Of a stretch of DNA of 64,000 nucleotides, positions 1 to 64,000 are shown in pieces. Both the position numbers and the translations under genes were made by a program. The notes below the pieces were generated by a model. It worked only from the letters and a program-made list of their open reading frames with translations. It had not been told where the DNA came from and did not search any database. This stretch comes from Lachnospiraceae bacterium AB2028 (GTDB taxonomy: Bacteria > Bacillota > Clostridia > Lachnospirales > Lachnospiraceae). Numbering within the stretch: position 1 is the stretch's first letter; every line of letters begins with the position of its first letter. The stretch is taken from positions 222,913 through 286,912 of the forward strand of contig JHYJ01000003.1 of assembly GCA_000621425.1 (NCBI GenBank), written 5' to 3'.

Positions 1-1180
1 GCAGGGCACCGCTTGGTTCCTCGGTGGAGGAATAAGTCGGTTCCTTCCCCTCCATCAGTTCTCCGGCTACGCGTATGAACTGTGCTGCGGCATTCTCCGC
101 ATTCCAATATTTCACCATTGTCTCGTAGGCCTGCTTTCCCTGTTCCCTGCATTCCGGACGATCAGTTGCCATAGCAAGGACCATACCGCAGAAATTTAAA
201 AGTTTGCCGTCACACACCATACCGTTCATTCCATGCTGAACAATATACGGTACTGCACCGATCATAGGCCTGGTCACTACAAGACAGCCGCTGTTCATCG
301 CTTCGTTCAGCACTGCTCCCCAGCCCTCTTTTTCATCACTTGTAAATAAGAAGATATCGGCTTTTTCCATCTCCGCACGGATTTCTTCCGGCTTAAGGAA
401 ACCGGTAAAATGCACCACCTCTTCCAGCCCTTTTGCCTTAACCTCGGCATGCAAAGACTCCTCCATTTCGCCGCCACCTGCCATGGTCAGTGTAAAACCG
501 CCATTGTCTTGAAGCTTCTGCTCATATCCCGCATTAAACATAGGATCACCGTGCAGCAGCTTATCTGCAACAGCTATTGCATATTCAGGATGCTTCCAGT
601 CGATCATCCTGCCTGCCCAGAGTATGCGTACAGGCTCTCCCTCATGGCTCTTTTTTGCCATCAGCTCCTCGATATCATAGTGCTTTACTTCAGGAAAATA
701 TCCCCAGACAAATTTCTTTTTGGGATATGCATGTATAAGCTTGAAATCCGAGCCCACGAAGGCTCCGGCGCAGAGAAGATATACCGGAGACTTACGGTAC
801 TGTATGTGATCATGGTATTTTTTCTTAAGACCCTTGGGCGAAACAAATTTCCACTGGCCTTCCTTATATATGCGTTCGCTGTATCTGAAAGTAAGCTTGC
901 CGGCCTTAAGGCGGGGCTCAATCTCTTCTTCCATCTCCACACCGCCCCAGATGACGATATCGCTCTCAAGGATATCCCTACGCGCTGCATCCTCGTCATC
1001 GTGGAAAAGCTTTACATAGGGATAGTCCTTTATCTCTATACCCCAGCCCATTCGTACCCTTTCCTCTTCCATAGGCTCAGTCTGATAAAAGCAGAAATTC
1101 ACACCCCCCGTTTTGGAAAATGCTTCACAAAGCGGCTTCTGGTGATGATTAAAATAATTTGATACGAATACTATCCTCAT
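1..1180 (-). CDS. GT4-family glycosyltransferase (3' end outside window)
   Basis: The protein, read from the ATG at 1180, opens with MRIVFVSNYFNHHQKPLC, the N-terminal Rossmann strand of GT-B enzymes that transfer sugars from nucleotide donors. Further in are VRILWAGRMIDWKHPEYAI and, near residue 300, SDEKEGWGAVLNEAMNSG, which matches the GT4 donor-site signature (E-x7-E) followed by the usual V-P-Y-I segment. The last visible residues are about 390 in, close to full length for the family, but the stop lies beyond base 1. The start overlaps the stop of the upstream lipoprotein gene (TCAT at 1177-1180), so the two are translationally coupled. Probable role: cell-surface or exopolysaccharide assembly. 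Acceptor and donor cannot be told. Confidence 0.85.
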   Translation of the reverse strand, partial: MRIVFVSNYFNHHQKPLCEAFSKTGGVNFCFYQTEPMEEERVRMGWGIEIKDYPYVKLFHDDEDAARRDILESDIVIWGGVEMEEEIEPRLKAGKLTFRYSERIYKEGQWKFVSPKGLKKKYHDHIQYRKSPVYLLCAGAFVGSDFKLIHAYPKKKFVWGYFPEVKHYDIEELMAKKSHEGEPVRILWAGRMIDWKHPEYAIAVADKLLHGDPMFNAGYEQKLQDNGGFTLTMAGGGEMEESLHAEVKAKGLEEVVHFTGFLKPEEIRAEMEKADIFLFTSDEKEGWGAVLNEAMNSGCLVVTRPMIGAVPYIVQHGMNGMVCDGKLLNFCGMVLAMATDRPECREQGKQAYETMVKYWNAENAAAQFIRVAGELMEGKEPTYSSTEEPSGAL

Positions 1181-1698
1181 GGTCCGCTTGTCTCCGGGTC
1201 TACGCTGGTTTCCTGTTTTGCCGCACCCCAGGAATCAAATGAAAAGTTATAAGTCTGTTCAAAGAACTCAGTGCAGTCTCCGCCGTGGCACTGTGCATTG
1301 ATAACTCCGGCTTCAAAATCAACCTTATAGCTGTCGCCTTTAGCAAAAGTAACAGCTGTTATTTTTTCAGGATCAAGACCTTCACTTGACAGACTAAGAG
1401 TCATGGCATCTGCATCCACCATCACATCATCTGGTTTAAATACAACAGACTCGTCATCCGTCAGCCATACAATAACACAGTCGTTCTGAAGCAGTTTTCC
1501 CTTAGTGAAGAAATACTGTACGCCGTAGGGATACTCATCAGTATAAACATATTCCTCATCAAACTGCATATACGTCATTCCTTCATTAATGTATACCGAC
1601 TCCAGGCCCAGCATATTGTCAGGATTGCAGGAAAAAACCTCTTCCCCTTTCACCGCAGACTTTCTGCCGCAGCCTGAAAAAAGCATAAGAAAAGTCAT
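1177..1698 (-). CDS. Small lipoprotein of unknown function
   Basis: I do not recognise a family. From the first canonical ATG (1698) the product has 173 residues and a lipobox (LFSGC) with Cys10, so it should be a membrane-anchored exported protein. Starting there, however, the signal peptide has no basic n-region. The frame stays open upstream and encodes IIKKKICFVACIMTFLMLFSGC-type residues beginning at an ATT codon (1731 or 1734), a textbook lipoprotein signal. There is no ATG, GTG or TTG between the in-frame TAA and 1698. The true start may therefore be ATT. The mature part is acidic and beta-rich looking, with two Cys near residues 139 and 144. It is coupled by an ATGA overlap to the downstream glycosyltransferase. 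Confidence 0.6.
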   Translation of the reverse strand: MTFLMLFSGCGRKSAVKGEEVFSCNPDNMLGLESVYINEGMTYMQFDEEYVYTDEYPYGVQYFFTKGKLLQNDCVIVWLTDDESVVFKPDDVMVDADAMTLSLSSEGLDPEKITAVTFAKGDSYKVDFEAGVINAQCHGGDCTEFFEQTYNFSFDSWGAAKQETSVDPETSGP

Positions 1699-1782
1699 TA
1701 TACACGCAACAAAACAAATTTTCTTTTTAATAATTAAACCGTCACTTCTTAAATATTATTGTTCAACTGAACACAGCCAGAT

Positions 1783-2499
1783 TTAGGATACATTATTTAC
1801 AAAGCCCACTGAAACATAATTATCAATGATAGCTCCTAAGTCCGTTCCCTCCGGGGCATCCCATATCCTCTTTGAAGATATGCGATAGCCTTTGACGCCG
1901 GCCTCTTCAGATTCCTTGCTGTAAGAATCATCATAGAAGCCATCAGTAAATACGACCGTCCCCTTCTTTATGCCCTTGCATTCTGCCAGCGGACATTCGG
2001 GGAAATTAATGCTCCATATCTGATTTCCACCCTGGGGATTCTGCATGCAGTACTCCATCATTTCCACAAGGTACTTGTCACACACCTCTTTGCAGTCGTC
2101 GGCCCCTCTTGAAAATGCGATGGAATGGATTCCCAAATGACGTCCCTCAAAAGCTGCGCCAATAGTAGCGGAATACTGAACATCTGATGAAATATTATAT
2201 CCTCTGTTTATTCCCGAAAAAACAAAGTCCGGTGTCCTGGGAAGAAGCTGCTTCACACCAATATTTACACAATCTGCCGGGGTTCCGGTACAAGCAAAGG
2301 CTGTTACGCCTTCTATCTGCATGTCATATTCCCACACTTTAATTGGTTTTGTGCAGGTGATGCTGTGGGACATAGCACTTCTCTGTCCGTCAGGAGCCAC
2401 CACATATACCTCACCATAGTTCACGGCAGCTTCCGCAAGCTCCTTTATTCCCGGCGCATCGATTCCGTCGTCATTAGTTATAAGGATTAAGTTGCTCAT
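1783..2499 (-). CDS. surE: 5'-nucleotidase SurE
   Basis: SurE is a metal-dependent phosphatase that removes phosphate from nucleoside 5'- and 3'-monophosphates. The family metal site is visible: LITNDDG with Asp10 and Asp11, Ser41 in PDGQRSAMSHS, and Asn98 in SGINRGYN. TGTPADCVNIG and the following segment also match SurE. At 238 residues it is slightly short of many SurE proteins (about 250) but appears complete. The ATG at 2499 is followed on the coding strand by MSNLILITNDDG, where SurE proteins start, and is preceded by GAGGGGGAC. It stands alone: the next gene starts 84 bases downstream (1698) and the upstream gap is 214 bases of AT-rich DNA. Confidence 0.95.
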   Translation of the reverse strand: MSNLILITNDDGIDAPGIKELAEAAVNYGEVYVVAPDGQRSAMSHSITCTKPIKVWEYDMQIEGVTAFACTGTPADCVNIGVKQLLPRTPDFVFSGINRGYNISSDVQYSATIGAAFEGRHLGIHSIAFSRGADDCKEVCDKYLVEMMEYCMQNPQGGNQIWSINFPECPLAECKGIKKGTVVFTDGFYDDSYSKESEEAGVKGYRISSKRIWDAPEGTDLGAIIDNYVSVGFVNNVS

Positions 2500-2713
2500 T
2501 TACATGTCCCCCTCACAAAACGAATTTATCATATTACTGTCAACACAAAGGTATTTTAGCATTATTTTAATATCCACGCCACAGCACTGTATAAATCACT
2601 TGGTCTCTTTCACAATATTAAAGAAAAAATAAGACACAAAAAAGTTACTCACTTTTAAATGAATTACAGATCTGATCAATAGAATTAACGGACAATTCTA
2701 AAAAGAATAAATA

Positions 2714-3466
2714 TCAGACTTTCGTATGCGGGTTCTTGTACTGGCCATGCTTCTTAGTAGCACCGTTGCCGTACTGGATGACAAATTTCGGGCAGCGGTG
2801 CAGACAGCCAAGACAGAGCGCACACCTATCCTTTACCCATACAGGCTTGCCGTCACGGATCTCAATAGCATTAACGGGACATTTCTCTGCACAGAGTCCG
2901 CAGCCGATGCAGCCTTCTTCCAAATGAAGGTTCTTTGTCTTTCTGGCAGAACTGAATGCTATATCGCTGAAGAAACGCACAAAATATGGAACCCTTAAAG
3001 ACATATGATTGCCCTTTTCTTTATTCCGTACCCTCTCTATGACACTAGCTAATTCAATCTCGGCCTTTTCATTCTGAGCGGCAACCTTCTGCGGATCGCT
3101 TAAGTCAAACCAGACAGTCCAGTTATCAGGCATCTTCACACTGAATGCCGCATCCATTGTTACACCCTTTGCTTTCAGGAGTTTCTTTGCATCAGCTCCG
3201 GTGCATCCCGGCGTGGTGCCGTATGTAGCTATTACAAATACATAGTTATCGCCTTCTGCCTCAACAGATATTTTTTCTAAAAATTCCCGTATGATAGTAG
3301 GAAGCTCTACGAAGTATGTAGGCGTAATGATTCCAAAATATTCTCCCTTTTTTAGATGTATGGTGTCGCCGTATGTCAATACAGACTCAGCTCTGTCCCC
3401 CAGTGCCTCCGCAACCTTTTCGGCTACATGCTTGCAGTTTCCTGTGGCTGAAAAATAAAAGATCAT
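2714..3466 (-). CDS. EFR1-family flavodoxin/ferredoxin fusion protein
   Basis: The N-terminus is a flavodoxin-like domain with the FMN phosphate loop FSATGNCKHVA (residues 5-15). The C-terminus is a bacterial 2[4Fe-4S] ferredoxin: Cys186, 189, 192 and 196 (CIGCGLCAEKCP) and Cys215, 218, 221 and 225 (CALCLGCLHRCP). This domain order and the 250-residue length match the EFR1 proteins common in clostridia. They are predicted to be cytoplasmic electron carriers; the redox partners are not known to me. The start overlaps the stop of the upstream gene (ATGA, 3463-3466), implying coupled translation with the small unknown protein. Confidence 0.85.
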   Translation of the reverse strand: MIFYFSATGNCKHVAEKVAEALGDRAESVLTYGDTIHLKKGEYFGIITPTYFVELPTIIREFLEKISVEAEGDNYVFVIATYGTTPGCTGADAKKLLKAKGVTMDAAFSVKMPDNWTVWFDLSDPQKVAAQNEKAEIELASVIERVRNKEKGNHMSLRVPYFVRFFSDIAFSSARKTKNLHLEEGCIGCGLCAEKCPVNAIEIRDGKPVWVKDRCALCLGCLHRCPKFVIQYGNGATKKHGQYKNPHTKV

Positions 3467-3894
3467 ATCCTTGTCACCTTCCCCTTGGTAAGATATCCGC
3501 GCATGTCTATTGTACGCAGCCAGCTTGAAAGACGTTCATCCAATTCGCCTTCTTCCTCTTCGTAATGACTGCTGCTCCAGCAATCGGGATTTCCGGTGCA
3601 GTACAGCTCTATGTCTCCCATAAAGGTCCTGGACAGATAGTACAGGGCTTTTACGCTTACAGGCTTTCCGTTTTCATCCCGATGAAGCTCTATCCTGAAC
3701 AGCGGATCAAAAAGTGCATCCCCATTATAATCAGCATATGAACACATTTCTATCACTTCCCTGTCTTCGTAGTCCGTGCTGTGATAGATCCTGATCTCCC
3801 AGTCCTCTTCTATAGCTATGCTGCTGTTCTCATTTCCCACATAATCAAGAATCTTCGCTATCTTTTTTCCATTGCTGTTTCTTAATTCTTCCAT
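3463..3894 (-). CDS. Hypothetical acidic protein (143 aa)
   Basis: No family recognised. The product is soluble, acidic (clusters of Glu and Asp, including EEEEGELDE near residue 113), and has no signal peptide or membrane segment. Its beginning reads MEELRNSNGKKIAKILDY, and the ATG at 3894 is preceded by GGAGAGCATATAT. It overlaps the EFR1 gene by four bases, so the two are probably co-translated. It has the character of a small regulatory or scaffolding protein but nothing in the sequence assigns a role. Confidence 0.6.
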   Translation of the reverse strand: MEELRNSNGKKIAKILDYVGNENSSIAIEEDWEIRIYHSTDYEDREVIEMCSYADYNGDALFDPLFRIELHRDENGKPVSVKALYYLSRTFMGDIELYCTGNPDCWSSSHYEEEEGELDERLSSWLRTIDMRGYLTKGKVTRI

Positions 3895-3969
3895 ATATAT
3901 GCTCTCCTTCCCGATTCTAAATCATGACTTATCTTTATATCCTCAGTATAACAGTTAGAAAATTCGTAT

Positions 3970-3987
3970 ACGACACTATAGCGTCAG
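3970..3987. repeat. 18-bp palindromic repeat, distal copy
   Basis: The sequence ACGACACTATAGCGTCAG matches the copy at 8403-8420 at 17 of 18 positions. Its core GACACTATAGCGTC is a 14-base palindrome with one mismatched pair. It overlaps the stop codon of the nuclease-like gene (3984-3986) and marks the downstream end of the three-gene cassette. Confidence 0.7.
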
Positions 3988-4847
3988 CTTGAAAACAACG
4001 GAATCAATATATTTTCTTTTAGCCAGTCAATGTATGACAATTCCCCGGCATTGTCATTCTTGTCACTTGATCTGATATCACTAAAGAAAAAATACCGGAC
4101 CTGATCCTTTCTTTTTTTCTCAAATTCTTTTAGTATTTTACTTTTGCTCTTATGAGGCATCATATAAATCAGCTTGATTTCCTTTGATCTTTCATTTGAT
4201 CCCCAATCTGACGGATTGCTGTTATTAACAATCTGTGCTGCTTGAAGCAAATACTTTTTTGATGATTTAGTATTATTCTCTTTCATAAGAGTTCTTATGT
4301 ACTGTTCAGGTCTTTCTCTCTGCCATTCCTGCGGATCTGATTTACTAAGACTGCTGACCCGGTCACTAAAACCTGTCTTCGAGTCAGTAAGACTTTTAAC
4401 AATTCTATCCGTCACTGAAACTAAATCGCTATTTTCTTCATCAGTAATCCCATATACTCCTTTAATCAGCTCAATAAATTCGTCTAAAAGTTTTTTGCCA
4501 TTATAATTATCCAGCTTTTCCCCATATGAGTCTAACTGCTTTTTATCAATACTTCCCATAGATGTCTTAAGTTCAACAAGATAAATACTTGCATTATCCA
4601 TAAGCACATAATCTGCTTTTCTGTTTCTATGATCTTTGGCAGATGTTTTCAAAGGAAATTCTTTTGTAATATAAACAGGCTCACCGGAAAAGGAAATCTG
4701 CTCTTTCAGAAGATCCGCAATAACCGGAGTCATCATTGTGTCAAGCACCACTTCGGCTTTTATTCCGGCAGAATAATAATCATTCAATACACTGTCCAGT
4801 ATTAATTTGTTTATCGCATCTGATCCTGTATCATTTTTTTCACTCAT
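3984..4847 (-). CDS. PD-(D/E)XK nuclease-like protein
   Basis: The 287-residue protein contains RKADYVLMDNASIYLVELK: Asp79, then Glu92-Leu-Lys94, spaced as in the active site of restriction-endonuclease-fold (PD-(D/E)XK) nucleases, with an acidic residue at Glu63 (TKEF) upstream that could complete the site. The C-terminal half is rich in Lys and Ser and ends in a hydrophobic patch; no second domain is recognised. It is the last gene of a three-gene unit, starting inside the stop of the MBL-fold gene (ATGA, 4844-4847). I infer a DNA- or RNA-cleaving effector in a defence-type cassette. The fold call rests on the motif only, so other roles are possible. Confidence 0.6.
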   Translation of the reverse strand: MSEKNDTGSDAINKLILDSVLNDYYSAGIKAEVVLDTMMTPVIADLLKEQISFSGEPVYITKEFPLKTSAKDHRNRKADYVLMDNASIYLVELKTSMGSIDKKQLDSYGEKLDNYNGKKLLDEFIELIKGVYGITDEENSDLVSVTDRIVKSLTDSKTGFSDRVSSLSKSDPQEWQRERPEQYIRTLMKENNTKSSKKYLLQAAQIVNNSNPSDWGSNERSKEIKLIYMMPHKSKSKILKEFEKKRKDQVRYFFFSDIRSSDKNDNAGELSYIDWLKENILIPLFSS

Positions 4848-6202
4848 ATCTCATATACCTCGCCAACATTCTTTGTTTCTATTCTGCTGATAAACTTTCC
4901 AAAAGCTTCTGCCTTTGCAAAATCCTCAACACTTTCCGTATGCATCGGAATGATCATACCGGGCTCTGTCATATCCATAAGTCTTGCAAGATCCTCCACA
5001 TACGCATGGCCGCTTGTATGCAACAATTCCATATGTCCGGCACCCATGTGCCCATCCATAAAACTCACCACAGCAAGATCTTCGGCCTTTCCGCCTTTCA
5101 GGTATCCGCCCCACATGGAATATACTATAAACGGATCATTCATTTTATCTACCAGAGATTTAAATTTTCCTGGCTTAACAGCCGGATTGCGATCAGGTCT
5201 TGCCAGCATCACAAATCCCTTTTCATTTATTGGTTCCCACCTTGCCATCACAAAAGGATGTCTGTCTGTCCCCGGAACTTTAAAGGCTTTCAGATCTCTC
5301 ATACAGTACTCATTATCATCCGAACAGATAATATTTATGTTTTCACGATATCTGTAATCTCCCGGAAAATATTTATGCCTTGCTTCAATAGCGATCTTCA
5401 TGATCCTCGCCTGATAAGGATCGCAGACAAATGCCATTCCCTCCGGAACAGCATTATAAAAACTCATAACACTGTCAATATTAGTCGAAGAAACCAGTAC
5501 CACATTTTCTCTGTGGGACGAAAATATCTCCATGGCTTTCTGCTTGAGCTGTGCCTCAGTCCTTATGGGATTATATGCACTTTCTGCTATCCTTGATACC
5601 ATCGTTCCCTCTGTTACCAGAATATCTGTCTTTCCAACCCTCTGTGTTATCATTTTTTCGAAAGTACTATGCCCCGGTATACCATGAGCTCTGAAATCCC
5701 CGGTATAAAGTATCCGTTTGCCATTCAGTTCTATCACAAACATATATGCATCTAACGCAGAATGGTCACAAACCAGCGGCATGACCTTTATACCACTGAA
5801 ATCCCTATATGTTCCGAGACGCCAATAGGGCTTTATCCTGTTTATCACAGGCATTTCTATTTCATTTTCTTTTCCATTCTTTATTTTTACAAAATCCACA
5901 CCGACCGCGATAAGTCTCATGATTTCTATTGCGGTACTTCCGGCGTAAAGTGGAATATCAGCCGGTATCCTGTTTTTCAGGCCGACATGATCACCATGAT
6001 AATGAGTAAAAAGCACTGCATCCGTCTTTACATCTCTGTCGGAAAATACTTTATTTACCAACTCATCATCAGTAGACTCTGCTTTATCAGTGCCCGGAAG
6101 AGAAGCACCAAAATCAATAAGAATACGATGATCTCCTTTTCGTATCTCCGTGACTATTCCACCGATCTGATTCACACCTCTGTATATTTTTATACCGTCC
6201 AT
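4844..6202 (-). CDS. RNase J-like MBL/beta-CASP nuclease
   Basis: A metallo-beta-lactamase-fold hydrolase with the zinc motif FTHYHGDHVGL (His67, His69, Asp71, His72), a later VCDHSALDAY histidine and LYTGDFRAHG aspartate. Residues about 200-340 look like a beta-CASP insert. Near the C-terminus LLHTSGHAYVEDL and IIPMHTES match the RNase J pattern (SGHA and the final metal/phosphate His). At 452 residues it lacks the C-terminal domain of housekeeping RNase J (about 550), so it is probably a specialised ribonuclease paralogue. It sits 15 bases after the AAA+ gene and overlaps the PD-(D/E)XK gene by four bases, so all three are likely made together. Confidence 0.8.
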   Translation of the reverse strand: MDGIKIYRGVNQIGGIVTEIRKGDHRILIDFGASLPGTDKAESTDDELVNKVFSDRDVKTDAVLFTHYHGDHVGLKNRIPADIPLYAGSTAIEIMRLIAVGVDFVKIKNGKENEIEMPVINRIKPYWRLGTYRDFSGIKVMPLVCDHSALDAYMFVIELNGKRILYTGDFRAHGIPGHSTFEKMITQRVGKTDILVTEGTMVSRIAESAYNPIRTEAQLKQKAMEIFSSHRENVVLVSSTNIDSVMSFYNAVPEGMAFVCDPYQARIMKIAIEARHKYFPGDYRYRENINIICSDDNEYCMRDLKAFKVPGTDRHPFVMARWEPINEKGFVMLARPDRNPAVKPGKFKSLVDKMNDPFIVYSMWGGYLKGGKAEDLAVVSFMDGHMGAGHMELLHTSGHAYVEDLARLMDMTEPGMIIPMHTESVEDFAKAEAFGKFISRIETKNVGEVYEI

Positions 6203-6217
6203 TCAAATCTCCGATTA

Positions 6218-8221
6218 TTAAAAACCTATCCTTCTCTTCTTTTCTTCACGGCACGGAACGATCAGCTCCTCGAAATCTTCCGGGAGAAGTGTCTGCAGTT
6301 CAGATTTGTTTATGTTCCTGCAGCACTGTCCGTATAGTCTTCCCGATTGGTTTAGCATCGCTTTTTCAAGCACATTCCTGACATAACGTCCGTTACCGAA
6401 ATTTTCCGTCTTTGATGCATTATAGAATATTCTGCCGCACTTTTCCAAGGCATCCCCGGTTACCCTGTATCCTCTATCTTTTGACATCAGCTCAAGAATA
6501 GCCAACATCTCCTCCACGCTGTAGTCATCAAATGATACATGAAAAGCTATCCTGCTGCTCAGTCCCTCATTTCTTTCAAGGAAATCATGCATAGGAGCAG
6601 GGTATCCTGCAAATATAACTATAACTTCTTTTCGCATATTTTCCATTTCCTGCACTATGGTATTTATCGCCTCATCCCCAAAGCTGTGGCTGTCATCTAA
6701 AAGTGAGTATGCTTCATCAACAAATAACACCCCGCCTTTGGCTTCTCTGAACTTTCTTTTTACACATTTTGCAGTCCAGCCCACATATCTCCCGACCAGA
6801 TCACTTCTTCCACACTCCACAAAAGCTCCGGTTTCCAGGATCTGTTCTTCTGAAAGTATCTCCGCAATAAGCCTTGCCACAGTGGTCTTGGCGCATCCCG
6901 GATTCCCGGTAAAAATCATATGACGTGAAATATCGCAGCTTTCAATGCCAAATTTTTCACGCTTTTTTTCCAGCCTGTAAAAGGCAAGAATCCTGTCTGC
7001 CAGGGACTTCACATTATTCAATCCCGTCATTCCCATGAGTTTTTCATAAGCTCTCTGTTTTTTATATTTCTTTTTTGTTTTATATCTTCTCTGAGAGCTG
7101 TACGAGATATATGCTTTTTCCTTAAGACATCTTCTCTTCCATGATTCAAATGTTTTATGAACATCTGCTGCCAGATAAGAATTTCTGTCATCAAGTTCAC
7201 TAAAAATACTGTCATCCATTAATTCGGCATAGCGTGATGACCGTATCAAACCTTTCAGATACTCCCTGGCCTCATCTCTGTCGCCCCTGCCTTCTTTTAT
7301 CAAAATGATATCGATATTCTCAGACAACGCATCTATCATGTGATGGCCGAAACCCGGTTCAGATGTATTCTCAATAAAGAAAAACTGTGTATCCTCTTTA
7401 TTCTTCAAAATATGATCAGAAAGATACCTCTCAACTCTCCCGAACTCCGTAGCATATTCCTTTTCATCAGACTCACCCTTAAGCTCCATTGCAACAGCGG
7501 AAAGTCCTGATTTTTCCATAAGGTTATCCATACCACTCTCATTAAAACATCCGGAGGTTATCGAGGTAATTGTACTGATACGGGCAGATGGAAGGCGTCC
7601 CTGCGAATGAAGCGCTTTCGCAAGCAGATACACTATTTCCATAGCCGCCTCCATATTTCCTGCCTTAATGTGGTAGTGTACCGGAATGCCATAGAATCTG
7701 CTGCTATTGCCTTCAAAATAAATCCTGTCCAATTCTTCCCTTAGACTGCGATCTGCCATTATAACAGCCGCTTCCCTTTCTGCCTCATCCCTGGTCTTTA
7801 GCGTCTCATCCAATACTTCTTCTTTAACATTAAAACAGCCACTTTCAAAATCGATCCCCATTCCTGCATTTCTCGAAAAGCGTCTGCGCCCTGATTCAAA
7901 AAAGCCGTTATCCCATCCCGTATCTATATATACACTGAGTTCCTTAACAGTTATCTCCCTGATACTGCTGCGGACCACCTTTTTAGCATTCATCATCTGC
8001 ACTGCTAGTTTTTCAAACTTCCGGCTAAGCTGATCCGGGACAGCAGGCTCAACTGTCATGGCTGCAACATTAAAGCCATCTTCACTGACGCGAAAAATGC
8101 AGGAATAATTTTCACCGAAATCAATATTCAGAAGCTTATTAACAGCCTGTATCTTTTTTTCCGGATTATCCTCTTCAGCACAGTTCATAATACAGTTATA
8201 GACCAGTTCATAACACAACAT
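6218..8221 (-). CDS. CbbX/SpoVK-type AAA+ ATPase with a degenerate first AAA module
   Basis: Residues about 395-640 form a CbbX/SpoVK-like AAA+ domain: GMTGLNNVK entry, Walker A GNPGCAKTT (439-447), Walker B GGVLFVDEA (496-504), sensor IVIFAGY and the SSR arginine-finger region. Residues about 180-345 appear to be a second, decayed AAA module. KAGNMEAAMEIVYLLAKAL aligns with a Walker A helix but lacks the GKT residues, an arrangement known in tandem SpoVK-like ATPases. The first 170 residues are unassigned. Start at 8221 follows AAGGAGGTAAGGTCT. It is the first gene of the nuclease cassette, so I infer that it remodels or gates the two downstream nucleases. Confidence 0.85.
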   Translation of the reverse strand: MLCYELVYNCIMNCAEEDNPEKKIQAVNKLLNIDFGENYSCIFRVSEDGFNVAAMTVEPAVPDQLSRKFEKLAVQMMNAKKVVRSSIREITVKELSVYIDTGWDNGFFESGRRRFSRNAGMGIDFESGCFNVKEEVLDETLKTRDEAEREAAVIMADRSLREELDRIYFEGNSSRFYGIPVHYHIKAGNMEAAMEIVYLLAKALHSQGRLPSARISTITSITSGCFNESGMDNLMEKSGLSAVAMELKGESDEKEYATEFGRVERYLSDHILKNKEDTQFFFIENTSEPGFGHHMIDALSENIDIILIKEGRGDRDEAREYLKGLIRSSRYAELMDDSIFSELDDRNSYLAADVHKTFESWKRRCLKEKAYISYSSQRRYKTKKKYKKQRAYEKLMGMTGLNNVKSLADRILAFYRLEKKREKFGIESCDISRHMIFTGNPGCAKTTVARLIAEILSEEQILETGAFVECGRSDLVGRYVGWTAKCVKRKFREAKGGVLFVDEAYSLLDDSHSFGDEAINTIVQEMENMRKEVIVIFAGYPAPMHDFLERNEGLSSRIAFHVSFDDYSVEEMLAILELMSKDRGYRVTGDALEKCGRIFYNASKTENFGNGRYVRNVLEKAMLNQSGRLYGQCCRNINKSELQTLLPEDFEELIVPCREEKKRRIGF

Positions 8222-8402
8222 AGACCTTACCTCCTTGTTTCATTCTGAATGTTATTCACACAAACTTCCCACTTGTTATATCCTGCTATCTTCCTCACGC
8301 CGGTTACCCGCCTGACAGTATGGGAAGCTGAGCAACAGCTCGCTTATGTTCCGGAACGATCATGATGCGCTGAAAATAGTCTATCAGCTGTTAAAAAATG
8401 AA

Positions 8403-8420
8403 ACGACGCTATAGCGTCAG
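8403..8420. promoter_or_regulatory. 18-bp palindromic repeat in the divergent intergenic region (putative operator)
   Basis: ACGACGCTATAGCGTCAG contains the perfect 14-base palindrome GACGCTATAGCGTC (8405-8418). It lies 11 bases before the regulator's ATG (8432) and about 180 bases before the AAA+ gene, in the only intergenic region between the divergent genes. A perfect 14-mer with no loop is typical of a dimeric repressor site. The rest of this gap (8222-8431) also holds GTTCCGGAAC, a 10-base palindrome at 8349-8358, and no ORF I can support. Confidence 0.6.
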
Positions 8421-8431
8421 GTCGGCACCGT

Positions 8432-9082
8432 ATGGTAAAATTAATAGAAAAAGATTTGCGAAATAATATGAAAACAATCAAACGACAGCTTTACCTATAC
8501 CAGTACATAAGAGACTCGTACTATCATGGTCCTACAGAGCTTCGTAACAAGTTCGGTATTGGGACTCGCATGCTTCAGCGAGACCTCAAGGATCTCAGAG
8601 ACTGTGGACTGTTATATTTAAAATATAACAAAAAAAGTGACAATTATGACAGTGTCGATCCACCGGCTGTTAAACCGGTCATAAAAATGACTGAACGCAG
8701 AAAAAAACACCTTGCAAGGCTGTACCGTCTGGGAACCCTTATATACGGTCTGACCAGAACCAGACTGTATGAGCTGGAATGTTATGAATCAGAGTATGAT
8801 GAATATTTTGAATATAAGGAGCTAATAAAAGAAGATCCTGTTCAATTCCCTCCCGAATATCTTGGGGAATTGCCTGACATGCCCCGGTTTGCAGACACAA
8901 AAGCCGAGTATTACAGACTTTTTCCTGACAGCAACGAGCGCACACGGGCAAGAGATTTTGAAGAACTCACCGAAATCGGTTTTACAGTCAGATACAGCCG
9001 GCGCTACCGCGCCTTTCTTGTCGGTCCCGAAATGGATCTTGACGAGGAAAGACACTGGAAAAATACCAGACGGGATTCATAA
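8432..9082 (+). CDS. Helix-turn-helix transcriptional regulator (WYL-less)
   Basis: Residues about 13-75 form a DeoR/HTH_11-type winged helix (KTIKRQLYLYQYIRDS, then RMLQRDLKDLRDCGLLYL), the fold that starts WYL-domain regulators of defence loci. No WYL domain follows. Instead the C-terminus (about 160-210) has RARDFEELTEIGFTVRYSR, which looks like a second winged helix, with an acidic linker between. The ATG at 8432 lacks a strong ribosome binding site; Met13 (8468) is an alternative. It is transcribed away from the AAA/nuclease cassette, with a palindrome in the shared promoter region, so autoregulation and control of the cassette is the natural inference. Confidence 0.7.
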   Translation: MVKLIEKDLRNNMKTIKRQLYLYQYIRDSYYHGPTELRNKFGIGTRMLQRDLKDLRDCGLLYLKYNKKSDNYDSVDPPAVKPVIKMTERRKKHLARLYRLGTLIYGLTRTRLYELECYESEYDEYFEYKELIKEDPVQFPPEYLGELPDMPRFADTKAEYYRLFPDSNERTRARDFEELTEIGFTVRYSRRYRAFLVGPEMDLDEERHWKNTRRDS

Positions 9083-9290
9083 GCTATTCAACTATCACAA
9101 ATCCCTGGATAATTTGTTTCCGGCGCTCACATTTTGTACTTACACCAGTTATGCTTTTTCTAACGCTTCGCAGAAAGAGAATTTGTTGCCCCTATCCACG
9201 GTTATCGTAAGGTTAATTTCGATTTGAATTCAAAAGAAAATATAATATCTAATGCAATGATACTGTAGCTTTTCTTTAACATAACCGACC

Positions 9291-9995
9291 TCATTTACAA
9301 AAAGAACAACGCCTCTGGATACAGTACATCTCCACTGCCACAAATATAACCAGTGCTATAGAGATATGCTGTGATGATGACAGGCCATCGGGCCAAATAC
9401 CACGCCCTGTATCCCCACGGAAGAATTCAAGTATGAACCTGCATATCCCATAGGTAAAGAGATATGCTTCAAGAGTATATTTATCTGATTTCCTTACTTT
9501 CTGCATTATGAGCAGCCCGGAAAAGATAAGCAAATTACACAGGCTCTCTGCTGCCTGCACCGGAAAGAAAAGCTTACCCGGAAAATCCTCATTTGGAACC
9601 CCCCACGAACATTCAAATCCGTAACAGCAGCCGGCAAAAAGACAGCCAATACGTCCGAATATATGAAACAGCGGTATGGAGGGGGTGATATGATCCAGCA
9701 TAAGACGTATGCTCCTGTGGGTAAACTTTGCAAAAATGGCTGCTCCCGCTATCACCCCAAGCATTCCGCCGTAGAAAACTATCCCGCCGTAGATCAGATC
9801 ATGGAAGAAACCTTTAATTGAAAAACCGGTCACGGCAATGTCTGATACAGCATAAGCGATCCTGCTGCATATGAGCATCATAGCGATACAGCTTGCTATA
9901 TAGAAAAAAAGCCCCCTATAGGATAATTTTGCCCTCTCCATTCTGAAAGAATTGAATATGCAGACAAAAAACATTCCTATGGTTCCAAAGAGCAT
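9291..9995 (-). CDS. Prolipoprotein diacylglyceryl transferase (Lgt) family paralogue
   Basis: A polytopic membrane protein with the Lgt-family core HIFGRIGCLFAGCCYGFE (about residues 112-129) and RFILEFFRGDTGRG near the end. Housekeeping Lgt has GRIGNFIN in place of the Cys-rich GRIGCLFAGCC segment, so this is the variant clostridial subgroup, which may or may not modify lipoproteins. With the ATG at 9995 the usual N-terminal segment is missing. The frame is open upstream and encodes HPVFTISCFDISAY, matching Lgt N-termini, beginning with an ATA codon at 10040 that follows GGGAGGGCGGAGCG. The real start may be that ATA. A 208-base gap with no recognised gene follows the upstream regulator. 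Confidence 0.75.
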   Translation of the reverse strand: MLFGTIGMFFVCIFNSFRMERAKLSYRGLFFYIASCIAMMLICSRIAYAVSDIAVTGFSIKGFFHDLIYGGIVFYGGMLGVIAGAAIFAKFTHRSIRLMLDHITPSIPLFHIFGRIGCLFAGCCYGFECSWGVPNEDFPGKLFFPVQAAESLCNLLIFSGLLIMQKVRKSDKYTLEAYLFTYGICRFILEFFRGDTGRGIWPDGLSSSQHISIALVIFVAVEMYCIQRRCSFCK

Positions 9996-10094
9996 ATAGG
10001 CTGATATGTCAAAGCATGATATTGTGAATACCGGATGTATCGCTCCGCCCTCCCGTTATATATGGTTATTTCTTAGTTTTTCTGTGAATTTTTA

Positions 10095-10132
10095 AAAGCA
10101 GATAAGACGGCGCCTGCTATCCTATCTGCTTT
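10095..10132 (-). terminator. Rho-independent terminator of the secreted-protein gene
   Basis: Perfect 10-base arms (AAAGCAGATA at 10095-10104 and TATCTGCTTT at 10123-10132) close an 18-base loop. On the minus strand the hairpin is followed by TTTTAAAAATTC, a short U tract. It lies 41 bases after the stop of the gene ending at 10174. Confidence 0.65.
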
Positions 10133-10173
10133 CTGATAATTCAAAATTATTTTAATGCTTCCTTATGTCTGAT

Positions 10174-10965
10174 TTATTTCTCATACATCTCGCCCTGCTT
10201 CAGGCATACTGTTGCACTGGGCATTTCCTGAGTGTAATCAGCATCATGAACAGAGAAACATACATGCGCATCAGCATCATCCGCTAGTGTTGCCTCAGGC
10301 ATATAGAAAGAACCGGACCACTTAAATGATATACTGCCGTCCTCGTTGTCCCAGATATCAAGGTCAACCCCTTCCTGGGCTGTAGCTATACCTATCCAAT
10401 CGTCAAGGGATGCGTTTTCTCCGGGAAGCAGATAGAATTCCTCCGGTTTCCATCCCTGATCTAACAGCTCCTTGCTTACACGTCCGGAAACATGGAATAC
10501 ATTCTCACCGTCAACCTTTTCCCATAAAGCACTTTCGATCTGAATAGGTTCCGCAGTCTCCTGTACAGTCTCCTCTGTAGCTTCTGCAGCTGCCTCGGGC
10601 TCATCTGTAGTTTCCGTAGCTGCCTCAGCTGCGGTTTCCTCAGTGGCGGCCTCTGTCTCGCTGCTTTCGTTTGCAGGTCTTACAGATGTAATTACAATAT
10701 AGCTTTTATCCTTCAGGGCATTATACTCGCTTTTTGTCATGGTTACATCATCATATTTTTCACTACAGCTGCAGCTGTCGCATTCTTTATCTTTTTCTTT
10801 ATAGCTGACTACCACCTCATCATCATCACTCAGGCCCTCTATGGACTCTTCTGACACATCAGCAAAAGCTACGGTACTGGTAAATGCACCTACCGTCAGA
10901 AATACTGCTGCCAATGCACCAAAAACTGCCACGCCTCCAAATACTTTCTTCAATAAATCTTTCAT
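10174..10965 (-). CDS. Secreted hypothetical protein with Glu/Ala/Thr-rich linker
   Basis: I chose the ATG at 10965 because AAAGGAGAAGT precedes it directly; an upstream in-frame ATG at 11004 has no such site. The 263-residue product begins MKDLLKKVFGGVAVFGAL, a signal peptide ending near TVAFADVS. Next come an acidic segment with a Cys cluster (CDSCSCSEKY), an EAAAE/ATEET-type low-complexity linker (about residues 95-145), and a C-terminal domain of roughly 110 residues with several Trp (EFYLLPGENASLDDWIG, SFKWSGSFYMPE). The C-terminal part could be a beta-sandwich surface domain. No family recognised; a stand-alone exported protein is the safest description. Confidence 0.65.
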   Translation of the reverse strand: MKDLLKKVFGGVAVFGALAAVFLTVGAFTSTVAFADVSEESIEGLSDDDEVVVSYKEKDKECDSCSCSEKYDDVTMTKSEYNALKDKSYIVITSVRPANESSETEAATEETAAEAATETTDEPEAAAEATEETVQETAEPIQIESALWEKVDGENVFHVSGRVSKELLDQGWKPEEFYLLPGENASLDDWIGIATAQEGVDLDIWDNEDGSISFKWSGSFYMPEATLADDADAHVCFSVHDADYTQEMPSATVCLKQGEMYEK

Positions 10966-11215
10966 ACTTCTCCTTTCTGCCGCTTTTAGCGACATCCTCC
11001 TCATCAGTTATGATAACTGTCCAAACCTTTTCGGATCTTCCAATCAAGGCAGACCGCAATGAAAGACCTTCTTCGTATAATGGAAAGATTCAATAGTCTG
11101 ATTAAAATGCGTATACTGCCAACATATTTATCAGTTTCCATGATTATATGTTTTTGTTGGAAACTGTTTAATGTATTTTACTCAAACAAAAAAAGAAATT
11201 CTATAGAAATGCGAC

Positions 11216-11249
11216 AAATGGTCGGATATGATGCCTAATCGGTCAAAAA
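11216..11249. repeat. 34-bp segment repeated at 12317-12350
   Basis: About 27 of 34 bases match the segment at 12317-12350, and similarity continues some 20 bases to the left. This copy covers the end of the decayed gene (the FLTD-stop codons). The two copies bracket the pseudogene and the ICMT-like gene. Confidence 0.5.
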
Positions 11250-11575
11250 ACTCTTATAATCCTCTGCCATGGCTTCCAATGCCTTTCTCTTTTTTGCAGC
11301 GCATCAGTTAAGCTTCAGCCGCATATCCGTATATTTCTGGACTTTGTCCTCAAATCCCGGATTCTTGTAGATCGGATAACCATCCTCCATCACCAAACCT
11401 GAAAACATAGGCAAGCCCCAGGGCAAGGATAACCAGATGCAGAAACAATCCCAGTATCAATAAGGGTATACGAAACTTAAATTTTACGGCAAGGAAAATC
11501 TGAAGTGCACTCCGAAATGGAAAGCAATGCGGCTATCATGATGAATGGTAATAAAATCAACGCATAAAGTTAAAT
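11234..11575 (-). pseudogene. Decayed membrane-protein gene with several frameshifts
   Basis: Consecutive coding-like pieces occur in different minus-strand frames. The first is LYALILLPFIMIAALLSIS. The next contains KFRIPLLILGLFLHLVILAL (a clear membrane helix), then EDGYPIYKNPGFEDKVQKY and AAKKRKALEAMAEDYKSFLTD before a stop. At least three frame changes separate them, so no intact product is possible. The order of hydrophobic then charged segments suggests a small membrane protein with a cytoplasmic tail, family unknown. The rest of the 11005-11610 gap holds only AT-rich DNA, presumably the promoter of the secreted-protein gene. Confidence 0.5.
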
Positions 11576-11610
11576 TGTAGCAGGAAGAAACGATAGTCTC
11601 TGAACAGTTA

Positions 11611-12114
11611 CTACTTCTTCCTCGGTATCCATGGAATGCAGCGGTTCACATGTTTCTTGTACTCTGCATATTCCTCACCGTACAGGTCAAGCAGCCACTT
11701 CTCTTCCGTATTGATCAGAACGATCGTCATGATCAGCCAGTTTACAAATGGGATGATAAACAGCCATGCATTATGGAACATCAGAGTACCGCCTGTGATC
11801 ATCAGCCAGATTCCGCTGTACATTGGATTCCTCACCCATGCATATATCCCATCAGTCTTCAGGATATTTTCACTGATATTCTCATCCATTCCGGAACGCT
11901 TTGCACTGATAAACCATACAACAAACCCTGCGATCCAGAGAACAGCCCCCACACCGATGCTTATCCAAGACCATATACCCGGTAGCCAGCCTGATTTCAA
12001 TACAGCAAAAGATAAAAATATACCCACTATTGTCAAGGCGACCATGCCGCCTATCATAAACGGACCGATTCCGAACAGCGGAAGCTTCTGTCCTTCTTTA
12101 ATAAAATTCTTCAT
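11611..12114 (-). CDS. Isoprenylcysteine carboxyl methyltransferase (ICMT)-family membrane methyltransferase
   Basis: A 167-residue, four-helix membrane protein of the ICMT/PEMT superfamily, which methylates lipophilic substrates with S-adenosylmethionine. Visible motifs are YAWVRNPMYSGIW (about residues 90-102, the conserved RxPxY/S segment), then TEEKWLLDLYGEEYAEYKKH and CIPWIPRK at the end, matching the family E-E-x2-L-x4-G-x2-Y-x2-Y pattern. The bacterial members have no settled substrate. GGAGGTATAGTCTAAT precedes the ATG at 12114. Confidence 0.85.
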   Translation of the reverse strand: MKNFIKEGQKLPLFGIGPFMIGGMVALTIVGIFLSFAVLKSGWLPGIWSWISIGVGAVLWIAGFVVWFISAKRSGMDENISENILKTDGIYAWVRNPMYSGIWLMITGGTLMFHNAWLFIIPFVNWLIMTIVLINTEEKWLLDLYGEEYAEYKKHVNRCIPWIPRKK

Positions 12115-12316
12115 ATTAGACTATACCTCCATACAGGTTGCGTAATTCATAAAACATATGGGCAAATCTTACCTTATTCCCATAACTTTTAATATAAACA
12201 ACAATCTCAGCTTGATTAAATCCCAGACTCAATTACAACTGAAAAAGTGGTTAGTTCTATAAAACCAACAAGGTTATTATACCCAAAACAGGATTAAGAT
12301 ACTAAAGAAAATAGAT

Positions 12317-12350
12317 AATTGGTCATATATGATGACCAATCAGTTAAAAA
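12317..12350. repeat. Inverted-repeat element, second copy of the 11216 segment
   Basis: Contains perfect 9-base arms ATTGGTCAT (12318-12326) and ATGACCAAT (12332-12340) around a 5-base loop. It matches 11216-11249 at about 27 of 34 bases. It lies in the 340-base gap between the transporter operon (stop at 12455) and the ICMT-like gene. It may be a weak terminator, an operator, or a remnant of the same decayed gene, since the minus strand here reads KFLTDWSSYMTNY in a frame that parallels the pseudogene's KSFLTD. The rest of the gap shows only AT-rich promoter-like DNA. Confidence 0.45.
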
Positions 12351-12454
12351 TTTACCTGCAGTCAGCATAAGAAGATCATAAGGTAAAACAAACACTATTA
12401 CATTGAAATCTTATTATGAAATTCAAAAATATAATACACTTCAATACAGAACAT

Positions 12455-13201
12455 TTAGTGTACTTTCTCGAATTCAAAAGTATTAAGGAATTTCTTTGCC
12501 CTGTCTGTCTTAGGCTCTGTAAAAAAGGATGCAGGATCGGAATCCTCCACTATGCTGCCACCGTCGAGAAAAATCACCCTGTCAGCTATCGCTCTTGCAA
12601 AGGCCATTTCGTGAGTAACTATCAGCATGGTTCTCTGTTGCTTTGCAAGATCAAGGATTACATCCAGTACTTCCCTTACCATCTCAGGATCAAGAGCGGC
12701 GGTCACTTCATCAAAAAGCAATATCTCCGGATGCATTATGAGTGCCCTTACTATCGCCACTCTCTGTTTCTGTCCGCCGGAAAGCTGTCTCGGATAGTTG
12801 GATACTTTTGAAAGAAGGCCCACTCTGTCAAGAAGCTGCTCTGCCTCCTTTTTTACTTCATCCTTTTTTCTTTTCTGCACTTTTATCGGTGCCAGCATAA
12901 CATTTTCAAGAATGGTTTTATGCGGAAAGAGGTCATAGCTCTGGAACACCATGCCGATCTTTTCACGGTACTTTGACTTCTTATCTACCAGCGGGTTGAT
13001 GATATTATCCTCAAGTATCACCTTTCCTTCCTGAATATCCTCAAGACCGTTTATGCAGCGAAGAAGCGTACTTTTTCCACAGCCGGATGGACCAACTACC
13101 ACAAGCACTTCTCCCTTTTTTACGGAAAGATTTATATCATCCAGTATCGTAAGGTTATCAAATGATTTCTTTAAATGTTCTATCTTAAGTATCTCTTCCA
13201 T
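12455..13201 (-). CDS. Polar amino acid ABC transporter ATPase (GlnQ/TcyC type)
   Basis: ATPase subunit that drives amino acid import with the two permeases encoded just upstream. Walker A VGPSGCGKSTLL, Q-loop VFQSYDLFPHKT, signature LSGGQKQRVAIVRAL, Walker B ILLFDEVTAALD and the switch His in VTHEMAFARA are all intact. Length (248 residues from the ATG at 13201) is normal for the HisP/GlnQ group. That ATG follows GGAGGTTTACC; an upstream in-frame ATG at 13234 lacks such a site. It is the last gene of the six-gene uptake operon, so it should energise the polar-amino-acid half of the system, while MetN serves the methionine-type half. Confidence 0.93.
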   Translation of the reverse strand: MEEILKIEHLKKSFDNLTILDDINLSVKKGEVLVVVGPSGCGKSTLLRCINGLEDIQEGKVILEDNIINPLVDKKSKYREKIGMVFQSYDLFPHKTILENVMLAPIKVQKRKKDEVKKEAEQLLDRVGLLSKVSNYPRQLSGGQKQRVAIVRALIMHPEILLFDEVTAALDPEMVREVLDVILDLAKQQRTMLIVTHEMAFARAIADRVIFLDGGSIVEDSDPASFFTEPKTDRAKKFLNTFEFEKVH

Positions 13202-13268
13202 GGTAAACCTCCATGCATGTCCTATGTAATCCAACCATTGACCAGTGGCTCATAATAATTCCAATCGA

Positions 13269-13937
13269 TCAGTTTTCCCAGCGTTTCTCCAGATATTTGG
13301 AAAAACAGCTTATTGGCCAGCACGCCAGAAAATAAAGCAGAAAGATGGTCGCAAAGATTCCGAATGCCGCTCCCGGCGAAGTCTTTCTGTTAGCCTCTAT
13401 GATCTGCTGTCCGGTTTTTAACACTTCAACAATTCCTATCATCATGATAAGCGATGTTGTTTTTATCATCCTCGTTATCAGGTTTATTGAAAGCGGCAAC
13501 AGGCGCCTTGCCACCTGCGGGATGATTATGTAGATATAGGTCTGCAGCCTGGTAAAACCTAGAGCCTTGCTGCTTTCATACTGTATAACAGGTATGCTTA
13601 AGAGACTTCCTCTCACAAGATCCGCCATTTCAGCTGTCCCCCAGAATGAAAACACTATAATAGAAGAAAGTTCAGCAGATATATTTTTCCCTGTCAGCTT
13701 CGTAAAACCAAAAAATACAATGAACAACAGTACTAACTGTGGCATTATCCTAACAATCTCCAGATAAACCCTTGTCACCGCATTTATCAGGGGCTTTTTC
13801 TGTGACATCAGCATTCCTACGATTATTCCGAGGACTATGCTGATCACAACGGATATAAGGCTTATCCGCATTGCAACGCCAAGTCCCTCCAGAAGCCTGA
13901 GCATATTTTTTCCTTTTAATAAAACCTCAAAACCCAT
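13269..13937 (-). CDS. Polar amino acid ABC transporter permease (HisM type) 2
   Basis: A 222-residue inner-membrane permease of the His/Glu/Gln/Arg class. It starts GFEVLLKGKNMLRLLEGLG, has several hydrophobic helices and the ATPase-contact EAA loop ESSKALGFTRLQTYIYIIIPQ (residues about 140-160). It pairs with the permease encoded four bases upstream (13942-14604) to form a heterodimeric channel. The downstream ATPase is 67 bases away. Confidence 0.9.
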   Translation of the reverse strand: MGFEVLLKGKNMLRLLEGLGVAMRISLISVVISIVLGIIVGMLMSQKKPLINAVTRVYLEIVRIMPQLVLLFIVFFGFTKLTGKNISAELSSIIVFSFWGTAEMADLVRGSLLSIPVIQYESSKALGFTRLQTYIYIIIPQVARRLLPLSINLITRMIKTTSLIMMIGIVEVLKTGQQIIEANRKTSPGAAFGIFATIFLLYFLACWPISCFSKYLEKRWEN

Positions 13938-13941
13938 AAGA

Positions 13942-14604
13942 CTATATATCTCCGTATATCTTAAATCTTGCCTTCTTTTCAGCCACCGTTCCTAAAATCG
14001 AAACCGGGAGCAGCATTATGATATAAAAGATGACAAGAAGGAACAGACTCTCCGTTGTATCATAATAAAGCCCGATAAGATCCTTTGCCGTAAACATAAG
14101 ATCCATAAGGCTTATTGCCGAAAAAACACTTGTTTCTTTTAAAAGAAAAATAATATTTGCAACTATAGCAGGAACACTCATTGCAAAAGCATGCGGAAGT
14201 ATCACCAGCCTGAAAAGCTGTGGCTTTGTCATTCCCAGGGACAGTGCGCTTTCAGTCTGTATCTTAGGAACCGATTCCAGTCCGCTCCGTATGCTTTCCG
14301 TCATATAACTTCCGCCAAGAAGTCCCAAACCTATGATGCCGCATATTTCTGCAGATACCCTTATTCCCAGTATAGGCAGTCCATAATACATAAAGAAAAG
14401 CTGAACCAGAAGCGGGGTATTCCTGAAAAGCTCCACATACACCTTAACTGCTGCAGAAAGAACCGGTATTTTAAAATATAAAATAAACGCACATATAAGT
14501 CCTATCGCAAAAGACAAAGCTATACCAAACCAGCCGGTTTTTACGGTCAGTAAAAATGCCTCTGCAAATAAAGGAATGTAAGATTTTATTACCTCAAAAT
14601 CCAT
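13942..14604 (-). CDS. Polar amino acid ABC transporter permease (HisM type) 1
   Basis: A 220-residue membrane protein with the HisM-family region LFRNTPLLVQLFFMYYGLP (about residues 60-78) and the EAA loop TESALSLGMTKPQLFRLVILP (about 136-156) that docks to the ATPase. It follows metI after only three bases and precedes the second permease by four, so all are co-transcribed. Together with its partner permease and the GlnQ-type ATPase it should form an importer for cystine or another polar amino acid. The substrate specificity is inferred from the cystine-type binding domain encoded upstream. Confidence 0.9.
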   Translation of the reverse strand: MDFEVIKSYIPLFAEAFLLTVKTGWFGIALSFAIGLICAFILYFKIPVLSAAVKVYVELFRNTPLLVQLFFMYYGLPILGIRVSAEICGIIGLGLLGGSYMTESIRSGLESVPKIQTESALSLGMTKPQLFRLVILPHAFAMSVPAIVANIIFLLKETSVFSAISLMDLMFTAKDLIGLYYDTTESLFLLVIFYIIMLLPVSILGTVAEKKARFKIYGDI

Positions 14605-14607
14605 ATA

Positions 14608-15270
14608 TTAATGTTTCCTATGATCTATGAGCCGTGACAGAGTTGCACCTATATTCTGTATCAGCTGGAAAATAACTATAAGCAGCACCACCGTCACTAT
14701 CATTATGTCTGTCTGCCATCTGTAATATCCATATCTTACGGCTATATCACCGAGTCCGCCGCCGCCTACTGTTCCGGACATTGCCGAATATCCGAGCAGT
14801 ATACCGGTCGTGATGGTAGCGCCGGTAAGGAGTGAAACCCTTGCTTCCACTAAAAGAACTTTGAAAATTATCTGCAGGTTGCTTGCACCCATTGCCTTCG
14901 CCGCCTCGATAACTCCTGCATCCACTTCATTAAGTGAAGATTCCACCACCCTTGCTATATAAGGTGCGGCACAGATTACCAGTGGTACTATAGTCGCTGT
15001 CGAACCGTAACTTTTTCCCACCACAAGCCTTGTGAAAGGTATCAGAAGTATCAACAGTATCAGGAAAGGCACGCTTCGTACTATGTTGCAGATAAAATCT
15101 CCGATGCCATAAATAATTCTATTCGGCTTCAGGCCATCCTTCCTGGTAACATTTAAAACTATTCCCATGGGAAGTCCCAGAACATATCCAAAAAATGTTG
15201 ATACAAGGGTCATGTAAAGGGTATCCTTTATACCTACCAGTATCATCTCTATAACTTTCTGATCAAACAT
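14608..15270 (-). CDS. metI: Methionine-type ABC transporter permease MetI
   Basis: A 220-residue, five-helix permease of the MetI family (D-/L-methionine uptake). Family features include the conserved NIVRSVPFLILLILLIPFTR (residues about 62-81), the EAA loop GVIEAAKAMGASNLQIIFKV and SAMSGTVGGGGLGDIAVRYGY near the C-terminus, a hallmark of MetI. It overlaps metN by eight bases, as in canonical metNI operons. Here the usual third gene, metQ, is absent as a separate ORF; its domain is fused into the lipoprotein encoded upstream. Confidence 0.95.
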   Translation of the reverse strand: MFDQKVIEMILVGIKDTLYMTLVSTFFGYVLGLPMGIVLNVTRKDGLKPNRIIYGIGDFICNIVRSVPFLILLILLIPFTRLVVGKSYGSTATIVPLVICAAPYIARVVESSLNEVDAGVIEAAKAMGASNLQIIFKVLLVEARVSLLTGATITTGILLGYSAMSGTVGGGGLGDIAVRYGYYRWQTDIMIVTVVLLIVIFQLIQNIGATLSRLIDHRKH

Positions 15271-16276
15271 CTTCCTTCACCTCCGTTACAGCCAGATTCC
15301 TTTCCTTAAGCCAGCTTATCATCTGTTCCTGCAGGTCATCTCCTTCAGGCATGCCCAGTATCATTTCTCCCCTTGCTTTTCCGCCTACATTCCTGGTATC
15401 GGCTTTCAGTATGTTTACCGGTGCATTAAATGTAAGTATCAAATTGGCCACTACAGGCTCATATGCAGAATTTTCAGAGAAGACTATACGTACTTTCCTT
15501 TCAGCCTCCAGTATGTCTAAAGGCGAATATCTTATCTTGGTATCAAGGATGAGTTCCTTTGCAGCATCTGATTTAGGCGCCTCAAATATTTCATCTACTA
15601 AACCTTCTTCCACCAGGTTACCGTTGTCGATAATTGCAACCTTCTTACATATGCTTGTCACAACTGACATCTGATGGGTTATTATCACTATGGTTATTCC
15701 CAGCTTTTCGTTGATTTCTTTTAAAAGCTGAAGTATTGATTCAGTAGTCTGTGGATCAAGCGCGCTGGTTGCCTCATCGCAGAGAAGTATATCCGGCTCA
15801 GTCGCAAGTGCCCTTGCAATAGCCACCCTCTGTTTCTGTCCGCCGGAAAGCTGTGAAGGATATGCCTTTTCTTTTTCTTCCAGGTTTACTGTCTTAAGAA
15901 GCTCTTTAGCCTTCTGCCTTGCTTCCTTTTTCTTTACGCCTGCAAGTTCCAGCGGAAAGCAGACATTATCGGTAACATTCTTCTGTTCCAGCAGGTTGAA
16001 GCTCTGGAATATCATTCCGATCTTGGCACGTTTCTTACGCAGTTCTTTTTCACTAAGCTTTGCAAGATCCACACCTTCGATAAACACCTGACCTTCCGTA
16101 GGTCTTTCAAGGAAATTGATAGTCCTTACAAGCGTACTCTTTCCTGCGCCGGACATACCGATTATTCCGAATATATCACCTTTTTCAATAGAAAGATTGA
16201 TATTGTTTAAGGCCGTAACATTTAAGTCTTTGGCCTTAAAGGTTTTTGTTAGATTTTTAATTTCTATCTCGCTCAT
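15263..16276 (-). CDS. metN: Methionine ABC transporter ATPase MetN with NIL domain
   Basis: An ATPase with Walker A GMSGAGKSTLV, Q-loop IFQSFNLLEQKN, signature LSGGQKQRVAIARALATEP, Walker B LLCDEATSALD and switch His in ITHQMSVV. After residue 255 comes a NIL domain (VRIVFSENSAYEPVVANLIL and NILKADTRNVGGK), the C-terminal module that binds methionine and inhibits MetNI when the cytoplasmic pool is high. The 337-residue length is normal. Its ATG at 16276 follows CAGGTGACAAA. It is separated from the binding-protein gene by a 215-base gap with two large hairpins. Confidence 0.95.
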   Translation of the reverse strand: MSEIEIKNLTKTFKAKDLNVTALNNINLSIEKGDIFGIIGMSGAGKSTLVRTINFLERPTEGQVFIEGVDLAKLSEKELRKKRAKIGMIFQSFNLLEQKNVTDNVCFPLELAGVKKKEARQKAKELLKTVNLEEKEKAYPSQLSGGQKQRVAIARALATEPDILLCDEATSALDPQTTESILQLLKEINEKLGITIVIITHQMSVVTSICKKVAIIDNGNLVEEGLVDEIFEAPKSDAAKELILDTKIRYSPLDILEAERKVRIVFSENSAYEPVVANLILTFNAPVNILKADTRNVGGKARGEMILGMPEGDDLQEQMISWLKERNLAVTEVKEDV

Positions 16277-16317
16277 TTTGTCACCTGTTCTACATTTATT
16301 ATAATAAAGGAATATTT

Positions 16318-16418
16318 CGCTATATTATGATCAATGCACCAAAGTTCAGTTACTTTTGATGCATAAATCATAATATAGCGTAACCGTTCAGAACCATTAC
16401 GGTTTTGAGCAGTTACGC
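16318..16418 (-). promoter_or_regulatory. Two tandem intercistronic hairpins between binding protein and MetN
   Basis: Hairpin one has perfect 14-base arms, CGCTATATTATGAT (16318-16331) and ATCATAATATAGCG (16367-16380), with further pairing of ATGCA and TGCAT inside. Hairpin two (16378-16418) pairs GCGTAACCGTTCAGAACC with GGTTTTGAGCAGTTACGC, allowing a few G-U pairs and mismatches. Neither is followed by a clear U tract. Such structures between a binding-protein gene and its transporter usually protect the upstream message from 3' decay, giving more binding protein than membrane parts. Confidence 0.65.
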
Positions 16419-16491
16419 TTATTCAGAATAGTTAATAATTTTGGGAGATATTATAACAATTCTTTTTTTGCTGCTTATCAACAGCATCTTC

Positions 16492-18174
16492 TTACTTGTC
16501 GTAGAATACTACTGCTCCGTCATAAGTCTCTTCGATGAACTGCTGGATCTCTGCAGATCTTAATACAGCTACCAGGGCTTTGATCTTGTCTGAAGACTCG
16601 TTGCCGTCATATACAGCTACGATGTTAACATATGTCTCAGCTGCGATTGAATCGCTTGACTCATAAGCTATTGAGTCCTGACCTACAGAGTAGCCTGCCT
16701 CAAGTGCATAGTTACCGTTAAGTACAACATATGCTACTTCATCAACAACTCTTGCTACCTGCGCTGCCTCAAGCTCTACGAACTCGATGTTGTAAGGATT
16801 CTCTGTGATATCGTTAACAGTTGCTGTAAGTCCTACGCCATCTGCAAGTGTAAGTAAACCGTTGTCCTGAAGAAGAAGGAGTGCTCTTGCTTCGTTTGTA
16901 GTATCGTTAGGTATTGCGATTGAATCTCCGTCAGCTATCTCATCAAGACTGCTCTTTGTTCCGGGATAGATTCCGAAGGGCTCATAGTGGATGTCACCTG
17001 CATCTACAAGATGTGTACCCTGCTCTTCGTTGAAGCTGTCAAGATAAGGAACATGCTGGAAATAATTTGCATCAAACTCACCGGACTCTACTACAAGGTT
17101 GGGCTGTACATAATCATCAAACTCTGTAACTTCAAGTGTGTATCCGTAATCATCAAGGATCTCAGCTGCCTTAGCAAGTATCTCTGCATGAGGTACAGGT
17201 GAAGCTGCTACTGTGATAACCTCGCCGTTACCGGGTACGATATCAAGAGCATCTGCAGTATCTGCAACATCTGCTGTATCGGCAGCTGCTCCGCCTACAA
17301 CACCGCCTTCAACAACAAGCGTATCTTCATAATCTGCACCGTAAGTATCAAGAAGTGTTGCCTCGTAGTCAGCATGGAAGAAATTCTCGTTACCAAGTGT
17401 CTTGATCTCGTCATTCAGCCAGTCAAGCAGTGTAGTATTTCCCTTTGATACAGCGGGTGCAATTGTGTCCTGACTTCCAAGCTCAGGAATACCTACAACA
17501 TATCCTTCGTTCTCAAGTGCATATGCGATAACCTCTGTGTTGTCATTTGCCCATGCAACTCCTGTTCCGTTTTCAAAAGATGTCTTTGCTGTTGCATAAG
17601 TATCAAACTTCTGCAACTTGATGTCCGGATAGTTTTCCTCAAGGTATGTCTCAGCAGTTGTACCGGAGATTACGATCACCTGGTCATCTGCACCGATCTG
17701 GTCAAGGCTTGTGATAACATTGGATTCAGGTGAAACAACACCAAGTGCTACATTCATATAAGGAAGAGCAAAATCAACTTTCTCTGCTCTCTCTGCTGTT
17801 ACTGTAAAGTTTGCAAGTACTATATCAACCTTGCCGGTTTCGAGATATTCAACTCTGCTTGCAGCTTCTGTTGATACATAGTTTATATTTACTCCAAGAT
17901 CCTGTCCGATCCTCTCAGCGAAGTAAACATCATATCCCTGATAGTCACCGTTCTCATCAACATATCCGAAAGGGTTCTTATCGGAAAATACTCCGATGTT
18001 GATGGTTCCGTCTGCCTTGATCTCATCAAGCGTTCTGTATACTTTACTCTCATCATTGCCTGAAGCATTCACAGTGCCGGGATCTGCAGCATTTTCGCAT
18101 CCTGTAAGTGAAGCCAGTCCAAGGCTCGCAGTCAGGACGCCTGTAAGTAAGTTTCTGAATAGTTTCTTTTTCAT
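16492..18174 (-). CDS. Fused substrate-binding lipoprotein: cystine-type (SBP_bac_3) domain plus MetQ/NlpA domain
   Basis: A 560-residue lipoprotein with signal peptide and lipobox SLTGC (Cys26). Residues about 42-285 form a family-3 amino-acid-binding domain (INIGVFSDKNPFGYVDENG, VDIVLANFTVTAERAEKVDF, the ligand-site region of cystine/polar amino acid receptors). After an Ala/Asp/Thr-rich linker (about 288-316), residues 318-560 form a NlpA/MetQ domain (ITVAASPVPHAEIL, YFQHVPYLDSFNEEQG, IAIPNDTTNEARALLLLQ). Each domain alone is normally a whole protein. Since the operon then encodes both MetNI and a polar-amino-acid transporter, one receptor probably feeds two importers. GAGGAGAAGAACT precedes the ATG at 18174. 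Confidence 0.92.
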   Translation of the reverse strand: MKKKLFRNLLTGVLTASLGLASLTGCENAADPGTVNASGNDESKVYRTLDEIKADGTINIGVFSDKNPFGYVDENGDYQGYDVYFAERIGQDLGVNINYVSTEAASRVEYLETGKVDIVLANFTVTAERAEKVDFALPYMNVALGVVSPESNVITSLDQIGADDQVIVISGTTAETYLEENYPDIKLQKFDTYATAKTSFENGTGVAWANDNTEVIAYALENEGYVVGIPELGSQDTIAPAVSKGNTTLLDWLNDEIKTLGNENFFHADYEATLLDTYGADYEDTLVVEGGVVGGAAADTADVADTADALDIVPGNGEVITVAASPVPHAEILAKAAEILDDYGYTLEVTEFDDYVQPNLVVESGEFDANYFQHVPYLDSFNEEQGTHLVDAGDIHYEPFGIYPGTKSSLDEIADGDSIAIPNDTTNEARALLLLQDNGLLTLADGVGLTATVNDITENPYNIEFVELEAAQVARVVDEVAYVVLNGNYALEAGYSVGQDSIAYESSDSIAAETYVNIVAVYDGNESSDKIKALVAVLRSAEIQQFIEETYDGAVVFYDK

Positions 18175-18235
18175 AGTTCTTCTCCTCTTTTTTTATTGAT
18201 ATAAATATTCGATTCTTCCTAAAGTTTTTTAATTA

Positions 18236-18380
18236 ACCGGGCATTTATAATTCTGCATTAAAAATGCCCGGTGATTTTTACTCCCGGGCAAATGGAATAC
18301 TTAAATCCGAAATGACGAATCTCCGTATTTAGGCGCATGACAGATGAGCCAAACGCCCGACCATAATACCTGCCCGGGAG
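18236..18380 (-). promoter_or_regulatory. Transcription-attenuator-like leader with three mutually exclusive stems
   Basis: Read on the minus strand, segment 1 (CTCCCGGGCA, 18380-18371, inside the leader-peptide gene at codons 20-23) pairs perfectly with segment 2 (TGCCCGGGAG, 18290-18281). Segment 2 can instead pair with segment 3 (TGCCCGG, 18290-18284, with CCGGGCA, 18271-18265). Segment 3 can instead pair with segment 4 in an 11-base perfect stem (ACCGGGCATTT, 18272-18262, with AAATGCCCGGT, 18246-18236). That is the 1:2, 2:3, 3:4 layout of amino-acid attenuators. The 3:4 hairpin is followed by TAATTAAAAAAC rather than a U run, so termination may be weak or the stem may act in another way. 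Confidence 0.65.
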
Positions 18381-18439
18381 CACAGCATTCGACACATACA
18401 CCAACAGCAACCGTTTGTCTTTACTACATTTGCGCTCAT
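18329..18439 (-). CDS. Cys-rich leader peptide (36 aa)
   Basis: A 36-codon ORF with an excellent ribosome binding site (AAAGGAGGATGACGAT before the ATG at 18439). The peptide begins MSANVVKTNGCCWCMCRMLC: Cys at codons 11, 12, 14, 16, 20 and 35, six of 36 residues, far above background. It lies between a good promoter and the fused binding-protein gene and its Cys codons sit just ahead of the first attenuator segment. I infer that ribosome speed over these codons reports Cys-tRNA charging, so cystine/methionine uptake is raised when cysteine is scarce. It is too small to be a working Cys-rich protein in any family I know. Confidence 0.75.
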   Translation of the reverse strand: MSANVVKTNGCCWCMCRMLCSRAGIMVGRLAHLSCA

Positions 18440-18489
18440 ATCGTCATCCTCCTTTTTAAGATTCATAAGGCCGTGCCTTACAGATGCTT

Positions 18490-18518
18490 ATGTTACAATC
18501 ATTCGCCTATCAAGTCAA
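18490..18518 (-). promoter_or_regulatory. Sigma-A-type promoter of the leader and uptake operon
   Basis: On the minus strand TTGACT (18518-18513) and TAACAT (18495-18490) are separated by exactly 17 bases. Transcription would begin near 18483, giving a leader of about 310 nt before the binding-protein start, long enough to hold the leader peptide and the alternative stems. Confidence 0.7.
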
Positions 18519-18702
18519 TAGGTTTAAGAATAGGTATATTTAATCATCGGCGATAAGTTTTGCTTATCACGCATTTTTACTGCTTTTTTATACTCCAACT
18601 GTATTCTTTGAAAAAATAGCAAACAATAATAACTAATTTTATTATTCCTGGTTCTTTGTGAAAGTATAGTTATGAAAAAATCTGTCGACAGACAAATTTG
18701 AA

Positions 18703-21195
18703 TTACTTTGTCTTCAGTGCAGTATTAGACGCATGCTGTAATATAAAGAAACAGATAATATAGAGCGCAACTCCAACAATTGTCATGATCAGACCTGTCC
18801 TAAGATATGGTGTATGATATGAAAGTATCACATCATTATTTCCTACACTTAAAGGAATCGCGATAAATCCAAGATCTGCGCGGATAAGCTGTGTCTCTTC
18901 TCCGTTTACTGTAGCAGACCAGCCTTCATCATAAGAAATTGGCAGAAATAGGATTGTGTCAGTATCTGTACTTACTGTACATGAATATGTTCCGTTTGAT
19001 GACTTATATACTTCAATGTGTCCGGATTTTTCAATCATACCTCTACCGTTCATATCCTGATCAACTGACAGCCCACTGTCTTCTATCTCTTTAACAGAGT
19101 TTATTTTTATCTCATCCATATTCTGTTCTATAATTTCTATAACAGCATCTTCAAGCACAACATATCGGTCAAGTTCATCCCTGAATGATAATTTGTCATC
19201 CAATCCCAAAATATCAGATTCTCTCACAGCACCAGTATAAAGTATTCCAAAACCTGTCATAGCATTATTCTTATATATATCAATACCCATATTTGCTCCG
19301 TCTTCTATTAGATCAAATGCGCACTGCTCAAAATTCTCCGATGATCTAACCACTCCATCCTTATCAAGCACATACCTAATTCCCAGCAGCTCATTCATAA
19401 TGTCATTTGCCGGATCCTGTTGATATACAACATACTTTTCTCCCAGCTCCCCTCCGCCATAGACTGCCTCTGGCCAGAATGCCCTGAAGAATGTCTGCAC
19501 ATGCTTGTTGTATGTCCCGATATAATATGACACTCCGGGATAATCCCATGTCATGCTTCCGTTGAAATATGTTCCCCCTGAATATGTTTTTTCTATGCGG
19601 TAATAATCCTCATCTGTAGATTTCAACTGTTCCACCGCTTGTGCAGTATCTTCTCCCGCGTATTCATTGTTATTAAGAACTTCTTTTGTAAGTGCCACCC
19701 TATTGTTCAGCGTAACAGAATTATCCGACACAATATCCAGCGCTGACAGCACCAGTATTACAGGAATTCCGTACTTTAGTATATAACCCTTAATCTTTCC
19801 TGCTCCCATCAGTCTGCTACAGGCCACAATCACCGCAGAAAGAATTATCATACCAGCTTTAACATACTTCAGATGCATGAAAATGAAATTACCGGCAGAA
19901 ACTGGGACAGAATCCTTCAGAATAAACACAACTGATACAAGCGATAGTAATGTAAGTACCACAACCGCCGGTTTTGATAGCTCGCTTCTGTTTGAAACCA
20001 CGTATGCAAGTGCATAAACAAAAACAGGGAGCAATACAAACGAAAATCTATAAGATATAGCCGTACACATATTGAATACCCAGGGAATAACCGGTGTAAA
20101 TACGGTATACACACCAAGCAGAATAGCAATAACCATTAAAAGTTTCTTTTTGCTCTTTATCGTTAAATCCACAAGCATCGTAAGCGTGAAGGGCAGTACC
20201 AGACATGTACAGAAAAGCTGTATGTTTTCGTAGTAATTCATTATGCCTTCATAAGTTACTGAGTCTCCCTGCAGATTGTTAGAAAAAAACCTCAAAAACA
20301 GGGATACTAAAGTATCTTTATCATAAAATGTCATGAAGACATCTGTGAACCTGTCAAATACTCCTCCATCGGTAACTCTGTCCGTAACAGTTGTCAGCTG
20401 ATAAACTGCAGGTACAGATATAACAGAAGAGATAAGGCCCGCAATAACAGCGGCAGACCAGAAACCGCCAAACTTATGCATTTTATCTTTAAGTTTTCCA
20501 TTAGCTATAAACAGACGGAATAGCAGGTATACCGCAACTGCCAGCCCTATCATATATGAAACATACACTGAGAACATAAGGCAAAGTGCAACTGCCAGTA
20601 CAAGGTACTTTAACATCTTTTTTTCGCGAAAACTTTTTTCAAGAAGGAAGAATATCAGCATCAAAAACACGCATGCTGTCGAGAAAAAGAAATGCTGTCC
20701 CCATAAACAAATGAAACCGCTTAAGGAACAGGCATAAGCGCCAAATACTGCAGCATCTTTTGACAGCCTAAAGCATCTCAAAAAGAAAAGAGCAAAAAGA
20801 CCACATAGATAACACCGAACCATCAACATAAGAGTTATGGAATAAAAAGCAGTCTCCCTCATTCCCAGTGAAAATAGTATTTCTGTAGGGATATTAAAGA
20901 AATCCATCGTCCAGGGCTGAAGATTTATCATATCCAGACCAAGCCCTATCCTATCATTCCAGAAAGATCCATTACCAAGCGACATACCCATAAGGTTCAT
21001 ATATGGAACATACTGGGCAGATGTATCACTTCCTACATCAAAAAACACAGGATAAGCATTTCCGCGCAGATAAACGCGAAAACAGGCAACAAGAGTTGCG
21101 ATGCTTAAAACAGAGTAAAAAAGTACCGGATGTGAAACCAGGTATTGATATGCTTTATATATAACAGATGGTTTTCTGCTAACTGGCTTATTCAT
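18703..21195 (-). CDS. YfhO-family polytopic membrane glycosyltransferase
   Basis: An 830-residue protein with about 13 hydrophobic helices and a large extracytoplasmic region before the last one (residues about 520-800), the layout of YfhO/GT-C-like proteins. The first outer loop reads YPVFFDVGSDTSAQYVPYMN, with the acidic residues that in the family follow the first helix. YfhO proteins transfer sugars from lipid carriers to cell-wall polymers such as teichoic acids in several Firmicutes. The substrate here is unknown. Its start lies 30 bases after the stop of the GT2 gene, so they are probably one transcript for surface glycan decoration. The 162 bases after its own stop are AT-rich leader and promoter of the uptake operon. 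Confidence 0.85.
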   Translation of the reverse strand: MNKPVSRKPSVIYKAYQYLVSHPVLFYSVLSIATLVACFRVYLRGNAYPVFFDVGSDTSAQYVPYMNLMGMSLGNGSFWNDRIGLGLDMINLQPWTMDFFNIPTEILFSLGMRETAFYSITLMLMVRCYLCGLFALFFLRCFRLSKDAAVFGAYACSLSGFICLWGQHFFFSTACVFLMLIFFLLEKSFREKKMLKYLVLAVALCLMFSVYVSYMIGLAVAVYLLFRLFIANGKLKDKMHKFGGFWSAAVIAGLISSVISVPAVYQLTTVTDRVTDGGVFDRFTDVFMTFYDKDTLVSLFLRFFSNNLQGDSVTYEGIMNYYENIQLFCTCLVLPFTLTMLVDLTIKSKKKLLMVIAILLGVYTVFTPVIPWVFNMCTAISYRFSFVLLPVFVYALAYVVSNRSELSKPAVVVLTLLSLVSVVFILKDSVPVSAGNFIFMHLKYVKAGMIILSAVIVACSRLMGAGKIKGYILKYGIPVILVLSALDIVSDNSVTLNNRVALTKEVLNNNEYAGEDTAQAVEQLKSTDEDYYRIEKTYSGGTYFNGSMTWDYPGVSYYIGTYNKHVQTFFRAFWPEAVYGGGELGEKYVVYQQDPANDIMNELLGIRYVLDKDGVVRSSENFEQCAFDLIEDGANMGIDIYKNNAMTGFGILYTGAVRESDILGLDDKLSFRDELDRYVVLEDAVIEIIEQNMDEIKINSVKEIEDSGLSVDQDMNGRGMIEKSGHIEVYKSSNGTYSCTVSTDTDTILFLPISYDEGWSATVNGEETQLIRADLGFIAIPLSVGNNDVILSYHTPYLRTGLIMTIVGVALYIICFFILQHASNTALKTK

Positions 21196-21225
21196 CCATT
21201 TAAATCCTTTAGCAATAGAAAAACT

Positions 21226-23232
21226 TTATTCCTCACCCCACGCCGGATCCTGGATTCCCACATAGAAAAGCAGGTCGGACCAGTTTACAAGTTTCAGCCT
21301 TCCTGTTCTGTCATATGCCACCATACCGATCTCATATATTCCTTTTGGAACTGCATCATCTTCTATGCGTACTCCGAACCCGGTAAGTTCTGTATTGACC
21401 TGATCCTCAAGATTATCATCTACATCTTTTCTATAGAGTTCATTTATATTTAATCTGTAAACAGTACCGTTTTCACTGTTTTTTAATAATAATTCTTTAT
21501 CAAAGCAGGCATTGTCGGAACCTATCACAAAACTGAACCCGGAGATATAATAGCCGCACTTATCATAGTCTTTGCTGAATTCACCATAAAGCTTGCTGAC
21601 AGGCCCCTTACTTTCCACACTCACATTCAGGCAGGCATCCTCAGTAAATCCTTCCATACTCTTGAGTACTTCTGCCTTGCTGTATGGAAGTTCTTCCGGC
21701 AGAGGCAGATCTTTAACTCTTATGGTTGGTGTTACGGTTCCAACAAGATTCTTATTATAAAAAGGGTCAGCCCTGAACATATCCGGGTGCAGTGAATAAA
21801 GATGCCTCAATTCACGTTTCATCCTTTTATTCTTTACAGGATCATCTCCATCATATCCGCGGCTCAAGGATTCATGATGATACAGGAATATATCATTATC
21901 GCACGCTATATAATACCCTTTCTCAATAATCCTGAAACACAGGTCTACATCATTAAAGGCTACAGCAAAACTTTCATCAAAGCCGCCCAGCTCATTGAAA
22001 AGTGTTTTCTGCATCATAAGGCAGGCACCGGTCACACCTACAAGATCGTGGACACCTCTGTTAAATCCGAAGTAATACTCTTTCTCATCGCTAAACTTCT
22101 GGTACTTATGAAGCGGGCCAAAACAGGTATTAGTTATGCCCGCATGCTGTATAAGATTTCTCTCCGGATAAAGCAGCTTACTTCCCACAGCTCCTGTCCA
22201 TGTTCTATTCATTATAGAACATAATCTTGTCAGCCACTCTCCCGAATCATTGTTTAAGCACTCTATATCATCATTCAGGAAAAGGATATTTTCATACTTT
22301 GCAGCCGCAGCTCCTTTATTGCACATCCTTGAGAAATTAAAATCCTCTTTTTCATATATATAAGATGTACCCTTACATACAGACGCTCCTGATATAAAGG
22401 AAAGGCATTCCTCATAACGGGCCTTGTTTTCATCACTGCTGCCGTTGTCAACCAGTATGATCTCATAATCAGTTTCTGACACAGTATTTGTCAAAGACTT
22501 CATACAGACATCAAAGACTTCCGGATGATCCTTTGAAGGAATGACAATGCTTACGCCGTCACTTGATGGCACCGTCTCCGGCACTGCGGGAGCTTTGACA
22601 TTTCCGCCGAATGGCCTTCCTTGAAAAACATCAGAATCTATATATGACCTATACAGAGTTTTTGAAATGTGTCCTATAGGGAAATCCATTCCCTGTCTGC
22701 ATTCAAATCCGCCTGCAGCTATAGCAAGCATTCCAAAAAGTTTGTCAGCATTACAGTCTGAAGTGATATCATTCCTTATTTTTTCTAATAGTGAGATCCT
22801 AAACGCAAAAAAATTGCCTACATAAAACGCATCAAGATAACTGTCCGGAGACCAGTCCGGTTTATGATAAAAGGCAGAATATATTCGCTCCGCTCCAGAA
22901 TCATCAATAATCAGTTCGTCTCCGTATACCAGTGAAGTTTCCGTATTATCCGCAAAGAAACGACATATCTCATCCTTCGCGTAGCCGCAAACCTCACCAT
23001 TTTTTTCACTGTACATTATGACTATGTCACAATCCCTTTTTTCAGTCAGTGATTTTATATCTGAATAGGATACGGTACACACGGAAAAAACCGACTCAAT
23101 CTTAGCATCTTTTTTTGATGCCGTTTCCTCAAGCCGGTCATATTCTCCGCGGATATTCTTCAAATATCTGACCCGTTCCTTATATTGTTTTGTCCTTTTT
23201 TGAACAAGGATATTTTTTATGAATTTCTTCAT
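21226..23232 (-). CDS. GT2-family glycosyltransferase with extra terminal domains
   Basis: Residues about 220-460 form a GT-A catalytic domain: [20 protein letters not shown], then [23 protein letters not shown] (metal-binding DxD-like) and [19 protein letters not shown] (acceptor-site ED-like motif). About 200 residues precede it (no family match except a charged start) and 190 follow (a beta-rich domain, [13 protein letters not shown] and [21 protein letters not shown]), resembling the accessory modules of rhamnan or cell-wall polymer synthases. Starts four bases inside the stop of the upstream DUF1846 gene (ATGA, 23229-23232). Probably makes or extends a surface polysaccharide with the YfhO protein. 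Confidence 0.85.
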
Positions 23233-24713
23233 CTATGATAAAGTTTCTTGGTCTGATAGTGTGGTTCACTGGTAAGGTTCACGCCAAGACGCCTAAAAGT
23301 ATTGGTATCAACAGATGAAAGTATAACGCTGGTATGCACCTCTGTGCCACGAAGATTCTTAAGCTGTTCCATAGCTCTGGCTGCCTTCTCGTCCGTTGCT
23401 GCGCAAACTGAGAGCGCGATAAGTACTTCATCTGTATGAAGCCTGGGATTGTGTCCACCAAGATAATGAACCTTCAGATCCTGTATGGGCTCTATTACCT
23501 CAGGTGATATAAGCTTTACTTCATCATCAATACCTGCCAGAGCCTTAAGTGCATTAAGAAGCAATGCCGATGAAGCACCAAGCAGTTCTGAAGTTCTTCC
23601 TGTTACTACGGTTCCGTCAGGAAGTTCCATTGCAGCAGCCGGGCCGCCGGTCATCTCTGCCTTTACAAGAGCTGCACCTACAACAGGCCTATTCTCAACA
23701 GATATGCCTGCCTGTTTCATCAGAAGCTCAATCTTTGTGATCTGGGAATCATCTGCATTTCCCTGTCTCTTCTGACAGAGCGTGCTGTAATATCTTCTGA
23801 TAATCTCTGCATTGGACGCATCCCTTACAGCCTCATCATCAATAATTGCATTGCCTGCCATATTTACGCCCATATCGGTAGGAGACTTGTAGGGTGACTC
23901 ACCCATGATACGCTCAAACATTGCATTGAGTACAGGGAAAACCTCCACATCACGGTTGTAGTTGACCGTAGTCTCACCGTAAGCTTCCAGATGGAAAGGA
24001 TCGATCATGTTTACATCATTTAAATCAGCCGTTGCTGCCTCATAAGCAAGGTTCACCGGATGCTTAAGCGGAATATTCCAGATAGGGAAAGTCTCATACT
24101 TCGCATAGCCTGCCTTTACCCCGTGCTTATACTCATGATAAAGCTGGGAAAGACAGGTAGCCATTTTTCCCGAACCGGGTCCGGGCGCAGTGATCACAAC
24201 AAGTGATCTGGTAGTTTCTATATACTCGTTCTTTCCGTATCCCTCATCGCTTACTATAAAAGGAATGTTTGCGGGATACCCGGGAATGGGATAATGCCTG
24301 TATACCTTAATGCCCAACGCCTCAAGCTTTTTCTGGTAAGCAACTGCCGCGGGCTGTCCGGCAAACTGTGTCAGTACCACGCTGCCTACATACAGACCAT
24401 AGTCCCTGAATGCATCGATGAGTCTCAGCACATCCATGTCGTATGTGATGCCCAGGTCTCCGCGCACTTTATTTTTCTCTATATCACCGGAATTGATAAC
24501 AACCACTATCTCAGCGTCATCCTTTATCTTGCTGAGCATACGGATCTTTGAGTCAGGCTGAAAACCCGGCAGCACTCTGGATGCATGGAAATCATCAAAA
24601 AGCTTTCCGCCGAATTCCAGATAAAGTTTTCCGCCGAAAAACTTTATACGCTCCTGTATCTTCTCAGACTGAAGCTGCAGGTATTTTTCGTTATCAAAAC
24701 CGATCTTTGCCAT
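23229..24713 (-). CDS. DUF1846/UPF0371-family protein
   Basis: A 494-residue cytoplasmic protein matching the DUF1846 (UPF0371) family over its whole length. Recognisable segments are [54 protein letters not shown] (a P-loop-like GPGSGK) and [18 protein letters not shown]. The family is widespread in Firmicutes and has a solved fold, but I know of no confirmed reaction. Coupled by a four-base overlap to the glycosyltransferase gene, although this may be incidental. AAGGGAGTTTACAAGGC precedes the ATG. Confidence 0.85.
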
Positions 24714-24800
24714 TGCCTTGTAAACTCCCTTCTTAACTTGCTTCTGTTATTAACCCTTTATCAATTAACTAAAAATATTAAGCAATCTAATTATCTATTG

Positions 24801-26075
24801 TCATGACTTTGCCAGATTTTCCCTAGCCACAGCAAGCATAAGCTTAATCCTGTTCTCCTGGTTTACCTTTGTGGCACCGGGATCATACTCTATATCCACA
24901 GCATTGACCCTGGGATCTACCTGGCGCACTTTATTCAGGACGCCCTTAACCGCCACATGGCAGGGAAGACATCCGAAAGGCTGTACGCAAACTACATTCT
25001 CATAGCCGTGCTCTGCAAATTCCAGCACCTCTGCTGCCACATACCAGCCTTCGCCCATACTGTTGGCCCTGTCGATAATGCCGTCGGCTCTCTTTACCAG
25101 ATCAGCCACACGTTCAGGCGCGGTAAACTGCGGGAACTCCTCTATTGCAGAGATCAGCAGATCCTCTATGCCAAGGAACCACTTCATGGCTATCTCCATG
25201 ATCACCCGCTTCCAGGGCTTTCCGCCGAATTTCTTTAATTCTTCCAGAGCGCCGTTTGTCTTGTAGACACCGAAGCCCAGCATGCTCGGCATGTATACTT
25301 CACAGTCCTGCTCTGCTAAGAATTCCTCAAGATGGTTATTGCCGGGAACCGAATACTTCAGGAACAGCTCTCCGACTATTGCCACTTTTACTTTTTTCTC
25401 ATCAGTCTTTTGTATCTTTGCAAAATCCTCACCCATTGCGTGAAGATTCTTTCTCATTGCTCCCTTAGTGAATCCCCTGCCATGCTCGTACTCACCGATA
25501 ATGAAATTTATCCACTTATCGATCACATCATCAGTCTCACCCTTGTTTACCTCATAGGGCCTTACCTGGTTTCCAAGAATCATAAGAAAATCGCCGTAGA
25601 CCATTCCGGACACAGCCATAAGAAGTGTGGAAGGTCTCATCAGCACGCCGCTGTGGTACTCCATGAACCAGATGTTTGCGGAAAGGAAAGGCACATTGGG
25701 ATAGCCCGCCTTTTCAAAAGCCTTTCTCATCAGGTTGATATAGTTGGTATCCCTGCATCCGCCGCCTGACTGGGTGATAAGCATGGCCACTTTATTAGGA
25801 TCATACTTGCCGCTCTCCATAGCGGTGAGCATCTGCCCGGTGATCAGCAGACAGGGGTAGCAGATATCATTGTGTACATACTGCAGTCCCTTCTTTAAAA
25901 CATCCGGTCCTTCGTATCCCATCAGGTCAGTATTATAGCCATCCCTTGCAAGGATAGGCTTTATCAAACGGAAGTGAAGGGGCGCCATCTCCGGTATCAG
26001 GATGGTATACTTCTCCCGCTTCATCTTCAGGCTGTATTCAACTCTTTTTTTATAATGCTTCAGAATAGTCTTCAT
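24801..26075 (-). CDS. 2-hydroxyacyl-CoA dehydratase-like subunit (HgdB/BcrBC family)
   Basis: A 424-residue protein with iron-sulfur ligand Cys in NDICYPCLLITGQM and TQSGGGCRDTNY, and the later QPFGCLPCHVAVKG, a pattern shared with benzoyl-CoA reductase/hydroxyacyl-CoA dehydratase B and C subunits. In many clostridia this region is the C-terminal third of one protein of about 1400 residues that also carries two activase domains. Here it is a separate gene overlapping the activase gene by four bases (ATGA, 26072-26075), so the fission is compact and both parts are likely made in equal amounts. Plasmalogen-forming PlsA of Clostridium perfringens belongs to the same BCR/HAD-like superfamily; a role in vinyl-ether lipid formation is a reasonable inference, not proven by the sequence. 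Confidence 0.8.
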   Translation of the reverse strand: MKTILKHYKKRVEYSLKMKREKYTILIPEMAPLHFRLIKPILARDGYNTDLMGYEGPDVLKKGLQYVHNDICYPCLLITGQMLTAMESGKYDPNKVAMLITQSGGGCRDTNYINLMRKAFEKAGYPNVPFLSANIWFMEYHSGVLMRPSTLLMAVSGMVYGDFLMILGNQVRPYEVNKGETDDVIDKWINFIIGEYEHGRGFTKGAMRKNLHAMGEDFAKIQKTDEKKVKVAIVGELFLKYSVPGNNHLEEFLAEQDCEVYMPSMLGFGVYKTNGALEELKKFGGKPWKRVIMEIAMKWFLGIEDLLISAIEEFPQFTAPERVADLVKRADGIIDRANSMGEGWYVAAEVLEFAEHGYENVVCVQPFGCLPCHVAVKGVLNKVRQVDPRVNAVDIEYDPGATKVNQENRIKLMLAVARENLAKS

Positions 26076-29023
26076 CTGCCTGCCTCTTCCTCAGCCTGCT
26101 TTATTGCCGCTATCAGGCTTCTCAGACGGATCTTTACCGCGCCTAAGTTCGTAACTTCGTCAATCTTTATCTGCGTGTACAGACAGCCTTCGCTCTCAAG
26201 TATGCTCCTGACTTCATCAGTAGTGATGGCATCAAGTCCGCAGCCGAAGGAAACAAGGTGAACCAGATACATGTCAGGCTGTCTTGAAACATAAGCCGCC
26301 GCTGAGAAAAGTCTCGCATGGTAGGTCCACTGGTTACGAAGATTTAAAGTGAGCTTCTTCATATGGTGGCTTATAGAATCCTCGCTTATTACACCGAAAC
26401 CCAGCTGTGCTATCAGTTTATGTATGCCGTGATTTATCTCAGGGTCCGTATGATAAGGCCTGCCGGCAAGACATACGATCTTTTTGCCCTGCTGCCTGCA
26501 CTCATTTATTATCTCTGCTGCCCTTGCCCTTGTGGCATTTTCGTATGCAGCATATGCGGCATAAGCAGCCTCGCACGCAGAATTAACCTCGCCCTTTGAT
26601 ACAGGCCCGAAGTATTTGTTCATCAGTTCCCACATGCTCTTCTTGAAATGGCCTTTGTTGTGGGGGCCTAAATATTCACAGATATACTTACTCTTGCCGA
26701 AGTCACGGATGTTTGCACCGATGACCTCGGGATAACCTGCAATTACCGCACAGTTATAATGGTTTTCTCCGTGATGCTCGTTGAAATTGAATGTAAGGCA
26801 GGGGAAGAATATTGCATCCACCTCGTCCTCTATCAGCTTTATGATATGTCCGTGAACCATCTTGGCCGGGAAACATACTGTATCTGAAGGGATAGTGCCC
26901 TGTCCCTTTATATACATCTTTCGGTTTGAAAAGCCGGAGATCTTCACGCCGTAGCCAAGCTTTGTGAAAAGCGCATGCCAGAAAGGAAGCATCTCGTACA
27001 TATTGAGAGCCATAGGCAGGCCTATTATCTGCTTGGGTTCCGCCGGCTGCGTCTCAAGAAGCTTTTCAAAGTATTTTAATTTATACTCATAGAGATTGTG
27101 TGAATCATCGGAAGATTTCTGTGTCACTGGTTTCTCACACTTGTTGCCGCCGATAAACCTGCGCCCTCCCGGGAAAGTATTTACAGTAAGGTTGCAGTGG
27201 TTGTTGCAGCCGCTACAGTTAATGCTCTTGGTCTCGTAGGTAAACTCATCCAGCTCCTGCTTTGAAATAAGTCCCTTGGAATCCATATCTGCTTTTCCGT
27301 TCCTGACTGCAGACGCATGCGCACGCTCTGCATAAAGTGCCGCACCATAGGCACCCATCATGCCGGCAATATCCGGACGGATTACATTTACGCCCAGCTC
27401 TTTTTCAAATGCACGAAGTACTGCGTCATTAAGGAAGGTTCCGCCCTGAACCACTATCCTCTCGCCTAACTCCTTCGCAGTATTAACACGGATAACTTTA
27501 TACAATGCATTCTTTACAACAGAAATTGAAAGACCTGCGGAAATATCTTCAACAGACACGCCCTCTTTCTGGGCCTGCTTAACTGACGAGTTCATGAACA
27601 CGGTACATCTGGAACCAAGGTCCACAGGCTTCTGACCGAAAAGTCCTATCTTGGCAAACTCGGCTATCTCATATCCCAATGATCCTGCAAAAGTCTGAAG
27701 GAAGGAACCGCAGCCTGAAGAACATGCTTCATTAAGGAAGATGTTATCTATAGCACCGTTACGTATCTTAAAGCACTTCATGTCCTGTCCGCCGATATCT
27801 ATGATAAACTCAACATCCGGCAAGAAGAATTTAGCAGCCGTAAAATGCGCCACAGTCTCGACTATGCCTAAGTCTATGCCAAGAGCTGACTTCATCATTT
27901 CCTCACCATAGCCGGTAACAGCTGCACTGGTAACTTTCAGGTCAGGATATTTTTCATACATTTCCTTGAGCAGCTCCACCACCACATCGATGGGACGTCC
28001 CTGGTTGGAAGTATAACGCGAATAAAGAATGCTTCCGTCCTTATCAATAAGCACAAGCTTTAAAGTAGTGGAGCCGGAATCTATTCCCAAGAATACCTCT
28101 TCGGATGTATCAAAGTTTTCCCTGTGCTGCACCGTATCCTTTGCGTGACGTTCGGAAAACTCTTTATATTCAGCCTCATCCTTAAACAAAGGCTCAAGTG
28201 CATTGGCTGCAGAAAACTCTCTCTTTTCGCCAATCTTTTTAAGAGCCTCGTTCAGATCTATAGGCTCGTTTGCATAATATGCGGCACCAAGGGCCACGAA
28301 GAGAAGTGAATCATCAGGAAGGGTTCCCTTCAGATGAAGTGCCTCGTCGAAGCTGTCACGAAGATATGACATGAATGTAAGGGGACCGCCAAGGTATACC
28401 ACATTGCCTTCTATAGGATGTCCCTGGGCAAGGCCCGTGATGGTCTGGTTGACTATAGCCTTGTAGATACTTGCAGAAATATCCTCTTTCCTTGCACCCT
28501 GGTTCAGAAGGGGCTGGATATCAGTCTTTGCGAAAACACCGCAGCGGGACGCAATGGAATAAACCTTGTCGGAATTCATGGCAAGTTCATTCATCTCATC
28601 ACCGGTGATATTCATTAAGGATGCCATCTGGTCTGCGAATGCACCCGTGCCTCCGGCACAGGTTCCGTTCATGCGGACTTCCAGATTGCCTTTTAAGAAA
28701 AGTATCTTCGCGTCTTCGCCGCCAAGCTCTATGACCACATCAGTATCGGGAATGCGGTTGGATACCGCAACCTTTGTGGCATAAACCTCCTGCACGAAAG
28801 GGATCCCCGCATTTTCCGCGAGTCCCATTCCTGCCGAGCCGGATATAGCCAGCTGTACAGGCTCCGTGATATTAAACTTTTTGATAACCTCTTCCACAAC
28901 CTCTTTGGTCTTTTCGATTATCATTGCGAAATGACGCTCGTAACTGTTGTGGACTATCTTATTTTCATCATCAAGTACCACACACTTTATCGTGGTGGAA
29001 CCTACATCTATACCAATTCTCAT
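26072..29023 (-). CDS. Double BadF/BcrA-type activase with DUF2229 domain
   Basis: A 983-residue protein with two ASKHA ATPase domains. The first begins MRIGIDVGSTTIKCVVLDD, the second (about residue 313) LGIDSGSTTLKLVLIDKDG. Each has the phosphate-1 loop and a Cys-containing segment (NGTCAGGTGAFADQMASLM; NEACSSGCGSFLQTFAG) that binds the bridging [4Fe-4S] cluster in dehydratase activases. From about residue 640 comes a DUF2229-type region with Cys clusters (SINCSGCNNHCNLTV, SDTVCFPAKMVHGH). ATP hydrolysis would drive low-potential electron transfer to the dehydratase-like partner encoded next. It follows the adenylation-reductase gene after 48 bases, forming a three-gene operon. Confidence 0.85.
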   Translation of the reverse strand: MRIGIDVGSTTIKCVVLDDENKIVHNSYERHFAMIIEKTKEVVEEVIKKFNITEPVQLAISGSAGMGLAENAGIPFVQEVYATKVAVSNRIPDTDVVIELGGEDAKILFLKGNLEVRMNGTCAGGTGAFADQMASLMNITGDEMNELAMNSDKVYSIASRCGVFAKTDIQPLLNQGARKEDISASIYKAIVNQTITGLAQGHPIEGNVVYLGGPLTFMSYLRDSFDEALHLKGTLPDDSLLFVALGAAYYANEPIDLNEALKKIGEKREFSAANALEPLFKDEAEYKEFSERHAKDTVQHRENFDTSEEVFLGIDSGSTTLKLVLIDKDGSILYSRYTSNQGRPIDVVVELLKEMYEKYPDLKVTSAAVTGYGEEMMKSALGIDLGIVETVAHFTAAKFFLPDVEFIIDIGGQDMKCFKIRNGAIDNIFLNEACSSGCGSFLQTFAGSLGYEIAEFAKIGLFGQKPVDLGSRCTVFMNSSVKQAQKEGVSVEDISAGLSISVVKNALYKVIRVNTAKELGERIVVQGGTFLNDAVLRAFEKELGVNVIRPDIAGMMGAYGAALYAERAHASAVRNGKADMDSKGLISKQELDEFTYETKSINCSGCNNHCNLTVNTFPGGRRFIGGNKCEKPVTQKSSDDSHNLYEYKLKYFEKLLETQPAEPKQIIGLPMALNMYEMLPFWHALFTKLGYGVKISGFSNRKMYIKGQGTIPSDTVCFPAKMVHGHIIKLIEDEVDAIFFPCLTFNFNEHHGENHYNCAVIAGYPEVIGANIRDFGKSKYICEYLGPHNKGHFKKSMWELMNKYFGPVSKGEVNSACEAAYAAYAAYENATRARAAEIINECRQQGKKIVCLAGRPYHTDPEINHGIHKLIAQLGFGVISEDSISHHMKKLTLNLRNQWTYHARLFSAAAYVSRQPDMYLVHLVSFGCGLDAITTDEVRSILESEGCLYTQIKIDEVTNLGAVKIRLRSLIAAIKQAEEEAGR

Positions 29024-29071
29024 TTCTTTCTCTTCCCTTGCCGATCTGAATTTCTCGGAAGATTCGTTTCC

Positions 29072-32026
29072 TTACAGCCTCTTGATAAACTTAAGATAGC
29101 TGAGTCCTATCTTGCTCCAGCGGAAGCCCAGTTTCTCAAGCTCGGCAGTCGTATACTCATTGCTTATAGGAATGTTCTTGGATGATGATGCTATTGCATT
29201 ATAGAACGAAAGCACCATAACACCCTTGTCAGCGATCTGTTCCTTCAGGCTCATCTCAAATACTTCCTTGGGAACACGCTTAGCATGAAGCATGAACTTC
29301 TTGCAGAGTGCATCCAGGTTATATACATTCGGATTATACAGGTTATAAATGTTATTTACATGGTGGTTCATTGCAAGCAGCACATATGCTTCCGCACATT
29401 CATCCACAGGCGTAAAATCAATAGGATACTCGGCAATCTCCTTGGAATACATCTTGACCTTGAGCAGTCCTTTGAAACGCTCCAGGAATCCGTTGTCGCT
29501 CGCATTCTTCTGGAACATACCGTCCGACTTTCTCCATGTCAGGTTTCCTATACGGAAGATATTAGCCTTAAGGCCCGCTTCCCTGGCAAGAAGCACACGT
29601 TCCTCTGACTTATATTTGGAATGAATGTAAACATTCTGCTCATAGTTCTGGCCGATATCCAGGCAGAACTCATCAAACTTCGCATTGGAATTGCTCTGGG
29701 CTACCGTTCCTGCTCCGTTGACGCTGGCCGTTGACGTATGCTGGAGAACAGCACCTGCATCCTTACAGAAATCGATCACATGCTGGGTTCCTATTACATT
29801 GGAACGCTCAAAGTCCTCATAATGTCCGGCATGATGCACGTTGGCCGCCACATGGAATACCATGTCGATCTTCTTGGCGAGTATGTCATACTCAGACTCC
29901 GTCAGGCCGAACTTATCCAGCTCGATGTCGCCCTTTACTACCTTATAAGAGAACTTCTCATATTCCTTCGGGAAGTAAGTCTTAAGCGTAGGCTTGAGCT
30001 TATCTATGTTACGGACAAGGCAGACAACATGGAGGTTGCGCCTAAGAAGCTCACGCAAAATATGTGCCCCAAGGAAACCGGTCGCACCGGTAAGGAGAAC
30101 ATACTGGGGATCAGCCTCGTAGAACAGGTTGCTGTTGTGGCGGATAAGTGAATTTACATCCACCTTTTCCTCTTCTTTCTTCTTCTGCTGGGAGCTGCCG
30201 TTCAAAAGCATCTCCTCAAGCATTTCCACAGTAGGGAATTCATAAATATCCTGAGCCTGAACGCCTATGATGGTAGCGTACTCCAGGGCAGACAGTGAAT
30301 CACCGCCGCGCTCGAAGAAATCATCCCTGATACCCACATTACTTATGCGGAGTACCTGCTCCATTGCATCACAGAGACGCTTCTGCTCTGCAGTGGAAGG
30401 TGCCACATAATCCTTCTTACGTTCTTCCTTCTTAGTCTTCAACCACTCCATAACCTCATTACGCTTTGTCTTAAGCGTAGTAGTCTTGGGCAGGTCGCCG
30501 GGACGGAAGTCCAGGCCCACAACTTTTTTATAAGGCGGCAGCTTGTCATTCATTTCCCTGATGCCGTTCTTAATGACACGGATAGTGGCATCCCTCATGT
30601 TCTCGGGAACGATCAGGGCTGAAATCTTTCCCACATCCTCATATACAAAGGCATCCTTTACACCGGATATCTTCAGCAGATACCCTTCAAGCTCTTCCGG
30701 ATAAATGTTCTTTCCGTTTTCAAGGATTATCAGGTTCTTGGCACGGCCGGTAATGAACAGGTAGCCGTCCTTATCTACATAGCCAAGGTCTCCGGTCTTA
30801 AACCAGCCCTCATCAAAAGCAGCTGCATTTTCCTCGGGGTTCTTATAATACTCCAGCATCACAGCATCGCCCTTAAGCTGGATCTCTTCATTTTTGATCC
30901 TGACATCCATATAGGAAGCCGGCTTTCCCACAGAGCCTATTCTGTCATTGCCGGGACAGTTTGCGGCTATGAGCGGAGCACACTCCGTCATGCCGTAACC
31001 CTGATAAACACGGAAACCGAAACCGTCCAGGGTTTCTGCTATCTCCGGCCGAAGAGCCGACCCGCCTACCACAATGGTATGGAGTTTTCCACCGAAAGCA
31101 TCATAGATAGGCTTGTACAAAGATCTCTTTGCGTCTATATTCAGCTTGTTAAGCGTGCCATCGACACGCCTGGCAAATTTTATTTTCTTTTTGTATTTTG
31201 GTGAAGATACAGCCTCCATGATCTTTTTATAGAACATCTCGGCGATGGCAGGCACAACCACCATGACCGAAGGGCTGAAACGCTTAAGGTTGGCAACAAC
31301 ATTCTCCAGCTTATCATTGATGCAGATAGTGGTTCCGGTATATAGAATGCCCAGATTGCCAACAGTCAGCTCAAATGTATGGTATATGGGCAGAACCGAC
31401 ATGACCACAGGCTCTCCCGGGACTTCCTTGTCATAGCCCATGCGGTAGATCTCGTTGATATTGCTGACTACATTTTTATGGGAAATGAGCACACCCTTGC
31501 CTGCTCCGGTGGTTCCGGAGGTAAAAAGCAGAAGACAGGGATCTTCAGGCTTTACCTTGGGAAGCTTGCCCCGCTCGGTACGGAGCATCTCACGGTACAT
31601 CGTGCCGGATAAGGAATAAACTTCTCTCTTATCCTTGTATTCATCATCAATATCCTTGATATCCTTGATCCAGGGCTCAAATTCCTCGGAAACGAAGACC
31701 ATTCGGGCCTCGCCCCTGGTTATCAGACCTAATATCTCTTCCTTGGGAAGGAGCTTATCAATAGGAACAACCACATTGCCGCTTATGGCAGATGCTAAAA
31801 ATGTGACGATCCATGGATAGGAAGTACCCCCGATTATGGCGATCTTTTCACCATTGCAGCCGGCATCAAGCAGCCATGAAGCCATGGAAAAGCAGTCCCT
31901 TGCCAGATCGCTGAAGGTTTTATCCACAATGCTGTCATACTGTATATAACGGTATGCAACCTTGTCCTTATATGCTTTATTGATTTCTGTTACGAATTCC
32001 TGAAGATCCGTAAGCATTTTGTTCAT
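29072..32026 (-). CDS. Adenylation-carrier-thioester reductase protein (carboxylic acid reductase-like)
   Basis: Domains in order: AMP-dependent acyl ligase (about residues 1-540; LLLFTSGTTGAGKGV, GYGMTECAPLI, TGDLGYVDKDGYLFITGR), phosphopantetheine carrier (about 560-630; DDFFERGGDSLSALEY, modified Ser), and NAD(P)H thioester reductase (about 655-980; LLTGATGFLGAHILREL, catalytic YIHSK). This A-T-R order reduces a carboxylic acid to an aldehyde via a tethered thioester. The adenylation domain resembles fatty acyl-CoA ligases, so a fatty acid is the likely substrate. I chose the ATG at 32026, six bases after AGGTG; GTG at 32035 is an alternative. Being upstream of the activase/dehydratase pair, it may supply fatty aldehyde or act in ether-lipid formation (inference). 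Confidence 0.85.
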   Translation of the reverse strand: MNKMLTDLQEFVTEINKAYKDKVAYRYIQYDSIVDKTFSDLARDCFSMASWLLDAGCNGEKIAIIGGTSYPWIVTFLASAISGNVVVPIDKLLPKEEILGLITRGEARMVFVSEEFEPWIKDIKDIDDEYKDKREVYSLSGTMYREMLRTERGKLPKVKPEDPCLLLFTSGTTGAGKGVLISHKNVVSNINEIYRMGYDKEVPGEPVVMSVLPIYHTFELTVGNLGILYTGTTICINDKLENVVANLKRFSPSVMVVVPAIAEMFYKKIMEAVSSPKYKKKIKFARRVDGTLNKLNIDAKRSLYKPIYDAFGGKLHTIVVGGSALRPEIAETLDGFGFRVYQGYGMTECAPLIAANCPGNDRIGSVGKPASYMDVRIKNEEIQLKGDAVMLEYYKNPEENAAAFDEGWFKTGDLGYVDKDGYLFITGRAKNLIILENGKNIYPEELEGYLLKISGVKDAFVYEDVGKISALIVPENMRDATIRVIKNGIREMNDKLPPYKKVVGLDFRPGDLPKTTTLKTKRNEVMEWLKTKKEERKKDYVAPSTAEQKRLCDAMEQVLRISNVGIRDDFFERGGDSLSALEYATIIGVQAQDIYEFPTVEMLEEMLLNGSSQQKKKEEEKVDVNSLIRHNSNLFYEADPQYVLLTGATGFLGAHILRELLRRNLHVVCLVRNIDKLKPTLKTYFPKEYEKFSYKVVKGDIELDKFGLTESEYDILAKKIDMVFHVAANVHHAGHYEDFERSNVIGTQHVIDFCKDAGAVLQHTSTASVNGAGTVAQSNSNAKFDEFCLDIGQNYEQNVYIHSKYKSEERVLLAREAGLKANIFRIGNLTWRKSDGMFQKNASDNGFLERFKGLLKVKMYSKEIAEYPIDFTPVDECAEAYVLLAMNHHVNNIYNLYNPNVYNLDALCKKFMLHAKRVPKEVFEMSLKEQIADKGVMVLSFYNAIASSSKNIPISNEYTTAELEKLGFRWSKIGLSYLKFIKRL

Positions 32027-32196
32027 GCGGTTCACCTATATCAGTATAAATCTAACACTTCGGCCGTATTAAACAGTTACAGCACACAACCACAAGAGGT
32101 CATGCCTTCATGACCCCTGTGTATTTAACCATAATGTCCTATTATAACATACTCCCTATGCGTTCGCCATAGTCCGTATGTGGATTTTAAGTGGAT

Positions 32197-33273
32197 TTAC
32201 TCGTACAGACTCTCATAATCGTAATTTCTGTAGAATTCGTCGATACGGTCAAAATATTCCATATAATTATCTGTCGTCAGTTCATGGGGCGAGTCCTCCT
32301 TTGACATTTCCTCAAGTATCATGTCGCTGATCTCACCGCTGAAATGGCAGTCATCGGAATAATTATCCAGGTTCATGATCATATCCGTATCATCATAAAA
32401 GCAGAAAAGGTGGATATTGTCATACTGAAGCAGCTCTCCCGATACAAACCGGAAGGTCTCCATATATCTGTCAAAAGTCCCGGTTGCTATCTGGCTGTTA
32501 TACCAGTTGATACCGCTGTAGGGGGGAATGAAATAATAAAACTGGACATCCGGATGGGCCTTCGCATTCTCGATGATATTCTGCTCAATGTTTCCCCGGA
32601 TGATCTCCTTTTCCGCATCACTGAGACCAACATTCAGATCTGCAACATAAGGCTTGGGGAAATGCTCCAGCACTATGTCCTTCCCGGTAGGGCGCACATC
32701 CGCAAACCTGGAATACTCATCAAAGCTGTCCGCAGGCACACCCTTTACAGTGCGGCTTATGGTTTCGGGGATATAGTATGTTAAAACCCTCTTATTAAAA
32801 ATATACTCAACATCGTTGAAGGGATTATTGTCATACAGGTAATCAGGGTGCGGTACTTCCGGGCTGTCCATATCCTTATCGAACATGATGAATGCCATTT
32901 CCAGCGAACAGACCACCACCTTCACATCAGGGTTATATGAGAGTGCCCGTTCAGTCGACTCGGATATCTCCTTAAAATATGAGCCTGCATAAGAGATCTT
33001 TACAAAATCCATACCCCAGCACTCCTCTGCTATAGAGGTCTTAAAGTTCTCCGTCATGGATGTTCCGGTGATGATGCCCTCATATTCAAAGTTTCGTGCA
33101 ATGCCGTCATTCTGATATCTTTCATTATCAAGGACATAGGACAGGCCTTTTATGGGAGCATGATAATGGAAGAAAGGGTCGAAAATGACCACAAGGACCG
33201 TCACAGCCAGGAAAAGAACTGCAGTGATCACGCACAACTCTATGAAGAATTTTTTCCAAGGGTTATTTTTCAT
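32197..33273 (-). CDS. SGNH-like acyltransferase accessory protein with N-terminal membrane anchor
   Basis: A 358-residue protein with one N-terminal helix (residues about 10-30) and an extracytoplasmic domain with SGNH hallmarks: EGIITGTSMTENF (nucleophile Ser in GTS) and YSDDCHFSGEIS (Asp-x2-His type dyad). SGNH proteins of this kind work with MBOAT proteins to move acyl groups onto surface polymers, as AlgJ/AlgX or DltD do. It follows the MBOAT gene across a 346-base structured gap, transcribed in the same direction. The substrate is not recognisable from the sequence. Downstream (32036-32196) a small inverted repeat (GGTCATG/CATGACC) precedes the next operon. Confidence 0.75.
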   Translation of the reverse strand: MKNNPWKKFFIELCVITAVLFLAVTVLVVIFDPFFHYHAPIKGLSYVLDNERYQNDGIARNFEYEGIITGTSMTENFKTSIAEECWGMDFVKISYAGSYFKEISESTERALSYNPDVKVVVCSLEMAFIMFDKDMDSPEVPHPDYLYDNNPFNDVEYIFNKRVLTYYIPETISRTVKGVPADSFDEYSRFADVRPTGKDIVLEHFPKPYVADLNVGLSDAEKEIIRGNIEQNIIENAKAHPDVQFYYFIPPYSGINWYNSQIATGTFDRYMETFRFVSGELLQYDNIHLFCFYDDTDMIMNLDNYSDDCHFSGEISDMILEEMSKEDSPHELTTDNYMEYFDRIDEFYRNYDYESLYE

Positions 33274-33312
33274 TGTTTATCCTATTTTTTAAATCCTAAG
33301 TTCCCCATTACC

Positions 33313-33519
33313 GTACAGCCTACTCTGTCGGTGGGGCCGTTCATTAAGCAGTTCTTGCGGAACTGCCAAAGTATATACCATCCGTCCGGGACCGTTCACA
33401 CGCTACATCCATGTAGCGTTGTTCACTCGGTCTGCCTTCCATGGCATCCCGTCCCTACTGGATATAAGCAGTTCCGAGAACTGCTAAATTCACTCTAACA
33501 CCGACAGCGAAGGCTGTAC
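33313..33519 (-). ncRNA. Structured 207-nt intercistronic element (candidate ncRNA or MITE)
   Basis: Outer arms GTACAGCC...GTCGGTG (33313-33333) and CACCGACA...GGCTGTAC (33499-33519) are inverted repeats matching at 19 of 21 bases. Inside are three perfect or near-perfect hairpins: GCAGTTC/GAACTGC (33348-33366), GCTACA/TGTAGC (33402-33417) and GCAGTTC/GAACTGC again (33468-33484). The first and third share the flanking TAAGCAGTTC...CTGC..AAA context, so they look duplicated. No ORF is supported. It sits between MBOAT and SGNH genes. A miniature transposable element with terminal inverted repeats is the alternative; I see no target-site duplication. The rest of the gap (33520-33619) contains ACACCGTT repeated twice. 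Confidence 0.5.
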
Positions 33520-33619
33520 TACGAAGAACTCGCTCTGTCACAACACAAATAATCTATGCGTTACACCGTTCACATCACACCGTTATGCGTGCCTATTGGA
33601 TGTGAGGAGAATTAGTTTG

Positions 33620-35134
33620 CTAAAATTTAAAATATATAAAATCTGCTGCATTCCCCAAGCATATAAAGGATGCCAGGAAAAGCACTGCGGTCACAATTGC
33701 TGTCAGCAATGTCGGTTTATATTTTGTTTCGTATATATTCTTTCCGAAAAACACCATTGCCAGTGCACCTGCAAACAGCATCGGCACAAAGATATTCAGG
33801 TGTCTTGTGGCAAAGGCAAAGTCATTCAGTCCGAAGGAATTGTAGAACTGGGCATCCGGCATAATGTTATCAGGGATGAACATCTGCTTTATAAATGATA
33901 CGGCATCTGCCAGGCTGTCGGCGCGGAAAAATACCCAGGCTATATCCACTATTATGAATGTGATGATACGGCGAATGAATATAACAAAATGGGGTAAAAG
34001 ATTTTTCCCAGCGGTATTATTAGCGGAATCATTTTCAGCCACGGATACTTCTGCCGCAGCTTTATCCCTTGCAGCCAGTCCGGTCATGCGTTCTATTATC
34101 ATTATAACACCGTGTATTGCTCCCCATACTATGAAAGTCCAGTTGGCACCGTGCCAGAAACCGCTGACTAGAAAGATTATCATTATATTCAGGTATGTAC
34201 GGAAAGCTCCTTTCCTGTTTCCTCCCAGCGGGAAATAAATGTACTTACGCAGGAATCTTGTAAGACTTATATGCCAGCGTTTCCAGAAATCACCTATGGA
34301 AACTGCCTTGTAGGGCGAGTTAAAGTTGACAGGCAGGTCAAGATTCATCATCATAGCCATGCCTGACGCCATATCACAGTATCCGGAAAAATCAAAATAC
34401 AGCTGAAACGAAAAGGCGAAGGAGCAGAACCATGCCTCCACTATGGAAAGGTCAGCGAGCTTGGTAAAACCATACTCAACACCGAAGGTAAACATAGGCT
34501 CGATAAGCAGTACCTTGGAAAGGCCTATTGTAAACCAGATCATACCCTTGCTTAAATTTTCATAATCCGGACGAAATCTCTTACTGTCATTTAGCTGCGG
34601 TATGAATTCTTCATGCAGGATAATGGGGCCCATGATCAGTTTTGGGAAGAAAAAGATAAAGACCGCATAATCCAGGAAGCTGTATCCGGCTGTCTCTCCC
34701 CTTGAGGAATCCACCAGCCATGCTACCTGCTGAAAGGTATAATAGCTGATGGCAGCCGGCTGTATTATATCCCAGGCGCTAAATTCTCCCCCTGTAAGAC
34801 TGACTATATTGTCTGCAAAGAAATTGAAATACTTGAAATAAAGGAGCAGTGCCACATTGAGCACAATGCCCAGGCATAGCACTAAATTCTTTTTCCCCTT
34901 CCCTGCCTCATCTTTTGCGCAGCCGGAAAGGACCCGTGACAGATACCAGTTTATGATACTGTCGGCGATCAGTATCAAAAGCGGAACATATCCGTATGTG
35001 TAATAAAAAAGAAGAGAAGCTCCGACAAGAACTCCCTTTGCCATTGTATTCTTTCCTGTACGGCGGCAGATAAAGTAAAGTATCACCGTCAAAGGAAGGA
35101 ATAGCATCAGAAATTTATATGAAGTAAAACCCAT
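33620..35134 (-). CDS. MBOAT-family membrane O-acyltransferase
   Basis: A 504-residue polytopic protein with the MBOAT signature RWHISLTRFLRKYIYFPLGG (about residues 275-294) and SGFWHGANWTFIVWGAIHG with the catalytic His (about 322-340), close to AlgI, DltB and PatA. The family transfers acyl groups from cytoplasmic donors across the membrane, usually handed on to an SGNH or AlgJ/DltD-type protein. Here the SGNH-like gene lies downstream, so the pair probably O-acylates a surface polysaccharide. The start at 35134 is followed by MGFTSYKFLMLFLPLTV, a typical MBOAT N-terminus. It is divergent from the aldo/keto reductase gene. Confidence 0.92.
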   Translation of the reverse strand: MGFTSYKFLMLFLPLTVILYFICRRTGKNTMAKGVLVGASLLFYYTYGYVPLLILIADSIINWYLSRVLSGCAKDEAGKGKKNLVLCLGIVLNVALLLYFKYFNFFADNIVSLTGGEFSAWDIIQPAAISYYTFQQVAWLVDSSRGETAGYSFLDYAVFIFFFPKLIMGPIILHEEFIPQLNDSKRFRPDYENLSKGMIWFTIGLSKVLLIEPMFTFGVEYGFTKLADLSIVEAWFCSFAFSFQLYFDFSGYCDMASGMAMMMNLDLPVNFNSPYKAVSIGDFWKRWHISLTRFLRKYIYFPLGGNRKGAFRTYLNIMIIFLVSGFWHGANWTFIVWGAIHGVIMIIERMTGLAARDKAAAEVSVAENDSANNTAGKNLLPHFVIFIRRIITFIIVDIAWVFFRADSLADAVSFIKQMFIPDNIMPDAQFYNSFGLNDFAFATRHLNIFVPMLFAGALAMVFFGKNIYETKYKPTLLTAIVTAVLFLASFICLGNAADFIYFKF

Positions 35135-35226
35135 AATTCAAGATTTTACAGCATCCGGGGATGCCATGCAACAGGAACGGCCCAGTCTTACTGCTCTGAT
35201 GATGCTCAAAAAATACATTGTGAATA

Positions 35227-35255
35227 TTGGAAATCATCATCCCATATAGTATTAT
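35227..35255 (+). promoter_or_regulatory. Promoter of the aldo/keto reductase gene
   Basis: TTGGAA (35227-35232) and TATTAT (35250-35255) separated by 17 bases, a good sigma-A-type match. It lies about 95 bases before the chosen start codon. Confidence 0.55.
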
Positions 35256-35351
35256 GAAAGTGTGGAGTAAATGACTTCAGGTATATGTGGCCGAAATAAT
35301 ACCGGTATATGCCATTGCGACGGTTGGACAGGGAAAGACGGGGTATCAGCT

Positions 35352-36545
35352 ATGGAATACAGAAACGATCGAAACGGTGAAAAACTATCCATCCTTGGTT
35401 TCGGCTGCATGCGTTTTACCAAAAACGGAAATGCCATAGATATCGACAAGGCAGAAAAAGAGATAATGGCCGCATACAATGCCGGTGTCAATTATTTTGA
35501 TACTGCCTATATCTATCAGGGCAGTGAAGCTGCCATAGGTGAGATATTTGAGAGAAACCATATAAGGGATAAGATAAATATCGCCACAAAGCTTCCCCAG
35601 TACATGATAAGCAACCGCAAAGCCATCGACAAATATTTTGACGAGGAGCTATCGAGACTCCGTACCGATCATGTGGACTACTACCTGATGCATCATCTCA
35701 CGGATGTTGCAATGTGGGAGAGCCTTAAGTCAGTGGGCATAGAAGAATGGATAAAGGAAAAGAAGGCATGCGGTCAGATAAGGAATATCGGATTTTCCTA
35801 CCATGGCAATACCGTAAATTTCCTTAAGATCCTTAATGACTACGACTGGGATTTCTGCCAGATACAGTACAATTACCTTGATGAAGTAACGCAGGCAGGC
35901 GTGGAAGGTCTGAAAGCCGCCGCAAAGAAAGGGATACCTGTTGTGATCATGGAACCACTCCGTGGTGGAAAGCTTGTAAATATGCTTCCCGAAAAGGCAA
36001 GGAAGGCTATCGCGGAAAGCGACAGAGGCTTCACCCCGGCAGAATGGGCTTTCAGATGGCTCTGGAATCAGCCTGAGGTTACTGTTGTCCTCTCAGGAAT
36101 GAACTCAGTGGAAATGGTAGAGGAAAATGTTAAGACTGCTTCCTCCGCAAAGGTAGGAGATCTCACTGAAGAGGATTTCAAGCTCATAGAAAAAGTAAAA
36201 ACCGCCATTTCCGAAAAGGAAAAGGTCGGCTGTACAGGATGCCGTTACTGTATGCCTTGTCCTAAGGGAGTTGACATCCCCGGAACATTCAGGGCATACA
36301 ATACCATGTTTTCCGAGTCAAAGAAGGAGGGACGTTTCCAGTTTGCCCAGACTGTAGGCCTCACCAGGGAACCTGCCTTTGCCACCCAGTGTGTTGGTTG
36401 CGGAAAATGCGAGCAACACTGCCCTCAGAGCATAGACATCAGAAACAAGCTGAAGGAAGCAGACAAAGCACTGCGTCCTATCCATTATAAGATAGGAATA
36501 AATATTGCCAGAAAGTATATGTTCCGAAAGAAAAGGGGCACATAA
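35352..36545 (+). CDS. Aldo/keto reductase with C-terminal 2[4Fe-4S] ferredoxin domain
   Basis: The first 270 residues are an aldo/keto reductase barrel: LGFGCMRF near the start, GVNYFDTAYIYQGSEAAIG (catalytic Asp and Tyr), then HVDYYLMHHL (His) and QIRNIGFSYHG. The end carries two cysteine clusters: CTGCRYCMPCPKGVDIP and CVGCGKCEQHCPQSID, binding [4Fe-4S] centres. Clostridial proteins with this fusion are annotated aldo/keto reductases, substrate unknown. I chose the ATG at 35352 (397 residues) because the extra upstream residues from 35271 are not family-like; ribosome binding may use GGGAAAGACGGGG. Fe-S clusters on an AKR suggest ferredoxin-linked electron input. Confidence 0.85.
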   Translation: MEYRNDRNGEKLSILGFGCMRFTKNGNAIDIDKAEKEIMAAYNAGVNYFDTAYIYQGSEAAIGEIFERNHIRDKINIATKLPQYMISNRKAIDKYFDEELSRLRTDHVDYYLMHHLTDVAMWESLKSVGIEEWIKEKKACGQIRNIGFSYHGNTVNFLKILNDYDWDFCQIQYNYLDEVTQAGVEGLKAAAKKGIPVVIMEPLRGGKLVNMLPEKARKAIAESDRGFTPAEWAFRWLWNQPEVTVVLSGMNSVEMVEENVKTASSAKVGDLTEEDFKLIEKVKTAISEKEKVGCTGCRYCMPCPKGVDIPGTFRAYNTMFSESKKEGRFQFAQTVGLTREPAFATQCVGCGKCEQHCPQSIDIRNKLKEADKALRPIHYKIGINIARKYMFRKKRGT

Positions 36546-36548
36546 ATT

Positions 36549-36848
36549 TTATGATTTCTTTTTTAAGAATAAGACAAGAAGGATGATAAACAGCAGTGCA
36601 AAAATCAGAGACGTGCCGATTGAACATCCTCCGATTATCAGAAAGATATGCCCCATCATTCTAGATACTTCCATAGCTGCTTCTCCCTGAAGCTGCTCTC
36701 CATTATAGTAGATTTCTGCACCTGAAGGGCTTATCGAAAATACAGTCCCTATTATAAGAAACGGGAGCGAGATTATCAGTGTGGGGAATGATATCAGCGC
36801 TGAAGCGATAGATCCAATAAGAAATCCGATATTATTTTTCTTTTCCAT
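36549..36848 (-). CDS. Small two-helix membrane protein (99 aa)
   Basis: Two hydrophobic helices (about residues 8-42 and 66-95) flank a short loop with EIYYNGEQLQGEAAM, and the C-terminus is KKKS. Clear ribosome binding site (GAAGGAGTGAAATAATT) before the ATG at 36848. No family recognised; it converges on the aldo/keto reductase gene, whose stop is three bases away. Confidence 0.65.
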   Translation of the reverse strand: MEKKNNIGFLIGSIASALISFPTLIISLPFLIIGTVFSISPSGAEIYYNGEQLQGEAAMEVSRMMGHIFLIIGGCSIGTSLIFALLFIILLVLFLKKKS

Positions 36849-36941
36849 AATTATTTCACTCCTTCAGCGTAATTTTACATCATAAATTTCTCTCATGGCA
36901 AACCTGTAAAAAAAATATTTCTTTAATTTTCCATCCCTTAA

Positions 36942-37070
36942 TCAGTCTGCGGCAGATTCCATCACCCTGCCCAGAAATATTTTTGTATCTTCGCCGTTTT
37001 TCCTGTCGTGAATTATTATACCATCGGGGCATTTCATTTTTAAGGATTTCTTCGAACCCTTTCTCATCAT
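36942..37070 (-). CDS. Possible small ORF (42 aa), low support
   Basis: Within the gap between the small membrane protein and mraY, the minus strand encodes MMRKGSKKSLKMKCPDGIII and then HDRKNGEDTKIFLGRVMESA before TGA. The residue mix looks protein-like and it ends in a charged tail, but the ribosome binding site is weak (ACAAGG) and no homologue is recognised. It could instead be a fragment of a lost gene. The remaining part of the 36849-37147 gap is AT-rich promoter-like DNA. Confidence 0.25.
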   Translation of the reverse strand: MMRKGSKKSLKMKCPDGIIIHDRKNGEDTKIFLGRVMESAAD

Positions 37071-37165
37071 CCTTGTACCGCCAGCCCTTTATCATTAAAT
37101 AATACAGAAGCAGCTTTTTTGTCCCGCCTTGCTATCAACCGTGTATTTTGGTATCATTAGCCATT

Positions 37166-38149
37166 ATGGTTAGACTGATATCAGATACAATTTTTCTTAT
37201 GCCCGTAGCTTTTGCTGTCACTTTTCTGCTGACTTTTTTTTCAATAAAGTTCCTGAAAAAAAAGCTGCCGCAGGATATGGGACGGGCATTTGCGGTAAAC
37301 GGTGCCAATTCCAAGGGAAAGGCCAGAGGAGCCGGCATCATACTGATAATAGTTTATGTACTCTGCGTGCTGGTGTTCATGCCGCTTTCCGTTGAAAGGG
37401 GCTGTTACCTGACACTGTTGGTGGCAGTGATGCTTACCGGTTTCTTTGATGATGCATCAAAAAAGCCCTGGGGAAATCTCACCAAGGGCATTCTTGATAC
37501 AGGCATTGCCGTACTCACGGCTGCAAGTTTTCTTTATTTTAATGAAAACACTGTTCAGCTGGCGCTTGTGGATGTAAGCTTTTCCATCCCCGTTTGGCTC
37601 TACGGCATACTGATAGTGCTTTTAGTATTCGGAAGCATAAATGTAGTCAACTGTACCGATGGCGTTGACGGACTTTGTGGCTCACTGTCCATAGTAACGC
37701 TCGGTTCCTTCATGCTGCTGCCGGAAGAACTCTTTTCAACAGAAAGCCGGAACAGCATCCTGCTTTTCATCGCAGTGCTCATCGCCTATCTCTGGTTCAA
37801 TACTAAGCCCAGCACCGTACTGATGGGAGACGCAGGATCCAGGGCAATCGGACTATTAGTAGCCATTGTGGCGCTCAAGTCCCATGATCCCTTCTTATTC
37901 ATACCTTTTGCGGTAGTTATGATCTTCGACGGCGGTTTAGGACTCTTTAAGCTGACAGTCCTTCGCATCGCCAAGAAAGTCTTCCGTATGAAGGATCCCA
38001 CCTTCATGAAAAAAATCCGTACACCTCTTCATGACCATGTCCGCAAGTCCTTCAAGGAAGGAAGCCGCTGGGAAGACCCCCAGGTGGTGTGGAGATTCCT
38101 TATTATTCAGATTGCAGTAAGCACGATCATACTTCTGCTGATAAAGTAG
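37166..38149 (+). CDS. mraY: MraY-family phospho-MurNAc-pentapeptide transferase
   Basis: The enzyme attaches UDP-MurNAc-pentapeptide to undecaprenyl phosphate, giving lipid I of peptidoglycan synthesis. Family motifs: FFDDASKKPWGN (active-site Asp pair and Lys), NVVNCTDGVDGLCGSLSIV, KPSTVLMGDAGSRAIG and RTPLHDHVRKS (the MraY-specific PLHxH-type loop). Ten hydrophobic helices can be made out. The start is uncertain: ATG at 37166 and TTG at 37148 are both in frame, and neither has a strong ribosome binding site. It stands alone, outside any mur cluster visible here, so it may be a second copy with a special role. Confidence 0.85.
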   Translation: MVRLISDTIFLMPVAFAVTFLLTFFSIKFLKKKLPQDMGRAFAVNGANSKGKARGAGIILIIVYVLCVLVFMPLSVERGCYLTLLVAVMLTGFFDDASKKPWGNLTKGILDTGIAVLTAASFLYFNENTVQLALVDVSFSIPVWLYGILIVLLVFGSINVVNCTDGVDGLCGSLSIVTLGSFMLLPEELFSTESRNSILLFIAVLIAYLWFNTKPSTVLMGDAGSRAIGLLVAIVALKSHDPFLFIPFAVVMIFDGGLGLFKLTVLRIAKKVFRMKDPTFMKKIRTPLHDHVRKSFKEGSRWEDPQVVWRFLIIQIAVSTIILLLIK

Positions 38150-38160
38150 GTTACTCATTA

Positions 38161-38189
38161 GAAATCCCCACCAAAATGGTGGGGATTTC
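38161..38189 (+). terminator. Terminator of mraY
   Basis: Perfect 12-base arms GAAATCCCCACC (38161-38172) and GGTGGGGATTTC (38178-38189) with a 5-base loop, followed on the plus strand by TCATTTCTTTTTCTTC. It lies just 11 bases after the mraY stop and just beyond the stop of the convergent peptidase gene (38190). Confidence 0.85.
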
Positions 38190-40541
38190 TCATTTCTTTT
38201 TCTTCAATACCATGACCACTATCACGACTACCACAATACAGGTTATTGCTGCGATCACACCGCAGAGAACTTTAGCCTGCCAGGGTATCCTTCCGATGAA
38301 GGAAGTTTCGATGTCATTTCCGTTCGGCTGAGCAGGATTTCCTTCGTCCGGCGTTGACATGCCGGGATCTGTTCCCTCATCCGGTGTGGGCTCTATCTTG
38401 GCATCATTTGCTGCCTCCAGGGCTGCCTTTGAGTTTTCAAATTCGGCCTCATCGACTATGCCAACCTGAGGATAGCTCTTTATGGGGAAATTATCGTAAT
38501 CAAAGCCGTCATTGTTGAAATCCTTATTATCTGACTTAAGCCTTTCCACGATATCAGCCCAGTCAGTCCATGCCTCATTGTCAGTAAGGTCCGTACCCAC
38601 AAAACTCTCACCGTGATTTACCACAGTCTTTATATAGGCATTGACCACATCCCTTATTTCGTAAAACTCAACACCGGCCTCATTAAGGTCTTCCGTGTAG
38701 TTTATGGTGCTGCTGCCGTCAATCTGTGCCTTTACCACTACAGAATACTTATAGCCCTCAGGTATAGCCACATCTTTGCCAAGGTCTGCCATATGGAATC
38801 CTGCATAATTTAAGTGTTCGCTTGTTTCCGCTAAAAGAACTCCGTCCACAGGACTTTCCGCATCCTCATTCAGAAGATAGACCCTGTACTCCACATCTGT
38901 CTTTGCCCTGGCACTTTCAAAACCGATAAAACGGACTGAGCAGTTTTCCTCTGCCTCAAAGATATCTGCCATATAGACATCCTCATCAAATAATGCAGCA
39001 GACGGAACTACTGTCGGCAGATAGTCATACATATCCACATTATCATAGATGCCTTCTGTCCCTCCGGTGGTGTCAAAATCAAAGCTTATGGGAGAACCCA
39101 AGCTCTGGTCATAATAGGATAGCCAGAAATATCCCGTACCGCCGCTGCCCCAGGTCCAGTTGTAATCAGGATCATCCTCATAATCACATCCCCAGCTGTT
39201 CTTTACAAGGAAGGCTCCGTCTCCGCCTATGGTACCATTCGGATCCAGGAAGTATTCCTTGGGGAAATTATCATCATAACCTACCACGCAGACACAGTGG
39301 TCGGACAGCACAAACTTGTTAACTGAATTTGGATCTGAAGGATCGTATTCGCAGTCATAGGTATAATGTGCCCATATGGGTGCCCTGGAATCATCACTGG
39401 GATTTCCGTCTTCATCAAGAAAAACAATGTAAGCCGGCTCATCTTTCGGCCTCTCGTAATCCGGCGTGTAAGCATCACATTTATATGCAACGGAAACCGC
39501 CCTGCCATGCACAAGTTCTGACTTTATGGCATCAATCCCAGCCTGATTGAAAATATAGGCACCATTATCATCCATAAGAGCAGGGTAAGGCAGTAAATTA
39601 CAGTCCGTCATATGGTAATCTGATATAAAATGCTGTGACTCGTCAACAGTCCAGTCGCCTTCCCTTGTCTCGTAAAAAGCCACGCAGACTTTCTTCCCAT
39701 TAAGACCCTCTCCGGAAACATCCGTACCGGCCGCCCAGTAAAGAAGGACCACGGTATCATAATCCAGTGCCTGATACCCCTTTTCTTCCCACTGTTTTGT
39801 AATCTCTTCAACAGTGTTTTCCGTGGGGTCATAGCGCTCAACGATCAGGTTTTCCTTTTCCAGCATGCCATCCTCAGGCACATCTATAGCCACCAGGCAT
39901 ACCTTGTCATAGTTTACATCAGTCATCGGCGCATAGGGCACCTCAGACTCAAGTACAGGGCCTGCCCCGGATGAAAAGAGTCCTGCAGCATACTCGGCAA
40001 AACCGCCGGCGTATAAAACCCTTTCGGTTGCGGCAGACGCATCATCATTCTCCCTAAAATATGCATAGAAACCCTCTCCGTCCTGATCAGTATATTCCGC
40101 ATCCTCCGGAAGATGGAACCTGGCAAACCAGGCAAGATGATGCTCAGACAGGTTAAACTGACTATTATCCTCGCTCGCAGAAAAATCGTGCCCCATTTCA
40201 TAAGCCAGGCTTGTTTCAGCTGCCGCCACAGTGGAAAAGCTCCAGCAGGTACTCCAGTATGACTGGTCCTTTACTCCTGATACATAGTTCTTTCCATCCA
40301 CATCACGCAGATCAAAAGCTGCAGGCAGTCCCGATGCGTCCACATCCGGCTGACGGTGGTCGCCTATGGGATTGTCAGTATGCAGTTCCGTATATTTCCT
40401 TTCATATATACGGTCACTTTCGTGGATTCCGGCCGCATAGTCATCTATGCTCAGACGCGCTGCATCAGCATAAGCATAGATGCTTCCCGACATAACAAGT
40501 GTAACTGTGGCAGTAAGTGCCAACATCTGTTTCTTTCTCAT
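38190..40541 (-). CDS. Membrane-anchored C1-family (papain-like) surface peptidase
   Basis: A signal peptide (MRKKQMLALTATVTLVMSG) is followed by a papain-like domain: LPAAFDLRDVDGKNYVSGVK, the oxyanion Gln93 and Cys99 (QSYWSTCWSFST), His in LSDHCVCVVGYDDNF and Asn in FLVKNSWGCDYED. Residues about 520-660 resemble the lectin-like domain of this peptidase group. The end has a Pro-rich linker, one helix and KKKK, which fixes it to the membrane. Classic papain has CGSCW; here the site reads STCW with the first Cys missing. Probably processes surface or environmental proteins. The gene starts 17 bases after the GH3 gene's stop and may share its transcript. Confidence 0.85.
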   Translation of the reverse strand: MRKKQMLALTATVTLVMSGSIYAYADAARLSIDDYAAGIHESDRIYERKYTELHTDNPIGDHRQPDVDASGLPAAFDLRDVDGKNYVSGVKDQSYWSTCWSFSTVAAAETSLAYEMGHDFSASEDNSQFNLSEHHLAWFARFHLPEDAEYTDQDGEGFYAYFRENDDASAATERVLYAGGFAEYAAGLFSSGAGPVLESEVPYAPMTDVNYDKVCLVAIDVPEDGMLEKENLIVERYDPTENTVEEITKQWEEKGYQALDYDTVVLLYWAAGTDVSGEGLNGKKVCVAFYETREGDWTVDESQHFISDYHMTDCNLLPYPALMDDNGAYIFNQAGIDAIKSELVHGRAVSVAYKCDAYTPDYERPKDEPAYIVFLDEDGNPSDDSRAPIWAHYTYDCEYDPSDPNSVNKFVLSDHCVCVVGYDDNFPKEYFLDPNGTIGGDGAFLVKNSWGCDYEDDPDYNWTWGSGGTGYFWLSYYDQSLGSPISFDFDTTGGTEGIYDNVDMYDYLPTVVPSAALFDEDVYMADIFEAEENCSVRFIGFESARAKTDVEYRVYLLNEDAESPVDGVLLAETSEHLNYAGFHMADLGKDVAIPEGYKYSVVVKAQIDGSSTINYTEDLNEAGVEFYEIRDVVNAYIKTVVNHGESFVGTDLTDNEAWTDWADIVERLKSDNKDFNNDGFDYDNFPIKSYPQVGIVDEAEFENSKAALEAANDAKIEPTPDEGTDPGMSTPDEGNPAQPNGNDIETSFIGRIPWQAKVLCGVIAAITCIVVVVIVVMVLKKKK

Positions 40542-40557
40542 GGTTTCTCCCTATATT

Positions 40558-42447
40558 TTATTCCTGCAGTGCGCTCCAGCCCATCTCATGCCAGCATTCA
40601 TCGGTTCCTATCTGGCTGATTGACGAATAATAGGGCATTGGAAGTGTTCCCGTAAGGGCTACATCCCCTGACAGCACATCAGCAACGGCATTTCCGCCCT
40701 CAGATCCCGGCAGGTAACATATGATGCAGGAATCCCAGTTATCAATATAATCATTTACTATCACATTACGGCCGGCAACTATCAAAGTCAGTGTAGGCTT
40801 GCCTGAAGCAGCAGCCTCCTCAATTGCCTTTTTGTTTCCTGATAATGCCATGTCGCCGACTATGGAAAGGTCCTCCGTATCACCGGTCCACTCTGCATAA
40901 GGATACTCGCCTACACAAAGAACCACCATGTCGCATTCATCTATCCTGTCAGGATCCGTTATGATCTCGAAACCTTTTTCTGCGCCTGCTGCCTCAAGAG
41001 CCTCCAGGATGGAAGGATCATTAGGAAGTACACGCTCGCCGTACTCATCGCTTGCTCCTACCCAGAAATAGGTCCAGCCGCCGCACATTGCACCGGTGTC
41101 GGTAGCCGCAGGCCCCGTCACATAAACCTTCATGCCCGGCTCAATGGTCAGGTGCTTTCCGGCCTTTAAGGGAACAAAAGACTTTGCTGCCAGCTCCCTT
41201 GCCACCTCATGGGAACGCTCGCTTCCGAAATCATATGAGGGCTCAAAATTCTCAATGAAGGGATCCTCAAAGAGACCTGCATCCATTTTTACTTTTATTA
41301 TCCTGGTAACCGCATCATCGATACGCTCTTCGCTTACGGAACCTTCATTGACAGCTTCCACAATATAGCCCCTGCAGATCTCGTAATGGTCTGCTTCCAT
41401 CAGCATATCAATGCCTGCGTTTATGCAGAGAATGACATTTGCCTTGAGATCATCACCGGAACACTTCTCTATGGAATCCCAGTCAGACAGGATAAAACCT
41501 TCAAAACCAAGGTCGTCCTTAAGATAACTGATGTACTCAGCATTCTCATGCATCTTTGTGCCCCAGAGGGATGAATGGGAGATCATTATGGACTGCACAC
41601 CGGAATTGATGAGGGCCGCATAAACCGAAAGCTGTGCCTCTATCTCTTCCTGTGTCATCTCGGCATCACCACGGTCGATTATCCTTATGGTCGCATCCGA
41701 AAACTCGCCTGTCCCGTATTTCGTGTATCCGCCGCCGAAGAAATGCTTGGCACAGACTACAACGCCTTCTGACATAAGGCCTTCAGAATATGCCACCGAT
41801 AATTCCTTTATGCGCTCATTGTCGTTAGAGTAGCATTCATATGTACGGCCCCATCTGGGATCCTGGGCCGCATCCACGCATGGCGAAAAGTTAAGCAGCA
41901 TTCCGGTATGTATAAGGTCTGAACCTACGAGAGCACCATACTCTTTCATAAGCTCCGGATCGTTTGCCGCACCCATATTAATATTATGAGGGAATATTAC
42001 ATTGCCGTATGCAAAGTTGACTCCATGGACACTGTCCTGCCCGAAGATATAGGGAATGGCTGCCTCTGATGAAAGGGCAGCGCTCTGATACTGACAGGTT
42101 ATGTCGTACCACTCCTCCGCCGTAGGATTGGGAAGTTCCTCGAATTTTCCGAGAACTGAGCCGTAGTCACATTCTTTCAGATCGTCATAGACAATATTGT
42201 AATTTGCGCCCTGAACCATCTGGGCAGCCTTCTGCTCCAGGGTAAGGGTGGCAACAATCTCCTCCGCTGTCATGCCTTCATATCTTTCAATGCCGGCGGT
42301 GTCTGTTTCCCCTTCCACTGCTCCGGTCTCGCCTGTCAGCTCAGAAGATACCGATGGTGCTGATGGTGTGCACGATGTAAACACCAGTGATGCCGTAATC
42401 AATAACGCTAAGATTTTTCTGTGCTTCAAACCTGAATCCCCCTTCAT
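40558..42447 (-). CDS. Glycoside hydrolase family 3 lipoprotein
   Basis: A 629-residue lipoprotein (lipobox VFTSC, Cys26) with the GH3 barrel: AAIPYIFGQDSVHGVNF, LNFSPCVDAAQDPRWGRTYE, AKHFFGGGYTKYGTG and GFILSDWDS, with the nucleophile Asp322. A C-terminal alpha/beta sandwich follows. It should be an exo-acting beta-glucosidase or beta-glucan/xyloside hydrolase at the cell surface; the exact sugar is not evident. GGAAAA precedes the ATG at 42447. The gene begins ten bases after the radical SAM gene's stop, so co-transcription is possible although the functions do not obviously match. Confidence 0.9.
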   Translation of the reverse strand: MKGDSGLKHRKILALLITASLVFTSCTPSAPSVSSELTGETGAVEGETDTAGIERYEGMTAEEIVATLTLEQKAAQMVQGANYNIVYDDLKECDYGSVLGKFEELPNPTAEEWYDITCQYQSAALSSEAAIPYIFGQDSVHGVNFAYGNVIFPHNINMGAANDPELMKEYGALVGSDLIHTGMLLNFSPCVDAAQDPRWGRTYECYSNDNERIKELSVAYSEGLMSEGVVVCAKHFFGGGYTKYGTGEFSDATIRIIDRGDAEMTQEEIEAQLSVYAALINSGVQSIMISHSSLWGTKMHENAEYISYLKDDLGFEGFILSDWDSIEKCSGDDLKANVILCINAGIDMLMEADHYEICRGYIVEAVNEGSVSEERIDDAVTRIIKVKMDAGLFEDPFIENFEPSYDFGSERSHEVARELAAKSFVPLKAGKHLTIEPGMKVYVTGPAATDTGAMCGGWTYFWVGASDEYGERVLPNDPSILEALEAAGAEKGFEIITDPDRIDECDMVVLCVGEYPYAEWTGDTEDLSIVGDMALSGNKKAIEEAAASGKPTLTLIVAGRNVIVNDYIDNWDSCIICYLPGSEGGNAVADVLSGDVALTGTLPMPYYSSISQIGTDECWHEMGWSALQE

Positions 42448-42457
42448 TTTTCCTGTA

Positions 42458-43081
42458 TTATTCCCGTACTACGTATGAAAAAACATCCATACGCGTGACA
42501 CCCATAGCTTTTAACTTTTCTATGCTTTTCCCTCTCTTTTCTTCATCATTAAAACCCGGTATCAGCGGCACCCTTACTACCACCCGCTCCGGGCCTATGT
42601 TTTCAATCAGGAAACGCAGATTGGACTCCATAAGAGCATGGTCTCCGCCGGTGTAATCATGATATATCTCCGGATCCATGTCTTTGCAGTCCACAATGAA
42701 CTCGTCTATGCTTTCCATAGCCAATGCCACCATATCCTGCGGTACCGCAAGTGATGTCTCCGCCGAGAGCCGCCATTCCTTCGGACAGACCTCTTTAAAA
42801 TACGAAAAAAAAGATGCCTGCAGGAGAGACTCACCGCCACCGAAGGTGATACCGCCACCGGTAGCACAATAGTAGAGATGGTCACAGCGGACCTTCTCTA
42901 CCAGGTCTTTAGCCGTCACATTCTTGAATTTATTCTCCGCAAGAATCTTTTTATTTATGCAATACCTGCAGTGCAAAGGACAACCGGGACTGCAGACCAG
43001 AGTGGTAACACCCTTGCCATCGATACCCATGCGCAGCCTGGAAATTGTCATTAATGGAAAAACCGGTGAACTCAGTATCAC
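42458..43081 (-). CDS. Radical SAM enzyme (activase-like)
   Basis: A 207-residue protein with the radical SAM cluster CPLHCRYC (Cys34, 38, 41 of CX3CX2C), GGGITFGGGES for SAM binding, and SIDEFIVDCKDMDPE, DHALMESNLRFL and VVVRVPLIPGFND as in pyruvate formate-lyase activases and related glycyl-radical activators. It is short of those (about 245-260 residues), and no glycyl radical enzyme is encoded here. The start is GTG at 43081, overlapping the upstream stop (GTGA). The partner is thus the CX3CX2C-containing protein, and I infer that the radical enzyme acts on it or through it. Confidence 0.8.
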   Translation of the reverse strand: MILSSPVFPLMTISRLRMGIDGKGVTTLVCSPGCPLHCRYCINKKILAENKFKNVTAKDLVEKVRCDHLYYCATGGGITFGGGESLLQASFFSYFKEVCPKEWRLSAETSLAVPQDMVALAMESIDEFIVDCKDMDPEIYHDYTGGDHALMESNLRFLIENIGPERVVVRVPLIPGFNDEEKRGKSIEKLKAMGVTRMDVFSYVVRE

Positions 43082-44025
43082 TCCTCCGTATCAGAACTTT
43101 CCGTTGCAGCTGCTTCTTCTCTTTCTATAGCTTCCTGTGCGGCGATTATTTCTCCTCCCACTTCAGGTTCACCAACTTCAAAGGTAACAAGATCTTCATC
43201 TGTACGGAATTCGACAAAACCACAATAACCGGAAACCTCATTGCTGCTCCAGGTATATGGGGCAGAATCAATTATGCGATATGTATGGCCCTTCTCAAGG
43301 GTGATTTCCGGGAAGATATCCCAGAAAACATTCGGTACATCGGCACGCCCACGTCCGTATGCATCCCAGGTGCCCAGAAGAACTCCGTCCGTCACATCAT
43401 AAATGCTTATCTGCCCGGGCTCTACTCCCCAGCCGTAATCCCAATGATCGGTGGTGACGACCCTGAGCGGTATATCACTGTCAGGCGTTATTTCCGGACA
43501 GTACTGAGCTGTCGAATCTATTTCTTCATTATTGAAATTGGAATTAAAGACATCTGTTCCGTCAAGACGAGCAAGGGCTGCCTCTTCATATTCCGGATCG
43601 CATATCGGTATATAGGGCTCAGCCTCACCCGAAAGCTGTTCAATGGATACATCACCTGACAGCTCCTCTATCTCCGGAGTGGGGGTAGGATCCATTTCAT
43701 CAGCCGCTCCTGCCAGATCTTCAATCTGCGTATCCGGAACATCGCCGGCTATTTCATTTCCACCAAATAGATTTCCCGGACCGGTACAGGCAGCACTTCC
43801 CATAGTTATGCCCGCACAGAGCGCACCTACGGCAACGGTCTTGCCCAGACGTTCCCTCTTTTCCAGCTCTTTTTCCAGGTATCTCAGCTCACTCTCGCAT
43901 TTAGGACAGGTGCCGGAACAGTCACCCTGATACGTGCATTCCCTTGTTACATAAGGAATATCGTTTTCATCTGCTATTTTCTGACGGATTTCTTTAAGAA
44001 TCTTACATTTAGCTTTTCCCAGCAT
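43078..44025 (-). CDS. Membrane-linked protein with N-terminal CX5CX3CX2C motif
   Basis: Residues 1-60 read MLGKAKCKILKEIRQKIADE, then ECTYQGDCSGTCPKCE with Cys30, 36, 40 and 43, a pattern suited to a [4Fe-4S] cluster or zinc. A short hydrophobic stretch (about 62-80) with GSAAC follows, then a long acidic, Pro/Glu-rich linker and a beta-rich C-terminal domain (about 150-290; VEPGQISIYDVTDGVLLG, GHTYRIIDSAPYTW). The first part would lie inside and the rest outside the membrane, or the SAAC could be a lipid-anchor site. I know no named family. It overlaps the radical SAM gene by four bases, and its ATG follows GAGGAGGGAAAAGT. Confidence 0.6.
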   Translation of the reverse strand: MLGKAKCKILKEIRQKIADENDIPYVTRECTYQGDCSGTCPKCESELRYLEKELEKRERLGKTVAVGALCAGITMGSAACTGPGNLFGGNEIAGDVPDTQIEDLAGAADEMDPTPTPEIEELSGDVSIEQLSGEAEPYIPICDPEYEEAALARLDGTDVFNSNFNNEEIDSTAQYCPEITPDSDIPLRVVTTDHWDYGWGVEPGQISIYDVTDGVLLGTWDAYGRGRADVPNVFWDIFPEITLEKGHTYRIIDSAPYTWSSNEVSGYCGFVEFRTDEDLVTFEVGEPEVGGEIIAAQEAIEREEAAATESSDTEE

Positions 44026-44053
44026 ACTTTTCCCTCCTCAAATGTTTACTGTT

Positions 44054-45334
44054 TTATTCCTCCCGCAGGAACTCTGTAATATCTTCAGGCGTAATATCTT
44101 CAGCATCATCAAGCGACAGGAGCATTCCCTCTATTACCATATCGCCATTTGGATTGGGCATGATCTTGTCCAAAAATGTATAAAGCTCCGGATCATTCGC
44201 TTCCATCAGAAACCGTCTGTTATCTTTTGTATCTGTGGCAATCCCCCGGATGAAAGTATATATAAGCTTCTGCTCTGCTTCTTTTCCATCATCTCCGATA
44301 GCCCCCATATACTCCACACGCCTTAATCCCGAAGGAAGAATATGTGACAGAAGCATGCCCTTCGGCGATACCTTATCCCCTATGTAGCAGGAAGTATCTG
44401 CATCCACATAGCCCTTGGGCAGGGAGTCATTCAGCAGATGCCCCTTATAGCCATTCTTCCTTAAAAATCTGGAATATATACTCCTCAGGTCTTTATCTGA
44501 TACGCCGCTGTACGTACCCGTCCCCGGCATATCCTTTATCTCCCGGCCCGTTGAATTTTCCGGAACATCAAAAGTAACCTCAGGCGCAATGCCTGTTGTA
44601 AATCTGTAATACCACTTGTCGAGCCAGTTGCAGACAACTTCGGACCACTCGGACCGTATAGAGATGTCAGTAGATACCGCAGCCACTCCGAATTCCTTGG
44701 CAAGCACCATCAGCTCCATAAGAAGGGATGATGCTATCTGTCTCTCCCTGTATTCCTCAGCCACATAGAGCCATTTTATACGGACTATTATATCCGATCC
44801 ATCCGGATCATTTTCAAGATAGTAAGCAAGTGCGCCTACGCCATATACACCATCCTCACCGCTTCTCATGGCACCGATAGCATTAAGTTTCCCTGCGGCC
44901 ACATCCTCGGCTATATCATCTGAGAGCACGGAGCTAAAATATTCAACGCTTTCAGCATCAATATTTACTGTAAAAGGACCGCAGACTTTTTCAAAATCTT
45001 TTCTGAGATTCCTGGCACGCTTCAGCATGACGCTGCCATAAGTTGACAGGGGGTGGAAGAATATTCCGATATGCTGCAGAATGGCTATTCCTGAAGAATA
45101 TGCGTTCTCAAGGGTTGTCCTGCCTTTTCCGTTTGATACATACTTTTCCTTTTCTTCTTCTATGTACTCCTGTACAGCATCATACAGCCCAAGAAGCCCG
45201 AGGATGTAATCACGAACCTCCTCAGGCGTATAGTCTTCCCTATGCTTATTTTCGTATCCTTCTGCAGCGTCTTCCTGAACAGTTCCGGCTTTACGAAAAT
45301 CACTTATAGTTTCCCTGCTTAATTTCTCAGGCAT
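44054..45334 (-). CDS. GNAT-containing protein B, copy 1
   Basis: A 426-residue protein. Residues about 130-235 form a GNAT acetyltransferase-like domain (AIGAMRSGEDGVYGVGALAY, IIVRIKWLYVAEEYRERQIA, SSLLMELMVLAKEFGVAAVS). The N-terminal 120 residues are helical and charged, and about 190 more follow the GNAT part. Roughly half of its residues match copy 2 (46961-48238), end to end, so it arose by tandem duplication. The gene follows the protein A gene after 87 bases. The acetyl acceptor is unknown; modification of protein A or another partner is an inference. Confidence 0.75.
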   Translation of the reverse strand: MPEKLSRETISDFRKAGTVQEDAAEGYENKHREDYTPEEVRDYILGLLGLYDAVQEYIEEEKEKYVSNGKGRTTLENAYSSGIAILQHIGIFFHPLSTYGSVMLKRARNLRKDFEKVCGPFTVNIDAESVEYFSSVLSDDIAEDVAAGKLNAIGAMRSGEDGVYGVGALAYYLENDPDGSDIIVRIKWLYVAEEYRERQIASSLLMELMVLAKEFGVAAVSTDISIRSEWSEVVCNWLDKWYYRFTTGIAPEVTFDVPENSTGREIKDMPGTGTYSGVSDKDLRSIYSRFLRKNGYKGHLLNDSLPKGYVDADTSCYIGDKVSPKGMLLSHILPSGLRRVEYMGAIGDDGKEAEQKLIYTFIRGIATDTKDNRRFLMEANDPELYTFLDKIMPNPNGDMVIEGMLLSLDDAEDITPEDITEFLREE

Positions 45335-45421
45335 TGCTCCCCTCCACGAAGTTACTTTTTACAGACAATAACTGCCCGGAACATTACCGTTCCGAACAGT
45401 TATCATAGTCCCGTTTATTTC

Positions 45422-46711
45422 TCAATCATCGTCATCATCATCATTATCGTCAGATAAACCATGTGCCATGGCCATATCAGCCTCCATTCTCTTAAGTACA
45501 TCCTTTTTGAACAGGCTTTTCTTGACCTTATTTTTGGTGATCTTTGTATACTCGTTTATTATTATATCCTCATCCTGTGGAACCTCTGTTTCAGTCTTTG
45601 TTTTTTCATCAATTCTATACCAGTGGTTAATCTGCTGTTTTGGATCAAAGGTCACACGGTATTTTACTTTTGTGTCACCCTGCGTGAATTCAACGGTACT
45701 CTTCTTCTTATCTATCTTTGCACCACGCATATTCTTGAAACGGTCAAGAGATTCCCAGTAATATTCTTTTACATTGGTTTCTCCTATCTCAACATAGCGG
45801 GTATTACTGTTATAGAAATTGGTCAAGATATCCAAGTACAACTGATTAGGGGTCCATCTCCAGCCCATTTTGATAGGTCTGTGTGCCCAGCCTCCCGTAA
45901 CCTTTCTTTCAACTGCACGTATTCCCTCATTTATTGCCCAGAACGGAGCCATAACAGCAGCACCGGCAAGACGGATCGGATTATATAATAAGAATGCCAG
46001 GCCACCGATAACTATGGACGCAGCCTTTTGTCCGCTTGTTGTATTATTAACAACCTTAGCCGCCCAAGCTTCATTCGCAGCTTTAACCCTATTAGTCCAG
46101 ACATATCCCTTTTCATCTTTCTGATCACCTTTGTAGAATTCCTCTATAGTATCATCATCGGTTATCCCCATCATTTTCATTTCTTCATGTTCATCTTCCG
46201 CCATAGCTGCAGCCTTCTCCTGCAGGGCAATTACCTGCTGCAGCCTCTTTTTTGCCTCTCCTCGCTTAAAAATTGAAAAACGCAAAAATCTATATGACTT
46301 GCAGGCCTTAACAATATTTGTGAGAAGCCGCCATTTTTTATATGTATCCGGAGAGCCCTCCAAATGTTCATGGTACTCCTTCAAAGCATTTCTTACGGCC
46401 AGCATCCTGTCACTGTCACCTTCCTGCTTCTCAGCAAAACACTTCTCCAGGCCTATATACTGTATTTCCTGGGGAGCCTCCTGCTTAAGGACTTTGGGCT
46501 GTTCATCAGCATTCTTACTTTTAAAATCGAGAACGGATGAAAAAGAATTGCGGAACATTTCCGAAGTTTTGTCAAGGCTGACCGCCGTCTTAGAGCGTCC
46601 GATATTGACCTCGTCCACGTTCTGCTGAAGTACATCCTGGGCGAATTCCTGCTTAACATCTTCTATAGACTTAAATGAAACAGACTGTCTCTGTTTTTGT
46701 GCAAAATCCAT
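45422..46711 (-). CDS. Unrecognised protein A, copy 1
   Basis: Start chosen at the ATG at 46711 (AGAAGGAGGAAAAA before it; MDFAQKQRQSVSFKS), matching the MDFQQ start of copy 2; the 46732 ATG has no such site. Residues about 1-80 are charged and probably disordered, then conserved blocks follow: IQYIGLEKCFAEKQEGDSDR, KACKSYRFLRFSIFKR and a hydrophobic core IVIGGLAFLLYNPIRLAGAA with RKVTGGWAHRPIKMGWRW. The C-terminus is a run of Asp. A single hydrophobic segment of about 25 residues could insert into a membrane, pore-like. No family recognised. It is encoded directly before GNAT protein B1. Confidence 0.65.
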   Translation of the reverse strand: MDFAQKQRQSVSFKSIEDVKQEFAQDVLQQNVDEVNIGRSKTAVSLDKTSEMFRNSFSSVLDFKSKNADEQPKVLKQEAPQEIQYIGLEKCFAEKQEGDSDRMLAVRNALKEYHEHLEGSPDTYKKWRLLTNIVKACKSYRFLRFSIFKRGEAKKRLQQVIALQEKAAAMAEDEHEEMKMMGITDDDTIEEFYKGDQKDEKGYVWTNRVKAANEAWAAKVVNNTTSGQKAASIVIGGLAFLLYNPIRLAGAAVMAPFWAINEGIRAVERKVTGGWAHRPIKMGWRWTPNQLYLDILTNFYNSNTRYVEIGETNVKEYYWESLDRFKNMRGAKIDKKKSTVEFTQGDTKVKYRVTFDPKQQINHWYRIDEKTKTETEVPQDEDIIINEYTKITKNKVKKSLFKKDVLKRMEADMAMAHGLSDDNDDDDDD

Positions 46712-46857
46712 TTTTTCCTCCTTCTGCCGCAATTTTGCGGTCCGTGAAGAGAATGAAGGTAATTACTTTTATTATACTTTATTTTGTACCACTTTTCATT
46801 CTCTTTTACATGTCTTTTAGAACCGGTCCCGGTTATTGCCGGTTCTTATGATTCTAT

Positions 46858-46902
46858 ATATTAAAACATGCAGCGTACCCATAGCATACCCGGAGGGTAC
46901 CC
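46858..46902 (-). promoter_or_regulatory. Promoter of cassette copy 1 with three phased GGGTA repeats
   Basis: On the minus strand GGGTA occurs at 46902-46898, 46891-46887 and 46880-46876, exactly 11 bases apart. Then, 11 bases after GGGTAC (46880-46875), comes TAATAT (46863-46858) as a -10 box. The last repeat lies where a -35 spacer would be. The leader then folds into a hairpin, AGAACCGG with CCGGTTCT (46819-46846). The same repeat layout and distance appear before cassette copy 2, so a common activator is likely. Confidence 0.7.
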
Positions 46903-46960
46903 GAAACGTATATAAGTGTGTACAAAATCAGACAATCTAATTGTTAACTATGCACAAAGT

Positions 46961-48238
46961 CTATTCATTTAAAAAATCCTGTACATCCTCTTCCGTCAGG
47001 TCTTCCGAAGAATCGGGTGGCAACAGAAGGCCCTCATATATCAGGTCGCCCTCGGGATTGGTCAGGGCCTTGTCAAAGAAGGGATACATATCCGGTTCAT
47101 TAACTTCCATCAGTACACGCTGATTTTCCTTATTAATATAAGCTACGCTGTAAAAGAAGGCATACAAAAGTTTCTGCCTGACAACTCGTCTTTCATTTTC
47201 ACGGGCATCCATATATTCTACCCGTCGAAGCCCTGAAGGAAGCACATGAGATAAGATCATGGCCTTGGGAGAAACGGAATCCCCGAAATAGCAGGACGCC
47301 TTCCTGTCAATATAGCCCGCCGGAAGGTCATCCTTTAACAGATAGCCGTCATAGCCGTTCTTCCTTAAATATCTCGTGTATATATTCACGAAATCCTTGT
47401 CCTTAACATTTTCATAACTACCTGTCTGTGGCATTTTCTCTATAACATCCGGTGACAGTCCGCCCGGAATAGCAAAAACATTCTCAGGGGCAAGGCCTGT
47501 GGTAAACAGGAAATGCCATTTGTCGAGCCAATAGCAGATGACCTCAGACCACTCGGAACTTATGGATATATCAGCAGTTATAGCAGCTACTCTATACTTT
47601 TTTGCCAGATACATTACTTCGGAAAGAAGGGAGCCTGCTATCTCCCTTTCCCTGTAATCTTCATCCACATACAGCCACTTGATGCGTATGACCAGTTCTG
47701 CCCCTGTAGCATCCTTTTCAAGACTGTATGCAAGAGCACCGACTCCATACACACCTTTTTTGCCGCTTCGCATTGCACCTAAGGCATTCAGCTTTCCGAC
47801 CTTCACATCTTCAGCAGTGTCAGGTGACAGCACTGTCTTAAAATAATTCATATTTTCTTCCGTAATGCTCACAGTAAAGGGACCGCATACTTCCTCAAAG
47901 TCCTTTCTGAGATTCCTGGCACGCTGAAGCATCAAGCTGCCATATGATGACAGCGGATGGAATATCATGGCGATATGGGAAAGGGTCGCAATCGCCGCCG
48001 CATAAACGGGCTCCAATTCAGCCCTGCCCTTTCCGACTGATATATACTTTTCTTTTTCTTTTGTGATCTGTTCTGATATGCCTTCATATGCCGCAAAGAG
48101 CTGCTGCACATACCCCTTTAACTCATCCGGATCAAATTCTTCCAGCTTCTTCCGGGCAGCTTCCTCTTCTTTTTCTGTCGCTAAAGTACCTGCTGCCAGA
48201 AAGTCACCTATCTGTTTGCTGCTTAACATTTCTGCCAT
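46961..48238 (-). CDS. GNAT-containing protein B, copy 2
   Basis: A 425-residue paralogue of protein B1 along its full length: shared blocks are KYISVGKGRAELEPVYAAAI, RARNLRKDFEEVCGPFTV, IRIKWLYVDEDYREREIAGS and LSHVLPSGLRRVEYM. The GNAT core is near residues 130-235. The start at 48238 follows GAGGGAGAATAGAAA. It follows protein A2 after 35 bases, and both belong to the second cassette copy. Retention of both copies intact, with no stop or frameshift, argues that both are in use. Confidence 0.75.
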   Translation of the reverse strand: MAEMLSSKQIGDFLAAGTLATEKEEEAARKKLEEFDPDELKGYVQQLFAAYEGISEQITKEKEKYISVGKGRAELEPVYAAAIATLSHIAMIFHPLSSYGSLMLQRARNLRKDFEEVCGPFTVSITEENMNYFKTVLSPDTAEDVKVGKLNALGAMRSGKKGVYGVGALAYSLEKDATGAELVIRIKWLYVDEDYREREIAGSLLSEVMYLAKKYRVAAITADISISSEWSEVICYWLDKWHFLFTTGLAPENVFAIPGGLSPDVIEKMPQTGSYENVKDKDFVNIYTRYLRKNGYDGYLLKDDLPAGYIDRKASCYFGDSVSPKAMILSHVLPSGLRRVEYMDARENERRVVRQKLLYAFFYSVAYINKENQRVLMEVNEPDMYPFFDKALTNPEGDLIYEGLLLPPDSSEDLTEEDVQDFLNE

Positions 48239-48273
48239 TTTCTATTCTCCCTCGTTCAGACCTGTTAACACCA

Positions 48274-49623
48274 TTATTTTTTCTTTGACTTACTTGTCTT
48301 TTTACTCTTTTCTTCTTCCTTCACCTGCTCAGTTTCTTCGTCATCATCTTCTTCATAATCGTAAAAATCATCTATTTCACCATTCAGTCCGGCATTTATA
48401 GCCTCCATTTCAGCCTTCTCAAGATCATAATTCTTCTTTACCTGTTTCTTTCCGATCTTTGCGAACTCCTCTACCGTTATCGCTTCTGTGAAATCGACCC
48501 TTTCTTCTACGGTCTTCATTTTGCCGGTCTTCTCATCTTTTACCTTGCTCTGGCGGTACCATACATTTATGCCTCCTTCACTTTCATCAAAGGCAACACG
48601 GTACTTGGTTTTTTGGCCCTTCTCCGTAATTTCAACGGTACCCTTTTTTGTATCAACCTTTACACCCGGTATCTTCGTGAATTTTTCAAGGTCTTTAGGC
48701 GTTTTCAGATAGTCAGCGTTCAGTACAGTCGTACCCACGCTTGTATAATGGGTATTCATATTGTAAAATCCCCGAAGTGCTGCGAAATACAGGTCATTGG
48801 GAGACCATTTCCAGCCCATCTTTATAGGCCTATGTGCCCACCCGCCAGTTACCTTTCTTTCCACCGCACGTACACCTTCATTTATTGCCCAGATTGGTGC
48901 CATAACTGCGGCCCCCGCAAGACGGATGGGATTGTATACAAGGAAAGCAACTCCACCGACAAGTACGGAACCAATCTTCTGGGCCAGGTTGGTACCATTA
49001 CTAATCCTAAAATAATTTGCATCTCTGGCAGCCTCTAATCTGTCATTATGTATATAATCCTCCTTATGCGCATCCACATACACTTGCAGTTCATCAGCCA
49101 TAGCGGTCACTTTTTCCTGCAGGGCTGCTACCTGGTTTAATCTCGCCTTTCCCTTTTCCCTCCTGAAAAATGAAAAACGCATAAAGCGGTATTTCTTGCA
49201 CGCTTTAATTATGTTTTTAAGAGCCTCTAATTCTTTAAACTTGTTCTTATCCTTGCCTTCTTCCTTGGCATCATGATATCTCTGTATTGCATCCCTGAGG
49301 GCAAGCATCCTGTCACTGTCATCATCCTGTTTCGCTGCAAAACACTTTTCCAGACCGATGTATTGGGGTTCAGCCGGAGCCTCTTTTTTAAGTTCCTGAG
49401 GCTGTTCTTCTTTAACCTTGCTTTCAAGCTTAAACTCAGTTGCATTCTCATTAATAAGCATTTCTGCCGTCTCGTTTAAGCTACTTTCACTGTATGTCCG
49501 GTTAATGCTTTCTTCACCGGGCTTCAGTATAAAATCATCCTGAAGCTCCTCCTGTGTCTTGAATAAACTATCATGTACGAAAGACTGTTTCTGCTGCTGC
49601 TTATTCGCCTGCTGAAAATCCAT
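48274..49623 (-). CDS. Unrecognised protein A, copy 2
   Basis: A 449-residue paralogue of protein A1: PQYIGLEKCFAAKQDDDSDR, KACKKYRFMRFSFFRREKGK, GGVAFLVYNPIRLAGAAVMA, then IWAINEGVRAVERKVTGG and WAHRPIKMGWKW are nearly the same in both. The N-terminal 80 residues and C-terminal tail (Lys/Ser-rich here, Asp-rich in copy 1) have diverged. It has no signal peptide; the one hydrophobic block is central. Its ATG at 49623 follows GAAAGGAGAGTGGGGAT. I cannot assign a family. A membrane-active or scaffolding protein partnered with a GNAT enzyme is the working description. Confidence 0.65.
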   Translation of the reverse strand: MDFQQANKQQQKQSFVHDSLFKTQEELQDDFILKPGEESINRTYSESSLNETAEMLINENATEFKLESKVKEEQPQELKKEAPAEPQYIGLEKCFAAKQDDDSDRMLALRDAIQRYHDAKEEGKDKNKFKELEALKNIIKACKKYRFMRFSFFRREKGKARLNQVAALQEKVTAMADELQVYVDAHKEDYIHNDRLEAARDANYFRISNGTNLAQKIGSVLVGGVAFLVYNPIRLAGAAVMAPIWAINEGVRAVERKVTGGWAHRPIKMGWKWSPNDLYFAALRGFYNMNTHYTSVGTTVLNADYLKTPKDLEKFTKIPGVKVDTKKGTVEITEKGQKTKYRVAFDESEGGINVWYRQSKVKDEKTGKMKTVEERVDFTEAITVEEFAKIGKKQVKKNYDLEKAEMEAINAGLNGEIDDFYDYEEDDDEETEQVKEEEKSKKTSKSKKK

Positions 49624-49696
49624 ATCCCCACTCTCCTTTCGGGGCTGAAATTATATTCCCACTTACTGTAACCGCAAATTAAAGTCGTATACCATA

Positions 49697-49742
49697 ATTA
49701 TAAACAGTAGGCTGTACCCAAAACATACCCCTAAAAATACCC
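49697..49742 (-). promoter_or_regulatory. Promoter of cassette copy 2 with three phased GGGTA repeats
   Basis: On the minus strand GGGTA occurs at 49742-49738, 49730-49726 and 49719-49715 (12 and 11 bases apart), then 11 bases after GGGTAC comes TATAAT (49702-49697), a perfect -10 box. The distal repeat touches the stop codon of the PlsC-like gene. The match in number, spacing and distance to the -10 with copy 1 is the main evidence that these are regulatory sites. Confidence 0.72.
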
Positions 49743-50509
49743 TAAAACGATCTCTGGCTTATAGGTTTCTGATGTTTCTCACATAACACGGGCTTCCTTG
49801 CAGCCGGATCTTTTATGGAATCCCTGAGGGCAAGCTCGCTTTCAAGCCATAACTTCCCAAAATCGTCCTTATCCGCACAGACTATAGGCTCTCCAAAGAC
49901 TATCCTTGTGGGATGCTCTGACGAAACCTGCTCGCAGTATACAGGGATGACGGGAGCAGATGCCTTCTGTGCAACGATCCATGCCCCTATTGCAATATCC
50001 TCAGGCGTTGTAATATCTATATCGGCTATGGTCTGCTGCACGAAAATATTAACCACGCCATCTGCCGAAGCATTCAGATGGTCAACGCATCCCCTTAAAA
50101 CCTTCATGCCACTTGACTTATCTGTCCTTACCACACTGATCAGCGAGCAGATCTTTTCCAGCAGCCTGTTTAGGTTCGGATTGGAAACCCAGTCACTTTT
50201 TGCCACCACCAGTACGTTCGGGACTATCGTACCGAATATGGGTCCGTCAAATTCACTGATATGGTTCGGTGCAAATACATATTTACCCTGCTCGTAGTTG
50301 CCCCTGTTGATAAGTTCTATATTGAAGATCCGGCAGACTCCTTCAAAAAAACCTTCCCTTGTCTCCGGATCAAGGCCCTGCTGCCTTATGATCCTGTTTA
50401 ACTGCTCTATTAATTCCACAGCCTGGTCCGTTGTATAGCTGTCCACACCGCCGTATTCCTTTATTAAAGAATTAAGCTTTTCAATTTCTGTATCGTATGA
50501 TTCGTTCAT
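49742..50509 (-). CDS. PlsC-like acyltransferase
   Basis: A 255-residue acyltransferase of the 1-acylglycerol-3-phosphate acyltransferase family, which adds a second acyl chain to lysophosphatidate in phospholipid synthesis. The catalytic HX4D is in FAPNHISEFDGPIF (His and Asp), followed by the substrate-binding segment GVVNIFVQQTI, weaker than the usual FPEGT motif. The N-terminus has no membrane helix. It lies 33 bases after DUF6062 on the same transcript. It could be a paralogue acting on another acceptor, since the FPEGT motif is altered. Confidence 0.75.
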   Translation of the reverse strand: MNESYDTEIEKLNSLIKEYGGVDSYTTDQAVELIEQLNRIIRQQGLDPETREGFFEGVCRIFNIELINRGNYEQGKYVFAPNHISEFDGPIFGTIVPNVLVVAKSDWVSNPNLNRLLEKICSLISVVRTDKSSGMKVLRGCVDHLNASADGVVNIFVQQTIADIDITTPEDIAIGAWIVAQKASAPVIPVYCEQVSSEHPTRIVFGEPIVCADKDDFGKLWLESELALRDSIKDPAARKPVLCEKHQKPISQRSF

Positions 50510-50542
50510 TTTTCACCTTTCTGCCTCTTTGTGGCATCAATC

Positions 50543-51301
50543 TTATTTTTTCATCTTATACGGAGGATCGGCAGGAAAACCGCCCTTCAGTTTTTGCATG
50601 CCGCGCTGTACCGCATCCTTGGAATTCTTCCAGTCAGCATCGTTGTTGCGGTAGTCGAACTTCTCTATGAGCCAGTTCACATCTTCCTGCATACGGTCAA
50701 AGTTTTCCGTCATCAGAGGAATAGTCTCATCATAGAATTTCTGAAGGTTATCCCCGCTAAGCTTCTCGTCTGCAGCTTCGCACAGATCCGCATAGTGGGT
50801 AAGGCAGAAACCCTTGCTCTTCTTTACTTTCTCCCTGAAGGCCTCGTCCTGGGCATAAAGGATAAAGAAAGTGTCTATGTACCTGGCATAGATTTCCTTT
50901 ATATGGTTGCAGATATAACAGTTCTTCTCACGGGCCCTGGCATAGGAAACGATGGCATTGCTGCTCTTCTTTCCCTTGAGCTTGTCCGTAAAGGATAATT
51001 TATTCGGCTTGAAACCGTTCGATGCCTTGGCAAAGTCATTGCGCATCTTCATATAATGAGTTTTCAGTATCCAGCCGTTGCCAAGGGTATTTCCATACTC
51101 AAACATTTTCTTGAAATGCTCGCGGCAGAAACCCTGGTTATCCGTAAGCTCCCTTACATCCGATTCCATGTAGGATGCACAAGATCCCAGCACGAAGTCT
51201 AAGGTCTCCATTTCCAGGGAACGCTCCACATTGCACATGGGACACTCGCCGCCCTCGTCAATGGCATCATTTAAAGGGATGGTGTAGAGTTTTTCTTTCA
51301 T
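50543..51301 (-). CDS. DUF6062-family protein
   Basis: A soluble 252-residue protein from the ATG at 51301, which follows AGGAGGTAGTGCTATAT. It matches the DUF6062 proteins of Lachnospiraceae: MKEKLYTIPLNDAIDEGGEC, then CPMCNVERS, FCREHFKKMFEYG, NCYICNHIKEIY and FCLTHYADL. The paired CxxC and FCxxH motifs suggest metal binding. Function is unknown; it lies between hypD and plsC-like genes with no obvious link. Confidence 0.75.
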   Translation of the reverse strand: MKEKLYTIPLNDAIDEGGECPMCNVERSLEMETLDFVLGSCASYMESDVRELTDNQGFCREHFKKMFEYGNTLGNGWILKTHYMKMRNDFAKASNGFKPNKLSFTDKLKGKKSSNAIVSYARAREKNCYICNHIKEIYARYIDTFFILYAQDEAFREKVKKSKGFCLTHYADLCEAADEKLSGDNLQKFYDETIPLMTENFDRMQEDVNWLIEKFDYRNNDADWKNSKDAVQRGMQKLKGGFPADPPYKMKK

Positions 51302-51345
51302 ATATAGCACTACCTCCTATCAGGCTGTTATTTTGCTGCCAAAGC

Positions 51346-52377
51346 TTAACCGTATTCATATCTTGTACTGCAGCTCCCTTCCGGAGATACCATGCAGGCT
51401 CCCTGGGGAGTTGACGGAGTGCAGACTTTTCCGAAAAGGGGACACTGCTCAGGACTGAGCTTTCCCATGATCACCTTGTCACAGCTGCAGGCCTTGTTCT
51501 TTTTTTCATCATAGTCCAAGCCCCTGCTGCCGGCATCATACTCCGTATATTCAGTACGAAGGCTCCTTCCGGATAAGGGCACATTTCCTATGCCGCGCCA
51601 GGAAGCATCCGTCTTTTCAAAAAATTTATCTATAAGGTCCTGAGCCTTTTTATTTCCTTCTGTGCTTACAACCGCAGGATAATTGTTTATGACAACACCC
51701 TTGCCTTTATTTTTTACCAGAAGATACAGCGTGCTCAGCAGGTCTTCTGCCTCAAAGCCGGAAACCACAAATGGCAGACTGTACTTTTCTGCCGCCGGCT
51801 TAAAGATATCGCTACCGGTAACCACACACACATGCCCCGGTGCAATGAAGGCATCTATGCCTGCACCTGAAGAACAAAGCAGGTCCACCACCTCCGGCAT
51901 GGTCTTAAGGGCAGTCAGGATTTTCACATTCTTTATTTTTTCTTCTATTATGGTCTGCATGAGCAGGGCATACACCGGCGTTGTAGTTTCAAAACCGATG
52001 GCCGCAAATACGAAGGTCCTGTCTGGATCAGCCTTGGCAAGGTCTATTATGTCCATAGGAGAATATACCATCTTGTAAGACGCATCTGCCGCTTCCTGCA
52101 GTGAGCATCTGCTGCCGGGAACTCTCAGCAGATCTCCGAAGGTGACCACCGTATGGCCGTCGGTCTGTGCGATCTCTATCAGCCTGTCGATATACGCACT
52201 GGGAGTGACACACACGGGACAGCCGGGGCCTGAGATCAGCCTGATCTTTTCAGACAGTATCCCCGGTATGCCGTTCTTTGCGATGGCACCGGTGTGGCTT
52301 CCGCAGATCTCCATTATGCAGATCTCCGGTCCGTCATAGTTTTTTAAGTATTCAGTTATTTCTTTTATGTCCGTCAT
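51346..52377 (-). CDS. hypD: Hydrogenase maturation protein HypD
   Basis: HypD helps assemble the Fe(CN)2CO ligand set of [NiFe]-hydrogenases together with HypC and HypE. Diagnostic motifs are present: IMEICGSHTGAIAKNGIPG, ISGPGCPVCVTPSAYID, TFGDLLRVPGS and the C-terminal cysteine cluster CSCDKV, QCPLFGKVCTPSTPQGAC that holds a [4Fe-4S] centre. Length is normal at about 343. Start chosen at 52377, which overlaps the hypC stop (ATGA, 52374-52377). No hypA, hypB, hypE, hypF or hydrogenase gene is visible here, which is unusual; they may be elsewhere. Confidence 0.97.
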   Translation of the reverse strand: MTDIKEITEYLKNYDGPEICIMEICGSHTGAIAKNGIPGILSEKIRLISGPGCPVCVTPSAYIDRLIEIAQTDGHTVVTFGDLLRVPGSRCSLQEAADASYKMVYSPMDIIDLAKADPDRTFVFAAIGFETTTPVYALLMQTIIEEKIKNVKILTALKTMPEVVDLLCSSGAGIDAFIAPGHVCVVTGSDIFKPAAEKYSLPFVVSGFEAEDLLSTLYLLVKNKGKGVVINNYPAVVSTEGNKKAQDLIDKFFEKTDASWRGIGNVPLSGRSLRTEYTEYDAGSRGLDYDEKKNKACSCDKVIMGKLSPEQCPLFGKVCTPSTPQGACMVSPEGSCSTRYEYG

Positions 52378-52589
52378 TCGCCCATCTCTTCCGCAAGCTT
52401 TACCCACTCATTGTATCTTTCTTCGGATACCTTCTGCAGGATACAGCCTGCATGCACAAGCACAAGTTCGCCTTCCTCCACATCCATCAGGCCTGTACGC
52501 GCCTCAATGATGCTGCCGTGAAAATCCACGCTGGCGGTATTTTTTTCCTTATTGATCGAAACTACTTTTCCGGTATTTGCTACGCACAT
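52374..52589 (-). CDS. hypC: Hydrogenase maturation chaperone HypC
   Basis: A 71-residue protein with the invariant MCVA start (the Cys after Met carries the Fe complex) and GKVVSINKEKNTASVDFHGS, TGLMDVEEGELVLVHAGCIL as in HypC/HybG. It presents the Fe(CN)2CO unit to the hydrogenase large subunit with HypD. The overlap with hypD implies coupled translation. Confidence 0.95.
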   Translation of the reverse strand: MCVANTGKVVSINKEKNTASVDFHGSIIEARTGLMDVEEGELVLVHAGCILQKVSEERYNEWVKLAEEMGE

Positions 52590-52608
52590 AATCTACTCCT
52601 GTCTTTTC

Positions 52609-53070
52609 TTATCTTGTCTGAATTTCAAAAACTATGACCTTTCCGTTGAAGACTGCGCTTACCACATTGACCATAGTAAATATGTCTTTCTCAAAATCTT
52701 CTGATGAATACCAGGTTGAAGAATCCGGGTCTTCTATCGCTATTGTCGCAAATGCTGTTCCCGGATAATCACATTCCGTCCATTCATATTTTTCCATAAA
52801 GTCCCTGGCTTCATCTTCACTGAGATGGATCACCCCTACATACCGGGGTTCCGTGGGACCGATATGATTCGGCGTATCAATAATGACCTGCTCGAATTCA
52901 ACAGTATCGCAAGTGCTTACCCCTTTAATATATTTCATAGCGCCAACTGCGTCAGACTGCCAGGAATCACTTACATATGTATCTTCCTGAGTAACAGTCA
53001 GTCTGTCACAGGCCGTAAGCATGGAAGTCAAAGTCAGAACACAGATTATTGATAAAATTAGTCTCTTCAT
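52609..53070 (-). CDS. Small lipoprotein of unknown function
   Basis: Start chosen at 53070 (AGGAGCAAAC before it), giving MKRLILSIICVLTLTSMLTAC, a clean lipoprotein signal with the lipidated Cys21. About 130 residues follow, acidic, with two further Cys and a possible alpha-beta fold (EPRYVGVIHLSEDEARDFM). No family recognised. Nineteen bases separate it from hypC; it may be part of the same transcript without a role in hydrogenase maturation. Confidence 0.65.
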   Translation of the reverse strand: MKRLILSIICVLTLTSMLTACDRLTVTQEDTYVSDSWQSDAVGAMKYIKGVSTCDTVEFEQVIIDTPNHIGPTEPRYVGVIHLSEDEARDFMEKYEWTECDYPGTAFATIAIEDPDSSTWYSSEDFEKDIFTMVNVVSAVFNGKVIVFEIQTR

Positions 53071-53083
53071 GTTTGCTCCTAAT

Positions 53084-53617
53084 TTACTGTATATAAACAA
53101 ACTTCGTCCGCCGCAGGGCTGAAACTATCCGTACCACTGACGAATAAGCCAGTCCTACACAGTATATTATAACCGCTGTCTCCATATCCCCGATGCAGAT
53201 AATACAGAGTATGGCTAAAGTCAGGTCTACCAAGCCGTGTGCCATCTTGAACTTCAGAAGCTTCATGCCCTGCTTTCTTGCTTCATATGCCCTGAGTATC
53301 TCCACAAATCCGGAGAAGGCATGAACGATTATCAGGTAGATCAGGATGTAATAATGAGGAACATCGGTAAGCGTAAAGGTGAGCAGGCCGAAGTCCAGCA
53401 GTATTATGCCCCTGTAAAGCAACGTCTTTCCATCCACCATATGCATTGCCATGGTGAAATAAAAGAAAATATTCTTAAGGCCCATCAGCATAAGATAGAT
53501 CGAAAGCAGGATAGTGATCATCAGATACCCTATCTGCGGTTCCGACGCCATGAGCAGTGCTGCCATTATCGTTATGAGTCCCTTGACTATTTCCCGGAAT
53601 CTTTTGAATTTTGTCAT
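53084..53617 (-). CDS. DUF308/HdeD-like membrane protein
   Basis: A 177-residue protein with about five hydrophobic helices and short loops; it starts with the basic MTKFKRFREIVKGLITIMAA and ends RRTKFVYIQ. Helix pairing and the LYRGIILLDFGLLTF segment match the DUF308 (HdeD-like) group. The role is unknown, with acid or envelope stress often suggested for HdeD. It overlaps the upstream DUF6765-type gene by four bases (ATGA, 53614-53617). Confidence 0.65.
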   Translation of the reverse strand: MTKFKRFREIVKGLITIMAALLMASEPQIGYLMITILLSIYLMLMGLKNIFFYFTMAMHMVDGKTLLYRGIILLDFGLLTFTLTDVPHYYILIYLIIVHAFSGFVEILRAYEARKQGMKLLKFKMAHGLVDLTLAILCIICIGDMETAVIIYCVGLAYSSVVRIVSALRRTKFVYIQ

Positions 53618-54957
53618 TTCTTCCTTTTAATAAAATCCGTATCCAGCTGTATGAAACCTGCAAGCATGTTGCCCGACTTGAAGATTTCACTGCAGACCAT
53701 GCCTTTATGGGCAATGGCCGCATTCACAAACTGCCCTATAAATGTGGCATCTTTTTCTTTAGAGCCTTTGTACTCATCCTGATATTTGGCAAGTTCAAAG
53801 TCCTCGATCTCACAGCCGGACAGCTCTTCACCGAAAGCCTTCCAGTCCTCTGATGCGATAAGCTGTCTCTTTGTGATTATCCCTTTTATTCTATCTTCGT
53901 ATTCAGAGACTGCATCCCTATCGTATATGCCTGTCTCAAATTCCGGATTAACGCCCTTGATACACTTCAGCGCATATATCATCTGGCAGTATGCATTCAT
54001 ATAATCCGTAGGATTATCCTTTTCTATCATCTGGTACTCGTTCCATGCCGGAAGGTACTTGTATCTTGCAAAAGAATAGTCCGGAAGGTGCCCTGCCCTG
54101 CCGTGGCCAAGATTCATTACTGTATTTTCCGATGCCTGATAGACACTGTTTGTATAAAGGCTCTTATCAAGGTCATCTGCCGTCACGGGATTGTGCCGGA
54201 ATTTTATCCTTCTCTCCACCATTTCCCCGACATGCTTTATTTCATATTCCTTTGATTCCTTTACTTCTTCAGCAAGTTTCGTCCTGATGCTTTCCGGAAG
54301 CATAGTCTCCTCCGCAAGCTTTTCCTTAATGCTGTCAGCTATGGGCAGCCCCTCAGTGATGTCCGATTCTATCAGGTCATTTTCCAGGGTCTCCCTGATC
54401 TGGTCAATGCTCGTTGCCTTGGTAATCCGTTTCTTTTCCTTTACCTCTTCCTTGACCAGTTCAGCCGGGATTATTTCGTAAAACTCATCATAGGTATTAT
54501 TGATAACAAGGGACGGCGTGCCTGCGAAATAGGTGTGTGCCCAAGTATCGGCAAGTACATGCATTGCAATCCCCGCCGCCTGCAGCGATCCCCCCTTTGC
54601 AAGGTCAACGGTCTTTTTTACCAGGTCGCCATTGGGCCCACAGATCAGACGGTACTTGTCATTATAAAGCTTGGTCCGCCATTTCTTTTTGTTGCGGAGG
54701 TCCCGCGGAAGGAAATGGAACGATGCCCATATCCTGGTGATCTCCTGCAGGCCTATGATGTCCATCCTGGTATCCATCATCTCAAGCTGCAGCTGGGTAG
54801 TGGCCGCCTTGACCGGAGCCTTTATGCCTGCCAGGAATGTCCTGGAACAGAGATCCACAAATTGGGCACTATAGGCAATGTCCAGGCTCTCTTCATGTGA
54901 ATAGCCTGCCAGGAAAGCGGCCGAATATGTTGCGTAATAGTGAAAATCTTCCTGCAT
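53614..54957 (-). CDS. DUF6765-family protein
   Basis: A 447-residue soluble protein: the start MQEDFHYYATYSAAFLAGYS and AQFVDLCSRTF match DUF6765 proteins, and MHVLADTWAHTYFAGTPSLV resembles the His-rich core of bacterial zinc-dependent phospholipase C-like domains, which suggests a metal site. Residues about 190-280 are a charged, helical insert. Function unknown. It heads a run of closely spaced genes, with a three-base gap after the upstream membrane-protein gene (54961-55455). Confidence 0.65.
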   Translation of the reverse strand: MQEDFHYYATYSAAFLAGYSHEESLDIAYSAQFVDLCSRTFLAGIKAPVKAATTQLQLEMMDTRMDIIGLQEITRIWASFHFLPRDLRNKKKWRTKLYNDKYRLICGPNGDLVKKTVDLAKGGSLQAAGIAMHVLADTWAHTYFAGTPSLVINNTYDEFYEIIPAELVKEEVKEKKRITKATSIDQIRETLENDLIESDITEGLPIADSIKEKLAEETMLPESIRTKLAEEVKESKEYEIKHVGEMVERRIKFRHNPVTADDLDKSLYTNSVYQASENTVMNLGHGRAGHLPDYSFARYKYLPAWNEYQMIEKDNPTDYMNAYCQMIYALKCIKGVNPEFETGIYDRDAVSEYEDRIKGIITKRQLIASEDWKAFGEELSGCEIEDFELAKYQDEYKGSKEKDATFIGQFVNAAIAHKGMVCSEIFKSGNMLAGFIQLDTDFIKRKK

Positions 54958-54960
54958 ACG

Positions 54961-55455
54961 CTACCCCTTACGCTTTCTTTGCTTTCTGGTCAGCCATGCT
55001 ACCCTGATGGAAGAATATATCATGTCAAACAGCAGGAATACCATCGTAACATCTATCAGAAACGATGCAAGGAATGTATCTTCAACAGCCCTTACGAAAT
55101 AAGACGGAAGTCCCAAAATAGTAAAAAACAGGGATATTGCCGCTACTATAAGGAAAATGATATTCCTTGTTTTTCCCTTGCTGAATCTTATTGCATTTAT
55201 GCCTACAAAAAAATGTATCAGCAGCACCGGTACGCCGATTATGATAAATAGTATGATATAGGTTATGAGCATGCCGATGTGTCCCAGCTCTTCAAGATCC
55301 TCAGGTGAAAACACATACTCAATGAAATCGCTCCGCATAGTGAACATCATAAAAATACGGAGAACGATCCATATACCGAAAAAAATATAGTACCGTCCGC
55401 TGATCTTTATGTTTGCCCTGTATTTTCTTATGCGTGCATCTCTGTCACTGTCCAC
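54961..55455 (-). CDS. Four-helix membrane protein (164 aa)
   Basis: Four hydrophobic helices (about residues 21-43, 60-84, 95-118 and 125-150) between basic ends (MDSDRDARIRKYRANIK; RKQRKRKG). No family recognised. It precedes the DUF6765-type gene by three bases and appears to be the first gene of the operon, facing the amrS-like gene across 178 bases of promoter DNA. Confidence 0.6.
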   Translation of the reverse strand: MDSDRDARIRKYRANIKISGRYYIFFGIWIVLRIFMMFTMRSDFIEYVFSPEDLEELGHIGMLITYIILFIIIGVPVLLIHFFVGINAIRFSKGKTRNIIFLIVAAISLFFTILGLPSYFVRAVEDTFLASFLIDVTMVFLLFDMIYSSIRVAWLTRKQRKRKG

Positions 55456-55633
55456 TTCTGGCAGGGATCCTTTCCGGTTTCAGAACTGCTTATTACCTGT
55501 TAATTATAATGATTTCAGGGGGTAAATTCAAACTCTTTGGACTTTGGAAGCTTCTGGCATATAATATGGTTATAGCCAAATTTTTCATACACAGTTCCTG
55601 AAAACAGATCAGGGAACCGCATATTAATATCCT

Positions 55634-56485
55634 ATGACTGATGAATCCTTAAACAAATCAACAATTACCTGCGATGTGTGTCCGCATCACTGCCAGATAC
55701 CGGCAGGTGGATACGGCAGGTGCCGTGCCCGTCTTAATGACGGCGAGAAAATAATCTGCGCAAATTATGGAAAACTTACCTCCATAGCCCTCGACCCCAT
55801 AGAGAAAAAGCCTCTGGCCTGCTTCCATCCAGGCAGCAAGGTGCTGTCAGTAGGGAGCTATGGTTGCAATCTCTCCTGTCCCTTCTGCCAGAATTATGAG
55901 ATTGCCGCAGCGAAGGAATCAGACTTCCACAGGCTCTACGAAATAAGCCCCGAAAAACTCTGCGCCCTTGCAGTACAGGAAAAACCTTCGGGAAATATCG
56001 GCGTAGCCTATACCTATAATGAAGCTTTAGTCGGATACGAATATGTCCGCGACTGCGCGATGCTCGTACATGCAGCCGGAATGAAGAATGTGCTGGTTAC
56101 AAACGGCACGGCTGAAATGCATGTACTTGAAGAAATCCTTCCATATATAGACGCTATGAATATAGACCTGAAGGGATTCAGTGATGATATCTATAAAAAG
56201 CTTGGGGGTGACTTTGAAACAGTCAGGAATTTCATAAAGCGGTCTGCCAAAGACTGCCATGTGGAGCTGACCACACTGATCGTTCCCGGCCTTAATGACT
56301 CTCCGGAAGATATGAAAAAAGAAGCAGAGTGGATAGCAGGCATTGATCCCGCCATCCCTCTGCATATTACCAGGTATTTTCCCCGCTATAAAATGAATGA
56401 ACGGGCAACAGACATAGCTGTCATGGAATCACTTAAAACCGCGGCCGAAGAAAACCTCAAGAGAGTGTTCTTAGGAAATGTATGA
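55634..56485 (+). CDS. amrS: AmrS-type radical SAM enzyme (AmmeMemoRadiSam family)
   Basis: A 283-residue radical SAM protein. The cluster motif is CNLSCPFC (Cys78, 82, 85), with a Cys-rich N-terminus (CDVCPHHCQIPAGGYGRC; Cys13, 16, 20, 30) and ALDPIEKKPLACFHPGS, a combination typical of the AmmeMemoRadiSam radical SAM subunit. GVAYTYNEALVGYEYVRD and IDAMNIDLKGF follow the pyruvate formate-lyase activase pattern. The usual Memo and AMMECR1 partners are not adjacent. The start at 55634 gives the expected N-terminus. Its substrate is not established. Confidence 0.85.
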   Translation: MTDESLNKSTITCDVCPHHCQIPAGGYGRCRARLNDGEKIICANYGKLTSIALDPIEKKPLACFHPGSKVLSVGSYGCNLSCPFCQNYEIAAAKESDFHRLYEISPEKLCALAVQEKPSGNIGVAYTYNEALVGYEYVRDCAMLVHAAGMKNVLVTNGTAEMHVLEEILPYIDAMNIDLKGFSDDIYKKLGGDFETVRNFIKRSAKDCHVELTTLIVPGLNDSPEDMKKEAEWIAGIDPAIPLHITRYFPRYKMNERATDIAVMESLKTAAEENLKRVFLGNV

Positions 56486-56494
56486 TTTCTCCCT

Positions 56495-58462
56495 TCACGC
56501 TTCCGGCATGTGGTAGAAAGCAAAAGCACTGCCGCCCTTCTCCTTGCACTCATACATGACTGCATCTGCACAGGCATACATCTCTGAGAATTTCAGCTTA
56601 TCATTAACCATCACAGCACCCAGGCTTATGGTCACGGTGTGGCCCTTGATGGATTTCGGAGAAATACTTTCTACATTCTTAATAAAGCGGTTTATTACAT
56701 TTGCACCGACGGTTTCATCAGGCATACCGGGAGCAAAGATTACAAATTCGTCTCCGCCAAGCCTGATCAGTACATCAGATGACCTGAATGTATCTTTCAT
56801 TGCATTGGAAATACCGACAAGCACTTCGTCACCGGCATCATGCCCATAAGTGTCATTGATGATCTTGAATTTATTTGCATCAAGCAGGCAGAACATGCCT
56901 GTCTTTCCCTCTGCGATAAGCTTTTCTACCCTGAACTCGCCGCTCCGTCTGTTGCATATGCCGGTAAGGAAATCCGTCTCCGACTGGATCTTAAGATTCT
57001 CTTCCAGCTTTTTCTGCTCAGTGATGTCCATAAGGGAATATATGGAAACATAATCACCGTTTGACAGGGTCACGCTCTTGATACGGGTGAGGAGATAATG
57101 CTTTTCGCCATTATCATGTATGATACAGGACTCAAATTCCACTTCGTCAGAATCAGGAGAAACCTTGCTCAGCTGTTCGTCTATATGCTCAAGCTCTTCC
57201 TTTGTGAAAAGCTTTCTTATGCTCTCAATGGTGATGCCTTCTGTCTGGTCTTCAGGAATACCGTACAAAGCCTTTGCCTTCTGATTAATTAAAAGCAGCT
57301 CGCTGTTAACATTCCTGGACACCACCATTCCGGCAGTCTGTGCATCCAGCATCTCCTTGAAAATCTCATCCTGGTTTTCAAGGGTGTTGTGAAGTTTCAT
57401 GACAGCCCTGGATATGGTTCCGAATTCATCGTTGCGCTTAGTGAATTTTTCTATTCCGTGGCCGCGGCTGTAATCAGCTATTTCCAGGCGGACGATCTGA
57501 TTGTTGATCTTTTCTATGGGTGCCATCATGCCGGTGATCACATACCTAAGAATAAATATCAGCAGTATCGTTACCAGTACAAATATAAGCATTACCATGT
57601 TGCGGACTCTTTCCACAAGCTTGTACACTTCCGACTCAGGCTCCGACACTATGAATATCCAGTCATAATCAGGCATATAATATATGGACATAACCTGGCC
57701 GTCCTGGGTGTGGGCTCCATGCTGTTCTTTGGGATCGGCCTTTATCCTTGCAACCTCGTTCCAAAGATCTGCATCCGTGCATTCGGTTCCCACCAGCTCA
57801 GGCCTTAAAGCATCGTAAATATACATCTGATTCGCACAGTTGATTATGGCATAGCCGTACTTGGTCTCTTCATCAACATCCAGCTGTATGCCTATTGCCT
57901 CCGGATAGAATGCCGCTCCGGCGAAACCAACCATTTCGCCTTCATCATTAATAACAGGCGCATAAACCGGCATAACCATCTTCTGGGTAACAGGTGCAAG
58001 CACTATGCCGGTGCAGAATGAATCCCGATGCGCACGGACCTGTTCTTCCAGTTCCTTTGCCGCATCACCTTCACGGAATGTCTTATCCATGGAATCGGGA
58101 TTGATATGTGCAAGAACATAGGTATCCCAGTCAGCAATATAAAGACCTTCAATAGTATCATAGCCTTCTGCATACCTGAGGGTATAGTCCCTGGCCGCCT
58201 TGATACATTCAGGATCATCGGGATGCATCAGCGCATTTATTGCCTCCGGGGATCTGGCATATCCATTAAGAAAATCACAGCGCCCTTCTATATAGTTTTC
58301 CGCAAGATCCGCACGGTGATGTGCTATGATACCCATGTCGGAGATAACCCTCTCCTCAAGGATATTGGAAAGCCAGATATTAAGGAACATAAACATGATG
58401 ACCATGGCAACTATTTCAGCCAGGATAACAAGCAGAGTGATTTTTTCTCCGATGCGCTTCAT
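56495..58462 (-). CDS. Membrane diguanylate cyclase with Cache, HAMP-like and PAS domains
   Basis: A 655-residue signalling protein. It has a helix near residue 15, an extracellular dCache-type sensor (about 40-275; VLAPVTQKMVMPVYAPVIND), a second helix (about 285-310), a HAMP-like linker (IEKINNQIVRLEIADYSRG), a PAS domain (about 365-480) and a GGDEF domain (about 490-655; FLTGICNRRSGEF, FKIINDTYGHDAGD, IRLGGDEFVIFA). GGDEF is intact, so it probably makes cyclic di-GMP. The extracellular part may sense an amino acid or organic acid. GGAAGGAGCGTTGCATT precedes the ATG. Confidence 0.92.
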   Translation of the reverse strand: MKRIGEKITLLVILAEIVAMVIMFMFLNIWLSNILEERVISDMGIIAHHRADLAENYIEGRCDFLNGYARSPEAINALMHPDDPECIKAARDYTLRYAEGYDTIEGLYIADWDTYVLAHINPDSMDKTFREGDAAKELEEQVRAHRDSFCTGIVLAPVTQKMVMPVYAPVINDEGEMVGFAGAAFYPEAIGIQLDVDEETKYGYAIINCANQMYIYDALRPELVGTECTDADLWNEVARIKADPKEQHGAHTQDGQVMSIYYMPDYDWIFIVSEPESEVYKLVERVRNMVMLIFVLVTILLIFILRYVITGMMAPIEKINNQIVRLEIADYSRGHGIEKFTKRNDEFGTISRAVMKLHNTLENQDEIFKEMLDAQTAGMVVSRNVNSELLLINQKAKALYGIPEDQTEGITIESIRKLFTKEELEHIDEQLSKVSPDSDEVEFESCIIHDNGEKHYLLTRIKSVTLSNGDYVSIYSLMDITEQKKLEENLKIQSETDFLTGICNRRSGEFRVEKLIAEGKTGMFCLLDANKFKIINDTYGHDAGDEVLVGISNAMKDTFRSSDVLIRLGGDEFVIFAPGMPDETVGANVINRFIKNVESISPKSIKGHTVTISLGAVMVNDKLKFSEMYACADAVMYECKEKGGSAFAFYHMPEA

Positions 58463-58511
58463 AATGCAACGCTCCTTCCGAAATATGTAGATACTGCAGC
58501 AATTTTAGTGT

Positions 58512-58541
58512 ATTATAGCATAATTGTTCGTACTTCAATTT
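58512..58541 (-). promoter_or_regulatory. Promoter of the diguanylate cyclase gene
   Basis: A perfect -10 box TATAAT (58517-58512) follows TTGAAG (58538-58533) with a 15-base spacer, or AAATTG (58541-58536) with 18. It lies about 50 bases before the start codon. Confidence 0.5.
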
Positions 58542-58736
58542 GATCAAAGCAAAATTTTGTATATTATTTTGTCTGCGATTTCCTGCCGGTTTTGCTTTTT
58601 TACAATTTTCCGTCAAAATGGGATAAATAAATACCTATTGGCGCATTTCAGGTATGCTATCATTTAATTCTGAAAAACTGCCGAAATTAAAAAGGCGATT
58701 TAATGACCTGTACCATAATGGATGATACTATAAATA

Positions 58737-58752
58737 CGCAAGCCTGCTTGCG
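58737..58752 (+). promoter_or_regulatory. Hairpin in the 5' leader of the helicase operon
   Basis: CGCAAGC (58737-58743) and GCTTGCG (58746-58752) form a tight stem only eight bases before the AGGAGG ribosome binding site. An AT-rich TATAAAT (58730-58736) is the likely -10 box. The rest of the 58463-58771 gap shows no gene. Confidence 0.45.
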
Positions 58753-58771
58753 ATAGGGACAGGAGGTAAAA

Positions 58772-61700
58772 ATGAACCAAACAGAAAAGGAAAAGCTTGA
58801 AAATAGCCATATCCAGGAAGTAACCAGCATGGACCTTCCCCTGGACTGGGAGAATATCTTCGATACAGATGAGCGTGCCATTGGTGTCCACATGGACAGC
58901 ATTCCCGATGCACTCGTAAAATGCATTACTACGCTTGGCTGCGTGGACATTGAGTATATTGCATCCATTACCGGCGAGGAATACAAGACTGTCATCAACA
59001 CACTCAAGGGCTCCATATTCCAGAATCCCGACACCTGGGGGGAGTGTTTTTTCAAAGGCTGGGAGACAGCGGAGGAATACCTTTCCGGCAATCTCAGACG
59101 TAAGCTGGAAACAGCAATAAATGCAAACAAAGAATACAAAGGCTTTTTTAATGACAACATACTTGCTATAAAAAAAGTCCTGCCGCCTCTGGTAGCCTCC
59201 AAGGACATATACGTTACCCTTGGATCACCCTGGGTGCCAACGGATGTGATCGATGATTTTATTGTTTACCTACTCGGTCATCAGACACGTTACAACTGCC
59301 ATGACCAGAAATACCTAAGGTTTTTGCTCAGTGTAACTTACGACGAGATGACGGGAATGTGGGTCATTCCCTACAAAGACAGGTATTACAATAATGCAAA
59401 GGCCTGGGCTACATACGGTACAAAAGAACTCCCCGCCTTGGAAATCATTGAGCGGACTCTGAATATGAAGACGGTTTCCATTACAAAGGAAGTCAATGAC
59501 CCCGGTTCAAAAACCGGCAAAAAGCGCGTCTTAGATAAGGAAGAAACCCTGATTGCTTTAGAAAAACAGAAACTCATAGTCAAAGAGTTCCATGACTGGG
59601 TGTGGACGGACAAGCTCAGAAAGATGCGGCTTGAAAAAATATTTGAAAACAAGTTCAGCTGTGTAAGACGCAGGCTTTTTAACGGAGCTTTTCTTACTTT
59701 TCCTAATATGTCCCCGAATATAGAACTCCTTCCATACCAGAAGGATGCGGTGGCAAGGATAATCTTCACCCCCAATACCCTGCTGGCCCATGACGTAGGT
59801 GCCGGAAAGACCTATGTAATGATAGCTGCCGGACAGGAACTTAAGAGAATGGGCCTTTCCAGCAAAAACCTTTACGTTGTCCCCAACAACATCGTGGGAC
59901 AGTGGATGGAAATCTTTGCCCTGATGTATCCGAATGCTAAAGTTCTCTGCGTTGACCCCTCTTCCTTTAAGCCGGAGAAAAGGGATGCGGTCCTTCAGGA
60001 CATAAGAGACAATGACTACGACGGCATAATAATGGCATACAGCTGTTTTGAGCAGATTCCCCTGTCCCAGGAGTACTATGCCAACGAGCTGAGGGAAAAA
60101 ATAAACACACTAAAAACTACGATTGCCAATAAATCCAAAACCGCAGCAGAACGCCGGCATAACTACAAGACAATAAACAGATTAAAATCTGATCTGAAAA
60201 AAACAGAAAACGAGCTGGGCAAACTGGCCGTTACTCCGGAAAACAAAAAGGTAAAAATCTTTTTTGACGAACTTGGTATAACCAGGCTGTTCGTAGATGA
60301 AGCACACAATTTTAAAAACGTTCCCATAAAGACTAACGTGAGCAAGGTCCTGGGAATAAACCGCAGCGGCTCCCAAAAATGTGAAGAGATGCTGGATAAA
60401 GTCCGCATGGTCCAGAGAAACAATAACGGCAAGGGCGTGGTCTTTGCCACAGGAACACCCATCACGAATTCCGTTACGGATGTTTTTGTGCTGCAGCAGT
60501 ATCTCCAAAGCGGTGAGCTTGCACTCCTTGATCTCGATAAGTTCGACAACTGGCTGGGCATGTTTGCCGAGAGAACTACTGAATTTGAAGTCCATGTAGA
60601 TACAAACTCCTACAGGCTGGCCACCAGATTTTCAAAATTCCATAACCTTCCGGAGCTTACAAGCCTGCTGGCAAATATCGCGGATTTCCACAGCATGGAA
60701 GGCATGTCGGACATACCTGAATTAAACGGCTACTCTGATACCCTTATAAATAAAACCCCTGAGCTTGACGATTACCTGAAGTCAATTACTGCAAGGGCAG
60801 ACGCCATAAGGAACGGCGTAGTCGGCAGGGATGTCGACAATATGCTGATGCTCACAACTGACGGCCGCAAGGCTGCCCTGGACCTCCGGCTTGTGGATGA
60901 AAAAGCCACTTTCTCTTTACAGTCAAAAGTGGCAAAATGTTCTGAGAACGTAGCTGACATTTATTTTAAAACCATGTCAGACAAAAGCAGCCAGCTAATA
61001 TTCTGCGATACTTCAACGCCTAAGGAAGGTTTCAACATATACGATGAACTGAAGCGCCTGCTGGTTCTTAAAAATGTGCCGGCAGAAACCATCGCCTTCA
61101 TACACGATGCCACCACCGAAGCAAAAAGGACTTCCCTATTTAAGAAGGTATGCAAAGGCGACATACGGATACTGATTGGCTCCACATTTAAGCTTGGACT
61201 CGGCGTGAACGTACAAGAGCGGCTGATAGCCCTGCACCATATCGACATCCCCTGGCGTCCTGCAGACATGACACAGAGAGAAGGCAGAATCCTGAGACAG
61301 GGAAATCGGAACAAGCAGGTATTTATCTACCGCTACATAACAGAAGGCAGCTTTGACGCCTATTCCTGGCAGCTGCTTGAGACAAAACAGCGCTTTATCT
61401 CTTCCCTTCTTTCAGGCTCCTTAACTGAACGAAGCGGATCTGACGTAGAAGATACCGTCCTTTCCTATGCGGAAGTAAAAGCCCTCGCCGTGGGAAATCC
61501 CAAGGTAAAAGAGCGTGTTGAAGCCGCAAACGAACTGGCAAGGTTCAAGGGACTCCAGCAAAAGCTAGTGGAATCAAGGCTTACCATGGAGAAGGACCTG
61601 CTGGAATTCCCCGGACAGATACGAAAACAGCAGGAACTCATAGAAAACTGCGAACAAGACATCATTTTCTACGAGGAATGGAAAGCAGTCCATCCTACCG

Positions 61701-62131
61701 CTGACATCGAACAGGAACGGACAGCCGAAAGAAACCGTCGTGAAGAATTAGGCAAACAGCTGCTTGAAGCAGTGCAGGAAAACGAGCTTGCCCTGAAGGA
61801 AAGCTTTTTATTCAGCTACCAGGGATTTGATGTGATCCTCCCTGCTAACATGAAGAAGGAAAAGCCATATATATGGCTTAAGAAAAACGGCCAATATCCA
61901 GTTGAACTGGGTGACTCTGCTTTAGGAGCAATGACCAGGATAAACAACTGTCTCGAAAGTTTGGAAAAAACCAGAGAAAAGTATATAGCCAAACTTGATG
62001 ATCTGTACAAACACCAACAGAGCATAAAGGACGAACTGGCAAAGGACGAAAGCTACGCCGACACTATAGAAATGTTTGAAATGAAAGTCGCTGAGTTAGA
62101 TGAATTACTGGGGGTAAATGAAGATGAATGA
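58772..62131 (+). CDS. SNF2-type DEAD/DEAH helicase (no methylase domain)
   Basis: A 1119-residue protein with an SNF2-like motor in the middle (about 320-900): Walker A LLAHDVGAGKTYV, LYVVPNNIVGQWMEIF, DEAH box TRLFVDEAHNFKNV, VVFATGTPITNSVTD, and helicase C-half LGVNVQERLIALHHIDIPWR with REGRILRQGN. The first 300 residues are unassigned, and the end (about 930-1119) is helical with coiled-coil character. In mobile-element helicases this motor often joins an N-terminal adenine methylase; here none is present. AGGAGGTAAAA precedes the ATG. It overlaps the MoxR-like gene by 14 bases. Confidence 0.85.
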   Translation: MNQTEKEKLENSHIQEVTSMDLPLDWENIFDTDERAIGVHMDSIPDALVKCITTLGCVDIEYIASITGEEYKTVINTLKGSIFQNPDTWGECFFKGWETAEEYLSGNLRRKLETAINANKEYKGFFNDNILAIKKVLPPLVASKDIYVTLGSPWVPTDVIDDFIVYLLGHQTRYNCHDQKYLRFLLSVTYDEMTGMWVIPYKDRYYNNAKAWATYGTKELPALEIIERTLNMKTVSITKEVNDPGSKTGKKRVLDKEETLIALEKQKLIVKEFHDWVWTDKLRKMRLEKIFENKFSCVRRRLFNGAFLTFPNMSPNIELLPYQKDAVARIIFTPNTLLAHDVGAGKTYVMIAAGQELKRMGLSSKNLYVVPNNIVGQWMEIFALMYPNAKVLCVDPSSFKPEKRDAVLQDIRDNDYDGIIMAYSCFEQIPLSQEYYANELREKINTLKTTIANKSKTAAERRHNYKTINRLKSDLKKTENELGKLAVTPENKKVKIFFDELGITRLFVDEAHNFKNVPIKTNVSKVLGINRSGSQKCEEMLDKVRMVQRNNNGKGVVFATGTPITNSVTDVFVLQQYLQSGELALLDLDKFDNWLGMFAERTTEFEVHVDTNSYRLATRFSKFHNLPELTSLLANIADFHSMEGMSDIPELNGYSDTLINKTPELDDYLKSITARADAIRNGVVGRDVDNMLMLTTDGRKAALDLRLVDEKATFSLQSKVAKCSENVADIYFKTMSDKSSQLIFCDTSTPKEGFNIYDELKRLLVLKNVPAETIAFIHDATTEAKRTSLFKKVCKGDIRILIGSTFKLGLGVNVQERLIALHHIDIPWRPADMTQREGRILRQGNRNKQVFIYRYITEGSFDAYSWQLLETKQRFISSLLSGSLTERSGSDVEDTVLSYAEVKALAVGNPKVKERVEAANELARFKGLQQKLVESRLTMEKDLLEFPGQIRKQQELIENCEQDIIFYEEWKAVHPTADIEQERTAERNRREELGKQLLEAVQENELALKESFLFSYQGFDVILPANMKKEKPYIWLKKNGQYPVELGDSALGAMTRINNCLESLEKTREKYIAKLDDLYKHQQSIKDELAKDESYADTIEMFEMKVAELDELLGVNEDE

Positions 62132-63239
62132 AAATGCCACAACAAACATGCCTTCAATGACTGTGAGCAAAACTGTCGAAATGCTGGGACAGGCTTACAG
62201 CAAAGTAATCAATAACAAGGAGCCGGTAAAGACGGTTCCTTCGGTCATGCTCTGGGGTCCCCCCGGCGTAGGAAAATCACAGGGTGTACGTCAGCTTGCA
62301 TCCTACATAGAAAGTGAAACCGGGAAGAAAGTAAGCGTCACGGATGTCAGGCTGCTTTTATTCAATCCCATAGACCTCCGGGGAATCCCCACCGCAAATG
62401 AGGACAAAACCCTGGCGGTTTGGCTTAAGCCCAAGATCTTCCAGATGGATGAATCCGATGATAGGGTAAACATCCTGTTCCTGGATGAGATCTCTGCTGC
62501 CCCGCAGTCCGTACAGGCTGCCGCATACCAGATAACCCTTGATCGCGTCATCGGTGAACACAGGCTTCCGGAAAACTGCATAGTCATCGCCGCGGGCAAC
62601 AGGACAGTAGACAAGTCCGTAGCATACAAGATGCCCAAGGCTCTTGCAAACCGCCTGCTCCATATCGAGATCCGCGACGACTTCGACTCCTGGAAGGAAT
62701 GGGCAATAGAAAAAGGAATAAATGACAAGGTCATAGGTTTCCTGAATTTCAGGCGGGATTACCTTATGGGATGCGATCCCAAAAATGATGACGTTGCCTT
62801 CCCTACTCCCCGTACCTGGGAAATGACCAGTAATCTGCTTAACTCGGTAGATGATGACATTGAAAAAATGTATCCTCTTATTTCCGGACTCGTAGGCATA
62901 GGAGCTGCCATAGAATTCAGGACATGGGCAAAGGTTTACAAGGACCTTCCCGATGTAAAGGACATATTTGACGGAAAAACTCCCCCCTACCCCAAGAATC
63001 CTGATGCCCTGTACGCACTGACATCTTCTATGGTCAAATACGCGAGAGACCATAAGGATAAGCTGGACAAAATCGGCAATTCCATTAAGTACGCAGAAAA
63101 GATGCCGCCTGATTTCAGCGTGATGCTTATGAAAGACTATATGTACATAGAGAAGGATTTTAAGAACAAACTGATGAAGATCCCCGAATTTGCACGCTGG
63201 ATGCAGACGAAAGGAAGCCTCCTGAATGGTTCTGTCTGA
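62118..63239 (+). CDS. MoxR-type AAA+ ATPase
   Basis: A 373-residue AAA+ protein: Walker A LWGPPGVGKSQGVRQLA, Walker B VNILFLDEISAAP, sensor-1 CIVIAAGNRTVDKS and an arginine-finger region ALANRLLHIEIRDDF. MoxR ATPases act as chaperones that fit or remove subunits and metals from VWA-domain partners. The gene directly downstream encodes the predicted partner, overlapping by 14 bases. Its start at 62118 follows a GGGGGTAAATGAAG ribosome binding site inside the helicase gene. Confidence 0.88.
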   Translation: MKMNENATTNMPSMTVSKTVEMLGQAYSKVINNKEPVKTVPSVMLWGPPGVGKSQGVRQLASYIESETGKKVSVTDVRLLLFNPIDLRGIPTANEDKTLAVWLKPKIFQMDESDDRVNILFLDEISAAPQSVQAAAYQITLDRVIGEHRLPENCIVIAAGNRTVDKSVAYKMPKALANRLLHIEIRDDFDSWKEWAIEKGINDKVIGFLNFRRDYLMGCDPKNDDVAFPTPRTWEMTSNLLNSVDDDIEKMYPLISGLVGIGAAIEFRTWAKVYKDLPDVKDIFDGKTPPYPKNPDALYALTSSMVKYARDHKDKLDKIGNSIKYAEKMPPDFSVMLMKDYMYIEKDFKNKLMKIPEFARWMQTKGSLLNGSV

Positions 63240-64000
63240 TAACGAAAAAAGAAATTACATACGTCGCCTGCTGCTTTCACGGATGCGGATCCTGTCAAAG
63301 CATGGTTTCTATGGGATTCTCCTTATGCACATGGAGTTTGGCCTTGATGAAAGCTGCGATACTGCTGCAACCAACGGAACTAAAATCATTTTCGGTCCGG
63401 CATTTCTCGATTCATTAAATGACAGAGAACTTGATTTCATAATGATGCATGAGATACTCCATGTAGTACTCCGGCACTGCACCCGCCGCGAAGAAAGGGA
63501 TGGGGATAATTTCAATATTGCCTGCGATATCGTAGTTAATTCTACAATACTTAAATCCAACGATATGGATCTGTCTTCCATTACCCTGCGCAGCCACGGT
63601 GAATCCATGCACCTTACTCCGGAAGGTAAAGAGGGATTTAACTACAGCGCTGAAGAAGTTTACAACATGCTTTCTATACCGGGAAACGGTAAGGGACAAG
63701 GCGGAAATAACCAAACCGGTCAGAACGGAAACAAAAACGGAAACAGTTCCAACAAAGGACGAAGTGGCAAAAATTCACGCAATAGTCGAAACAGCCAGCA
63801 GTCACGGAACGAAAGCAAATCCGACAATGGAAGTTCTGCCGGCAACAGTCAGAGAGACCAGTCCTGCCAGAATAGTCAGGATAACAGTTCCGGCTGGGAT
63901 GACCACAGCAGATGGGGAACCGGCGGCGATGAGAACGAACTGAACGAACTGTGGAAAAAAAGATTCCTTGATGCCTGCAAAGCCATTGAGGTTAGGGATC
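63226..64000 (+). CDS. HExxH metallopeptidase-like protein (DUF2201/VWA-type, 3' end outside window)
   Basis: The visible 258 residues start MVLSDNEKRNYIRRLLLSRM from the ATG at 63226. FIMMHEILHVVLRH contains HEILH (75-79), a zinc HExxH motif, in the layout of the DUF2201 N-terminal metallopeptidase domain. After about residue 150 a long Asn/Gly/Ser/Gln-rich stretch follows, then WDDHSRWGTGGDENELNELW leads into the expected VWA-like domain beyond the window. Pairing with a MoxR ATPase upstream is the common arrangement of such proteins. Coupled with the helicase, it suggests a three-part machine. Confidence 0.8.
   Translation, partial: MVLSDNEKRNYIRRLLLSRMRILSKHGFYGILLMHMEFGLDESCDTAATNGTKIIFGPAFLDSLNDRELDFIMMHEILHVVLRHCTRREERDGDNFNIACDIVVNSTILKSNDMDLSSITLRSHGESMHLTPEGKEGFNYSAEEVYNMLSIPGNGKGQGGNNQTGQNGNKNGNSSNKGRSGKNSRNSRNSQQSRNESKSDNGSSAGNSQRDQSCQNSQDNSSGWDDHSRWGTGGDENELNELWKKRFLDACKAIEVRD

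Follow-up and report, generated by a model that had tools for sequence, protein, structure and literature searches.

What controls the apparent six-gene operon that opens with a fused binding protein gene in this window (the whole 64,000-nucleotide stretch of DNA analysed here, from Lachnospiraceae bacterium AB2028), and what is the role of the short, cysteine-rich reading frame that precedes it? The operon combines a MetNI-type and a TcyBN-type transporter with a fused SBP family 3–MetQ/NlpA binding protein. An earlier note on this DNA called it a cystine/methionine uptake operon, which stands at the level of family resemblance: the MetI-like permease scores over its subfamily cut-off, the other two permeases score over the general model TIGR01726 and none of the operon proteins reaches an NCBIfam equivalog cut-off for cystine uptake. 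The same note placed a cysteine-codon attenuator in front of these genes, a claim that we find strongly supported: the cysteine run and the stems, together with a setting among sulfur amino acid genes, are conserved in many genomes. On the evidence of sequence comparison and folding models, the element is very probably a ribosome-mediated transcription attenuator sensing charged tRNA-Cys, and the operon is most likely switched on when charged cysteine tRNA runs short. The anatomy of the attenuator (Table 1), its conservation, the covariation of its antiterminator, the U-run terminators of its relatives and the sulfur amino acid genes downstream can all be read directly from the genomes.

Table 1. 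Coordinates of the attenuator, its promoter region and the genes downstream (window numbering).
Feature	Position	Strand	Remark
Candidate promoter TTGACT-17-TAACAT	18490..18518	minus	9/12 matches; TTGACA at equivalent place in L005-L009
Shine-Dalgarno AGGAGG of leader ORF	18448..18453	minus	8 nt 5' of ATG
Leader peptide ORF, 36 codons, MSANVVKTNGCCWCMCRMLCSRAGIMVGRLAHLSCA	18439-18329	minus	read from sequence
Segment 0, last Cys codon of run + CGA AUG C (UGUCGAAUGC)	18385..18394	minus	complementary to 18356-18348
Segment 1, antiterminator 5' arm (CUCCCGGGCA)	18371..18380	minus	14 nt after first base of Cys codon 16
Segment 1' (GCGUUUGGC), part of P2 5' arm and alternative partner of segment 0	18348..18356	minus	9/9 pairs with segment 0 in window
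Hairpin P2, hexaloop UCAUCU (loop 18347-18342, inside ORF)	18331..18358	minus	covariation
Hairpin P3, hexaloop UCAUUU (loop 18315-18310, after ORF)	18296..18329	minus	structural comparison
Segment 2 (UGCCCGGGAG), partner of 1 (antiterminator) or 3 (terminator)	18281..18290	minus	pairing, covariation with 1
Segment 3 (CCGGGCA) + U run UUUUU, 3' half of intrinsic terminator	18260..18271	minus	U runs at same place in L004-L009
Segment 4 (AAAUGCCCGGU), pairs with 18272-18262, 3' of U run	18236..18246	minus	strong in minority of relatives
First gene, fused binding protein (SBP family 3 domain + NlpA/MetQ domain)	16492..18174	minus	
Rest of apparent operon: MetN-like ATPase, MetI-like permease, two amino-acid-type permeases, TcyN/GlnQ-like ATPase	12455..16276	minus	

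The 36-codon reading frame with a strong ribosome binding site that had been claimed is present, as are its five cysteine codons within codons 11–20; a sixth lies at codon 35, giving cysteine at codons 11, 12, 14, 16, 20 and 35. Against a background of 56 cysteines among 4,234 residues (ten long window ORFs), the binomial probability of at least five cysteines per ten codons is near 1e-7, a figure to be read with the qualification that the ten-codon stretch was picked post hoc, after inspection. The promoter named in the earlier note is likewise found in the sequence; matches of such quality are not above chance (two found, 1.9 expected). In four orthologs (L005, L006, L007 and L009) the −35 element of the promoter region is overlapped by a near-palindrome, ACATANTATGT, which is a possible operator. 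A peptide search returned no match to the leader peptide in plasmids, and no NCBIfam model fits it.

All three pairings described previously, 1:2 (10 bp), 2:3 (7 bp) and 3:4 (11 bp), were found in the sequence, and the RNA from 18390 to 18230 has a better fold than shuffled versions of it (z −7.5; none of 200 as good). The trp/his-type four-segment layout that had been assigned to them is not borne out: segments 1 and 2 form the antiterminator, segments 2 and 3 form the intrinsic terminator, and 3:4 lies beyond the U run. Antiterminator and terminator are mutually exclusive, having segment 2 in common. In the window, the terminator stem pairs 18290–18284 with 18271–18265 and is followed directly on its 3' side by UUUUU at 18264–18260, so that the U tract reported as missing is in place; the doubt arose because 3:4 had been taken as the terminator, and it is gone once 2:3 has that role. 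This stem, of 7 bp with two further inner pairs (−15.2 kcal/mol), is shorter than those of the relatives, and a simple terminator scan allowing loops of 3–8 nt listed nothing in 18100–18720, a miss that is likely to reflect the 12-nt loop of 2:3, or the bulge that arises when the two inner pairs are included. In folding predictions for the free full-length RNA the antiterminator is favoured (−57.3 kcal/mol, versus −53.8 with the terminator enforced and −50.0 with a protector hairpin plus terminator); termination after release of the ribosome must therefore be kinetic or need such a protector. In some leaders (window 18272–18236; L002, L003, L008, L178, L193) segment 4 pairs strongly with segment 3, perhaps as a 5' stem of the read-through mRNA.

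A peptide search of 98 genomes matched 17 of them, the window's own included, at E ≤0.1. It provided eight orthologous leaders (L002–L009) besides that of the window, from eight further species of the same genus. Each precedes a binding protein gene of the type found in the window, the ORFs of these proteins being read over at least 419 residues and cut by the locus ends; L010–L020 (E ≥0.02) were taken to match by chance and set aside. Counted from its first base, the last cysteine codon of the run is 14 nt away from segment 1 in all nine orthologs, with no gap in this interval in any of the 58 rows of alignment A2, and segments 1 and 2 lie 87–92 nt apart in the nine leaders. L004–L009 have a 2:3 stem and then a U run (e.g. 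GCCUGGGAGUUUGAUCCCGGGCUUUUUU), and UUUU follows the 2:3 stem in L002 and L003; L008 is an exception in that 3:4 wins over 2:3 in a 48-nt fold.

When the nine leaders were aligned without structure, the antiterminator with P1b, P2 and P3 was 93.4% paired and seven of its 34 pairs had changed on both sides (0–3 in slid versions), the structure tested being that of a fold of one of the nine. On 58 model hits, in an alignment fitted to the covariance model and thus leaning towards its structure, 29 of the 34 pairs had changed on both sides and the covariation score was 0.394 (0.169 for shuffles, ≤0.068 for slid versions). In alignment A3, for which the search pattern had left one antiterminator pair free (R and Y), 89 of 89 leaders pair at this place: 77 G-C, 11 A-U, one G-U and no A-C. 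The pairs of the terminator vary little and include no changes on both sides; support for the terminator comes from the U run and from the U-G pair that it tolerates at the position where the antiterminator alternates between G-C and A-U. The check suggested in the earlier note, covariation of stems and conservation of cysteine codons in relatives, thus turned out in favour of the antiterminator and the cysteine run, and the terminator pairs showed no covariation.

The sequence CGAAUG occurs in 55 of the 58 rows of alignment A2. Among the matches listed from a pattern search, the codon immediately before CGA-AUG (−1) encodes cysteine in 69 of 80 leaders and another residue in 11; cysteine stands at −2 in 59, at −3 in 20 and at −8 in none. 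Cysteine codons were absent from the search pattern, which makes the counts at −1 and −2 independent of it, and both TGT and TGC are used at −1, −2 and −3. Of these same 80 listed, 75 have a Shine–Dalgarno sequence of at least four bases before the start codon and 77 have, under a lenient rule, a T run within 60 nt after segment 2. Sulfhydrylase-type leaders (e.g. L063, L075, L123, L178) show a further peculiarity, an Arg-Cys-stop end, found in 25 of 89 leaders (any last cysteine in 34 of 89); this terminal cysteine before the stop is a possible second sensing codon.

These observations suggest a mechanism in which the leader ORF would be translated while RNA polymerase is still within the leader. 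With Cys-tRNA in short supply, the ribosome would stop with a cysteine codon of the run (codons 11–16) in its A site, and at the last of these it would cover segment 0, its front edge ending just before segment 1. Because 14 nt separate the last cysteine codon of the run from segment 1, a ribosome stalled at that codon should leave segment 1 free to pair with newly made segment 2, forming the antiterminator, which would close over P2 and P3, preclude the terminator and let the uptake operon be transcribed. With ample Cys-tRNA, the ribosome would pass over segment 1, segment 2 would pair with segment 3 and transcription would end at the U run. We infer from sequence and folding models that the ribosome stalls, in which order the steps follow, that the operon responds to cysteine and with which sign.

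In a scan of ribosome positions, folding only the RNA ahead, an A site at the codon before CGA gave the antiterminator in 77 of 84 leaders and the terminator in seven, and two codons past CGA the terminator formed in 80 of 84; the window switches between CGA and AUG. The scan assumed a ribosome whose front edge lies 13 nt past the first base of its A-site codon and ignored the RNA behind the ribosome, so that its outcome largely follows from the covering of segment 1; five of the 89 leaders, which had no T run or were cut off, were dropped. Stalling at codon 20 of the window, a cysteine codon located at segment 1, would be expected to favour termination.

After departure of the ribosome, segment 0 (UGUCGAAUGC) quite possibly pairs with segment 1' and, as a protector, holds segment 1 back. 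Paired with the stretch between segments 1 and 2, segment 0 reaches a mean of −8.7 kcal/mol (−6.6 for shuffles); at the fixed place the value is −8.0, compared with −5.1 for the reversed segment and −4.1 for shuffles. The 0:1' pairing occupies 82.5% of cells in 89 leaders (24–58% when slid), and 63 of the 89 have at least seven of nine pairs. Its covariation is no higher than in shuffles, and segment 1 is hidden no better by the real 5' region than by a shuffled version (accessibility 0.358 versus 0.346; lower with the real region in 47 of 89 leaders). With a stalled ribosome, segment 1 is predicted to be more accessible (0.49 versus 0.36), a result of little weight, since a shuffled 5' region blocks equally well. 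Pairing of segment 1 (CCCRG) with the CCGGG stretch, as a possible second protector, fills 82.4% of cells in 89 leaders (20–60% when slid) and shows no covariation, with no matching U in the 11 rows where segment 1 has A. A pairing of CGAAUG with CAUUUG beside segment 2 was rejected because, judged by eye, it is not general in alignment A3.

How else might the same parts be read? In a trp/his-type attenuator, 1:2 would block 2:3 as antiterminator and 3:4 would be the terminator, which would make sense of the 11-bp 3:4 stem in the window, of its strength in L002, L003, L008 and L009 and of the pairing of segment 3 with the 60 nt from the U run on (mean −9.4 kcal/mol versus −7.5 for shuffles in 86 leaders, Wilcoxon p 6e-8, with 13 of the 86 at or under 1 in 50 shuffles). 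However, the window has no U run after 3:4, which is located past the U run of 2:3, the relatives have theirs after 2:3, and 3:4 is weak or absent in several orthologs; with strength in only some relatives, 3:4 was rejected as the terminator and we consider this layout very unlikely. Similarly small is the chance that the parts work with the opposite sign, a ribosome stalled at cysteine codons covering segment 1 and so provoking termination. Cysteine codon 20, present in the window, L002 and L003, does overlap the edge of segment 1, and L004 has a cysteine codon one place earlier; but the conserved run ends 14 nt before segment 1, beyond what we take to be the usual ribosome footprint, codons 19–20 are not cysteine in L005–L009, and starvation would then shut off uptake and synthesis genes.

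A metabolite- or protein-binding RNA, riboswitch-like and closed by 1:2, with an ORF that merely overlaps it, might be suspected from the complex fold and from two hairpins that share the hexaloop UCAUUU in the tcy-type copies (P2 in eight of nine leaders, the window copy alone having UCAUCU; P3, which is outside the ORF, in seven of nine). Against this, the hexaloops appear by eye not to be retained in sulfhydrylase-type rows, a cysteine-coding ORF is kept together with its start and Shine–Dalgarno sequence, and there is no Rfam match, and we consider such an RNA very unlikely. The conserved peptide motif CCRMxxS[RQ]A could instead point to a functional small cysteine-rich protein, for metal binding or as a peptide precursor, with incidental hairpins; yet the N-terminal part varies freely, the conserved part overlaps covarying paired RNA, no NCBIfam model matches and a U-run terminator stands before the next gene, so that we think this extremely improbable.

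The cysteine-codon attenuator that we prefer stands mostly before genes of the same amino acid, which encode sulfhydrylases or MetQ-type binding proteins. With the first long ORF taken mechanically as the gene, 80 loci from named species among the matches listed yielded 74 first downstream proteins (six loci had no called ORF): 39 fell in an O-acetylhomoserine/O-acetylserine sulfhydrylase cluster and 27 in a binding protein cluster. These were pooled with proteins from further genomes; in that analysis 11 of 110 loci, in which no core was recognised, were set aside, and 87 elements remained once repeats had been taken out. The 160 pooled downstream proteins, partly redundant through repeats between the two locus sets, include 80 that group with O-acetylhomoserine/O-acetylserine sulfhydrylase and 60 with MetQ-type binding proteins, along with four amino-acid permeases, four proteins resembling MetN, three cysK products and two apparent wrong-frame calls; four GST-like proteins, one M20 peptidase, one cyclase and one protein without assignment have no obvious role in cysteine metabolism. 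The representative of the sulfhydrylase cluster, which includes a few related PLP enzymes, scores over the TIGR01326 cut-off; only cluster representatives were scanned, the MetN-like ones excepted.

The window genome holds two copies of the element, the second before a sulfhydrylase-like and a cysK-like gene. Just after this sulfhydrylase–cysK pair (L243 3119–3388; G000:C11:42418–42687) lies a T-box match of 51.9 bits, below the family cut-off of 93, followed by a gene that presumably resembles anthranilate phosphoribosyltransferase; neighbouring amino acid operons may thus use different sensors.

Covariance model R1 matched 26 of 35 genomes of the genus (E ≤0.05), with up to five copies each, and 44 of 397 genomes of the family (E ≤0.01); in most genomes of the family sample the element was not detected. 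Model R2 matched 27 of 392 genomes in the order sample, 13 of 391 in that of the class and five of 398 in that of the phylum. The samples are nested and include the window genome, and the filters of the large searches were stricter and can overlook weak copies. Three of the phylum matches are from outside the class: in L240 and L241 a sulfhydrylase-like gene follows a leader with CCCRM or VCRM, and L242 was left unparsed. The window contains the exact pattern of CGAAUG, segment 1 and segment 2 a single time, and none of 100 shuffles contains it; across GTDB species genomes it matches at least 118 stretches. The titles of the 80 matches listed are from Clostridia or Bacillota, including Pseudobutyrivibrio xylanivorans DSM 14809. 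Judged by sequence, many gut and rumen bacteria carry the same putative switch in front of genes for sulfur amino acids.

Searches of Rfam gave no family match at the element (T-box, SAM or other riboswitches), only sub-threshold matches to unrelated families; elsewhere, the genome has five T-box matches, two of them over the family cut-off, and a TwoAYGGAY RNA match (RF01731, 88.4 bits) lies at window 33332–33500, minus strand. The trp/his-type ribosome-mediated transcription attenuators of Enterobacteria have a leader ORF with a run of regulatory codons and a 3:4 terminator. The present element shares with them the codon run and the choice between antiterminator and intrinsic terminator, and differs in its three-segment core, the lack of a 3:4 terminator and a free RNA predicted to prefer the antiterminator. 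Leaderless Cys-leader ORFs in mycobacteria are reportedly the subject of work by Canestrari in 2020, to go by its title. Actinobacterial cys leader peptides, as far as the available part of their description goes, carry cysteine-codon runs near the stop codon before cys genes, with no conserved hairpins or terminator found and Rho-dependence proposed (PMC1262725); cysteine-codon runs are common to both, whereas here there is a hairpin terminator and the run is not near the stop. The uORFC-8-2 motif of Rhodobacterales (alphaproteobacteria) resembles our element in its two tandem cysteine codons, stems and U-run terminator, and is set apart, by the description available, in having its cysteine codons inside the first stem and in lying upstream of cysS only (PMC8632094).

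Within the Firmicutes, leader-peptide attenuators were in 2010 described, in the portion of the account available, as nearly unknown, their work being done by T-boxes and riboswitches; that account has histidine leader peptides before hisS/hisZ of bacilli, which are attenuators of the same general kind as ours and concern histidine and aminoacyl-tRNA synthetase genes (PMC2965389). Ribosome-mediated attenuation in Listeria, another Firmicute, concerns branched-chain amino acid genes, according to the accessible text (PMC5864092). The word cysteine does not occur in the accessible part of a paper on 50 genomes (PMC11109978), and we found no report of the element in Clostridia in one open-access library, a search that covered few subscription papers and is no proof of absence.

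We tentatively propose that these leaders may belong to one family of cysteine attenuators, widespread in Clostridia and reaching into some neighbouring classes. In its unusually fixed motif (UGU CGA AUG N5 CUCCCRGGC), segment 0 would have a dual role, as last sensing codon and as a protector arm covered by the stalled ribosome, and the family could be a main means of cysteine sensing for uptake and sulfur assimilation in these anaerobes. A cysteine attenuator conserved in many Clostridia would account for the way cystine uptake and sulfhydrylation are controlled in rumen and gut anaerobes, give annotation a new RNA family and flag sulfur regulons in genomes that metagenomes alone have revealed.
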